From assembly GCF_030540835.1 (NCBI RefSeq), contig NZ_JAUOEK010000161.1, forward strand, positions 1 to 44,633: a DNA stretch of 44,633 nucleotides. Reading direction: 5' to 3'. Each line of letters opens with the position of its first letter. Position 1 is the stretch's first letter. The notes beneath the pieces are model-generated. The model had not been told where the DNA came from and made no database searches. It saw only the letters and a list, made by a program, of their open reading frames with translations. The position numbers and the translations under genes were made by a program. The DNA comes from Flavivirga aquimarina. Its GTDB lineage: Bacteria > Bacteroidota > Bacteroidia > Flavobacteriales > Flavobacteriaceae. Positions 1 through 44,633 of this stretch are shown one piece after another.

Positions 1-34
1 AAAATCTTTGTAATTTCATAGTCAAGGAAAAAAG

Positions 35-76
35 AAAACCCCGTTTTTGGCTCGTCATAGCTGATTTCGGGGTTTT
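35..76 (+). terminator. Rho-independent terminator at left edge
   Basis: Arms AAAACCCCG (35-43) and CGGGGTTTT (68-76) pair perfectly and a T-rich run follows. An outer pair AAGGAAA (24-30) / TTTCCTT (80-86) extends the stem. It probably ends a plus-strand gene lying to the left of the window. Confidence 0.7.
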
Positions 77-96
77 TGGTTTCCTTAATTTACAAC

Positions 97-122
97 AAAA
101 CCCTCATATTTACAAGGGTTTT
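97..122. terminator. Second terminator-like hairpin
   Basis: AAAACCCT (97-104) pairs with AGGGTTTT (115-122) around a 10-nt loop. With A and T runs on its two sides it could act in both directions, including for the minus-strand gene ending at 201. Confidence 0.55.
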
Positions 123-142
123 CTTATTTATGAATGTGCCTA

Positions 143-162
143 GTCTGAGCGTAGTCGAAGAC
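143..162 (-). repeat. Short palindromic repeat, core TTCGACTACGCTCAG
   Basis: Read on the minus strand this is GTCTTCGACTACGCTCAGAC, with GTC/GAC closing arms. A diverged copy lies at 2698-2715 in the opposite orientation. It is intergenic, downstream of the T9SS gene. I recognise the core as a common dispersed repeat of flavobacterial genomes (from memory, not searched). Confidence 0.6.
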
Positions 163-200
163 AAACAGCGTGAGAATCTTTCTAATCGAAATTCAGATTA

Positions 201-2678
201 TTATTTAATGGCCTTTTTTGTAATAACTAAGCCGTTAGACAATTCAACTTTAGCAATATATATTGAGTTATTTAAGTTTGATAACCTATAGGTCTCAGAA
301 CTAGATGCTCCTTTTAAATAGTATAATTGACGACCAATAAGATCATAAACACGAATAGTTTTAATATTTAAGCTATTATTTGTGTTAAACTGAACTTTAT
401 CATTATCCAAATCAATAATACTGAATTGATTTTCTTCTATAGAAACATCGTTTGTAGATAATGCAGCTGCATTAAATACAATTTCAAAGCGGTCATTAAA
501 CTCACCAACTTCTGATGTGAAAGTATAATCACTGGCAGATAAATCATGTAACTTGTTAAGTAAATTATCTTTTAGGTAGATAGTATTATTAGTTAAAAAG
601 TCACCTTGTAATTGAGCTACAGATAATTTATATAATGTAGCAACTTCAATAGATGTTTTAAAACCAAGTTTTATAATTTCATCACTATCCAGACTATTAG
701 CTGCTTTTCCTTGAATGGCGAATTTTTTGCTAGAACCTTCAATGATTGAATACAACGCAGTGCCTTTAGCAGCGAATTTAGTTGTGTCATACGAAACGCC
801 ATCATCATCATTAGTAGCACCGTTTACATAACCAACAAGTATTTGATTAAAAATGCCATTATCAGATGTGAGATTCATCCATAATTTGTTAGCAACAATC
901 GTATTTGTTTTACTTTTTGTATTGGTGTTTTTGAAAAACTGACTGTTATCGGTCGCTCCATTTACACGCATAGAATTACTAAATGTAACATTTGTGGTGT
1001 AAATATCTCCGGAAACTAAAGAAGCCGAAGCAGAGTTAGACATCGATATAAAAAAGCCCTGACCAGAAGGAATAAATCTGGATGGAGTAACGCCATCTCC
1101 CCCAGCAGATTCTCCAACGGCATTAATAATGGCAAAGTCGTTATTTGAAAAATTAAAGGTTTGGTTACCGTTGGTTGTACTTGAAGGCGGGGTGTTTTGA
1201 GACCATAAGAATATGGCTCCGTTAATAGATTTGGGCGTTACAATATCTGTAGCAACATTACTATTAGCAGCTAAAAACAAGTCAGCATCAATAGCAGAAG
1301 GATATGGGTTGCCTACAAAATTCCAATTATAGTCTAACAACTCTGAATCGTTTCTGTAAATAGGAACAGTTACAATTCCGTTATTAAAATCACCGGTAAA
1401 TGTATGCCTGAACTGTTTATTAGATACTCCTGGTGCAGTATCATAAGCAAAACCTGTAAGAGTAGCTGCATAACCTACTCCGGCCTGCATTATGGTAGCA
1501 CCACTTACCAACTGCCAATCGTCCCCATTATCATCAATATTATCTTGACCTCCTATAGCTGTATCATCATTATTAGTTTCTGCAGTAGCGTCTAAGAAAT
1601 TTTGACCATTAAATATAAAACGTCTATTGGTAGGTGAACTAGTTAAAGCACCACTAACTGTTTGCCCTGAAACAGGAGAACTCCAATAAGTGTATTCATA
1701 CCAAGCATTCATTGGGGCTGTCCTTTTGGAAACTGTGATAGAACCACCACTATTAGTAACTGAGCTCAAATCATTTTTTTGAACAATAGCCCCGTATGGT
1801 TCTACGCCTATTGAACTACTTGCGTCAATTGTTATATCATTTTGAACTTCTATATAGGTGTTATCGGCAATAAGTAAATCTGCATTATTTAGAGTTAAGC
1901 TGCATGCTGAAAAACTTCCTATGCTTCCAAGTGTCGTGTAATCACCATTTAGAATAGCTGGTGTTGTAATATCTGGGCCACTAACGTTACTCCAAGCAAA
2001 ACCATCCCAAGTAACAGCAGTTCCGCATGGATCAAGTATACCCCAAATTTCGATATTATCAATTGCTATATCTTCACCTATAGCATTAAAATCAAAAACA
2101 ATTTGAATATCTAACAAAGAACCTGTACCAACTATACTTTGTGTAAATTGCGTAAATGTATCACTTATTGTTGCACCATCACCAGTTCCATCAAAATTGG
2201 TATCTATTTGAGGTTCTGTGTTAGTACCTCCAGTTCCTTCAACCCACAATAAATCAGAAAAAATTCCGCTATTATCTAAGTCGTAATTAAAGTGTAAAAA
2301 ATCTGAATCATCCCAATGTTGGCTTGCCCCAATATCATCTTCAGCAATATGTACTCTAAACTCTAAGCTGGAATAACCACTTATGTTAATATTATTGATT
2401 AAAAGACTCTGTTGTGAAGAAGCTCCTTCTCCATCTAAGTCTTGAGCAGTAAAATAATAAGTTCCTTGTATGTTTGAGAAACTTTCACCTGTTATATTTG
2501 AACCGTCGGTTCTAATAAAGTAATCTTCACCAGAACTAATAGCAATGTCTGTGAATTCTGTTATACTTGTAGAGTAACCATCGGGGGATTCAAATGTTAA
2601 TTCCGCAATTTTGGTCTGCCCATAACTAAAATTAAAAGCAGTAAAGAGTAGTATGCTAAAAGTAATTTTTTTCATCAT
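201..2678 (-). CDS. T9SS type A sorting domain-containing surface protein
   Basis: An 825-residue secreted protein. Residues 1-20 are a signal peptide ending FSYGQ. The first ~215 residues look like a beta-sandwich region rich in Asp, Gly and Ser. A central module carries YWSSPV (~330), GNPYPSAID (~455) and TPSRFIPSGQGFF (~535). The last ~75 residues match the type IX secretion C-terminal sorting domain (IKTIRVYDLIGRQLY, then a KKAIK end). It is therefore expected to cross the outer membrane by T9SS and be anchored or released at the cell surface. The central and C-terminal parts resemble the 1304-residue protein at 40504-44418. No catalytic motif is visible, so adhesion or matrix binding is only a guess. 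The start could be either of two adjacent Met codons (2678 or 2675). Confidence 0.88.
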   Translation of the reverse strand: MMKKITFSILLFTAFNFSYGQTKIAELTFESPDGYSTSITEFTDIAISSGEDYFIRTDGSNITGESFSNIQGTYYFTAQDLDGEGASSQQSLLINNINISGYSSLEFRVHIAEDDIGASQHWDDSDFLHFNYDLDNSGIFSDLLWVEGTGGTNTEPQIDTNFDGTGDGATISDTFTQFTQSIVGTGSLLDIQIVFDFNAIGEDIAIDNIEIWGILDPCGTAVTWDGFAWSNVSGPDITTPAILNGDYTTLGSIGSFSACSLTLNNADLLIADNTYIEVQNDITIDASSSIGVEPYGAIVQKNDLSSVTNSGGSITVSKRTAPMNAWYEYTYWSSPVSGQTVSGALTSSPTNRRFIFNGQNFLDATAETNNDDTAIGGQDNIDDNGDDWQLVSGATIMQAGVGYAATLTGFAYDTAPGVSNKQFRHTFTGDFNNGIVTVPIYRNDSELLDYNWNFVGNPYPSAIDADLFLAANSNVATDIVTPKSINGAIFLWSQNTPPSSTTNGNQTFNFSNNDFAIINAVGESAGGDGVTPSRFIPSGQGFFISMSNSASASLVSGDIYTTNVTFSNSMRVNGATDNSQFFKNTNTKSKTNTIVANKLWMNLTSDNGIFNQILVGYVNGATNDDDGVSYDTTKFAAKGTALYSIIEGSSKKFAIQGKAANSLDSDEIIKLGFKTSIEVATLYKLSVAQLQGDFLTNNTIYLKDNLLNKLHDLSASDYTFTSEVGEFNDRFEIVFNAAALSTNDVSIEENQFSIIDLDNDKVQFNTNNSLNIKTIRVYDLIGRQLYYLKGASSSETYRLSNLNNSIYIAKVELSNGLVITKKAIK

Positions 2679-2697
2679 GTTAGGTTTTAAAATCTAT

Positions 2698-2715
2698 ACT
2701 TCGACTATGCTTAGT
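2698..2715 (+). repeat. Diverged copy of the TTCGACTACGCTCAG repeat
   Basis: ACTTCGACTATGCTTAGT matches the core at 143-162 in 13 of 15 positions, in the opposite orientation. The closing arms are AC/GT here and GTC/GAC there, so the arms covary. It lies between the T9SS gene and recX, which are divergent. Confidence 0.5.
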
Positions 2716-2782
2716 ACAGTAGATTTGGTTTTTATAAATTTTTATTCTTATTGTTAATAATCTATTATTATTTTTGAAAACC

Positions 2783-3259
2783 ATGCAGGTATCAAAAAAA
2801 ACATATACAGTACAAGAGGCTACCAGAAAACTGGAGCATTATTGCGCATATCAAGAACGTTGCCATCAAGAAGTTAGAAAAAAGTTAGAAGGTATGCACA
2901 TGATACCTGAGGCTATCGATGTGATCATAGTTCACCTTTTAGAACATAACTTTCTTAATGAAGAACGTTTTGCCAAAACATTTGTAAGCGGTAAGTTTAA
3001 AATTAAGAATTGGGGGCGACGTCGTTTAACTTACGAACTTAAGAAAAAAGACGTGGTCAAAGTTAATATAAATCAAGCACTTAGAGAAATAGGAAATGAG
3101 GAGTATATCGAGGTTTTCAATGGTTTAGCCGAAAAAAAAGCAAATTCGATTAAAGAAACAGACAAGTTTAAAAAAAGAAAGAAATTAATAAATTATCTGT
3201 TATATAAAGGATGGGAATCTCATTTAGTGTACGAAAAGGCAAACGAGATTATACCGTAA
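2783..3259 (+). CDS. recX: Regulatory protein RecX
   Basis: About 158 residues from the ATG at 2783; an in-frame TTG at 2774 would add three residues. RecX proteins bind RecA filaments and limit recombination and SOS activity in the cytoplasm. The sequence shows the family's three-helix repeats: ALxxLxxRxxSxxEVxxKL-like text (LEHYCAYQERCHQEVRKKL), the LNEERFAKTFVSGK segment, and NWGRRRLTYELKKK. A TATTTTTG box at 2769-2776 fits the Bacteroidota -7 element and would give an almost leaderless transcript, which favours ATG 2783. Its 3' end overlaps the convergent cupin gene by 11 bp. Family assignment is strong; the length is typical. Confidence 0.9.
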   Translation: MQVSKKTYTVQEATRKLEHYCAYQERCHQEVRKKLEGMHMIPEAIDVIIVHLLEHNFLNEERFAKTFVSGKFKIKNWGRRRLTYELKKKDVVKVNINQALREIGNEEYIEVFNGLAEKKANSIKETDKFKKRKKLINYLLYKGWESHLVYEKANEIIP

Positions 3260-4121
3260 TTCCGTTATTTTTATGTGTTCTCACTATGGCTTGCTCATTT
3301 TTCCAATCAATCCATTTTCGCCCTTTTAAACGTCTCATGATATGATCATAATGACGCATAATCAATATATTATATAAAGCTCGACCAAAGTTTTTTGGGT
3401 TTCTGGCGATAGCTCTCAAACTCATAGAAAACCCCGGAGTATTATAGCGCATATAATGCCAATAACCTTCGGGTATATATAAAACCTCACCATGTTTTAA
3501 TTCTGTCTTGTAACCTTTTGCTTTTTTAAGTATAGGCCATTTTTTAAAATCCGGATTAGAAAAATCTATATCTTCTCTGGTAATTAAAGAATGTGGGATT
3601 TTATACAAGTAATCGCTCTGTTTCTGGTCAAATAAAATAACCTGTTTGGTACCTTCAAAATGAAAATGAAAAATGTTGGCTAAATCTATATCATAATGCA
3701 TAAAAGTATGTGAACCACGTCCTCCAAAAAATAACATAGGAATCCCTTTCATGAGACGTAAACCAAAATCCGGAAACATAAAATCGTTTCGTAGCTGAGG
3801 TATTTCTTTTATAGCATTCCAAAGAAAAATACGATATTTTGTGGGTTCTTTTTTCAGTAAATCCACGTAATCGCTCATTTTCATTTTTGCGTGAGGCTCG
3901 TTAAACCCGTCTCTGAAATCTACAGGTCTATCATCGTAAAGAGGAATGGTAATATCGCCGGCAATGGCCTTCATATAATCTAAATTCCACTTGGTGTAGG
4001 CAGGCCAATTTCTTATAATGTCTTCAATGACTACAGGCTTTTGCGGATTAAAATAGGATTTTAAAAAATCCGTTTTAGTAATGGTTTTTATACGAGCGAT
4101 ATCTTGCAGATTAAGTGCCAA
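3249..4121 (-). CDS. Cupin-like (JmjC-type) domain protein
   Basis: 290 residues, no signal peptide. The pattern is that of the cupin_8/JmjC-like 2-oxoglutarate Fe(II) oxygenases: an N-terminal segment KPVVIEDIIRNWPAYTKW, a central HYDID giving the HxD metal ligands, and a distal GYWHYM histidine in a LKHGEVLYIPEGYWHY strand, all typical of the double-stranded beta-helix. Members hydroxylate proteins or small molecules; the substrate here is unknown. It is convergent with recX, sharing the last 11 bp, and lies downstream of bioB on the same strand with a ~120-bp gap. I see no sign of damage. Family confident, function open. Confidence 0.8.
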   Translation of the reverse strand: MALNLQDIARIKTITKTDFLKSYFNPQKPVVIEDIIRNWPAYTKWNLDYMKAIAGDITIPLYDDRPVDFRDGFNEPHAKMKMSDYVDLLKKEPTKYRIFLWNAIKEIPQLRNDFMFPDFGLRLMKGIPMLFFGGRGSHTFMHYDIDLANIFHFHFEGTKQVILFDQKQSDYLYKIPHSLITREDIDFSNPDFKKWPILKKAKGYKTELKHGEVLYIPEGYWHYMRYNTPGFSMSLRAIARNPKNFGRALYNILIMRHYDHIMRRLKGRKWIDWKNEQAIVRTHKNNGITV

Positions 4122-4241
4122 TACTTAAATAGTTAGTTTAGTACCCAAAGTTAAGAAAACGTTACGAAAATAGAAATCCTATTTTGACGTTACCACAAGA
4201 GACGGCTTTTCGCTAATGTTAATAAGGAAAGGGGACAGGAA

Positions 4242-5336
4242 CTATTTAATCACTTTAGCCCTCTCTTTAGCAGTTTCATTACGTTCAATCGTGTGTTTAG
4301 GTCTGCTCCATTTTGGTTTTTCACCTAAAGCTTCAAACTTTGAATCAGCAGCTTCAACAGTTTGCGGTTGTACCTTCTTAGTAAATGGTTTTTGTGGATT
4401 TAAACCAAGTAGTTTAAACATTTCCATATCTTCATTTACATCAGGGTTTGGTGTGGTTAATAATTTATCACCTGCAAAAATGGAGTTGGCACCAGCAAAA
4501 AAGCACATGGCCTGACCTTCACGTGCCATTTGTGTGCGTCCAGCACTTAAACGTACTTGAGTTTCTGGCATCACAATTCTGGTGGTAGCTACCATACGAA
4601 CCATGTCCCATATAGAAATGGGTTTTTGATCTTCAAGAGGAGTCCCTTCTACTGCAACTAAAGCATTTATAGGCGTTGATTCCGGTTGTGGATTCAAAGT
4701 TGATAAAGCAACAAGCATACCAGCTCTATCTTCCAAGCTTTCGCCCATACCAATAATACCACCAGAGCAAACAGTCACATTGGTTTTACGCACATTATCG
4801 ATAGTGTCCAAACGATCTTCGAAACCACGTGTAGAAATCACTTCTTTGTAATATTCTTCAGACGAATCTAAATTGTGGTTATAGGCATACAAACCGGCTT
4901 CTGCTAAACGTTGCGCTTGGTTTTCGGTAATCATACCTAGAGTACAACATACTTCCATATCTAATTTATTAATGGTACGTACCATTTCTAAAACTTGATC
5001 GAATTCTTCTCCATCTTTTACATTACGCCATGCAGCACCCATACAAACACGAGAACTTCCCCCAGACTTAGCACGCAAAGCCTGAGCTTTTACTTGCTGT
5101 ACAGACATTAAGTCGTTTCCTTCAATATTGGTATGATATCGAGCAGCTTGTGGGCAATAACCACAGTCTTCTGAACAACCACCGGTTTTTATAGAAACCA
5201 ATGTAGAAACCTGCACTACATTTGGGTCGTGGTGTATGCGGTGAATAGTCGCTGCTTCGTATAGCAACTCCATTAAAGGTTTGTTATAAATATTTAGAAT
5301 TTCTTCTTTGGTCCAGTTGTGCTTGGTTGTACTCAT
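4242..5336 (-). CDS. bioB: Biotin synthase
   Basis: 364 residues. This radical-SAM enzyme inserts sulfur into dethiobiotin, the last step of biotin synthesis. The radical cluster motif is visible as GGCSEDCGYC (Cys54, Cys58, Cys61), followed by PQAARYHT. Further family text includes RVCMGAAWR, CCTLGM, YNHNLDSS, CSGGIIGMGE and the RLSAGR segment whose Arg contacts the auxiliary cluster. A C-terminal extension of ~40 charged residues follows the core, somewhat longer than in E. coli. It lies on the same strand as, but ~6 kb downstream of, the rest of the biotin genes and seems to have its own promoter. Confidence 0.97.
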   Translation of the reverse strand: MSTTKHNWTKEEILNIYNKPLMELLYEAATIHRIHHDPNVVQVSTLVSIKTGGCSEDCGYCPQAARYHTNIEGNDLMSVQQVKAQALRAKSGGSSRVCMGAAWRNVKDGEEFDQVLEMVRTINKLDMEVCCTLGMITENQAQRLAEAGLYAYNHNLDSSEEYYKEVISTRGFEDRLDTIDNVRKTNVTVCSGGIIGMGESLEDRAGMLVALSTLNPQPESTPINALVAVEGTPLEDQKPISIWDMVRMVATTRIVMPETQVRLSAGRTQMAREGQAMCFFAGANSIFAGDKLLTTPNPDVNEDMEMFKLLGLNPQKPFTKKVQPQTVEAADSKFEALGEKPKWSRPKHTIERNETAKERAKVIK

Positions 5337-5355
5337 ATTGAGGTTGTATTTTTAA

Positions 5356-5363
5356 CAAAAGTA
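5356..5363 (-). promoter_or_regulatory. Putative -7 box of bioB promoter
   Basis: Minus strand TACTTTTG matches the Bacteroidota TAnnTTTG -7 element about 20 bp before the bioB ATG. No clear -33 TTG was found at the expected spacing. Confidence 0.4.
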
Positions 5364-5619
5364 ATTATTATACCTAATAAAGTGGAAGATATAATTTATA
5401 AATTTAACTTTAAAATTGACTTTTATAGTATGAAACGATGAAATGGTAACATCTTTTTCTTAAAAATTTATTGCTAATTATAGAGCGTTATTTTTTAAGC
5501 GTTTAGAAGTTTAACCTTTTTAAACGAATAAATTCTCATTATATATAGTGAAATTCTAATTGTTGTCTATGATTTTAGTTAATAGTTATTACTTTTAATT
5601 TTCAAAAAACAACCTTAAT

Positions 5620-7109
5620 ATGAAAATCTTAAAACTCAAGTTTTTATTACTCATCATTTTAGCTGTAGGCTGTAAAAAAAAACCTTAGAAGCAATTATTA
5701 AAGGTAATGTAAAAGGAAATATACCTTATACCATTTTTCATACAGTTTCAGTAAATGAAACGGCATATATTCCATTTAAGGAAAAAATCACTCTAGATTC
5801 CTTAGGAAATTTTAAAGTTAATCATACTCTGGAAAAAGCAGGTTTTATTCAAATTTTAATTAATAAGGAAGACGGTTTTCAACAAATAACACGTGCAAAA
5901 TTAGTAGTAGAACCTGATAAAGAATATATTGTAAATTTTGATTTAACTCAAAAAGATAAAAGCAAAATGGTTCATATAGATGGCTTTAATAAGGCAGCTC
6001 AAGAACAGCTTAATGCATTAGAAAACCCCGGTCATATTCAAGGAGGAGCAAGGAAGTTTTTTAAAGATTCAATAGTTTCAAATGTGGTTTCTAAAATAGA
6101 CTCTTTAAAGCAGGCAGATATTTTAAAATTTGAAACACTTTATAAAAAAGATAGTATTTCTAAAGGTTTTTTCGATTTGGTAAAATTAGACAGAGGTTAT
6201 TATTATACAGCCTTAAAAGGAACTGTTGGGTTTGTTAAATTTATAATAAATCAAAGAAACGAGGGAGTTTTCACCGAAGAGGTTGAAATAATGTGGAAAT
6301 CTTGTTTTGACAATGATTTACTTAATCGTTCCGATTTTCAAAATACTGAATGGGGTTATGCTTTCGCTGAAAATTATTTGTATTATAAGGATGCTAAATC
6401 TTTTGATTTTGATATTGAAAAGCTTCAATCATCTATGAAAGATAAGAAAAGAATTGAGTATTCATTTCATCAAGCCGATAGTATATTGCCAAAAGAAAGA
6501 TTAGAATTTTATAAAGCTAGTTTTTTGTTTGAAAACTTAATCCAAAAAGATTATGAAAAAGAATTGGTAACTATTTTCAATGATTTTAAAGGCGGGTTTC
6601 CAAATAGTGGTTATACAAAGTATTTAAACCCTTTGGTAGATGAGGTTATTACTTTTCATGAAACCATAAAAAAACCTTTTAACGAAGGTATTGATTTTGT
6701 AGAAAACTATGCAGATATAACTACTTTTGAAGAGGTTCTTAAACCTTTAAAAGGTGAAAAATTATATGTAGATTTTTGGGCAACTACGTGCGGACCTTGT
6801 AAAAAGGAATTTAAGCATATTAAAGAATTAAAAGCTGTATTAAGCAAATATGGTTATAAACCACTTTATATTTCTATTGACCGTGAAAAAACCCATCAGC
6901 AATGGTTAGATATGGTTAAATTTTATGACTTAAAAGGCACCCATGTAAGAGCAAATGAAACATTGTCACAGAAAATTAGAGAAATGGGAGTGAATTATAT
7001 TCCAAGATATTTTTTGGTCGATGAAGCAGGAAATATTGTAGAAAATAAGGCAAAAAACCCATCACAATTAGATGACTTAGAAAAGCAATTGGTGGCGTTA
7101 CAAGATTAG
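5620..7109 (+). CDS. TlpA-like thioredoxin lipoprotein, frame broken at A9 tract
   Basis: The ATG at 5620 begins a lipoprotein signal peptide (ILAVGC at the lipobox) and then reaches TAG right after the run of nine A at 5674-5682. Adding one A, or a -1 slip, joins it to the frame that runs open to 7109, giving ~496 residues. The rejoined protein has an N-terminal DUF4369-like region (IIKGNVKGNIPYTIF), a helical middle and a C-terminal thioredoxin fold with FWATTCGPCKKE, whose CxxC fits periplasmic thiol-disulfide exchange. The internal ATG at 5967 would drop the export signal, so it is unlikely to be the true start. Either a recent pseudogene, a slippage-expressed gene, or a homopolymer sequencing error. 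Confidence 0.75.
5674..5682 (+). other. A9 homopolymer: frameshift or slippage site
   Basis: Nine A directly after the lipobox Cys codon. The zero frame meets TAG at 5687-5689; the frame shifted by -1 (equivalent to one extra A) stays open for over 1.4 kb and encodes the rest of the TlpA-like protein. Runs of nine or more A are known sites of polymerase slippage. Confidence 0.8.
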
Positions 7110-7246
7110 TCTTTTATTTTGAACAGTAGTATGAAAATTGCATTTTCCCAATACCTGTTGTATTTTTAAAATTTTGTTAAGCACAAAACAGTAGCGACCT
7201 AGTGCTTACTTTAACAAAGCATTTTAAAGTTAAAAGTTGATGTAAT

Positions 7247-8284
7247 GTGAATAGAATAAAAGTTTTTTTAAAACACCCTAATAAAAAAAGTATTCCTAAA
7301 ATGGTTAAGGAAATACTTGTACTTTTAGTAAAGAAAAGGGAGATTCCTTTCTATTATTTCAAGTATTTATATAGAAAAGATGCTATTGATTACTTGGATC
7401 ATTTAAGCCTTAAAGAACAAAGAAAGTTACAATATGATAAATCATTACATAACCAAGATTATGTAAGTGTTATTAATAACAAATTATATTTTGCTTTACT
7501 AAATAAAAATGACTTAATAAAAACCCCAAAACTGATAGCCTATAATTATAAATCAAGTTTTTTCCACAATGATACCTTAATACATATTTCTACCGAAAAG
7601 GAGCTAATTCATTTTTTCGAGAAAATATTTAATAATCAGAACGTCGACGGGGTGTTTCTCAGGCCTCATTCCGATTATGGAGGTCATGGATGTTTTAAAA
7701 TAACAAAAGACAATTTTATTAAAGAGTTAAAAGTTAAAAGTAAAATTCTTATTAATGGGAATTTTGTTCATACTGAGGTTATAAAGCAACATGATTCAAT
7801 AAATCAAATACATAGCAAGTCAATTAATACGATACGAATAATTACTTTGTTAACCCCTCAAAAAGAAGTAGAAATAATTAGTGTATCTATTCGGTTTGGT
7901 GTAGGCGATAGCGTAGTAGATAATGCTTCTTCTGGTGGTTTTTTTGTTGGAGTCGATTTAAATGATGGAATACTACAGTCAAAAGGGCATTATTTACCTC
8001 AATTTGGAGGAGGAGAAATAACTAGGCATCCAGATAGTGGTTTTGTTTTTGCAGGTTTTAAAATTCCATATTATAAAGAAGCTTGCGAAAGTGTAAAAAG
8101 TGGTGTTAAAGTTATTCCAGATGGATTAATAGGTTGGGATGTTGCCATTACACCAGATGGCCCAGTTATAATAGAAACTAACGCCGAACCACACATACAA
8201 ATTTGTAATATTATTAGTGGAGGACTATTAAAAAACAAACATGTAAAAAATTTGATTGAAGAACTAAAAACTAAAGCAAAATAA
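7247..8284 (+). CDS. Sugar-transfer-associated ATP-grasp protein
   Basis: 345 residues from a GTG start. The C-terminal two thirds match ATP-grasp proteins of the sugar-transfer-associated type: VFLRPHSDYGGHGC (ATP-binding lysine/glycine region), HSKSINTIRIITLL, FGVGDSVVDNASSGGFFVGVD, GWDVAITPDGPVIIETNAEPHIQ (metal-binding Glu/Asn). These enzymes are thought to ligate amino acids or other carboxylates in surface polysaccharide synthesis. No glycosyltransferase or capsule genes lie nearby, so this is an orphan copy and its acceptor is unknown. The N-terminal ~70 basic residues resemble the family's helical lead-in. The start is uncertain, since an ATG two bases upstream is immediately stopped. 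Confidence 0.75.
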   Translation: MNRIKVFLKHPNKKSIPKMVKEILVLLVKKREIPFYYFKYLYRKDAIDYLDHLSLKEQRKLQYDKSLHNQDYVSVINNKLYFALLNKNDLIKTPKLIAYNYKSSFFHNDTLIHISTEKELIHFFEKIFNNQNVDGVFLRPHSDYGGHGCFKITKDNFIKELKVKSKILINGNFVHTEVIKQHDSINQIHSKSINTIRIITLLTPQKEVEIISVSIRFGVGDSVVDNASSGGFFVGVDLNDGILQSKGHYLPQFGGGEITRHPDSGFVFAGFKIPYYKEACESVKSGVKVIPDGLIGWDVAITPDGPVIIETNAEPHIQICNIISGGLLKNKHVKNLIEELKTKAK

Positions 8285-8313
8285 AAACCTGCTAAAATTT
8301 TTTAACAGGTTTT
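8284..8313. terminator. Bidirectional terminator between convergent genes
   Basis: AAAACCTG (8284-8291) pairs with CAGGTTTT (8306-8313). It lies just after the ATP-grasp stop and before the flotillin stop at 8338, and T runs exist on both strands. Confidence 0.7.
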
Positions 8314-8337
8314 AAAATGTATTATTAATGAAGATTA

Positions 8338-9762
8338 TTATTCCGTGTCCTCGGTATTTTTAGTATCTATATTAGTGGTTTCTTCATTTTTTTTATCCTT
8401 ACCTTTTAAGTATTCAGGTAATTCCATACCTGCCATGTTAAACATATCTTGCAAAGGAGGAACCGATTTATACATACCAGAAAGGAAATTTGCTGTAGAA
8501 GATTTTCCGTCTTCACCACTACCATTTTCCCATACAGTAACTTTGTCAATTTTTATATTTTTAATGGCCTCAGCTTGTGTTTTAACTAATTCTGGTAATT
8601 TATCTGCAATTAATAATAATACTGCATCTTTAGAATTATTACCAGCAGCTTTTACAATTTGATCTAAACCGGCAGCTTGTTTTGTTAAGACTTCATATAA
8701 CCCTTCTGCTTCAGCTTGTGCTTTAAAAAGAATGGCGTCGGCTTCACCTTTGGCACGTCTTCTAATGCGTTCAGCTTCTGCCTCTGCATCAATTTCAACT
8801 TTCTTTTTGTCAATTTCGGCAGGTACAATAACGTCTGCCATTTGTGATGAACGCTCTCGTTCTGCTCTGGCAGTTTCCGCTTCTTTCTCAGCTGCGTAGG
8901 ACTCTTCAAGTGCTTTTGCAGACTGCACTTTTTCTGAAGCTATAGCCACACGTTCAGCTTCGGCTTCGCGTTGACGGCGCAATGAATCTGAATTTGCAAC
9001 CGCAATTTTTGCTGTGTTTTCACCTTCTACAGCTTGAGCATTTGCAGCAGCAACCTGAGTTCTTTCATCTTGAACAGCATTAGCTTCACCAATAGATCCA
9101 TCTCTGGTTTTTTCTGCTACCGATTTACGAGCTGCATTAATAGCGTGAGCTGCAGCTTCTTTACCTAATGCTTCTATGTAACCGGACTCGTCAACAATAT
9201 CAGTGATATTTACGTTGATTAATTTTAAGCCGACTTTCTTTAATTCAGATTCTACAGATTGCGAAATATTTGCTAAAAACTTATCCCTATCTGAATTAAT
9301 TTCTTCAATATCCATGGAGGCTACGACTAAACGTAACTGACCAAAAATAATTTCTTGAGCTAAATCCTGAATTTCGTTTTGACCTAATCCCAGTAAACGT
9401 TCTGCTGCATTTTGCATAATCCCTGGCTCGGTAGAAACTCCAATAGTAAATCTAGAAGGGACATTTACACGAATATTTTGTTTTGAAAGGGCATTTACTA
9501 AGTTAACCTCTATGGAAATAGGAGTTAAGTCCAGAAATTCATAATCTTGAATCACAGGTAAAATAAAGGCAGCACCACCGTGAATACATTTGGCAGATTG
9601 ACCGCCTCCTACTTTTCCATATACAACTAATATCCTATCAGAAGGACAACGTTTATAACGCCTTATTAATATAATTAGAAATAGGAATATAAATAAGACT
9701 CCAAAAATAAGAGTCATTGGTAATCCAAAACTAGAGTCTTGCAGAATCGTCAGTAATTTCAT
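8338..9762 (-). CDS. Flotillin family (SPFH domain) protein
   Basis: Up to 474 residues. A membrane hairpin/TM segment (LIFGVLFIFLFLIILI, ~17-32) is followed by RYKRCPSDRILVVYGK, the standard entry into the SPFH domain (~35-200), then a long Ala/Glu/Arg-rich coiled coil (~205-355) with AAERLLGLG and RERSSQMADVIVPAEIDKKK, and a C-terminal tail. Flotillins scaffold ordered membrane microdomains. The annotated start overlaps the upstream NfeD gene by 32 bp; Met16 (9717) would remove the overlap and keep the membrane segment, so both starts are possible. Pairing with an NfeD protein is a well-known conserved arrangement. Confidence 0.92.
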   Translation of the reverse strand: MKLLTILQDSSFGLPMTLIFGVLFIFLFLIILIRRYKRCPSDRILVVYGKVGGGQSAKCIHGGAAFILPVIQDYEFLDLTPISIEVNLVNALSKQNIRVNVPSRFTIGVSTEPGIMQNAAERLLGLGQNEIQDLAQEIIFGQLRLVVASMDIEEINSDRDKFLANISQSVESELKKVGLKLINVNITDIVDESGYIEALGKEAAAHAINAARKSVAEKTRDGSIGEANAVQDERTQVAAANAQAVEGENTAKIAVANSDSLRRQREAEAERVAIASEKVQSAKALEESYAAEKEAETARAERERSSQMADVIVPAEIDKKKVEIDAEAEAERIRRRAKGEADAILFKAQAEAEGLYEVLTKQAAGLDQIVKAAGNNSKDAVLLLIADKLPELVKTQAEAIKNIKIDKVTVWENGSGEDGKSSTANFLSGMYKSVPPLQDMFNMAGMELPEYLKGKDKKNEETTNIDTKNTEDTE

Positions 9763-10363
9763 AAGTATGTTGTTTTATGGGTTCTATTGGTTTTCTCGTT
9801 TGATCTACTATTAAAATACCATTGTTGGTTACATCCACTACTTTTATAATGGTTCCAGATTTCAGTTCAGTAAGGGAATCGGTAAGAGCATCTAATTCAC
9901 GTAGCGTTCCTTGAACTCGAACTGTAACTTTTCCCATTTTAGAGCGATTTGCAGCAATAGTAAGATATACTTCTCCAATGGCACCTATGGCGTTTTTGTA
10001 TTTTAAGGTACCGCTATCACTTAATTTTTGCATAAAAAAGAACATTGAAGCCATTATTACCATCATTAATAGTCCGCAGAAAAACGAAATTACAATGGTT
10101 AAAGGGGTAGGTAAACCGGCATCCATACAGGCAATACCACTCCACCCCATAATTGTAAAAAAACCAACGAGATTCTTAAAGGTTATAAATTGAAAGCCTA
10201 TTCCCGAATCGGAATCAATTTCTGCGTCTAAATCTTCAATGTCTCCAGCATCTCCTCCAACAAAAGATAAAATGATAACCATTGTGAAAACAAACGATCC
10301 AATAACAGCAATAAGCCAATATATTTTAGCTAATAAGTCTAAACTTGAAAACCATTCTGTCAT
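9731..10363 (-). CDS. NfeD-like membrane protein with OB-fold tail
   Basis: 210 residues. Helices at ~13-35, ~62-80 and ~86-110 form the membrane part; residues ~125-195 (GAIGEVYLTIAANRSKMGKVTVRVQG ... GTIIKVVDVTNNGILIVD, quoted in part) form a small beta domain of the NfeD C-terminal OB type. NfeD proteins accompany flotillins or stomatins and are thought to help them act in membrane quality control. It is the first gene of a two-gene minus-strand operon with the flotillin, which begins before this gene ends. An acidic stretch DAGDIEDLDAEIDSDS sits between helices 1 and 2. Confidence 0.78.
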   Translation of the reverse strand: MTEWFSSLDLLAKIYWLIAVIGSFVFTMVIILSFVGGDAGDIEDLDAEIDSDSGIGFQFITFKNLVGFFTIMGWSGIACMDAGLPTPLTIVISFFCGLLMMVIMASMFFFMQKLSDSGTLKYKNAIGAIGEVYLTIAANRSKMGKVTVRVQGTLRELDALTDSLTELKSGTIIKVVDVTNNGILIVDQTRKPIEPIKQHTYEITDDSARL

Positions 10364-10421
10364 AATTTATTGATTAAATATTGATGACTTAAATGTATGA
10401 TTATTTTAAGTAATCTTAAAT

Positions 10422-11576
10422 TTATTTTGAAAGTAAAATAGAAACCGCATTTCCGCCAAAACCAACAGCATTTACAAGAATGTTTTTTATTTTTTTAGGT
10501 GTTTCTTGGTTTTCTAAATAAGGGATGCCGATAAATTTTTGATGTTGAAGCATTAAAACTGCAAATTCAATACTAAGAGCCCCAGATGTTCCAAAGGTAT
10601 GGCCTACTTTCCATTTGTTAGTAGTTAAAGATGGTGTTTTGTTACAGAATATTTTTTCAATGGCATTGTATTCACTTAAATCGCCTTTTATAGTACCGGG
10701 TGCATGCATTACAATAACATCAACCTCATTAGGGTTTAAGTCACCTAATGCCATTTGCATTGATTTTTGAAAGCATTGCGCGTCACTAGAAATAGAAATA
10801 TTATGTTCTAAAATTTCGGTAGCATAGCCAAACCCTTTAATAATAGCTAAAGCATTATCCTTTTTGCCCGTTTCTAAACAAGCTATAGAAGCCCCTTCAC
10901 CCAAAATCATGGTGTTTTTAGTTTTATTAAGATCTAATGCTCGACAAGGAAAATCGCCAGTTTCTTTAGAATATATTTTTAAAGCTTGCATTTGTGCAAT
11001 AGTAAAAGGAGTAAGAGGTGCTTCACTACCTCCAACTAAAAATTTATTACACATGCCAGAATTAATCCAAGCAATACCATTAAGCATGGCATGTAACGCC
11101 GTAGAGCAAGTTATGGAATGACTAATTTCAGGGCCTTGTGTTTGTAAATCGTGAGCTACCCAAGATGAAATATTACCTAGTGTCGTTGTAGGAGAACTTA
11201 ATGTTTTGGCTTTATTCTTTTCAAGAAACTCTTTATGATAAGTTTCAAAAAGCTGCGTAGCACCGCGAGACGATCCAATATTAATCCCGAAATTATCCGA
11301 ACCATTCCAGTTAGCTTGTTTTATAGCTTGTCGGGAAGCATATATAGCAAATAAAACAGTCTCATCAAGAGATTTATATTTAGCGTCCGATTTACGTAAT
11401 AATGTAATCTCTTTTTTAGCATCTTTAGGAATTTCAGCAATTAAAGCATGTTTATTTCCAAATGTTTTTTCTGTAATACAGTGCTGATTATTTAGGTAAC
11501 TTTTCCAGATATCATCTAAAGATTTTCCCAATGGAGAAATAGATGAAATAGCGGTTATTGAGATTAATTTTTGCAA
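10422..11576 (-). CDS. Beta-ketoacyl-ACP synthase-like protein of the biotin region
   Basis: About 384 residues from a TTG at 11576, chosen because KLISITAISSISPLGKS then aligns with the usual KAS start; a further TTG lies at 11594. Thiolase-fold condensing enzyme: nucleophile Cys in SITCSTALHAM (~157) and the second His in KVGHTFGTSGALS (~326). The first histidine motif, normally NAHGTST, reads HAPGTIKGD here (~291-299), so Pro occupies the usual His place and a His stands two residues earlier. It lies on the same strand as bioA-bioD-bioF, separated by two unrelated genes. A role in building the pimeloyl chain for biotin is plausible, since no bioC/bioH is visible, but unproven. Confidence 0.82.
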   Translation of the reverse strand: MQKLISITAISSISPLGKSLDDIWKSYLNNQHCITEKTFGNKHALIAEIPKDAKKEITLLRKSDAKYKSLDETVLFAIYASRQAIKQANWNGSDNFGINIGSSRGATQLFETYHKEFLEKNKAKTLSSPTTTLGNISSWVAHDLQTQGPEISHSITCSTALHAMLNGIAWINSGMCNKFLVGGSEAPLTPFTIAQMQALKIYSKETGDFPCRALDLNKTKNTMILGEGASIACLETGKKDNALAIIKGFGYATEILEHNISISSDAQCFQKSMQMALGDLNPNEVDVIVMHAPGTIKGDLSEYNAIEKIFCNKTPSLTTNKWKVGHTFGTSGALSIEFAVLMLQHQKFIGIPYLENQETPKKIKNILVNAVGFGGNAVSILLSK

Positions 11577-11591
11577 GAATTTTATTTTCTG

Positions 11592-11599
11592 CAAAAATA
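11592..11599 (-). promoter_or_regulatory. Putative -7 box before the ketoacyl synthase
   Basis: Minus strand TATTTTTG matches TAnnTTTG. It would start transcription just ahead of the TTG at 11576, supporting that start and suggesting the gene is not only read from the bio operon. No convincing -33 element is seen. Confidence 0.35.
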
Positions 11600-11640
11600 C
11601 ATGTTCTTACATTAATGAGACATTGTTTTTTTTATTAAGA

Positions 11641-14211
11641 TTAAAATTTTAAATAAATTAAATAACCTAATTGTACTTCGCTATAACCATTTGTTTCCCA
11701 CTGTGAAGTATTTGTATAGCGGTATCTAAAGAAAAACTTATTGTCACTATCAATAGATGGCGTATAGAATAACCCTAGCTCATAGCGATGTAACCAACTT
11801 TTAGTAAGTGATCTATCTTTTTCAAAATCTTTGATAGAACTGATAGAAAAAAAAGTTTCGTTATTTGGTACTATAGTTTTAAAGGGTCTAAATCGTAAAT
11901 AACCACCAAAACGTTCTTCAGGCCTAATTCTTAAAATAGCGTCAGGATATAGACGTATCATATTTACATCCTTATCTAAAAGCGATGTTCGAGGAGAACC
12001 ATCTGTATTAGTTAAGGTATCTACAACTTTAATTTTTCCATAGTGAACTCCAGCATTTAATTCTATTCTGGTTTTAATTAAAGGGAAATCAAAAGATGCC
12101 GCATTTAAATCGACACCCACTGATACGTTTTCAAATTTTATAAGGTCTAAATAGGTCACAAATTTATCCACTTGTAGTTCATTATTTGTAAAACTCTCAG
12201 CATAACTAACTTGTAATTCTCTGTCTTCCTCATTAAGTTTTGCCCAAGTTAGATTAAAATCAACATAATTAGCAAAACCAATATTAGAACTACGACCTAA
12301 ACCTAAATTCATCCGTTTGGTCCATAAAGGGATTTGTTTTTCCACTTCAACTTGTACTAACCCATTAGGTTCACTTTCTTTCAAGCCGTTGAAATCAGTA
12401 AAAATTTTAGCATTTAATATTTTTGAAGATTTTTCTTTTTTGAGTTCAATCTCATTATTTTCGTTTAAGTCATCTAATGGTAATCTGATCACTTGATCTT
12501 TTGGACTAAAATCTAAGCGGTCATTCTGATGGCGTTGTACATATAAACTTATCACATTAGTTAATGGTAAAGAAAATACTTTTTCCGAACCTTCAAAGGC
12601 ATAAAGAGAATAATTATCTAAATCGGCAAAATCAGTTTTAGAGCTGAAACCAATGGGGTATTCATTTTCAAATTTGAATTCTTTAGCGAGTACTTTTTCA
12701 AGTATTTCAATCACATAGGGTTCTTTATAAAAATCAACGATAATTTTTTTAAGATTGGCTCCAGAATATTCTTTTTGTTTTTTCTTGGTTATTGCATTTA
12801 AGATAGCTATTTCGTCAATATTAGGTGTAATTATTTTCCCTGTACAAGTTATGTGTTCAATAAATCCGTCATTAAAGTCAATTTCTATATTTTCTATCTC
12901 AAAATTCCAAATAGGAACTTTTACTATTTCATCTTTATGATTTGCTATTAAGAAGTTAATTTCGTTTTGAATTTCTTTTGGATTATTTTTAATTTCATCT
13001 AATTCTGTTTTGAATTTTAAGATTCGACCATTAATAATTTTTAAGCTATCTGATTTTTCTTTTTGAATTGATATTAATTCTCTTTTTTGTTCGACAAAAT
13101 ATCTTATCCGTCGTTTACCATATTTTACTTCATCTGCATCTATTATATCTTTTAAATATTCACTACCCTCATAGATTCTTTGGTTAAAATATTTGATGTC
13201 TTTGATTTTACTTTTAATACTATCTTCAATTTTTTTCTTATAAGCCGCTTCTTTTTTAATGGTATCATTTAAAAACTTAATTCTTGAGTTAAATGAGTCT
13301 TTGCTTTTTATTAAGTCAAAATACGAAGTAACAAAATCTGTATTTACAAAATGTGAGAGCGCGTAAATGTTATACCATTCCTGTAGCTGCTTTCGGGTGT
13401 AATGCTTGAAAATTGACTTTGCACTATGACCTTTTCTTTTTCTGGTATTTTGATTAAATTCATAAAGAGCCCATAAAAGTGAACCTTTAGAGAAAATAAT
13501 TGTATTAACATCTGTTGTATTTTCATTTCCCAGAAACTCAATAAATCCATTGGATTCGAGATAATTATATTTATATCCTTTTTGAGAGATATTAGTTTTT
13601 CTATTTTTTCCGTTTTTTTCTGAGTTAAAAACTATTTCTCTTATTAGTTTAGTTTGTCTATTAAAGTAAACATCTGTATCTAATCCTTCAATTATTTTTT
13701 TAGTTACTTCAACAGTATCTTTATACTTTAAAACACCAGCAACAGGTTCTGTATCATATTGAAAAGCTGTAATAATTAAGGCATTAAAAAACTGGTATAC
13801 ATTTCTAAAATTTTTTATAGCCTTACCTCTTGTTTGGGGATTTGTATTATCTTTTATATCCTCTGCAAGGATATTGAAGTTTGATAGTTCTTCTTTTTCC
13901 TCATCATTGTCTTCAATAGCATTAACAACACTACTAATATTTTTAGCAAATTTTTCTCTAAAAATAATTTCTGTAAATGGAAAAACTTCAAATACAGCAT
14001 CTTGTCCTTCTTTAATTTTTAAGACCTCATTCATACTGTTTTTTAATGTGAATTTTACACTATTCACTGATTTAGCAGATGCATAAATTAATATAGTTTG
14101 AGGGTTTTCATCATTTTTATCGAAAACTGTATATGTATAAGGCTGCACTTCTTTTTGTGCATATATTCCTAGTGATATAAAAAATAGAAGTATAGTGAAT
14201 TTTAATTTCAT
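11641..14211 (-). CDS. Unrecognised large outer-membrane protein with coiled coil
   Basis: 856 residues; I do not recognise the family. Signal peptide at 1-18 (FISLGIYAQ). Residues ~20-300 are mixed, with an acidic linker EDNDEEKEEL; ~310-415 are strongly charged and helical, a likely periplasmic coiled coil (KKKIEDSIKSKIKDI ...). From ~600 to the end alternating strands such as LGLGRSS, YVDFNLTWAKL, VSVGVDLNAA, YLRFRPF and HRYELGLFYTP end in LGYLIYLKF. The terminal Phe and alternation suggest a C-terminal outer-membrane beta barrel. It follows a lipoprotein gene by 10 bp, so the two probably work as a surface pair. Many Asn and Lys codons fit the AT-rich context. Confidence 0.7.
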   Translation of the reverse strand: MKLKFTILLFFISLGIYAQKEVQPYTYTVFDKNDENPQTILIYASAKSVNSVKFTLKNSMNEVLKIKEGQDAVFEVFPFTEIIFREKFAKNISSVVNAIEDNDEEKEELSNFNILAEDIKDNTNPQTRGKAIKNFRNVYQFFNALIITAFQYDTEPVAGVLKYKDTVEVTKKIIEGLDTDVYFNRQTKLIREIVFNSEKNGKNRKTNISQKGYKYNYLESNGFIEFLGNENTTDVNTIIFSKGSLLWALYEFNQNTRKRKGHSAKSIFKHYTRKQLQEWYNIYALSHFVNTDFVTSYFDLIKSKDSFNSRIKFLNDTIKKEAAYKKKIEDSIKSKIKDIKYFNQRIYEGSEYLKDIIDADEVKYGKRRIRYFVEQKRELISIQKEKSDSLKIINGRILKFKTELDEIKNNPKEIQNEINFLIANHKDEIVKVPIWNFEIENIEIDFNDGFIEHITCTGKIITPNIDEIAILNAITKKKQKEYSGANLKKIIVDFYKEPYVIEILEKVLAKEFKFENEYPIGFSSKTDFADLDNYSLYAFEGSEKVFSLPLTNVISLYVQRHQNDRLDFSPKDQVIRLPLDDLNENNEIELKKEKSSKILNAKIFTDFNGLKESEPNGLVQVEVEKQIPLWTKRMNLGLGRSSNIGFANYVDFNLTWAKLNEEDRELQVSYAESFTNNELQVDKFVTYLDLIKFENVSVGVDLNAASFDFPLIKTRIELNAGVHYGKIKVVDTLTNTDGSPRTSLLDKDVNMIRLYPDAILRIRPEERFGGYLRFRPFKTIVPNNETFFSISSIKDFEKDRSLTKSWLHRYELGLFYTPSIDSDNKFFFRYRYTNTSQWETNGYSEVQLGYLIYLKF

Positions 14212-14221
14212 GTTTTTAATT

Positions 14222-14998
14222 TTATCGAGTTAGTGAAACTTTAAGAATACGTTCTTCACTATTTTCAGTGAATTTGATGCTGCCTTCTATGGTATTTTTA
14301 TCAATTAATTTTAGAAGCTGAGTTTCTATATTTACAAGTTGTGAAAGTGAAGCGCCTTCATTATTTATAATCTTTCCGGAGATATAATAATCAGAGTTAA
14401 AATTTCCTTTTATATAGACGATGTTTTCTTCGTCTTCATCTTGTGTGAATAAATTAAATTCACCCAGATAATCAACAACTCCTGTACAAGTAATACTTCT
14501 TAAAAAGGTGGTATCTGTTTCTGTGACATTAAAGACATTGAGTTCTCCGCGAAACAAACCATTAAAAGGGTGATCTTTGTTTTCCTCATTAAAATTTAAA
14601 ACAGAGATAATGGTATTTTCTTTTGAAAATAATGTATTGGATTGATGTAATGAAATACTTGAAGTCGTATCGTTTTTAACTAAGTTTGAAATACTATCCT
14701 CCTTGATAAATGCAAGATTGTTATAGTTTTTGCTATTATTTTTAAATGCAAAAATGGCATAGTTAGCAGAAATAATATCGTTTCCAATATTTTTTATATT
14801 TAAACTATTAGAATAAGGAATTTTGGAACTACTATTTTCAGATTGTTGTGAAAGCTTAAAATGTATCTTATTCGGAATGTTAAACGAATACACTAAGGGA
14901 GTTGTTTCTGGCTCAGGGAAACTATCCTTTTGACAGGATAAAAACCCTATTAGACTAATAAGAGCAATGGAAATAAAATAGTAGTTACTTCTATTCAT
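14222..14998 (-). CDS. Unrecognised lipoprotein paired with the outer-membrane protein
   Basis: About 258 residues from the ATG at 14998 (MNRSNYYFISIAL); an upstream in-frame start at 15028 would add ten residues ahead of the signal peptide. Lipobox IGFLSC, then QKDSFPEPE, typical of Bacteroidota lipoproteins. The rest is beta-rich and Ser/Asn-rich with paired GELNVFNV and IKGNFNSDYYISG strands; no catalytic motif is seen. The stop lies 10 bp before the 856-residue outer-membrane protein gene, so co-transcription is likely, from the TATATTTG promoter box near 15100. Function unknown. Confidence 0.7.
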   Translation of the reverse strand: MNRSNYYFISIALISLIGFLSCQKDSFPEPETTPLVYSFNIPNKIHFKLSQQSENSSSKIPYSNSLNIKNIGNDIISANYAIFAFKNNSKNYNNLAFIKEDSISNLVKNDTTSSISLHQSNTLFSKENTIISVLNFNEENKDHPFNGLFRGELNVFNVTETDTTFLRSITCTGVVDYLGEFNLFTQDEDEENIVYIKGNFNSDYYISGKIINNEGASLSQLVNIETQLLKLIDKNTIEGSIKFTENSEERILKVSLTR

Positions 14999-15096
14999 AA
15001 TTATAATGGTTATAGTTAAATACTTCAATTAATTACAAACAAGCATTTTATGGATGTAAAATTGAATGAATACCATTAATTATTAAATAGGAGGTA

Positions 15097-15104
15097 CAAA
15101 TATA
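15097..15104 (-). promoter_or_regulatory. Putative -7 box of the lipoprotein/outer-membrane pair
   Basis: Minus strand TATATTTG is a full match to TAnnTTTG about 100 bp before ATG 14998. It suggests the pair is transcribed separately from bioA. No clear -33 box. Confidence 0.4.
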
Positions 15105-15204
15105 GAAAAAAGATAATTTAATTACAGAATTTTCTGTCTTTTTTTGGAATACATGAAATTGTAAAATAGCGCATTACTAATATTTTCGTGGTAAAGGACC
15201 ATAT

Positions 15205-16470
15205 TTATATAATTTCTAAAACATCTTCAATAACTCGATAAACTTTTTCTAATTGCTCTTTAGTAATTACATAAGGTGCCTGAATGTAAATTGTATTTCC
15301 TAAAGGGCGAAGAAAAACACCATGGTCTAAAAAGTGTTTAAAAAGTTTGTCCCGTAAATTGCCATAGCGTTTCATTTCTACGTTTAAATCCAAGGCAAAA
15401 ATAATGCCGATTTGTCGTGTAGATTTTACTTTTGGATGGGCTTTTATATGTTCGTTAAACACTTTATGAGAAGCAATAATTGTTTTTATATTTTGTTGAA
15501 TAGTACCCGATTGTAATAATTCTATACTCGCTAAAGCTGCTGTACAGGCCAATGGGTTTGCCGAATAGGTATGTCCATGAAATAGGCCTTTACGAATATC
15601 GTCACTATAAAAAGCTTCGTAAATATCTTCAGAACAGGTGGTAAGTCCCATAGGCACTAGCCCCCCTGTTAATGCTTTACTTAAGCATATAATATCTGGT
15701 TTTGTATCTATATAATCTGATGCAAAATATTTTCCCGTTTTACCAAAACCTGTCATAACTTCGTCGGCAACTGTAATAATATGATGGTTTTTACAAAACC
15801 TTAAAATAGCGTTTAAACCTTCAGAATCATACATTTTCATAGCTGCTGCGCCTTGCACTAAAGGTTCGTAAACGAGACCAGCCACTTTATTGGTTTTTAC
15901 AATGGTATTTAAAGTGTTTAAAATAGCATCATTGTTTTTTCCATTTGGTGTTGGAATTCGTTTCACTTCCAGAAAGAAGTCTTCAAAGGGGCCATTGTAA
16001 ACTGATAATCCAGATACACTCATAGATCCAAAAGTATCCCCATGAAACCCATCTTCGAAAGCAATTAAGACATTTCGTTTTTCGCCCTTATTAAAATGAA
16101 ATTGCAACGCCATTTTTATACCAATTTCGACAGACGTGGAACCATTATCACTAAAGAAAATTTTATTCTGATTATCGGGTAGGATTTTAATAAGTGCTTC
16201 CGATAGTTTTATAGCAGGTTCGTGAGTAAAACCACTAAAAACAATTTGGTCTAATTGCTGCATTTGGGCTGCAACACGATTTGTAATATATTCGTTACAA
16301 TGCCCATACATACATGTGTACCATGAAGCAATAGCATCTATATATTCGTTGCCATCTTCATCATGTAAAATACATCCTTTAGCCTTAGTAATTGCTATAG
16401 TTTCTGGGTGCAATTTATGTTGCGTTAAAGGATGCCAAAGGTGTTTTTTATCGCGTTCTTGTAATTTCAT
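15205..16470 (-). CDS. bioA: Adenosylmethionine-8-amino-7-oxononanoate aminotransferase
   Basis: About 421 residues from ATG 16470 (MKLQERDKKHLWHPLTQHK). An upstream in-frame ATG at 16503 only translates the palindromic repeat and is not a credible start. BioA converts KAPA to DAPA using SAM as amino donor and PLP. Visible motifs: WYTCMYGHCNEYI, FFSDNGSTSVEIGIKMA, FHGDTFGSMSVSG, DEVMTGFGKTGK and the PLP lysine in CLSKALTGGLVPMG. C-terminal FLRPLGNTIYIQAPYVIT is typical. It is downstream of bioD; only the GIY-YIG cassette separates the two genes, with 8 bp left between the cassette and this ATG. Confidence 0.97.
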   Translation of the reverse strand: MKLQERDKKHLWHPLTQHKLHPETIAITKAKGCILHDEDGNEYIDAIASWYTCMYGHCNEYITNRVAAQMQQLDQIVFSGFTHEPAIKLSEALIKILPDNQNKIFFSDNGSTSVEIGIKMALQFHFNKGEKRNVLIAFEDGFHGDTFGSMSVSGLSVYNGPFEDFFLEVKRIPTPNGKNNDAILNTLNTIVKTNKVAGLVYEPLVQGAAAMKMYDSEGLNAILRFCKNHHIITVADEVMTGFGKTGKYFASDYIDTKPDIICLSKALTGGLVPMGLTTCSEDIYEAFYSDDIRKGLFHGHTYSANPLACTAALASIELLQSGTIQQNIKTIIASHKVFNEHIKAHPKVKSTRQIGIIFALDLNVEMKRYGNLRDKLFKHFLDHGVFLRPLGNTIYIQAPYVITKEQLEKVYRVIEDVLEII

Positions 16471-16478
16471 AGTTCCGT

Positions 16479-16503
16479 CGTCATGCTGAACTTGTTTCAG
16501 CAT
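16479..16503 (-). repeat. Left palindromic end of the GIY-YIG cassette
   Basis: ATGCTGAA / TTCAGCAT arms around CTTGT. On the minus strand the core is CTGAAACAAGTTCAG. It begins 9 bp beyond the nuclease stop codon. Confidence 0.75.
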
Positions 16504-16512
16504 CGCATTAAG

Positions 16513-16791
16513 TTAATAATCTAGAGTCTTTAAAGTTGGATTCAATTCCTTGATCAAATTGAGTTTCCATTCTCTATGCCAATTTTTTAATTGTTTTTCT
16601 CTAGCAATCGCTTGTTCAATGTCTGAAAATTCTTCAAAATAGATCAAATCTTTTGTGTTGTATTTTTTAGTGAACTTTGAAGCAGTTTCATCATAATGTT
16701 CTTCTAATCGTTTTGATAGATCTGCCGTAACTCCAATATAAAATGTAGTTCTGTATTTATTCGTTAATATGTATACATAGCTTGATTTCAT
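16513..16791 (-). CDS. GIY-YIG nuclease family protein
   Basis: 92 residues, a stand-alone GIY-YIG domain of the small YhbQ/UPF0213-like kind. Y-V-Y (5-7) and Y-I-G (18-20) form the signature; Arg28 and His32 in LSKRLEEHY and the Glu of AREKQLKNW are the expected catalytic and metal-binding residues, so it looks active. There is no added DNA-binding domain. It sits between bioD and bioA, with family palindromes starting 9 bp beyond each end of the gene. Such proteins are common and mostly uncharacterised; some act as homing or repair nucleases. That it moves or processes the flanking palindromes is my inference. Confidence 0.92.
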   Translation of the reverse strand: MKSSYVYILTNKYRTTFYIGVTADLSKRLEEHYDETASKFTKKYNTKDLIYFEEFSDIEQAIAREKQLKNWHREWKLNLIKELNPTLKTLDY

Positions 16792-16800
16792 ATTTATTAT

Positions 16801-16851
16801 GTGACACTGAAATACTGAAACAAGTTCAGCACAAGCAAGTTCAGTGTGACG
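16801..16851 (+). repeat. Right palindromic end of the GIY-YIG cassette
   Basis: Contains CTGAAACAAGTTCAG (16815-16829) and a second partial copy AAGCAAGTTCAG, enclosed by ACACTGA (16804-16810) / TCAGTGT (16841-16847). Orientation is opposite to the left end. Confidence 0.7.
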
Positions 16852-16855
16852 TTAC

Positions 16856-17464
16856 TTACAACCTGTCTCTAAACAATTCAGCATATTCTTTTACAACATT
16901 CTTATCAAAATATGGCTCTTCATTTATACGTCCAATAACGGGAGCCTTTGTCATTTTTTTAATAATATCCTCTGTAGTTTTATGTTCATCTCCACTATAA
17001 ATAAGAGAGACATCAAAGCCCTTATCTTTTAAAGTATTTATAGTTAATAGCGTATGATTGATGCTTCCTAAATAATGTCTGGAAACAACAATAACCTTAT
17101 AATTTGGGTTAATAATATCTAAAACGGTTTGGGTATCATTTAAAGGGACTAATAAGCCACCAGCCCCTTCAATAACCAAATGATTTTTTGTTTTTGGCTC
17201 ATTGATTTGTTTTATATCAATTGAAACACCATCAATAGCTGCCGCAGCGTGAGGGCTCATAGGAGTTTCTAAAGCATAGCTGTTTGGGTGGATTTTTGAC
17301 TTGCTATTGGTAATAAGTTTTCCGACAGTATATTTGTCGTCATGTTCCAGTTCACCTGCCTGAACCGGTTTCCAATAGTCTGCTTGTAAAGCTTCGGTTA
17401 CTATGGCAGAAGCTATGGTCTTACCTACATCGGTAGATATTCCTGTAATGAAATATGTCTTCAT
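16856..17464 (-). CDS. bioD: Dethiobiotin synthase
   Basis: 202 residues. BioD closes the ureido ring of dethiobiotin from DAPA, CO2 and ATP. P-loop GISTDVGKT (8-16), then DYWKPVQAGE with the catalytic Lys, PMSPHAAA, and VIEGAGGLLVPLN, all family hallmarks. The start overlaps the stop of the DUF2007 gene as ATGA, implying translational coupling. It ends 4 bp before the GIY-YIG cassette. Confidence 0.96.
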   Translation of the reverse strand: MKTYFITGISTDVGKTIASAIVTEALQADYWKPVQAGELEHDDKYTVGKLITNSKSKIHPNSYALETPMSPHAAAAIDGVSIDIKQINEPKTKNHLVIEGAGGLLVPLNDTQTVLDIINPNYKVIVVSRHYLGSINHTLLTINTLKDKGFDVSLIYSGDEHKTTEDIIKKMTKAPVIGRINEEPYFDKNVVKEYAELFRDRL

Positions 17465-17874
17465 TTTAAATCGAATTCTGTTTTACAATCTTCACATTTA
17501 TACTTGTGTTTAGTATAAAAAGGAAGTGAAGAGAATAAAAACCCAAAAATAAACCAGAATAATGATTTAACATCTTTTATTGTAGAAAATAATTCTATTT
17601 TTTCACTGTCACAATTTGGACAGTTAATGGTATTTCCTTCATCATTAATAGAATATTTCTCAATAGAATTAAGAATATGTTGTGCTTTTAATGCTTGACG
17701 TGATAGTACTTTTAGCTTTACACCACCAATAGCATTACTTACCAAAGGATCAGTATCTATAGTAACGTTATCTGATAAAAACACCTGAATACCTTCAGCT
17801 TCCAAGCGACCTTTAATAATTTGTGCCTCAGATGAATATTGAAATTTAGCTATGGTTTTAAATGTATCACTCAT
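17461..17874 (-). CDS. DUF2007 domain protein with C-terminal zinc ribbon
   Basis: 137 residues. The first ~70 match DUF2007 (putative signal-transducing) proteins: FKTIAKFQYSSEAQIIKGRLEAEGIQVFL-like text with the GGVKLKV strand. Residues ~84-137 hold CPNC and CEDC pairs that would form one zinc ribbon, split by a hydrophobic stretch (FWFIFGFLFSSLPF). It lies inside the biotin operon, between bioF and bioD, overlapping bioD by ATGA, so it is translated with them. No role in biotin synthesis is known to me. Confidence 0.75.
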   Translation of the reverse strand: MSDTFKTIAKFQYSSEAQIIKGRLEAEGIQVFLSDNVTIDTDPLVSNAIGGVKLKVLSRQALKAQHILNSIEKYSINDEGNTINCPNCDSEKIELFSTIKDVKSLFWFIFGFLFSSLPFYTKHKYKCEDCKTEFDLK

Positions 17875-17901
17875 ACTATAGTTTTCAAAAGTTTTTATGA
17901 G

Positions 17902-17921
17902 ATGTTGAAACTAGTTCAACA
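17902..17921 (+). repeat. CTGAAACAAGTTCAG-family palindrome at bioF 3' end
   Basis: ATGTTGAA / TTCAACAT arms around ACTAG. Compared with the 16483 copy, C-to-T and the matching G-to-A changed together, so pairing is preserved. The bioF stop codon lies inside it. Confidence 0.7.
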
Positions 17922-19088
17922 TGACTCCGTCACAAAAGTAGCAAGTAACTTTAATACGTTTGATATGTCTTCTTTTGAATTGAATGCATGTAAGCAAAAA
18001 CGCAATCGTTCTTGTCCTTTTGGAACTGTGGGAGATAATATGGGTTTTATATTGAAGTCTTGTTCTTGAAACTTTTGGGCAATTTGTTTTACAGTATCAT
18101 TCCCAGGAATAATACAACAATGTATAGCAGAATCACTTTCAATAAAATATGTTTGAAGCTTATTTTTAATAATCTCATTTTTAAAATGAGCAATATTTTT
18201 ATAGAGTTGTTCTTTATTCTTGGTTAAAACCAATTCATGATAAGCAGCATGAATATTAGCTAATGCATGAGGGGGTAAAGCTGTAGTGTAAATAAAACTT
18301 CGAGAAAAATTGACTAAATATTGCTTTAAAGAGTCACTTCCTAAAATCGCAGCACCATGTGCTCCTATAGCTTTTCCAAAAGTAATAATTCGAGCAAAAA
18401 CATCCTTTTCTAATTTTAAATGCTGGGCTAATCCTATACCGTTTTTCCCAAAAACGCCAACCGCATGTGCTTCGTCTATAATTAAAAAAGCATGGTGTTT
18501 TTTACATAATTGTACCATCTTTTTTAAGTCTGGTGAATCGCCATCCATTGAGAAAACGGATTCTGTGACTATAAAAATATTAATTTCGTGTAAGGCCTCT
18601 CGACTGCCTGGCCGTCCGGCAGGCGGGCGCTCGAGGAGACACTCTAAGTCCTGCAAATCATTATGTTTAAACTTATAAGCTTTTGCATTAGAAAGTTGTA
18701 TACCATCACGAATAGATGCATGACTATATTCGTCATATAAAATAATATCTCCGCGTTGCGGAACAGTAGAGAAGAATCCTAAGTTTGCATCGTAACCAGA
18801 ATTAAAGATTAAAGCAGAGTCACTGTTATGAAAATTAGATAGCAAGGCTTCTACAATGTTGAAAAGCGGATGGTTTCCTGAAAGAAGTCGAGAACCTGTT
18901 GCTCCATTATTGGTTATGTTATGTCCAATTAAAAACTCATGAGTATTATTAAAAATAGTTTCAGATTTTGAAAATCCGAGATAATCGTTGGATGAAAAAT
19001 CTACTTGACTATTTGGAACCTCTAATTGCCGTAAGGCATTATTAGCTTTACGTTCTTCTAATTTTTTATATAGTTTTTTAGGAAACAT
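17916..19088 (-). CDS. bioF: 8-amino-7-oxononanoate synthase
   Basis: 390 residues. PLP enzyme condensing pimeloyl thioester with alanine to KAPA, the first dedicated ring-building step. Motifs: SNDYLGFSKS, GATGSRLLSGNHPLF, ALIFNSGYDANLGFFS, YDEYSHASIRDG, ESVFSMDGDSPDL, DEAHAVGVFG and TFGKAIGAHGA with the PLP lysine. Between HNDLQDLECLL and INIFIVTESVF the protein carries an unusual ERPPAGRPGSREA stretch encoded by a GC-rich palindrome (18599-18635). The last residues and stop codon (VTESC) come from a second repeat. It is the first gene of the biotin operon and diverges from the DUF2975 operon. Confidence 0.95.
   Translation of the reverse strand: MFPKKLYKKLEERKANNALRQLEVPNSQVDFSSNDYLGFSKSETIFNNTHEFLIGHNITNNGATGSRLLSGNHPLFNIVEALLSNFHNSDSALIFNSGYDANLGFFSTVPQRGDIILYDEYSHASIRDGIQLSNAKAYKFKHNDLQDLECLLERPPAGRPGSREALHEINIFIVTESVFSMDGDSPDLKKMVQLCKKHHAFLIIDEAHAVGVFGKNGIGLAQHLKLEKDVFARIITFGKAIGAHGAAILGSDSLKQYLVNFSRSFIYTTALPPHALANIHAAYHELVLTKNKEQLYKNIAHFKNEIIKNKLQTYFIESDSAIHCCIIPGNDTVKQIAQKFQEQDFNIKPILSPTVPKGQERLRFCLHAFNSKEDISNVLKLLATFVTESC
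18599..18635 (-). repeat. GC-rich palindrome inserted in frame in bioF
   Basis: CTCGA (18599-18603) and TCGAG (18631-18635) enclose GCCTG..CCG / CGG CAGGC pairing at 18606-18624. It is far richer in G+C than any neighbouring stretch and encodes Arg/Pro/Gly in a gene otherwise typical of its family, so it looks like an inserted repeat. Confidence 0.65.
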
Positions 19089-19139
19089 AGGGTAAAGATA
19101 CGAAGACCTGTTAGGTTCTTAAAATATCTTTTTTTGATA

Positions 19140-19175
19140 AAAAATTATTGTTTATCAATAATTTTTATATATTTG
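19140..19175 (+). promoter_or_regulatory. Promoter with overlapping operator, DUF2975 operon
   Basis: AAAAATTATTG (19140-19150) and CAATAATTTTT (19156-19166) are perfect 11-bp arms. A TTG (19148-19150) and TATATTTG (19168-19175), 17 bp apart, fit the Bacteroidota -33/-7 promoter. The dyad covers the -33 element, so repression, perhaps by the operon's own HTH protein, is plausible. Confidence 0.5.
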
Positions 19176-19197
19176 TTATCGTTAAACAATAATTAAT

Positions 19198-19677
19198 ATG
19201 ATTAAGATTAAGGTATTATTAGGTTTCGCTATTTGCTATGTTGTATTTAATATAATTCATTTGTCTTCACAGGTAATTCATTTTAGATCTTGGAGAACGA
19301 TTTATCAATCTATTTTAGATTCTGGAAATTCATTTTTTGGAAAATCAATTTGGTTAATTCAGAATATGATATCTTTTGTTACCCTTATTGGGATAATATA
19401 TGTTTGTGTAGCGCTTTTTAAAATAATTAAAAGCGGATATTTTAACATACAAGCCTCTCGAAGTTTTAAAATAGGTGGCTTACTTTTGTGTTTTGTAGCA
19501 GCTTTAGATTTGATTAGGGCTATATTAGAAATTTCAGCTTCATATCAGACAGAGTTTCAAATAGGATACTTGATGGTTAATGGGTTGCTTTTTTTAATGG
19601 GTTTTGGGATATTAATTATTTCTAAAATAATTAAAAACGGAACTTTATTAAAGCAAGAAAGTGATTTAACAATATAA
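19198..19677 (+). CDS. DUF2975-like membrane protein (first copy)
   Basis: 159 residues with four predicted membrane helices (~5-25, ~52-78, ~90-110, ~123-142) and a short charged tail ending ESDLTI. The topology and the ending fit DUF2975 proteins, which usually sit directly upstream of a YozG-type HTH regulator, as here. Only 2 bp separate it from the next gene. Role unknown; membrane sensing or control of the HTH protein is inferred from linkage. Confidence 0.7.
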   Translation: MIKIKVLLGFAICYVVFNIIHLSSQVIHFRSWRTIYQSILDSGNSFFGKSIWLIQNMISFVTLIGIIYVCVALFKIIKSGYFNIQASRSFKIGGLLLCFVAALDLIRAILEISASYQTEFQIGYLMVNGLLFLMGFGILIISKIIKNGTLLKQESDLTI

Positions 19678-19679
19678 TT

Positions 19680-20186
19680 ATGATAATTAAACTTAATATA
19701 TTTCAATTTATACTAGCCTTATTTGTTAATCTATATATTCTAGCATTGCTTTTTTATATGTTTATAACATTTACTGGGGGGCATACAATACCTAAAGAAT
19801 TGTTTAGAAGTTCTTTTTTTGAAGATAATATAGAATTAGGGTTTTACATTTACTTTATAGTGACAATAATAATAGATACCCTTTTTGTTTATTCGCTTAT
19901 CCAATTGCTAAGAGTTGTAGGTTATTTTAAAAAGAATCTACTCTTTACTTCAAAAATCATTAAGCTTTTAAAGACCGTAGGAAAACATTTTGTTCTTATT
20001 GCAATCGTTAGCTTTTCGACTTCTATATTTTATAATTATTCTTTTTCAGAAAATTTTATTGAAAGCATGCTTTTACCATTTTTTTATCATTTTATGGTTT
20101 TGATTATTGGTTTTGGTATTTTAGTTTTTGAAGAAATTCAAAGGAAGGCGTGTCAAATTAAAGAAGAAAACGACCTAACCATATAA
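19680..20186 (+). CDS. DUF2975-like membrane protein (second copy)
   Basis: 168 residues with four predicted helices (~7-30, ~52-75, ~100-118, ~133-150). The tail ENDLTI matches the first copy's ESDLTI and the helix order is the same, which suggests tandem duplicates that have diverged widely. The stop is 2 bp before the HTH gene, so the three genes form one operon. Function unknown. Confidence 0.68.
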   Translation: MIIKLNIFQFILALFVNLYILALLFYMFITFTGGHTIPKELFRSSFFEDNIELGFYIYFIVTIIIDTLFVYSLIQLLRVVGYFKKNLLFTSKIIKLLKTVGKHFVLIAIVSFSTSIFYNYSFSENFIESMLLPFFYHFMVLIIGFGILVFEEIQRKACQIKEENDLTI

Positions 20187-20188
20187 CC

Positions 20189-20395
20189 ATGCCAATAATT
20201 GTAAATCTTGATATGATGTTGGCCAAGCGCAAAATGAAAAGTAAAGACTTGGCAGATATCATTGGTATAACTACTGCTAACCTTTCCATTTTAAAATCAG
20301 GTAAGGCAAAAGCAGTACGTTTTTCAACGTTGGAAGCCATTTGTAAAGCTTTAGATTGTCAACCTGCTGATATTTTGGAATATGTAGAAGGTTAA
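20189..20395 (+). CDS. Small HTH (Cro/CI, YozG-type) transcriptional regulator
   Basis: 68 residues, almost entirely an XRE-type helix-turn-helix: MLAKRKMKSKDLADIIGITTANLSILKSGKAKAVRFSTL (quoted in pieces: KMKSKDLADIIGI, TTANLSILKSGKAKAV, FSTLEAICKALDCQPADIL). YozG-like regulators usually accompany DUF2975 membrane proteins. It probably acts on the dyad at 19140-19166 in front of its own operon; that is inference. Confidence 0.9.
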   Translation: MPIIVNLDMMLAKRKMKSKDLADIIGITTANLSILKSGKAKAVRFSTLEAICKALDCQPADILEYVEG

Positions 20396-20422
20396 ATGTT
20401 TCTTCTTTTCCTATTAAAGGTG

Positions 20423-20430
20423 TATTTTTG
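20423..20430 (+). promoter_or_regulatory. Putative -7 box
   Basis: TATTTTTG matches TAnnTTTG, 32 bp before the ATG at 20463. No clear -33 box. Confidence 0.35.
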
Positions 20431-20462
20431 AAACAGTACAGAAACTATATTCTTAATCAATT

Positions 20463-20912
20463 ATGAAACCATATCTTATTATTTTCTTGTTGTTTATCTC
20501 ATGTGCTTGTTTTGCACAAGACAATTTTATATTAAATACAGATGATGGCAGGCGTATTTTACTAAAATCTGATTATTCTTGGGAGTATATAGATAAGAAA
20601 AGACCTTTAATAGACTCCACAGAAATAAGCCTTCAGAAATTAAAAGGAAATAATAGTTGTAATATATCGAAAGATTTTACGGAACCTAAATTAGACAGAA
20701 AAATTCAGGCACAATTAAAAAAAGGAAGAGCAACAATAAAGCATATAAAAAAGAAAGTTGCAAAAGATTATAACTGTGAAGTGTCAGAGGTTTTATTATT
20801 ATCTGCAAAAGAAAAAAAAGCTAATGGCATGTATCATTTTTGTGCCAATGGAAAGAAAGTAACTTATAAACGTGTTGGGAATTCTATTATAGAGAATAAT
20901 AAGTTTTTTTAG
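20463..20912 (+). CDS. Small secreted protein, DUF3157-like
   Basis: 149 residues. Signal peptide 1-18 (FISCACFAQ). Residues ~24-43, NTDDGRRILLKSDYSWEYI, resemble the DGrxVLLkdDxTWeY motif of DUF3157-type exported proteins. The rest is Lys-rich with three Cys (NCEVSEVLLL, YHFCANGKKV) and probably folds as a small helical-plus-strand domain. An internal Cys in the signal peptide makes a lipoprotein alternative possible but the AQ cleavage is a better fit. It is convergent with the following gene. Function unknown. Confidence 0.6.
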   Translation: MKPYLIIFLLFISCACFAQDNFILNTDDGRRILLKSDYSWEYIDKKRPLIDSTEISLQKLKGNNSCNISKDFTEPKLDRKIQAQLKKGRATIKHIKKKVAKDYNCEVSEVLLLSAKEKKANGMYHFCANGKKVTYKRVGNSIIENNKFF

Positions 20913-21461
20913 TTAATCTAAATATACCATTTTACCTGTTTCTTTAGAAGTCTTTTTATCAATCCATTTATAGTTATTTGGAACAGTTGCATCTAATATG
21001 TCAATTTGTAAAAGTTCTGAAAGCTCATAGCCAATTAAAAAGGCTGCTTTATAATCGTATTTTTCATAGAGTTCCCAATGTTTATTTCTATCATACCATA
21101 AATTAACTTCAAATATTTTATCTCCATCTTCGAGAGGCTGATGAAATATAGATACATATTCATAATTATTTATAGTTTTCCATTGTCCTAATTTGATAGG
21201 CCCTATTTCATAAGTTTGTCTAAATTTCGATTTTTTGATATCTATATAAACACTTTGATGAAAGGAAAATGCAATGCCAAACCCAATCAAATAAATAACA
21301 CCCTTTATATCGTGCCCAATATTTATTAAATTGTCATCATTCCAATGGGCTGTATATAATGTATATGCTAAAAAACCTATTGCAGCTGTAAAAAATAAAG
21401 AGGCAACTATACGTTGCCATAGAGGGCGTTGTTTTTCAGATACAATCATGTGTTTATTCAT
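20913..21461 (-). CDS. Hypothetical two-helix membrane protein
   Basis: 182 residues; family not recognised. Two hydrophobic helices (~17-37 and ~53-70) are followed by a soluble domain of ~110 residues with alternating strands (FRQTYEIGPIKLGQWKTI, YEYVSIFHQPLEDG, IFEVNLWYDRNKHWEL), somewhat like PH-type domains of small bacterial membrane proteins. The start may be Met5 (MIVSEKQRPLW). It abuts the convergent DUF3157-like gene with no gap. Confidence 0.6.
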   Translation of the reverse strand: MNKHMIVSEKQRPLWQRIVASLFFTAAIGFLAYTLYTAHWNDDNLINIGHDIKGVIYLIGFGIAFSFHQSVYIDIKKSKFRQTYEIGPIKLGQWKTINNYEYVSIFHQPLEDGDKIFEVNLWYDRNKHWELYEKYDYKAAFLIGYELSELLQIDILDATVPNNYKWIDKKTSKETGKMVYLD

Positions 21462-21490
21462 AAACCAAATATAAGAAAAGACGTAATGTT

Positions 21491-21507
21491 TACTATGTAT
21501 TATAGTA
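21491..21507. promoter_or_regulatory. Dyad upstream of umuC, candidate operator
   Basis: TACTAT / ATAGTA with a 5-bp centre, nested in a wider pair AATGTTT (21485-21491) / AAACATT (21515-21521). It lies ~40 bp before the umuC start next to a TATCTTTA promoter-like box (21531-21538). It could be a LexA-type site, but the consensus in this group is not known to me. Confidence 0.35.
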
Positions 21508-21543
21508 TTTTAAAAAACATTGAAATCCTGTATCTTTACTATT

Positions 21544-22800
21544 ATGTATGCCTTAGTAGATTGTAATAACTTTTATGCGTCTTGCGAACGTGTTTTTAAT
21601 CCTAATTTACGCAGCAAACCCATTGCTATTTTAAGTAACAATGATGGCTGTGTTATCTCGCGGAGCGATGAAGCAAAAGCATTAAACCTTCCTATGGGGG
21701 CTCCTATTTTTAAATGGGAGGGTTTCTGTAAAGAGAATAATATCCATGTGTTATCTTCAAATTACCCATTATATGGGGATATGAGTAACCGGGTCATGAC
21801 GATATTAGAACAATTTACTCCAGACGTAGAAGTGTATAGTATAGACGAAGCGTTTGTGCAATTTAAAGGTTTTAATGGGTATGATTTTAATGATTATGGA
21901 AATCAAATAAGACAACGTATTTTAAAATGGACCGGTATTCCTACCTGCGTGGGAATTGCACCAACCAAAGCTTTGAGTAAAGTTGCAAATAAAATAGCTC
22001 GTAAATTTCCAAATGAGACTAACGGGGTTTATGTAATAGATTCTGAAGAAAAAAGAATTAAAGCTTTAAAATGGATAAAATTAGAAGCTGTTTGGGGTAT
22101 AGGTCGTGGATTGCAAAAACGATTGAAAGCAAAAGGATGTAAAACCGCATTGGATTTTGTTGAATTGCCGGACGCATGGGTACGCAAAAATTTTTCGATA
22201 ACTGAATGGAAGCTAAAAAAAGATTTGGAAGGAATCTCTAAATTAGAATTAGATGAGTTTCAAACAAAAAGAGCGATTGCAACAACCAGAAGTTTTGAGT
22301 ATACCTTCTCTGATATTGAGAATATTAAAGAACGAATTTCAACTTTTGCAACTAGTTGTGCCGAAAAGTTGCGTAAACAAGGTTCTAGTTGTCATATTAT
22401 TTATGTTATGTTGAGAAGTGACAGACATAAAAAAGGTATGGAACAACATAGAGTAAGTAAGGCCGTAAATTTGCCGTATCCAACCAATTCATCTCTAATT
22501 ATTAGTAATTGTGCTGTAGAAAGCGTAGTTTCAATTTTTAAAGAAGGTATAAAATATAAACGAGCTGGTGTTATTGTTATGGGATTGGTCCCAACAAATA
22601 ACTATCAATTACATTTATTTGAAAGAGAAAACCCAAAGCATAAACCGTTAATGGGTACGATAGACAAATTAAATGCTAAATATGAAAATTATAAAATAAA
22701 GCTGGGAAATCAAGATTTAAAACGTACCTGGAAGATGCGCCAAGAACGATTATCCCCAAGGTATACAACGAATATTAATGACATTATTAAAGTAACATGA
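21544..22800 (+). CDS. umuC: Y-family DNA polymerase, UmuC
   Basis: About 418 residues from ATG 21544 (MYALVDCNNFYASCERVF); the longer in-frame start at 21520 adds eight unlikely residues. UmuC is the catalytic subunit of the translesion polymerase Pol V. The N-terminal metal site (LVDCNNFYASCE), SNNDGCVISRSDEAK, the catalytic SIDEAFVQF, and GIAPTKALSKVANKIAR are clear, as are the helix-hairpin-helix (AVWGIGRGLQKRLKAKG) and little-finger region. It overlaps umuD as ATGA, so they are coupled. Likely damage-induced. Confidence 0.95.
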   Translation: MYALVDCNNFYASCERVFNPNLRSKPIAILSNNDGCVISRSDEAKALNLPMGAPIFKWEGFCKENNIHVLSSNYPLYGDMSNRVMTILEQFTPDVEVYSIDEAFVQFKGFNGYDFNDYGNQIRQRILKWTGIPTCVGIAPTKALSKVANKIARKFPNETNGVYVIDSEEKRIKALKWIKLEAVWGIGRGLQKRLKAKGCKTALDFVELPDAWVRKNFSITEWKLKKDLEGISKLELDEFQTKRAIATTRSFEYTFSDIENIKERISTFATSCAEKLRKQGSSCHIIYVMLRSDRHKKGMEQHRVSKAVNLPYPTNSSLIISNCAVESVVSIFKEGIKYKRAGVIVMGLVPTNNYQLHLFERENPKHKPLMGTIDKLNAKYENYKIKLGNQDLKRTWKMRQERLSPRYTTNINDIIKVT

Positions 22801-23237
22801 TAGGACACAAATCACAGCACTTAACATTCTTTACTCCAAAAGTCACCAATGATTCAGGAGCCCCTTTTTTCGATACAGGAATTTCGGCAGGGTTTCCTTC
22901 GCCTGCAGACGATTTTAAAGAACAACGTTTGTCTTTAGATAAAGAGCTTATAAAAAATAAGGAAGCTACTTTTTTTGCTAGAGTAAGTGGCCAATCTATG
23001 ATTGGAGCCGGGTTAGATGATAATGATTTATTGGTTATAGACAGAAGTTTAGAACCTACGCATAACAAAATAGCTGTTTGTTTTTTAGATGGTGAATTCA
23101 CGGTAAAACGTTTAAAAGTAGATAAGGACGAGGTATGGTTACAGCCAGAAAACCCTAATTATCCGATAATTAAAATTACTAATGAGAATGACTTTATTAT
23201 TTGGGGTATTGTAACCAGTGTGATTAAAAAAGTATAG
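22797..23237 (+). CDS. umuD: UmuD, S24-family self-cleaving Pol V subunit
   Basis: 146 residues. The catalytic Ser is in GQSMIGAG and the Lys in EFTVKRLKV. The N-terminal SAGFPSPADDF corresponds to the E. coli cleavage region, giving an Ala-Gly scissile bond. After RecA-stimulated self-cleavage UmuD' joins UmuC. No DNA-binding domain is present, so it is UmuD, not LexA. It lies downstream of umuC, the reverse of the E. coli order. Confidence 0.94.
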   Translation: MIGHKSQHLTFFTPKVTNDSGAPFFDTGISAGFPSPADDFKEQRLSLDKELIKNKEATFFARVSGQSMIGAGLDDNDLLVIDRSLEPTHNKIAVCFLDGEFTVKRLKVDKDEVWLQPENPNYPIIKITNENDFIIWGIVTSVIKKV

Positions 23238-23244
23238 GTTTATA

Positions 23245-23799
23245 ATGTCACAAATTGTTTATAAACGTGCTGAAACAGATGAAGAATTACGTCAAATTTT
23301 AAACTTACAACATGCTAACATAAAGCTATCGTTAGCTAGTGAGGCTATGAAAACAGAAGGATTTGTTTCTGTAAAACATACGTTTGATGTTTTAAAACGT
23401 ATGAATAGTGCGTGTCCACATATCATTGTTAAGCATGAAGAAAAAGTGATTGGTTATGCTCTATGTATGCTTAATGCTTTTAGAAATGATGTGCCTACAC
23501 TTATACCTATGTTTGACTATATGGATGGCATCATTGCATCTAAAAATTTATCGGAGCTTCATTATTTAATTATGGGGCAGACTTGTATAGACAAAGCATA
23601 TAGAAAACAAGGCATTTTTAAAAAGTTGTACCATTTCTTTAAAGATGAATTAAAATCGGATTTTGACGCTGTAGTTACAGAAGTTAATTCTAAAAATATT
23701 CGTTCTTTACAAGCGCATCTGGCCGTAGGGTTTAACACTTTAGATGTACATACAGAGGCTGGTGAAGATTGGGAGTTGATTATCTGGAAATGGATATAA
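23245..23799 (+). CDS. GNAT family N-acetyltransferase
   Basis: 184 residues. The acetyl-CoA-binding motif A appears as GQTCIDKAYRKQGIFKKLYHFF, where RKQGIF is the pyrophosphate loop; a preceding strand VIGYALCML and a following TEVNSKNIRSLQAHLAVGF fit the fold. Substrate unknown. It starts 7 bp after umuD and probably shares its transcript, though a link to DNA damage is not implied by the sequence. Confidence 0.85.
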   Translation: MSQIVYKRAETDEELRQILNLQHANIKLSLASEAMKTEGFVSVKHTFDVLKRMNSACPHIIVKHEEKVIGYALCMLNAFRNDVPTLIPMFDYMDGIIASKNLSELHYLIMGQTCIDKAYRKQGIFKKLYHFFKDELKSDFDAVVTEVNSKNIRSLQAHLAVGFNTLDVHTEAGEDWELIIWKWI

Positions 23800-23924
23800 A
23801 AAATAAGAGATGTGCTTCACACTTTTAATGTAGCCGTCCCACCCCTTTACTTTTATAAACTTGTCTTAAATACTTTACTGATACCCCCTTTAGGTAGGCT
23901 ATATAGTTTATATGGAACAGAGCA

Positions 23925-23956
23925 CAAAAAAAGCCCAAATACTTAAATTTGAGCTT
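23925..23956 (-). terminator. Terminator of atpD-atpC
   Basis: On the minus strand AAGCTCAAAT pairs with ATTTGGGCTT (one G-U) and is followed by seven U. It begins 27 bp after the atpC stop. Confidence 0.8.
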
Positions 23957-23982
23957 TTAACTTTTGTTTAGTTTAAAATTTA

Positions 23983-24261
23983 TTAATCTGCTAAGACTAT
24001 AATTTTATTATCTTTCATTTCTATAGTTCCGGAATTTATTTTTAATAAAGTCGTGTCTTTTTCGCCTTTAGTAAATTTGTCCTGAACATCTTCATCTAAT
24101 TCAATATTCCCTGAAATTTTCACAATACCTTCTTTTAATAAAGATACAATAGGAGCGTGATTATTTAACATTTCAAAGTCTCCATTAACTCCGGGAACAG
24201 CAATACTAGTTACTTCTCCACTAAATAAGGTTGCTTCAGGTGATACAATTTCTAAATACAT
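23983..24261 (-). CDS. atpC: ATP synthase epsilon subunit, short form
   Basis: 92 residues. The N-terminal beta-sandwich is complete (YLEIVSPEATLFSGEVTSIAVPGVNGDFEML, quoted as family text in part; NHAPIVSLLKEGIVKI). The helical C-terminal domain of the ~135-residue E. coli protein, which inhibits ATP hydrolysis, is absent, as in related Bacteroidota. It is downstream of atpD, with three palindromes in between; the start codon touches the last of them. Confidence 0.93.
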   Translation of the reverse strand: MYLEIVSPEATLFSGEVTSIAVPGVNGDFEMLNNHAPIVSLLKEGIVKISGNIELDEDVQDKFTKGEKDTTLLKINSGTIEMKDNKIIVLAD

Positions 24262-24280
24262 ACTAAAACTTGTTTTAGTA
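24261..24280 (-). repeat. Palindrome at the atpC start
   Basis: TACTAAAAC / GTTTTAGTA, perfect 9-bp arms around TT. It keeps the ACAAG centre of the CTGAAACAAGTTCAG family with paired arm changes, and ends on the A of the atpC ATG. Confidence 0.65.
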
Positions 24281-24299
24281 CCCTGAACTTGTTTCAGGG
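24281..24299 (-). repeat. Palindrome between atpD and atpC
   Basis: CCCTGAA / TTCAGGG around CTTGT, an exact CTGAAACAAGTTCAG core on the minus strand. It directly adjoins the copy at 24261-24280. Confidence 0.75.
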
Positions 24300-24333
24300 T
24301 TTTTAAATTTTATTGAAAATTCAATTTTAAAGA

Positions 24334-24352
24334 TGCTGAAATAAATTCAGCA
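24334..24352 (-). repeat. Diverged palindrome after atpD
   Basis: TGCTGAA / TTCAGCA around ATAAA. Same arms as the 16483 copy, with a different loop. Confidence 0.65.
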
Positions 24353-25874
<1,522 letters not shown>

Positions 25875-25931
25875 TTATGTGTTTAATATTATGCGATTTA
25901 ATTGTATGAAAACACTCTTAGTTTTCGCGTG

Positions 25932-25939
25932 CAAAGATA
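25932..25939 (-). promoter_or_regulatory. Putative -7 box of atpD promoter
   Basis: Minus strand TATCTTTG matches TAnnTTTG, ~60 bp before the ATG. A TTG further upstream is too far (31 bp) to be a good -33 box. Confidence 0.45.
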
Positions 25940-25987
25940 TATTTTTTAATTTAAAAATAAAGTTGTTTTTCAAGCTTTTTTATAATG

Positions 25988-26017
25988 AAAAAAGCACCTC
26001 CAATTTGAAGGTGCTTT
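25988..26017 (-). terminator. Terminator of the TonB receptor/SGNH operon
   Basis: AAAGCACCT (25991-25999) and AGGTGCTTT (26009-26017), with a T run on the minus strand just beyond the stop at 26040. Confidence 0.85.
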
Positions 26018-26039
26018 ATAACTAAATTATAATGGTTTC

Positions 26040-27548
26040 TTATTGTAATGTTGGCGAATAATTTGTTGGATAATCATTTGCTCTAACAATATTTCCAGAT
26101 GCAATAAAGTTTGAACCGAATGCAGCATCAATAGCCTCTAAAAATTTATTAGCCATGAGAGCATAGCCTCTTGCTGTTAGATGTATACCATCCAGTCCGA
26201 TGGCTCCACCTGTAACCAAATCTGCATTAAGATTAAAACCATCAAAATTGATACCTGTGTTAGCAGTTTCACTAAGAATAGCATTGAGATCTACCAGTGC
26301 AATATCATCATTGGTGTTTGCTATAGCTTCTATAGCTGCATTATAGGCGTCTATTGCTTCTTTAATGTTTTCTTGTTCTTCTGGAGTTAATACCCACTTG
26401 TCTGCTAATGGAACAGCGACGCCATTAACAGTCTGTGCGTTTCCAGGAATGGCCTCTGTTCCTATAAATGCTGATGCAGGTAATACAAATAAATCTTCAG
26501 CAGTTGCTTGTCTCATACTTACCAAATCTTCATTTATTCCTGTTAAGTCTGTTAAGCTTTCATCCATAATTACAACAGCATTATTTGCAGAAGCTTCAAA
26601 GGTTATTGTTCTTTTTGCAATTTCAATATCCGCTAATTCTTGAGTTAAAGGTGTATTTGCAACTAGAAAAGCAAATGCTCCTTGGATACCAGAATTATAA
26701 GCGCCGTAAGCCGCGGCACTGTTTAAAAACGTCGCTGTTGTTGCATCTAAAGGAATAGGATTATGAGGTACTGTAGTAAAATGTGGTAAATCCGTAATAA
26801 ACGGTACATTAGTTACAACACCTTTAGCTCCTCCAGAAGTTAACCCAGTAATAAGTGCATTAAGTGCATCATTAAAAGTGGCGCTATCTGTAATTAGATT
26901 AGAACCATCTCCACCAGATGTTGCATAACCTAATACATCATTCCCTCCAATTTCAGATAAAGTAAAAAATGTAGGGTTCTGTGCTATGGCATCGGCCAAA
27001 ACAGTTGCTGTTGGATCAGATGCTATACGCTCATAGTATGGATTTAATCCAGCATAACCAGGTGCTACAAGATGCCAACTTTTTGCACCGGGAATACCAA
27101 AGTTATTAAAATCACTACCAACACTTATGCCAGCTTCAGTTGTAATAGGAGGAACTGATGCTCCCAAACTTGTTAAAAAAGCATCTAACGATTGAGGTCC
27201 GGGAATGTCGCTATTAAAAACGAACCTATAACCTCGTACTACGTTACCACCAACTAAAATACCTCCTGTATTGTCACTCATTAAAGGTTGTGTAAAAGTA
27301 CCACCCCCTACTTTTGCAAATTCTTTTGATAAAATGTTAGGGAATGAATTTTCCTGTGAGGCTTTAAATAAACCACCATCTGTAAAACCAGCTGTAAATG
27401 AAGCACCTACAGCTACGTAATTTGAAAAATCTGCAGAACCAGCTGTTAATTCTGGTAAAATGACTTCTTCTGGTAATATGTTATCGTCTTCGTCGCAAGC
27501 AAAAAATCCTAAAGCAAGGACAAAAAGGTATATATATCTATATTTCAT
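26040..27548 (-). CDS. SGNH/GDSL hydrolase-like lipoprotein
   Basis: 502 residues. Lipobox LGFFAC with Cys18, then an acidic DEDDN, often linked to surface lipoproteins. SGNH block I is YVAVGASFTAGF with Ser50; the NxGxPG-like block appears as NNFGIPGAKSWHL, block III as SEIGGNDVLGY, and the catalytic Asp-His as GLDGIHLTARGYALMANKF. All four blocks are intact, so an active esterase or lipase at the outer membrane is likely. It follows the TonB receptor gene by 10 bp, so the two are co-expressed; it may release a ligand that the receptor imports. Confidence 0.85.
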   Translation of the reverse strand: MKYRYIYLFVLALGFFACDEDDNILPEEVILPELTAGSADFSNYVAVGASFTAGFTDGGLFKASQENSFPNILSKEFAKVGGGTFTQPLMSDNTGGILVGGNVVRGYRFVFNSDIPGPQSLDAFLTSLGASVPPITTEAGISVGSDFNNFGIPGAKSWHLVAPGYAGLNPYYERIASDPTATVLADAIAQNPTFFTLSEIGGNDVLGYATSGGDGSNLITDSATFNDALNALITGLTSGGAKGVVTNVPFITDLPHFTTVPHNPIPLDATTATFLNSAAAYGAYNSGIQGAFAFLVANTPLTQELADIEIAKRTITFEASANNAVVIMDESLTDLTGINEDLVSMRQATAEDLFVLPASAFIGTEAIPGNAQTVNGVAVPLADKWVLTPEEQENIKEAIDAYNAAIEAIANTNDDIALVDLNAILSETANTGINFDGFNLNADLVTGGAIGLDGIHLTARGYALMANKFLEAIDAAFGSNFIASGNIVRANDYPTNYSPTLQ

Positions 27549-27558
27549 AATGATCTTT

Positions 27559-30390
27559 TTATAAGTTATTAATTGTCCATGAAAGGTAAAATTGAGAACC
27601 TATTAGTCCTGTTCCCACTGCTGTAAAATACTCATCTCCTAAAAGATTAGAAGCACCTGCTTTAAATGTTGATTTTAAAGAAGGGACACGTAAATTTATT
27701 TGTGCGTCTAAAACATGGTAAGCAGGAACTTCTGCTGTTGCAAAAGAAGCTTCCCAAACATAATCATCACTCCATCTCCAGGCGACATTAAAACCGAAGT
27801 TTTTAAATAAATTAGTATTTCCAAAAGACGCTTTTACTTTGTGCTCTGGTGTGTTAAAGTTTGTTTGAAAATCTGGATTAGCATCACGATCAAAATCTAA
27901 TTTGGCATAGGTATAATTCATACCTAAATCATAGTTTCCAAATATCTTAGTAGTTACGCCTAATGCAGCACCATAAGAATTAACATCTGCTGTTGTATTT
28001 GTATAGGCTCTATAAGCTTGAAAGTCGCTGTTAGCTATTGCAACTATAGCTAAAGGAGTTCCGCCAGGAGCAGTTTGAGATAATTCAACATCTCCATAAT
28101 ATGGGTTAACAACATCTACAGTGGTGATAAAATCTTGATATTGATTTAGGTAAGCACTAAAATCAATAATAACCTTGTCTAGTTTTCCTCGATAACCTAC
28201 TTCATACGAACTAACCTGTTCTGGTTTTACAATACCAGGATTCGCTATTCTTAGATCTGCAGGATTTTGTGAAGCAGCAAATGCCGCAACCGAAGTTCTT
28301 GTAAAGGAGTTATTATAAGCTCCAGTACCATCATAATTAAAGCTATTACCAATAATACTTTGTCCAGTGGTTGAAATTTCGTCGCCACTAACTGTTCTTA
28401 AATCTCTTTCGGGGTTATCTGGTGCACTACCTAATAAAATAATGCTTCCTACATTAAAACCAATGTATAAGGCTTGCGTGTCTGGATTTCTAAAACCTGT
28501 TTGAAAAGAGGCTCTTAAATTATGGTTATTATCTTCCCCTAAATTATAACCAACAGATAACCTTGGGGAGAAAAAGGCATCGAAAAGTTCTGATTTGTCG
28601 TAACGGATAGACGCTGTTAGTTTTAAGCGTTCATCTTCTAAGAATTTCTTTTGAATTTGTGTATACAGACCAACTTCTGAATATGGAATTTCTTCTAATT
28701 TATCTGTATAAATGGAACCAAATGAGTTTAATACATATTTTCTATAGGAGCCACCAACTTGAATTTCGGCAAAATCTGTCAAATGGCTGAAGTTATAATT
28801 AGCATCGGAATGGTAGATTTTAGACTCATCTCTAAATTTACTCCCAGTTAATACATCTGGATCATTTATTACTGTATTGAAGGCACTTTGAAATTCAGGT
28901 GTTCCAGGTTCATATCTTCCTGTATCTGCTACTTGCCTTGCATTAGCATGTGCTTCATTAGCATTTAATCCAGCCAATGTACCTTCTATAAAAGCACCAG
29001 TATATTCGCCAAACCAAACATCGTCTGCTTTCCATTGCCTGTTTATATTTACACCTGTAAACACCATATCGTAAGAGTCTCCTGCGTTATCTGCCGTGAC
29101 ATAACCTCTTAAGAAAAAGTTATCGTTTTTTATTTCTAACTTATGTTGTTGTAAAAAGAAATTCTTTATTGAGTATCTATTGGAACCTTGATACACAGTA
29201 GATCCGGAACCTATTTTACCTACATATTGAATTTCAAAATCGGTTGCCCATGGTCTATAGTATAACCCCCAATCAGTTTTTATACTTTTAGCATCATAAT
29301 CTGTTAAATCTGCTTCATGGTATCCTGTTCTACTCACATTTACAGAGGGTACTAGGTTAGCTAAAGCGGGGTTAGGTAACCGTCCTAGTTCTGCTAGCCT
29401 ATCAGCAACAGTTTTGATATTAATTGTAGCAATATCACCATATACATTAACACCATCATAATCGATGTCATTTTCTCTGGTGCTATTACTTTCTACAAAA
29501 GTAGTATTTCGATCTTTCCCTCTTGTATCGTTAGCGACCCAATCGGTTCCTTGTAAATAACTGAAATTAATTTTTGCTGCAAATTTTTCGCTGAATTTGT
29601 GGGCAACACGAATACCATAATCTCTATAATCATTATCCCCTGCAGCTTCTTGAGATGTAATACCTTGTTTATAGTAAGCACTAATCCCAGTATGATCAAA
29701 GGGACTTTTACTTTGCATAAATAATATACCATTAAATGCATTAGCACCATAAAGAGCAGAGGCTGCTCCTGGTAGAAGCTCTATACTCTGTACATCTGTT
29801 TCTATCATCCCTAATAAGTTCCCTAAAGGAAAATTAAGAGCGGGTGCGGCATTGTCCATACCATCTACTAATTGCATAAAACGTGTATTTGCAAATGTTG
29901 CAAAACCTCTGGTATTAATAGATTTAAAGGTTAAACTATTCGTGTTAATATCAACACCTTTTAAGTTTTCTAACCCATCGTAGAAATCTGAAGAGGCTGT
30001 ATTTTTTATTGCTTTTAACCCAAACCGTTCCACAGTTACTGGTGATTCAAAAATTCGTTCCGGGGTTCTTGAAGCAGAAATCACCACTTCATCTAATGAA
30101 GTTCCCTCGTTAAGAATAAAATTTAAAGTTTGAATATTTGACGTTACTTCTTCAGTAACACTTTCAAATCCGATACTGCTTGCTTGAACGCTAAACGGCG
30201 GATTTTGATTAACAGTAAGAGAGAAATTACCATCAAAGTCAGTTGCGACACCTGTCGAAGTGCCAACAATAATAACATTTGCTCCAGGAATAGGTTGGTT
30301 GTTTTCGTCAACAACAGAACCTGAAATAGTCGTTTGTGAATAAGTTAACCCACAAAAGAACAACAGTAAAATTGATAAAATTGGCTTCAT
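27559..30390 (-). CDS. TonB-dependent receptor with carboxypeptidase-D-like domain
   Basis: 943 residues. Signal peptide 1-18 (CGLTYSQ); a CarboxypepD-regulatory-like domain ~20-100 (SGSVVDENNQPIPGANVIIV, GVATDFDGNFSL); plug ~110-235 with SASRTPERIFESPVTVE and GAASALYGANAFNGIL; then a beta barrel to the end (YLSWTINNL). This is not SusC: no SusD partner is present. Ligand unknown. Operon with an SGNH esterase-like lipoprotein. Three palindromes lie upstream. Confidence 0.93.
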   Translation of the reverse strand: MKPILSILLLFFCGLTYSQTTISGSVVDENNQPIPGANVIIVGTSTGVATDFDGNFSLTVNQNPPFSVQASSIGFESVTEEVTSNIQTLNFILNEGTSLDEVVISASRTPERIFESPVTVERFGLKAIKNTASSDFYDGLENLKGVDINTNSLTFKSINTRGFATFANTRFMQLVDGMDNAAPALNFPLGNLLGMIETDVQSIELLPGAASALYGANAFNGILFMQSKSPFDHTGISAYYKQGITSQEAAGDNDYRDYGIRVAHKFSEKFAAKINFSYLQGTDWVANDTRGKDRNTTFVESNSTRENDIDYDGVNVYGDIATINIKTVADRLAELGRLPNPALANLVPSVNVSRTGYHEADLTDYDAKSIKTDWGLYYRPWATDFEIQYVGKIGSGSTVYQGSNRYSIKNFFLQQHKLEIKNDNFFLRGYVTADNAGDSYDMVFTGVNINRQWKADDVWFGEYTGAFIEGTLAGLNANEAHANARQVADTGRYEPGTPEFQSAFNTVINDPDVLTGSKFRDESKIYHSDANYNFSHLTDFAEIQVGGSYRKYVLNSFGSIYTDKLEEIPYSEVGLYTQIQKKFLEDERLKLTASIRYDKSELFDAFFSPRLSVGYNLGEDNNHNLRASFQTGFRNPDTQALYIGFNVGSIILLGSAPDNPERDLRTVSGDEISTTGQSIIGNSFNYDGTGAYNNSFTRTSVAAFAASQNPADLRIANPGIVKPEQVSSYEVGYRGKLDKVIIDFSAYLNQYQDFITTVDVVNPYYGDVELSQTAPGGTPLAIVAIANSDFQAYRAYTNTTADVNSYGAALGVTTKIFGNYDLGMNYTYAKLDFDRDANPDFQTNFNTPEHKVKASFGNTNLFKNFGFNVAWRWSDDYVWEASFATAEVPAYHVLDAQINLRVPSLKSTFKAGASNLLGDEYFTAVGTGLIGSQFYLSWTINNL

Positions 30391-30466
30391 TTAGTAAGAA
30401 TTAGATTATGTTTTTTTTAACAATATAAAAATATTAAACGTTACTTGAGCATAAAAACAGAAAAAA

Positions 30467-30482
30467 ATTATGCGCGCATAAT
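30467..30482. promoter_or_regulatory. 16-bp perfect palindrome before the TonB receptor
   Basis: ATTATGCGCGCATAAT, fully self-complementary, about 80 bp upstream of the receptor ATG. It has the form of an operator for a dimeric repressor. Confidence 0.45.
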
Positions 30483-30493
30483 ATTTATCAGCA

Positions 30494-30519
30494 AAAAATC
30501 ATGCATAAAAATGATTTTT
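30494..30519. repeat. Hairpin upstream of the TonB receptor
   Basis: AAAAATCAT / ATGATTTTT around an 8-nt loop. Could be regulatory or a weak terminator. Confidence 0.4.
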
Positions 30520-30545
30520 ATGTAAAGAAAAAAGGTATTTTTTGA

Positions 30546-30584
30546 ATATAATCATTATACCTATAGAAGGTATAATGATTATAT
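30546..30584 (-). terminator. Long hairpin after glmS
   Basis: Perfect 16-bp arms ATATAATCATTATACC / GGTATAATGATTATAT with a 7-nt loop, 26 bp beyond the glmS stop, followed on the minus strand by TTCAAAAAATACC rather than a clean U run. Terminator or RNA-stability hairpin. Confidence 0.5.
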
Positions 30585-30610
30585 AAACTTATGTTAAGAA
30601 GGGCGAGTGA

Positions 30611-32458
30611 TTACTCTACAGTGACAGATTTTGCCAAGTTTCTTGGCTGATCTACATTTTTACCTAACATCACAGCAATGTGATAAGATAATAATTGAAG
30701 TGGTATAGTAGTTAATAATGGAGAAAGCGATTCCAAGGTTTCAGGAATTTCAATAACGTGATCTGCTAATTCTTTTACCTGAACATCTCCTTGGGTTACT
30801 ATACCTATAATTTTTCCTTTACGGGATTTTATTTCCTGAATATTACTAACTACTTTTTCGTAGTGCCCTTTTTTAGTAGCTATGACTATTACAGGCATAT
30901 TTTCATCAATTAAAGCTATAGGACCGTGTTTCATTTCTGCAGCTGGATAACCTTCTGCATGTATATATGAAATCTCTTTTAGTTTTAAGGCACCCTCTAA
31001 TGCCACAGGGAAGTTAAAGCCTCTACCTAAATATAAACAATTGTGAGAATCTTTATAAGCATCTGCAATCATTTTAATGTGTGCTTCAGATTTCAAAGAT
31101 TCTTCAACTTTTTTAGGAATCATTTCTAATTCTAATAGGTGATTTCGGAAATCTGAACTACTAATAGCTCCTTTGGCTCTTGCTAATCGCAATGCCATTA
31201 AGGTTAAAACTGTAATTTGAGTTGTAAAAGCTTTTGTTGAAGCAACTCCAATTTCCGGGCCAGCATGCGTATAAGCTCCTGCATCTGTTTCTCTGGCAAT
31301 AGATGAACCAACAACATTACACACACCAAACACAAAAGCGCCTTTAGATTTTGCCAATTTAATAGCTGCTAATGTATCTGCTGTTTCTCCGGATTGTGAA
31401 ATGGCTATAAGCACATCTTTTTCCGTAATAATTGGGTTACGATATCTAAACTCAGAAGCATATTCAACTTCTACGGGCACTCTGGCCAAATCTTCAAAAA
31501 TATATTCTGCTACTAACCCAGCATGCCACGAAGTTCCACATGCTACAATGATAATACGATCTGCATTTAAGAACTTCTTCATGTTGTCTTCAACCCCAGC
31601 CATTTTTATAATGGCTTCATGTCTAAGAAGTCTGCCTCTGTAAGTATCTGTAATTGCTTTAGGTTGTTCATGAATCTCTTTTAGCATAAAATGATCGTAA
31701 CCACTTTTTTCTATTTCCTCTAAGTTTAGTTGAAGCTTTTGAATGTAAGGATCAACTAAAGAGTCATCTTTGATTTTTCTAATTTTTATGCCTTTATGAA
31801 ACCTGATAATAGCCATCTCTTCATCTTCTAAATAAATGGCATCTTTAGTATATTCTAAAAAAGGAGAGGCATCACTTGCAATAAAAAATTCGTCTTCACC
31901 AATACCAATAGCTAATGGACTTCCTAAACGGGCAATAACAATTTCTTCAGGCTTATTTTTATCGAAAACAGCAATGGCATATGCTCCTATTACTTGATTT
32001 AGTGCAATTTGTACAGCTTTACCAAGCTTTACCTTTTCCTGTTTTTTTACATCCTCAATTAAGTTTACCAGTACTTCTGTATCTGTGTCTGACTGAAATG
32101 TGTAACCTCTCGAAATTAGCTCTTTTTTAAGAGATTCATAATTTTCTATAATTCCATTATGAATGATTACTAATTCTCCAGAGTTTGATATATGCGGATG
32201 CGAATTTACATCGTTTGGCACCCCATGTGTTGCCCAACGCGTATGTCCAATACCAACACTTCCATGTTTAGTAATTTCTTTTTCAGAGCGTGCTTCTAAA
32301 TCTGCTACTTTTCCCTTGGTTTTAGAAACTTTAAGGTCGTTACCATCAAATAATGCTATTCCGGCACTATCGTATCCTCTATATTCTAAGCGTTTAAGAC
32401 CTTCTATGATAATTGGATAAGCTTCTCTGGGGCCTAAGTATCCTACTATTCCGCACAT
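30611..32458 (-). CDS. glmS: Glutamine-fructose-6-phosphate aminotransferase (isomerising)
   Basis: 615 residues. Makes glucosamine-6-phosphate for the cell wall and LPS. N-terminal Ntn amidotransferase with Cys2 (MCGIVGYLG), RLEYRGYDSAGIA, IGHTRWATHG and the IHNGIIENY loop; two SIS sugar-isomerase domains with CGTSWHAG, SQSGETADTLAA, GVASTKAFTTQ, LGRGFNFPVALEGALKLKEISY and the end DQPRNLAKSVTVE. Complete. No glmS ribozyme is recognisable upstream. Confidence 0.98.
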   Translation of the reverse strand: MCGIVGYLGPREAYPIIIEGLKRLEYRGYDSAGIALFDGNDLKVSKTKGKVADLEARSEKEITKHGSVGIGHTRWATHGVPNDVNSHPHISNSGELVIIHNGIIENYESLKKELISRGYTFQSDTDTEVLVNLIEDVKKQEKVKLGKAVQIALNQVIGAYAIAVFDKNKPEEIVIARLGSPLAIGIGEDEFFIASDASPFLEYTKDAIYLEDEEMAIIRFHKGIKIRKIKDDSLVDPYIQKLQLNLEEIEKSGYDHFMLKEIHEQPKAITDTYRGRLLRHEAIIKMAGVEDNMKKFLNADRIIIVACGTSWHAGLVAEYIFEDLARVPVEVEYASEFRYRNPIITEKDVLIAISQSGETADTLAAIKLAKSKGAFVFGVCNVVGSSIARETDAGAYTHAGPEIGVASTKAFTTQITVLTLMALRLARAKGAISSSDFRNHLLELEMIPKKVEESLKSEAHIKMIADAYKDSHNCLYLGRGFNFPVALEGALKLKEISYIHAEGYPAAEMKHGPIALIDENMPVIVIATKKGHYEKVVSNIQEIKSRKGKIIGIVTQGDVQVKELADHVIEIPETLESLSPLLTTIPLQLLSYHIAVMLGKNVDQPRNLAKSVTVE

Positions 32459-32599
32459 AAGTAAAAAATTTATTAGTTAATTTTAGTTTGGAGCAAATAT
32501 GTAAAATAAATTTATAATAATTATTATAAATTACATAAAGGCAGTAATTTATACGATGAAATTCTTGTTTTAGTAAATTCTTCTATGGAAAAGATTTTA

Positions 32600-34264
32600 T
32601 TAGTTGTTTTCGGGTTTTGTAAAAAACACTTGTAATTCCATTCTTTTTTTGCTTGGAACAACATTTTCATTGCTTCCATGTAAAATAGTTCCTCTAGGTG
32701 TTAATATAGCTGTTTCTGGAATAGCAGTAACATCGTCTTCACTTTCTAATATTTCTGCCTGAGTAGTAATATTAACATTAGTTGATAATGTCAATCCTAT
32801 TTTAGTATTCATAGAATCTCTTAGCAATATATTATTTAAATGTTCTGTAAGACGTATTTTGTATTTTTTTTGATCGGAATCACGTTGGCCCAAGTGAATA
32901 AAAAAAGAATTGTAGGGTTCACTTTCATTTTCGGTAAGGTCAATAAAATAATCAATGATAGGCGTATTATTTTTAATATCATAAGCATAAATTCTATCAT
33001 ATTTATGATAATCTTCATCACCAGAGTATGTTAATGATTCATCTTCATAGATAATCAATTGCGCTTCATTAATGAGCTTTTTAAGCACAAATTCCCCGGT
33101 TGTATCATCTGTTATATATTCACCACTTTCATCGGTAGCCCTAAAATCTCTTTTGAAATCCTCCAGAGCGTCGTCATCGTTGCTAAATAAATCAACAACA
33201 CCCATAGAACCTTCAGTCCCTTTTAAATAAATCGTTTCATCTCCTAAATCAGAATCTCCATTCTCTAATGTAATATAATCATTAATAAAGGTATTAAGTA
33301 TGTTTCCGCTAAAACTAAAGGAGTAAGTAGATTGTATTCTAGTATCATCTTCTCCACTTGTGTAGTACATAACAATGTTGGCATTAGAAGAAGCAAGATT
33401 TAATAAAACCATATTTCCTTTATCATCTACAGTTCCTGCTTTGAAATATAAGCCTCTAAAATAATCATTAAAATTACTAGGATTGCTTAACACAGATGTT
33501 CCTTCTTGGTCTATAATTGTAGAGGCCCAAAAATCTTTATAAAGATGTGCTCTAAAAGCAGGTTCAGAGTCTGTGGTCACTGCTTCATCACCTTCTCCAA
33601 CAGTTGTTTTAACAACATCAGGAATTGGTGTGAATGTAGTATCTTTTAGTATGTCACTTTTATGATTATCAAAATTTATTACATTGTTTTCAATAAGTGC
33701 AAAATTATCAGTTGTGTTTATATCTCCATTGGCATACGAAAAATAATTTTGAGCACTGCTAGTTGAATTTGGATTAAGACTTCTTAAGAAATAATTATTG
33801 CGATATATAGTTAGCGTAACTTCGTTAGATGGATCTCCATATAAAGAGTCTTCAATAGTGTATGTAACATCGTCACCATCTAAACCAGTAGGCCTACTAA
33901 AATAAGGGATTGTTAAAATAACCGAATCTATAACCGGATTAACACCAAAATTAGGATCAAAAGAAGATGGCGTTATTTGAGCTATTATACTGGCAGTGGT
34001 TCTTCCAAATTCCGGATCATCAAAAACCCCAAGTAAAGCAGAGTTTAAATCATTAGCGGAGATTAAATTATTGATCTTTAAAGAATTAAGTTTTTTATTA
34101 TATGCAGTTATAGGGATATTTAAACTGTCTATTGTGAAGTTAGTATTTCCTTTTCCTAAAACTTGACTTTCTATAATACTAAAATCTTTATCGCATGCAA
34201 TAAAAGATGAAAGGATTAGTAGAAAGGCAGTAGAAAATTTAAGGGCTTTTAATGTATTTTTCAT
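32600..34264 (-). CDS. DUF4270 family lipoprotein
   Basis: 554 residues. Lipobox SSFIAC (Cys24), then DKDFSIIESQVLGKGN. The ISANDLNSALLGVFDDPEFGRTTASIIAQI region (quoted shorter: LLGVFDDPEFGRTTASI) is the typical start of DUF4270 proteins, a Bacteroidota surface-lipoprotein family of unknown function. It starts 25 bp after the glycogen-synthase-like gene, so they are likely one transcript. The order glmS, DUF4270, synthase, panC is, as I recall, common in the family. Confidence 0.85.
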   Translation of the reverse strand: MKNTLKALKFSTAFLLILSSFIACDKDFSIIESQVLGKGNTNFTIDSLNIPITAYNKKLNSLKINNLISANDLNSALLGVFDDPEFGRTTASIIAQITPSSFDPNFGVNPVIDSVILTIPYFSRPTGLDGDDVTYTIEDSLYGDPSNEVTLTIYRNNYFLRSLNPNSTSSAQNYFSYANGDINTTDNFALIENNVINFDNHKSDILKDTTFTPIPDVVKTTVGEGDEAVTTDSEPAFRAHLYKDFWASTIIDQEGTSVLSNPSNFNDYFRGLYFKAGTVDDKGNMVLLNLASSNANIVMYYTSGEDDTRIQSTYSFSFSGNILNTFINDYITLENGDSDLGDETIYLKGTEGSMGVVDLFSNDDDALEDFKRDFRATDESGEYITDDTTGEFVLKKLINEAQLIIYEDESLTYSGDEDYHKYDRIYAYDIKNNTPIIDYFIDLTENESEPYNSFFIHLGQRDSDQKKYKIRLTEHLNNILLRDSMNTKIGLTLSTNVNITTQAEILESEDDVTAIPETAILTPRGTILHGSNENVVPSKKRMELQVFFTKPENN

Positions 34265-34289
34265 ATATATGTTAAATGAATATATTGAG

Positions 34290-35099
34290 TTAACTTAAAA
34301 CGCTGGTATTAAAAAATGTTGTATAAGCTTCACCAAATTCATCTTTGTTTTTGTATTCTAAAACAGGCTTGTCAGATGCTTCTAAATAGGATTTTAAATC
34401 ATCGGGGATACTTTCCGATCCTACAATTAGTGCATCAGAATAATCAATAGCAACTTTCATTAAGTTATTATATGTTGGTTCTTCAAGTACACTAACAGCA
34501 TCTTCATTTATGTTGTCAAATTTAATTTTATTAAGCATGTCTTTATTTAAAGTATTGTTAAAACTTTGATTATAAACCGAAGTAACAATTTTGCTTTCGT
34601 TAAATAAAGGTTCGTCTTTGTAATATTCTTTTAAGTATAAGGGCAATAATGATGCCAACCAACCATGAACATGTATAATGTCTGGAGACCAATTTAATTT
34701 CTTAACGGTTTCAATAACGCCTTTTGCAAAGAAAATAGCACGTTCATCATTATCAGAAAATAGCTTACCTCCTTCATCAGTCAATGTAGCCTTTCTTTTA
34801 AAGTATTCATCATTATCAATAAAGTAAACCTGTATGCGTTCCTTTGGAATAGATGCTACCTTAATAATAAGAGGCATATCTAAATCGTTTATCACCAGAT
34901 TTATACCAGACAATCTTATCACTTCGTGTAGTTGATGCCTGCGCTCATTTATATTACCGTATCGAGGCATAAATATCCTTATTTGTCCACCTTGCTGATT
35001 CACCAATCTAGGTGCTTCAAAGGACATGGAAGAAATTTCGGTTTCAGGTAAATAAGGCACTACTTCAGATGATACATATAATATCCTCTTATCTTTCAT
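34290..35099 (-). CDS. Glycogen/starch synthase catalytic-domain-like protein (N-terminal half only)
   Basis: 269 residues, about half of a full GT5 glycogen synthase. It begins RILYVSSEVVPYLPETEISSM, where the usual ADP-glucose-binding KTGGLGDV is absent, and has PRYGNINERRHQLHEV, PDIIHVHGWLASLLPLYLKEYY (HVHGW) and VGSESIPDDL. The C-terminal Rossmann domain that binds the nucleotide sugar is missing, and the stop is not followed by its remains, since DUF4270 starts 25 bp on. So it is probably a stable short form, not a truncation, and may not make glycogen. Confidence 0.8.
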   Translation of the reverse strand: MKDKRILYVSSEVVPYLPETEISSMSFEAPRLVNQQGGQIRIFMPRYGNINERRHQLHEVIRLSGINLVINDLDMPLIIKVASIPKERIQVYFIDNDEYFKRKATLTDEGGKLFSDNDERAIFFAKGVIETVKKLNWSPDIIHVHGWLASLLPLYLKEYYKDEPLFNESKIVTSVYNQSFNNTLNKDMLNKIKFDNINEDAVSVLEEPTYNNLMKVAIDYSDALIVGSESIPDDLKSYLEASDKPVLEYKNKDEFGEAYTTFFNTSVLS

Positions 35100-35265
35100 A
35101 TGTTTGTTTTTGTTGACTTTTTATGGTCGAATATAGCTAGTTAATAACGATTTCTTTTTAAAGAGAAATTTAGTAAAGCTTGTTTTTTAATCATGCTGCT
35201 TTTGAAAATTCAAAATAAAAAACACGCAAAAGTACAAAATTTTATGCTAATTGGTTGTAAAATCT

Positions 35266-35273
35266 TAAGTTTG
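35266..35273 (+). promoter_or_regulatory. Putative -7 box of the panC operon
   Basis: TAAGTTTG matches TAnnTTTG, 25 bp before the GTG at 35298. On the other strand TACTTTTG (35227-35234) could serve the divergent synthase-like gene. Confidence 0.4.
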
Positions 35274-35297
35274 CACGCGTTAATTTTTTATTAAAAA

Positions 35298-36164
35298 GTG
35301 GAATTTTACTCAGAAAAACAGCAAATTACGTCAATTATTAATGCTTTTAAAGCAAAACAGCTAACATTAGGCTTGGTTCCTACAATGGGAGCTTTGCATG
35401 AAGGGCATTTGCAATTGGTTAAAAAAGCTCTGGATAATAATGATAAAGTGGTGGTTAGTATTTTTGTAAACCCTACCCAATTTGATAATAGTGAAGACTT
35501 GAAAAAGTACCCTAGGACACTTAAGAAAGATCTGGAATTGTTAAAAACTGTGAGTAAAGACCGGATTATTGTTTATGCACCAACTGTTGATGATATTTAT
35601 GAAGGTAAAACGGTTTCCCAAAGTTTTGATTTTGATGGATTAGAATTTGAAATGGAGGGTAAATTTCGTGATGGACATTTTGACGGAGTTGGTACTATTG
35701 TTAAGCGTTTTTTCGAGATTGTAAAACCACATAATGCATATTTTGGAGAAAAAGATTTTCAACAATTACAGATTATAAAAAAAATGGTTGAAAAAAACCA
35801 TATTCCAGTTAATGTTGTTGGCTGTAAAATATATCGAGAAGCAAGCGGTTTAGCAATGAGTTCGCGTAATACTCGACTAAAGCCAGCGTATAAAAAAGCG
35901 GCTCCTTTTATTTATAAAACTTTAACAGCTGCCAAAAAACATTTTGGCACAAAAAGTGCTAATAAAGTGTTAGAATGGGTTGAAAAACAATTTGCAAAAC
36001 ATGATTTATTAGAATTGGAATATTTTATTATTGCAGATGTTAATACTTTAAAAGCAGTTAAACGTAAATCTCCCGATAGTTATCGGAAAAAAAAATCATA
36101 TCGAGCTTTTATAGCTGTATATGCAGATGATATTAGACTTATAGATAATATCGCATTAAATTAA
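35298..36164 (+). CDS. panC: Pantothenate synthetase
   Basis: 288 residues from a GTG. Joins pantoate and beta-alanine with ATP. Motifs [15 protein letters not shown] (HxGH), [31 protein letters not shown] and MSSRNTRL are all present. Near the C terminus, [22 protein letters not shown] contains an insertion encoded by the palindrome TCCCGATAGTTATCGG, just ahead of the conserved final strand. First gene of a plus-strand run with panD 13 bp downstream. Confidence 0.96.
36071..36088 (+). repeat. Palindrome in frame within panC
   Basis: CCGATA (36073-36078) / TATCGG (36081-36086) around GT. I recall TCCCGATAGCTATCGGGA as a dispersed repeat in this family; here it contributes SPDSYR to PanC. Confidence 0.55.
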
Positions 36165-36177
36165 TTATCTTTGTTGC

Positions 36178-36528
36178 ATGCAAATTCAAGTAGTAAAATC
36201 TAAAATTCATAGAGTAAAATGCACAGGTGCAGAACTCAATTATATAGGTAGTATCACTATTGATGAAGACTTAATGGAAGCCGCTAATATTATACAAGGA
36301 GAAAAAGTTCAAATTGTTAATAATGATAATGGTGAACGTTTAGAAACATATTGTATTCCCGGTCCACGTAACAGTGGAGAAATTACGCTTAATGGTGCAG
36401 CTGCCAGAAAAGTTTCTGTTGGCGATACGTTAATATTAATTACTTATGCTTTTATGGATATAGAAGAAGCTAAAGTCTTTAAGCCTTCGTTAGTCTTTCC
36501 AGATGAAGCAACTAACTTGTTAAAATAG
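36178..36528 (+). CDS. panD: Aspartate 1-decarboxylase
   Basis: 116 residues. Makes beta-alanine for PanC. The self-processing site is Gly24-Ser25 in YIGSITID; Ser25 becomes the pyruvoyl group. [11 protein letters not shown] and [20 protein letters not shown] are standard. Starts 13 bp after panC, so the two pantothenate steps are made together. Confidence 0.97.
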
Positions 36529-36533
36529 AGGTT

Positions 36534-37496
36534 TTGAATCAAAAGATAACAAGAATACTAAAGATTACACTCCCATTATTATTGGGAGTTTTTTTGGTCT
36601 GGTATTCGCTGTCTAAAGTTTCAGTAGATGAGTTATTAGTATATCTAAAAGAATCAGATTATTTATGGATTATTTTAGGAATGTTCTTGGGTTTTTTGAG
36701 TCATTTATCCAGAGCATACCGTTGGTTGTTTATGCTAGAACCAATGGGGTACAAAATTAAGTTTGGTAATAGTGTTATGGCCGTATTTGCTACGTATTTA
36801 ATAAACTATACGATTCCAAGAGCAGGTGAAGTTGCCAGAGCTTCTATACTTACAAATTACGAAGGTGTACCTTTTGAAAAAGGGTTTGGGACTATAGTTG
36901 CAGAACGTATTGCGGATTTAATAGTTATGTTTGGAATTATTGCGATAACACTTTTTCTGCAATTCGATTTTATTTATAGCTTTTTAATTGAAAAATTCGA
37001 CCCTATAAAAATTATTATAGCTCTTATTTTAGTTAGTTTTTTAGTTGTTTTGTTTTCAAGATATATAAAGAAAAGTAACTCTAAAATAGCCTTAAAAATA
37101 AGAACCTTTGTTAATGGTTTAATAGAAGGTGCTTTAAGCATTTTTAAAATGAAAAAAAAGTGGGCATTTATTTTTCATACACTTTTTATTTGGGGGATGT
37201 ACGTACTTATGTTTTATATAACATCATTATCTATAGAAGAATTACACGGGATATCTATAGGTGCTATTTTAATAGGCTTTATTTCAGCAAGTTTTAGTAT
37301 TGCAGCTACAAATGGTGGTATAGGTTCTTATCCCTTGGCTATATATGCCGCTTTTTCAATTTTTGGAATTGCAGAAGATCCAAGTATCGCTTTTGGCTGG
37401 ATTATGTGGGCATCTCAAACACTAATGATTATTATTTTTGGAGGCGTATCATTAATTTATTTACCTATTTATAACAGAAAAAGATCAAACCCGTAA
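36534..37496 (+). CDS. Flippase-like integral membrane protein (UPF0104/LPG synthase TM type)
   Basis: 320 residues from a TTG, 5 bp after panD. Seven or eight membrane helices, with the family motifs LSHLSRAYRWLFMLEPMGY, INYTIPRAGEVARA and the late SIAATNGGIGSYPLAIYAAFSI. This is the membrane domain shared with lysylphosphatidylglycerol synthases and glycolipid flippase-like proteins, without a catalytic domain; substrate unknown. Probably co-transcribed with panCD, but no functional link to pantothenate is evident. Confidence 0.85.
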   Translation: MNQKITRILKITLPLLLGVFLVWYSLSKVSVDELLVYLKESDYLWIILGMFLGFLSHLSRAYRWLFMLEPMGYKIKFGNSVMAVFATYLINYTIPRAGEVARASILTNYEGVPFEKGFGTIVAERIADLIVMFGIIAITLFLQFDFIYSFLIEKFDPIKIIIALILVSFLVVLFSRYIKKSNSKIALKIRTFVNGLIEGALSIFKMKKKWAFIFHTLFIWGMYVLMFYITSLSIEELHGISIGAILIGFISASFSIAATNGGIGSYPLAIYAAFSIFGIAEDPSIAFGWIMWASQTLMIIIFGGVSLIYLPIYNRKRSNP

Positions 37497-37592
37497 GTTT
37501 GAAATTTCTGTATAGCTTATAAAAACTTTGCTTTTAATCTCTCTCATTATTTATTACCTTGCCAATATCAAATTTCAAATCATTTATTAAAA

Positions 37593-38741
37593 ATGAAACA
37601 AATACCTTATATTTTACTGTTTATCTTATCCGTTCATTTTACCAATGCCCAAGTTAAATACGAAACAATTGAATCTTCAAAACTAGGAGAATCCAGAGAG
37701 CTTAAGATACAGTTACCAAGGGGCTATAATAATAATGTAGATAAAAATTATCCGTTATTCGTTGTATTTGATGGCGATTATCTATTCGAAGCAGTAGCTG
37801 GAAATGTAGATTATTATTCCTATTGGGAAGACATGCCGGAATCTATTATAGTAGGAGTTAATCAGATTGATAAACGATTTGATGATTGTATGTATTCCGA
37901 ACAAAACTCTTTACCAATAGAAACGGGCGCTAGCTTCTTTGAATTTATAGGAATGGAACTTATTCCTTATATAGAAAAAACATATAGAACAGCCAATTTT
38001 AAAGTAGCTGTAGGTCATGGAGAAACAGCCAATTTTATTAATTATTTTTTATTAAAGCCTAAGCCGGTGTTTCAAGGATATATTGCTGTTAGTCCGGAAT
38101 TAGCTCCAAATATGATAGATTATCTTCCAGAGCAGTTAAGTAAGTTAGAATCTAAAATATTCTATTATTTAGCAAATACTAAAAATGACCCAAGCTCTAT
38201 AAAAAAAATGACAGATGCTTTAAACAAAGATATTGCTGCTATAGACAACGAAAACTTATCTTATAATTTCGAAAGCTTTGAAAAACCATCTCATTACTCG
38301 GCTCCTTTGCACGGATTGCCAAATGCTATTGAGAATATTTTTAAAGTATTTCAGCCTATTAGTAAAAAAGAATACAAAGAGATAATACTTGAATTAGAGT
38401 ATTCTCCAGTAACATATTTAGTTGAAAAATACCAAGCGATTAATGATTTATTTGGACTTGAAAAGAAAATTCTGATTAACGATTTTAAAGCTATTTCGGC
38501 AGCTATTGAAAAAACCGAACAGTTTGAATATTATGAAGAATTAGGTAAAATTGCTAGAGACGAATATCCGAAAACACTTTTAGGAGGTTATTATTTAGCT
38601 CGGTTTTATGAAGAAATGGGTGAACCAAAAAAAGCAATGCGCACCTATCAAACAGCTTATACACTAAAAGAAATAGCTGGTATTACAAAAGACTTACTAA
38701 TTGAGAAAGTGGATTTAATTAAAGAAGATTTTGGGTATTAA
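37593..38741 (+). CDS. Exported alpha/beta-hydrolase (esterase D-like) without serine nucleophile
   Basis: 382 residues. Signal peptide 1-19 (FTNAQ). Residues ~25-260 match putative esterases (SRELKIQLPRGYNN, YPLFVVFDGDYLFEAVAG, ESIIVGVNQIDKRFDDCMY), and ~275-382 form a helical tail with a TPR-like end (GGYYLARFYEEMGEPKKAMRTYQTAY). The nucleophile elbow, normally GHSxGG, reads VGHGETANF: Gly replaces Ser. A His is seen in PSHYSAPLHGL. It may be a non-catalytic binding protein or use another residue. Upstream of radA by 44 bp. Confidence 0.78.
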   Translation: MKQIPYILLFILSVHFTNAQVKYETIESSKLGESRELKIQLPRGYNNNVDKNYPLFVVFDGDYLFEAVAGNVDYYSYWEDMPESIIVGVNQIDKRFDDCMYSEQNSLPIETGASFFEFIGMELIPYIEKTYRTANFKVAVGHGETANFINYFLLKPKPVFQGYIAVSPELAPNMIDYLPEQLSKLESKIFYYLANTKNDPSSIKKMTDALNKDIAAIDNENLSYNFESFEKPSHYSAPLHGLPNAIENIFKVFQPISKKEYKEIILELEYSPVTYLVEKYQAINDLFGLEKKILINDFKAISAAIEKTEQFEYYEELGKIARDEYPKTLLGGYYLARFYEEMGEPKKAMRTYQTAYTLKEIAGITKDLLIEKVDLIKEDFGY

Positions 38742-38785
38742 TAATGAAATTCCGAATCTCAAATTATAAATTCCAAAAAGATTAA

Positions 38786-40144
38786 ATGGCAAAAGTAAAA
38801 ACGACTTTTTTTTGTCAAAACTGTGGAACACAATATGCGAAATGGCAGGGACAATGTAATGCTTGTAAAGAGTGGAATACCATTGTTGAAGAAGTTATTC
38901 AAAAACCTGAAAAGAATGATTGGAAAACCCCAACATCTACTGCGAAGAAAGCATCTGTTCCATTACGAATAAAAGACATAGATGTTTCTAAAGAACCAAG
39001 ACTTGATACCTATGATGGGGAGTTTAACCGCGTACTAGGAGGTGGTATCGTGCCAGGATCTTTAACTTTATTGGGAGGAGAGCCAGGCATTGGAAAGAGT
39101 ACACTCCTACTTCAAATTTCATTAAAATTACCTTATAAAACCTTATATGTTTCTGGTGAAGAGAGTCAGAAACAAATAAAAATGCGAGCGGAACGCGTTA
39201 ATCCAAATAATAATAACTGTTATATTTTAACAGAAACAAAAACACAAAATATATTCAAGCAAATTGAAGCCTTAGAGCCAGATATTGTTATCATTGATTC
39301 CATTCAAACACTACATAGTGATTATATTGAGTCTTCATCGGGAAGTATTTCGCAGATAAAAGAATGTACCACCGAGCTTATAAAATTTGCTAAAGAAACA
39401 GCCACTCCAGTTTTGCTAATCGGTCATATTACAAAAGATGGAAATATTGCAGGTCCTAAAATTTTAGAACACATGGTAGATACCGTATTGCAGTTTGAAG
39501 GAGACCGCAACCATGTGTTTAGAATCTTAAGGGCGCATAAAAACCGTTTTGGTTCTACCAATGAATTAGGTATTTACGAAATGCAAGGTTCCGGGCTTCG
39601 AGAGGTTACTAATCCATCAGAGATTTTAATTTCTAAAAAAGATGAAGAATTATCAGGGAATGCCATAGCTGCTACTTTAGAAGGTATGCGCTCGTTAATG
39701 ATAGAAGTACAAGCTCTAGTTAGTACGGCAGTTTATGGTACGCCTCAGCGAAGTGCTACTGGTTTTAACGCAAAGCGCCTTAATATGCTATTGGCAGTTT
39801 TAGAAAAACGTGCAGGATTCAGGTTAGGAGCAAAAGATGTCTTTTTAAATATTACAGGAGGTATTACAGTCGATGACCCTGCTATTGATTTGGCTGTTGT
39901 AGCTGCTATATTATCCTCTAACGAGGATACAGCATTACAAAAAGACTTTTGTTTTGCTGCAGAGGTTGGTTTATCGGGAGAAATCCGTCCAGTACAACGT
40001 GTGGAACAACGGATTTTAGAAGCTGAAAAGCTTGGGTTTTCAACCATTTTTGTGTCCAAATACAATAAAATATCATTAAAAAATAACCAAATTAAAATTC
40101 AATTAATCTCTAAAATTGAAGATTTGGTTGGTATTCTTATCTAA
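38786..40144 (+). CDS. radA: DNA repair protein RadA
   Basis: 452 residues. Branch-migration helicase acting with RecA. Zinc finger Cys10, Cys13, Cys24, Cys27 (CQNCGTQYAKWQGQCNACKEW in part); Walker A GGEPGIGKSTL; Walker B DIVIIDSIQTL; the RadA-specific KNRFG motif in AHKNRFGSTNELGI; and a Lon-like C-terminal domain (NAKRLNMLLAVLEKRAG, NITGGITVDDPAIDLAV). Complete. Confidence 0.97.
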   Translation: MAKVKTTFFCQNCGTQYAKWQGQCNACKEWNTIVEEVIQKPEKNDWKTPTSTAKKASVPLRIKDIDVSKEPRLDTYDGEFNRVLGGGIVPGSLTLLGGEPGIGKSTLLLQISLKLPYKTLYVSGEESQKQIKMRAERVNPNNNNCYILTETKTQNIFKQIEALEPDIVIIDSIQTLHSDYIESSSGSISQIKECTTELIKFAKETATPVLLIGHITKDGNIAGPKILEHMVDTVLQFEGDRNHVFRILRAHKNRFGSTNELGIYEMQGSGLREVTNPSEILISKKDEELSGNAIAATLEGMRSLMIEVQALVSTAVYGTPQRSATGFNAKRLNMLLAVLEKRAGFRLGAKDVFLNITGGITVDDPAIDLAVVAAILSSNEDTALQKDFCFAAEVGLSGEIRPVQRVEQRILEAEKLGFSTIFVSKYNKISLKNNQIKIQLISKIEDLVGILI

Positions 40145-40503
40145 TTTTTTTGCAATTTAAGCAGCTTACAGAGAATAAAACATACGTTTTATCGTAAAAA
40201 AACGTATTTAATCTGATTTTTATTAGTTTTTATCGATTTTTTATAATAATATTGTAGCGTATTTAGTACGTATTATAAGATTGTTGATTTTAGATCAATG
40301 ATTTTGCTAATTAACATATTCTTCCCTCAAGATTAGTCGTATTTTTAATACAAATAACAATACAATATATTAATGAAAGTGAGCAAAATGGCATGCATTT
40401 CATCGATTTTATTGTATTTGATAGAAAAATTTGAGTTTTTAACGAAAAAAATATATAACTATCTGAATATAAGATAATTTCGATTACCCCAAATCTATTA
40501 ATT
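40145..40503. other. Non-coding AT-rich gap between radA and the T9SS gene
   Basis: About 360 bp without a credible gene. It holds one hairpin (40182-40207). No tRNA or clear TAnnTTTG box was found; a TAATTTCG ~30 bp before the T9SS ATG is a weak candidate. Confidence 0.5.
40182..40207 (+). terminator. Hairpin downstream of radA
   Basis: ATACGTTTT / AAAACGTAT with an 8-nt loop, ~40 bp after the radA stop. It is followed by TTAATCTGATTTTTATT, so a weak terminator is possible. Confidence 0.4.
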
Positions 40504-43500
40504 ATGAAAGCAAAACTACTTTTTAGCCTGTTTATGGCTTTGTTTATATTCAACTTTTCTTTTGCACAAGATACAGATGGAGATGGAATACCAGATTCAA
40601 TAGATATAGACGATGATAACGATGGTATTATGGATACCTACGAGTGTTCTGCAGCTATTCAGTTTAACAATGCATCATTACTAACTGCTACAAATTTGAG
40701 TGATGTAAAAGCGGGTGAAAAAGTGGTGTACTCTAATGCTATTCTATTTCAGAACCAATATTACGACATCGTTTTAACCATTATAACTATTAATGGTTCT
40801 TATACAGTAGACTGTAATAATGAATTAAGAGTTAGTGGTTTTGATTCAAGTCAAGATGATTATGTCACCTATTCCTTTGATTTAGTAGAAGCAGGAAGTG
40901 CAACATCAGGAAACCCTATTGGAATACCTGCGACACTTTATAATATTATTTTAGAATCAAGAGATATTGATACCAGATCATCAAGAGATTTTACAGAAAT
41001 AGCAGGGTTTAACCCTAGTACAGTAACATCAACAGTGACTGCTTCTTTAAGTGCGACAACAAATTTAGAGCAGGCAGGGTTTGCTAATGGGCCGGATCCT
41101 GCGGGTTATACTTTGTATAGATTAGATCCGACGCTTGTTGCTCCGAATACAGATTGGGTAAACGAACCAGACGATGGAGGTACCCATGGAGATGATCCGG
41201 ATTTCTATTTATATATGGAATTTGATATGTTTTCTCATGTTGATTTATTATATGGAGCTACTGGAACTCATACAAGCACAGGAACCAGATTAACAAACTT
41301 TGGAGTAAGCTCTAAATGTGATTCTGATGATGACTTAGTTTTAGACACAGTAGATATTGATAGTGATAATGATGGTATACCAGACAATGTGGAAGCACAA
41401 CCTACAATTGGTTATATAGCGCCTAGTAATGCAACAGGAGGAAGTATTACGGATGCTAATGCTAATGGTTTAGACGATGTTTATGAATCTGCTATGGGAG
41501 GTACAGATCTTACTTCTATAGAAGACACAGATCGAGATGGTCTAAAAGATTATTTAGACGAAGATTCAGATAATGATGGGTATACTGATATCCAAGAAAA
41601 TGGTATGGCAGATACGTTTACCGCAGCCGATGTAGATGCTGATGGTTTAAATAATGCTTTTGAAACAAATGGTGTTATGGATACGTTTTTTGATGTAAAT
41701 GAAGATATAGAAGACCCTACAGACTTAACCATTTTACCAGATGCAGATAGTGATTTATTTTCAGGCGGAGATCTAGATTATAGAGATTTATTTGATATAA
41801 ATCCACCAACAATAGCATCTATAGATTTTGATGGCGTAGATGATTACTTATCCAGAGCTTCGTTTATTGATGGGTTAAACCATGTAACTTTAATGGCATG
41901 GGTAAAATCCGATTCTGGAAATACTACAAATATGACTGTAGTAGGAGAAGACACAGGATGTAAAATATGGTTGCAAAACGGCAACACACCTATGTTTACT
42001 GTTACAACATCAGGAAACTCTGCAGCTACCACAAGTTGCTCAGCCATTAATTATGACGAATGGCATCATATAACAGGGACTTATTCAAGTGCAACAGGAG
42101 TTATGACGTTATATATAGATGGTGAATTGATGAGTTCAACAAATGTTGGAAGTACCGGAGCAGTCATTGAGAATACTGAGGATTCTAACGGGAATTTTGA
42201 AGTTGGTAGATTTTCTAATGAAACTACTAGCAAGGAGTATTTTAAAGGAGATATTGATGAAGTAAGAGTTTTTGATATAGCCCTTACAACCGAGCAAATT
42301 AAAAAGATGGTGTATCAGGAAATTGAAAATAATTCGGGGAATACCATAGGGGCTATTGTAGGGAAAGATATAGATGATACAGCTACAAGTAATGTAGTGC
42401 CTTGGGCTAATTTAATCGCTTATTATCCAATGACTAACATTGTAACAGGAACAACGTCCGATTATTCAAGTTACGATAAAGAATTGTATATAAATTATAT
42501 TACAACCATACAAGATCAAACAGCGCCAATGCCTTATACATCTTCAAATAATGGAGATTGGACGACACAATCAACATGGCAACACGGTGATGTTTGGGAT
42601 ATTGAAACTATTGCTACCAATAAAGATTGGAGTATAGTTAAAATAGCTAGTGATGTATCTGCTTGTCATACAATTAATACAGCTGGTTTAGTAATTGAGT
42701 CAGGAAGTATGCTAACGGTTCACAGCGAAAATGTTGTTGAAAACTCATGGTATTTAGAATTAAACGGGACTTTAGATTTGGAAGACGATTGTCAATTAAT
42801 TCAGACCGAGAATAGTGATTTAGTTACTTCTGCAACAGGAAAACTTTTAAGGCGTCAAGAAGGTACCTCAAATGTATATAGATATAACTACTGGTCATCA
42901 CCAGTTGGTGCTACAGGTATTTCCAATTTAACAGATAATAATGCCTCAACAAACAACACCAATAATACGCCCTTTAGCTTAGATATGATAAAAGATGAGT
43001 CTGGAATTAATTTATCATTCACTTCTGCTTATGACGAAGTAGGGAAAATTAGTACCTATTGGCTATACACTTTTAAAAATGGTGTAACATATTGGGATTG
43101 GGCATCTCTGTCACCAAATACAGGACTGGAAGTAGGTGTAGGCTATACACAGAAAGGAACAGGCAATGCAGGTACAGAGCAACAATATATTTTCGAGGGC
43201 AAACCAAATAATGGAACTATATTAGTAAATGTAACAGATACAGGAGGACCGGGATCAGTCGCCTCAGAATCAAAAACAGAGTATTTGTTAGGAAACCCAT
43301 ATCCATCCGCTTTAGATATTCATAAATTTATTGATGATAATGTAGGTGTTATAGATGGTACATTACAATTATGGCAACAATGGGCTGGAGATTCACACTA
43401 CCTTAATGAATATAAAGGAGGCTATGCACAAGTAAATAAGCTAGGGTCTACAAGAGCCTATCAATTTGTAGGTATTGAAGGAGCTCATAATGGATCTCAA

Positions 43501-44418
43501 GACGGAACAATAACGCCTTCAAGATATCTTCCAGTAGGGCAAGGGTTTATTACAGAAATTATTGCAGATGGAACGGTTGAGTTTAATAATGGTCAGCGTA
43601 TATTCATTAAAGAGTCAGACGCAGACGGTACATATAATAATGGAGCTTCATTTCTTAAATCCAGTAATACAAAATCTAAAAACAGTACTAGCGGAAAAGA
43701 AAGTGGAGATAACAGTGATAATAATGACATGCAGAAAATTCGTTTGGAATTTAATTCGACATCTGGACCAAAAACAAGAAGAGAGTTACTCTTAGGGTTT
43801 AGTGAAACAACTACAGATGGATATGATTATGGGTATGATGCAGAATGTGATGAATCTAATAACAACGATTTTAATTTAAGTTTAGAAGGCAAGAATATGA
43901 ATATACAGGCTTATGGACCTATTACTATAGATAAAACAATACCTCTAAACTTTAAATCGTCAGGAGATAATTCGTTTGAAATTAAAATTACAGAAATAGA
44001 AAACCTAGACGAAGATCAAGAAGTTTATTTAAGAGATAATTTAACAGGAGACTATTTTGAATTAACAAATAAGGAAGTATACAGTTTTAACTCAGAACAA
44101 GGCAAGTTTAATAGTAGATTTGAAATTGTTTTTCAAGATGAAGCCAAAACCCTGAGTGCAGAAGAAGCAACTTTTACCGAAAATTATATTTATTATCAAA
44201 ATAAAACAAACACCTTATTTGCTAAAAAGTTAAATAGCGGAGTTAAGAAGCTGTCTTTAATTAATATGAGAGGACAAACCGTTTTAGAAGTCGAAAATGT
44301 ACCAACAGAAAGTTTACAGAATGGTTTTAAATTTAATAATATATCAACCGGAGCCTATGTAGTATGTTTAAGAACAGAAATGAATGAGGTGCTTACCAAA
44401 AAGATTATTTTTAATTAG
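40504..44418 (+). CDS. T9SS type A sorting domain protein with type-3 repeats and LamG domain
   Basis: 1304 residues. Signal peptide 1-22 (FNFSFAQ). Calcium-binding thrombospondin type-3-like repeats occur at ~22-45 (DTDGDGIPDSIDIDDDNDG), ~275-300 and ~340-365. A LamG/concanavalin-like domain covers ~437-615 (DFDGVDDYLSRASF, LMAWVKSD, DEWHHITGTYS, GDIDEVRVFDIALT). Then comes a module with YNYWSSPVG (~796), GNPYPSALD (~929) and TPSRYLPVGQGF (~1004), shared with the protein at 201-2678, and a C-terminal sorting domain (LINMRGQTVLEVENV, GAYVVCLRTEMNEVLTKKIIF in part). A large calcium-stabilised surface adhesin or glycan-binding protein is likely; no enzyme motif is seen. Confidence 0.93.
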   Translation: MKAKLLFSLFMALFIFNFSFAQDTDGDGIPDSIDIDDDNDGIMDTYECSAAIQFNNASLLTATNLSDVKAGEKVVYSNAILFQNQYYDIVLTIITINGSYTVDCNNELRVSGFDSSQDDYVTYSFDLVEAGSATSGNPIGIPATLYNIILESRDIDTRSSRDFTEIAGFNPSTVTSTVTASLSATTNLEQAGFANGPDPAGYTLYRLDPTLVAPNTDWVNEPDDGGTHGDDPDFYLYMEFDMFSHVDLLYGATGTHTSTGTRLTNFGVSSKCDSDDDLVLDTVDIDSDNDGIPDNVEAQPTIGYIAPSNATGGSITDANANGLDDVYESAMGGTDLTSIEDTDRDGLKDYLDEDSDNDGYTDIQENGMADTFTAADVDADGLNNAFETNGVMDTFFDVNEDIEDPTDLTILPDADSDLFSGGDLDYRDLFDINPPTIASIDFDGVDDYLSRASFIDGLNHVTLMAWVKSDSGNTTNMTVVGEDTGCKIWLQNGNTPMFTVTTSGNSAATTSCSAINYDEWHHITGTYSSATGVMTLYIDGELMSSTNVGSTGAVIENTEDSNGNFEVGRFSNETTSKEYFKGDIDEVRVFDIALTTEQIKKMVYQEIENNSGNTIGAIVGKDIDDTATSNVVPWANLIAYYPMTNIVTGTTSDYSSYDKELYINYITTIQDQTAPMPYTSSNNGDWTTQSTWQHGDVWDIETIATNKDWSIVKIASDVSACHTINTAGLVIESGSMLTVHSENVVENSWYLELNGTLDLEDDCQLIQTENSDLVTSATGKLLRRQEGTSNVYRYNYWSSPVGATGISNLTDNNASTNNTNNTPFSLDMIKDESGINLSFTSAYDEVGKISTYWLYTFKNGVTYWDWASLSPNTGLEVGVGYTQKGTGNAGTEQQYIFEGKPNNGTILVNVTDTGGPGSVASESKTEYLLGNPYPSALDIHKFIDDNVGVIDGTLQLWQQWAGDSHYLNEYKGGYAQVNKLGSTRAYQFVGIEGAHNGSQDGTITPSRYLPVGQGFITEIIADGTVEFNNGQRIFIKESDADGTYNNGASFLKSSNTKSKNSTSGKESGDNSDNNDMQKIRLEFNSTSGPKTRRELLLGFSETTTDGYDYGYDAECDESNNNDFNLSLEGKNMNIQAYGPITIDKTIPLNFKSSGDNSFEIKITEIENLDEDQEVYLRDNLTGDYFELTNKEVYSFNSEQGKFNSRFEIVFQDEAKTLSAEEATFTENYIYYQNKTNTLFAKKLNSGVKKLSLINMRGQTVLEVENVPTESLQNGFKFNNISTGAYVVCLRTEMNEVLTKKIIFN

Positions 44419-44446
44419 TTTAGTTTTTTTATAATAGAGTAAAAGG

Positions 44447-44473
44447 GCCAAAATATTTATTTTGGCTTTTTTT
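44447..44473 (+). terminator. Terminator of the 1304-residue T9SS gene
   Basis: GCCAAAATA (44447-44455) / TATTTTGGC (44458-44466) followed by seven T. Confidence 0.88.
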
Positions 44474-44524
44474 ATTATTGTGTCTCATCCTAAAATAACG
44501 TGAATCTCGGATAAGAAAATTTAT

Positions 44525-44629
44525 GTCAGTTTGAGTGATTCTTGCAAAAAATCGTATCGAAAACCAATAAATTTTCGACTAAAAAAGCTTCTCGATACAA
44601 AATTCTTCCAGAATTTCACTCGAAGTGAC
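44525..44629. repeat. Composite ~105-bp inverted repeat at right edge
   Basis: Outer arms GTCAGTTTGAGTGA (44525-44538) and TCACTCGAAGTGAC (44616-44629) match in 12 of 14 positions; an inner pair GTATCGA / TCGATAC reinforces them. No gene is inside. It resembles a MITE or a large intergenic repeat and may continue beyond the window. Confidence 0.65.
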
Positions 44630-44633
44630 TTCT

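Follow-up and report, generated by a model that had tools for sequence, protein, structure and literature searches.

What is a lone nuclease gene doing between two tagged hairpins at the junction of bioD and bioA? The question is raised by a stretch of 44,633 nucleotides from Flavivirga aquimarina (contig NZ_JAUOEK010000161.1, hereafter the window), which is part of a 5.29-Mb genome assembly of 184 contigs. A sequence-only reading of the window had described a GIY-YIG gene cassette with inverted palindromic ends, and had interpreted it as a minimal, transposase-free mobile element whose enzyme mobilises or copies those palindromes; the observation is confirmed here, and the interpretation is partly supported.

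The hairpins recall the CGTC-tagged REPs, multicopy sequences with an unpaired CGTC, often TGTC, tag, stems of 8–9 bp that nearly always begin with AT, loops of 4–5 nt and short tails, mostly CCA (Di Nocera, De Gregorio, Rocco 2013, PMC3733652). According to the portions of that survey consulted here, their hosts belong to five phyla, with Bacteroidetes, alpha-Proteobacteria and Neisseria among them; Neisseria dRS3 and Rickettsia RPE-4/RPE-6 are placed in the same superfamily; and the repeats “apparently lack a dedicated transposase,” none having been reported in those portions with CGTC REPs on its flanks.

Anatomy of the unit and its enzyme

The coordinates and spacings given by the sequence-only reading all held on recheck (Table 1). 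The same 4-base tag stands at both ends of the unit and is directed outward (CGTC at 16479 and, on the opposite strand, at 16851), and the unit borders are the tags themselves. Nine bases separate the gene from the hairpin on each side, while the unit lies 4 bases from the bioD stop and 8 bases from the bioA start. The nuclease gene is intergenic, the flanking bioD and bioA frames aligning over their own length, and the ORF list holds no transposase gene within the 373-bp unit.

Table 1. Features of the window at and around the unit, and other hairpins of the same family.
Feature	Position	Strand	Remarks
Whole unit, tag to tag	16479..16851	.	373 bp, between bioD and bioA
Left CGTC-tagged REP hairpin	16479..16503	+	Tag CGTC 16479-16482, directed away from gene; 8-bp stem 16483-16490 / 16496-16503; loop 16491-16495
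GIY-YIG nuclease gene	16513..16791	-	92 aa; from ORF list; PF01541 match
Right REP end	16801..16851	-	Tag 16848-16851 (GACG on +, CGTC on -); outer stem CACTGAA/TTCAGTG; loop holds REP-like palindrome CTGAAACAAGTTCAG, 16815-16829
bioA, downstream neighbour	15205..16470	-	421 aa; ATG at 16470; gene name from earlier reading
bioD, upstream neighbour	16856..17464	-	202 aa; gene name from earlier reading
Further hairpin, same family	17902..17926	-	AGTC tag; perfect 8-bp stem; paired change ATGTTGAA/TTCAACAT
Family hairpin without tag	24279..24302	+	Between ORFs 23983-24261 and 24363-25871
Diverged second hairpin of the 24279..24302 pair, CTGAAATAAATTCAG	24331..24355	+	

The left hairpin, ATGCTGAA, has the 8-bp stem opening with AT pairs and the 5-nt loop of a CGTC-tagged REP, and folds at -6.7 kcal/mol (z -3.5), a value reached by 1 of 200 shuffles. 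At the right end, the hairpin is nested and opens with AC instead of AT; it folds at -8.8 kcal/mol (z -1.7), a value reached by 9 of 200 shuffles. In genome G016, which has the unit at the same junction, the right REP occurs in the plain, un-nested form. The palindrome that had been assigned to the ends is exact at both, but each forms part of an asymmetric tagged hairpin, with a second hairpin in the loop on the right. The hairpin tail in the window is CGCA; CCA tails are frequent in other REP families. The left hairpin shares tag, stem length and loop with the CGTC-tagged REPs as described, and the repeat shares their multicopy character; here, a GIY-YIG gene lies between such REPs, for which the portions of the survey consulted report no dedicated transposase (PMC3733652).

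The palindrome CTGAAACAAGTTCAG occurs exactly at 16486-16500 (-), 16815-16829 (+) and 24283-24297 of the window. With up to 3 mismatches it is found 8 times there, against 1.75 expected, and none of 100 shuffles reached 8. Genome-wide there are 26 exact copies, and a reversed control pattern has none. As in CGTC-tagged REPs, the repeat is dispersed, in these 26 copies, and inverted REP-like pairs occur at the bioD-bioA junctions of relatives. REP-like palindromes are also present within the loops of other REPs, at the right end in the window and in 9 of the 26 family copies (by reading), some of them degraded. A composite of the ATTCCTGC stem with CTGAAACAAGTTCAG inside is itself repeated (own-genome loci L019, L023-L026, L028, L033-L035 and 16801-16851 of the window), which hints that REP loops serve as insertion targets.

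In a set of 28 REPs from the window family, pairing is kept in 222 of 224 pair cells, and 4 of the 8 pairs show changes on both sides, with a covariation score of 0.33 against 0.10 when shuffled. Pairing in this set arises partly by selection, since all but the window's own REPs were chosen by a hairpin filter, and its informative part is the variety of paired changes. The best-hairpin score was dropped as sole measure, being weak (medians 7 versus 6 shuffled) because the stems are short; the discriminating feature was the tag. Also set aside was ORF 23983-24261, which we take to be atpC, as a second GIY-YIG gene: it gave no GIY-YIG alignment and is absent from the own-genome matches.

The 92-residue product was rightly called a GIY-YIG nuclease, matching PF01541 at E 4.9e-17. 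Residues Y7, Y18, R28, H32, E65 and N84 are invariant in 46 aligned sequences, and we take Y7, Y18, R28, E65 and N84 to be the catalytic Tyr, Tyr, Arg, Glu and Asn. The structure model (pLDDT 93) is nearest in fold to UPF0213 1zg2 (E 3e-4), the only match at E <= 0.001, followed more weakly by Slx1, a branched-DNA nuclease (E 0.02 at best); by sequence, the closest solved relatives are UPF0213 / YhbQ (PDB 1zg2, 1ywl). No link of UPF0213, YhbQ or Slx1 to repeats was found among the papers listed by searches of open-licence PMC full texts. The sole NCBIfam match falls below its cut-off; like the weak PHROGs matches, it is to homing or intron endonucleases. A close phage origin was rejected, the phage matches listed (15 of 17) being at most 40.5% identical, and so was a group I intron or intein around the gene, Rfam giving no match up to E 1 over 16300-17000 and the gene being intergenic.

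A protein search of the own genome returned 12 matches to the GIY-YIG protein, 2 of them with internal stops. By eye, hairpins lie beside most of these paralogs, with stems that differ from one to another; under strict scoring, a GTC-tagged hairpin is present on at least one side of 5 of 10 and on both sides of 1 (L003). The window gene itself scores as one-sided because its other end is nested.

Association and correspondence of gene and hairpin

The association was measured on loci gathered by a scan of GTDB contigs using the protein only, with a profile made from a 13-row protein alignment, several rows of which came from loci already known to have REPs. Since only the best 80 of 577 confirmed places were retained, the set represents the REP-type subfamily and not a random draw of GIY-YIG genes; 3 loci were dropped for short flanks and 2 with short frames were kept, which left 77 usable. 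A hairpin was scored when a GTC tag stood directly before the stem and outward, within 200 bp, with an arm of at least 7, at most 1 mismatch and a loop of 3–12. Among these 77 loci from the best 80 of 577, such hairpins lie upstream of 43, downstream of 42 and on both sides of 29, versus 24 of 559 control windows taken at these loci (Fisher OR 27, p 5e-45); when each flank-homology group is represented by a single locus, 35, 34 and 22 of 66 remain. When all 64 trinucleotide tags were ranked on the same 77 of the best 80 loci, TCA came first and GTC second (that is, GTCA), the 63 tags below the top one having medians of 6 upstream and 5 downstream. Inward GTC-tagged hairpins occur as well at these loci, 21 upstream and 23 downstream, and a few single-sided matches, such as that downstream of L225, look like chance.

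Restriction to intergenic flanks leaves the contrast in place: a hairpin is found on 67 of 123 sides at nuclease genes versus 22 of 230 at control genes, and on both sides of 23 of 52 nuclease genes versus 1 of 73 other genes (OR 57). Palindromes of this class are indeed commoner than chance would give near GIY-YIG genes of this kind, as had been predicted, and in many phyla; the contrary outcome, equal frequency beside other genes, did not occur. By record title, the both-sided loci of the best 80 of 577 come from Bacteroidota, alpha-/gamma-Proteobacteria, Neisseria, Chloroflexi, Armatimonadota, Omnitrophus and candidate phyla. Around the genes of relatives, a GTCA hairpin is both-sided in 16 of 128 cases versus 0 of 133 control genes. 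Most REPs found read as CGTC or TGTC, AT, stem, loop, stem, AT and tail, the tail often being CCA. REP pairs around the GIY gene point outward in 27 cases, the same way in 11 and inward in 6 across phyla (best 80 of 577), and in 15, 7 and 1 among relatives; for gene-less pairs, the corresponding counts are 55, 33 and 32 at the cross-phylum loci (best 80 of 577) and 3, 12 and 12 at those of relatives.

Related genes occur in a plasmid collection too, tblastn of the window protein matching 34 of its records. These include Sinorhizobium meliloti, Azospirillum lipoferum 4B, Novosphingobium aromaticivorans and Neisseria, all four of which are named as CGTC carriers in the portions of the 2013 survey consulted (PMC3733652). 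Strict scoring of 20 of the 34 records places an outward GTC hairpin upstream of the gene in 12 and downstream of it in 12; it is both-sided in 10, of which 4 are copies of a single locus in Sphingobium. The A. lipoferum gene stands between sufB and sufC with a whole REP pair on each side. Similar-looking hairpins, one-sided or with another orientation or tag, are present in A. caviae, N. gonorrhoeae, Planktothrix, Spirosoma and Sinorhizobium records; no hairpin was scored at the Rhizobium tumorigenes plasmid locus, and no outward hairpin at those of Methylobacterium bullatum and Photobacterium.

Enzyme and REP correspond. Across phyla, protein identity and REP similarity are correlated (Mantel r 0.53, 0 of 2000 permutations, n 56, from the best 80 of 577 places); two REPs of one gene have a median similarity of 0.86 versus 0.56 for REPs of different genes (n 29), and in 13 of 29 cases the best match is the partner REP of the same gene. 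When 126 small GIY-YIG proteins of relatives are placed on a tree, built on few columns so that some joins may be false, the flank labels (20 groups, unlabelled and tRNA included) change 41 times versus 83 when shuffled, none of 200 shuffles being as low. Pairs of genes were also compared for REP class, on 66 labelled genes whose labels are regexes composed after the flanks had been read, and at non-matching loci, i.e., genes with dissimilar distant flanks, which takes out shared ancestry of place. Among relatives, the class is shared by 67 of 74 such pairs at protein identities of at least 70%, by 106 of 280 at 50-70% and by 143 of 1714 below 50%. The enzyme family is not bound to one palindrome: its clades have their own stems, and the shared part is the tag. 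Two loci, L003 and L134, are 80% identical in DNA and carry unlike REP stems, the two ends of each element matching one another, as if both ends had been swapped together.

A separate clade of 30 small GIY-YIG genes adjoins tRNA genes; for 23 of them, the label comes from tRNA motifs at one flank or both. The loci concern tRNA-Leu (L090, L103, L109, L122, L124, L129), tRNA-Pro (L148, L151, L154, L178, L182, L184), tRNA-Val (L099, L130, L139) and tRNA-Arg (L107, L143, L095). Many have an intact tRNA on one side and a duplicated piece on the other, and some form tandem arrays. Rfam detected no group I intron in five loci of this type, the tRNA only. The clade looks like a tRNA-gene-targeting relative of the REP-type nuclease.

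Junction states, homology ends and REP abundance

Among 30 bioD loci, bioA adjoins bioD in 22, and 19 of these junctions were read. Three states are found, with no clear target-site duplication made out at the junction. The gene unit is present at 3 of the 19 (G000, G008, G016), with 378-388 bp from bioD to bioA. A gene-less insert of 83-113 bp occupies 10, namely all the other genomes of the same genus, and has the look of paired REPs from another family, which in some genomes are degraded. Neither is present at the remaining 6, among which are the empty junctions that the sequence-only reading had proposed to look for: bioD and bioA overlap there by 4, 4, 4 and 1 bases in G034, G028, G020 and G035, counted from the real bioD stop, and are spaced 21 and 79 bases apart in the two others. 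The insert hence parts genes that overlap in insert-less relatives (L062, L064, L068, L070), and the suggestion that excision would restore a tight operon was nearly right, although the insert-less state is an overlap.

In G005 (L059), the gene-less insert retains an apparent start of the nuclease gene and looks, from its sequence, like a deletion derivative of the gene unit. At L210 and L212, the bioD frame is without a stop at its usual end and apparently enters the REP, which appears to furnish the bioD stop codon.

The window copy itself looks like an old resident, vertically inherited and under purifying selection, because the gene occupies the same junction in several genera and has a dN/dS of 0.05-0.09 in three pairs. 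Besides G008 and G016, it lies between bioD and bioA in Flaviramulus basaltis, Winogradskyella ursingii, Tenacibaculum agarivorans and a Lutibacter (two copies), and recent mobility of this copy is not supported. The gene is absent from the junction in 10 of 12 genomes of the window's genus. Recent transfer of the window gene was also weighed. In all 15 of 15 species pairs, the GIY gene shows fewer synonymous differences than bioD does, and in 13 of 15 fewer than bioA, most clearly for G000-G008 (0.29 versus 0.61 in bioD and 0.56 in bioA); with about 52 sites, near saturation and possible sequence constraint, this gives the idea no definite weight.

Homology that stops at the tags is seen elsewhere. 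At the non-matching loci L003 and L134, the DNA is alike exactly to the tags, from TTGTCA to TGACAA. Among 255 non-matching pairs, homology ends within 5 bp of a tag in 26 of 208 cases on the left and 21 of 215 on the right, a total of 47 versus a shuffled mean of 21 (largest of 300 shuffles, 36); the other 376 of 423 ends lie farther than 5 bp from any tag. The homology of the L003 element with G009 stops at the tags. A clean empty site for L003 was sought and rejected, because in the relatives listed its two flanks are separated by kilobases or fall on different contigs. Contig C12 of G009 has a tandem array in which REP and gene alternate, and at G009:C45:117176-118585 B-type REPs form an array in which most are paired at a spacing of about 116 bp. 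Nested REPs, arrays and tag-bounded homology would fit REP cutting followed by copying.

Copy number of REPs as a simple function of enzyme presence proved only partly true. In a scan of 60 relatives, A-type REPs are present in 12 of 12 same-genus genomes, at 4-30 copies, and an enzyme at least 60% identical to that of the window in G000 and G008 only of these 12. B-type REPs likewise occur in 12 of 12, at 7-33 copies; G001, G003, G007 and G008 have 11-26 of them without a B-type enzyme at least 60% identical. At the same cut, G017, G028 and G038 have 6-10 A-type REPs and no A-type enzyme, and G052 has an A-type enzyme (62%) and no exact A-type REP. Over 296 Bacteroidota genomes, a GIY relative is found in 56 of 60 that have the ATTCCnGC REP versus 133 of 236 that do not (OR 10.8, p 7e-9, kinship ignored); by reading, no GIY relative was found in the other 4 of the 60 (G137, G190, G248, G316).

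A candidate mover for CGTC-tagged REPs

The association is real and matches a gap stated in print; the function proposed for it would be as follows. The unit would consist of a small structure-specific nuclease gene bounded by two CGTC-tagged REP hairpins with their tags outward. The nuclease may recognise its cognate tagged REP as an extruded hairpin, a cruciform or a single strand and would cut there, after which repair of the break by the host would copy a REP-bounded stretch from elsewhere in the genome. Such copying would spread the full unit (REP-gene-REP) together with gene-less derivatives (REP pairs, REPIN-like), on which the enzyme would act in trans, and CGTC/TGTC REPs would be non-autonomous members of elements driven by the GIY-YIG nuclease family. 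Structure-specific cutting of an extruded REP is favoured because the model is UPF0213-like and weakly Slx1-like and the residues listed above are invariant. GIY-YIG enzymes hydrolyse DNA without a covalent intermediate, and transposition of the RAYT kind is consequently unlikely; we know of no strand-transfer activity among them. The route of movement of the unit would be repair copying rather than excision of single-stranded DNA.

We hold it probable that the unit is a GIY-YIG “REPtron,” whose nuclease spreads its own REP-bounded gene and gene-less REP pairs, and the recurrence of gene and hairpins across many phyla makes this nuclease a strong candidate for the missing mover of CGTC-tagged REPs. 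Several results count against it: REP copy number follows the enzyme only in part, both-sided REPs are strictly scored at just 1 of 10 own-genome paralogs, the few gene-less pairs of relatives do not mostly point outward, several plasmid loci have REPs otherwise oriented or none, most homology ends lie away from the tags, and the window copy looks vertically inherited. REPtrons and REPINs of the REP/RAYT (TnpA_REP) type offer a close parallel: in the portions of the sources consulted, they share tagged palindromes in inverted pairs, a REP-associated enzyme gene, gene-less pairs elsewhere and co-evolution of enzyme and REP, but have an HUH/Y1 (IS200/IS605) transposase where the unit has a GIY-YIG enzyme, and a GTAG tag where it has CGTC/TGTC (PMC3116915, PMC8266576). 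The unit would accordingly be REPtron-like in its working and yet no RAYT system, as its enzyme comes from another superfamily. A RAYT/Y1 transposase as mover in the own genome was considered and rejected, 8 of 10 Y1 matches having been scanned and none having such REPs beside it; Y1 flanks (6 read and 8 scanned) held one GTC hairpin-like stretch, unlike the REPs of the unit. Among the papers listed by searches of open-licence PMC full texts, a link between GIY-YIG genes and REPs was not found: the consulted parts of PMC6006769 and PMC12306157 do not mention GIY, and in those of PMC9465073 GIY-YIG and RayT occur only as separate list entries.

The most serious competing explanation, which we think unlikely without being negligible, makes the gene a passenger: another enzyme would spread the CGTC REPs, and GIY-YIG homing genes would repeatedly invade REP pairs as their target. 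Homing endonucleases of the I-TevI type are GIY-YIG enzymes. The fold is that of homing nucleases, the NCBIfam match below cut-off and the weak PHROGs matches point the same way, in several genomes REPs persist beyond the enzyme or exceed it in number, and the sister clade adjoins tRNA genes, not REPs. As far as the consulted part of PMC10448857 goes, phage homing genes of this kind share with the unit the catalytic domain family and the aspect of a small, selfish-looking intergenic gene; the enzyme here differs in being a single 92-aa domain bounded by palindromes that are multicopy in the genome, and, unlike GIY-YIG homing endonucleases in introns, it sits in no known intron, Rfam having no match at the site. 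Against a passenger speak the REPs themselves, beside which neither the consulted portions of the 2013 survey (PMC3733652) nor the scan of 8 of the 10 Y1 matches in the own genome place a transposase gene, and the tracking of REP class by enzyme relatedness, which a homing passenger could nevertheless also yield.

It is considerably less probable that the nuclease is a domesticated host enzyme, selected by the host, which trims REP cruciforms or falls under their regulation, the REPs acting as binding sites or terminators. Strong purifying selection, a UPF0213-like and weakly Slx1-like fold and long residence at bioD-bioA would suit such an enzyme, but its patchy presence, tandem arrays, broken copies and differing insertion sites would not; homology, moreover, stops at the tags in several pairs, and REPs on two sides with outward tags are unexpected for a regulator. 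That tagged hairpins are simply common in intergenic DNA and lie near GIY-YIG genes by chance is hardly credible, for although REPs are intergenic by nature and 22 of 230 control gene flanks carry one, the excess of both-sided cases on intergenic flanks (23 of 52 versus 1 of 73) and the enzyme-REP correspondence argue against it.

The GIY-YIG “REPtron” reading extends to a wider claim on which our judgement is evenly balanced: that a transposase-free class of mobile DNA exists in many phyla, in which a homing-type GIY-YIG nuclease of about 90 aa is the missing enzyme of the CGTC REPs and propagates them by break-and-copy, with an origin independent of RAYTs and a tRNA-targeting sister branch. 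CGTC-tagged REPs, including those of Neisseria (dRS3) and Rickettsia, were left without any enzyme in 2013, according to the consulted portions of the survey (PMC3733652), and a very small named candidate, each enzyme clade of which has a repeat of its own, makes this question directly testable. If the claim is true, the REP-plus-enzyme lifestyle would have arisen twice, with unrelated enzymes, and homing nucleases would be linked to the dispersed repeats of bacteria.
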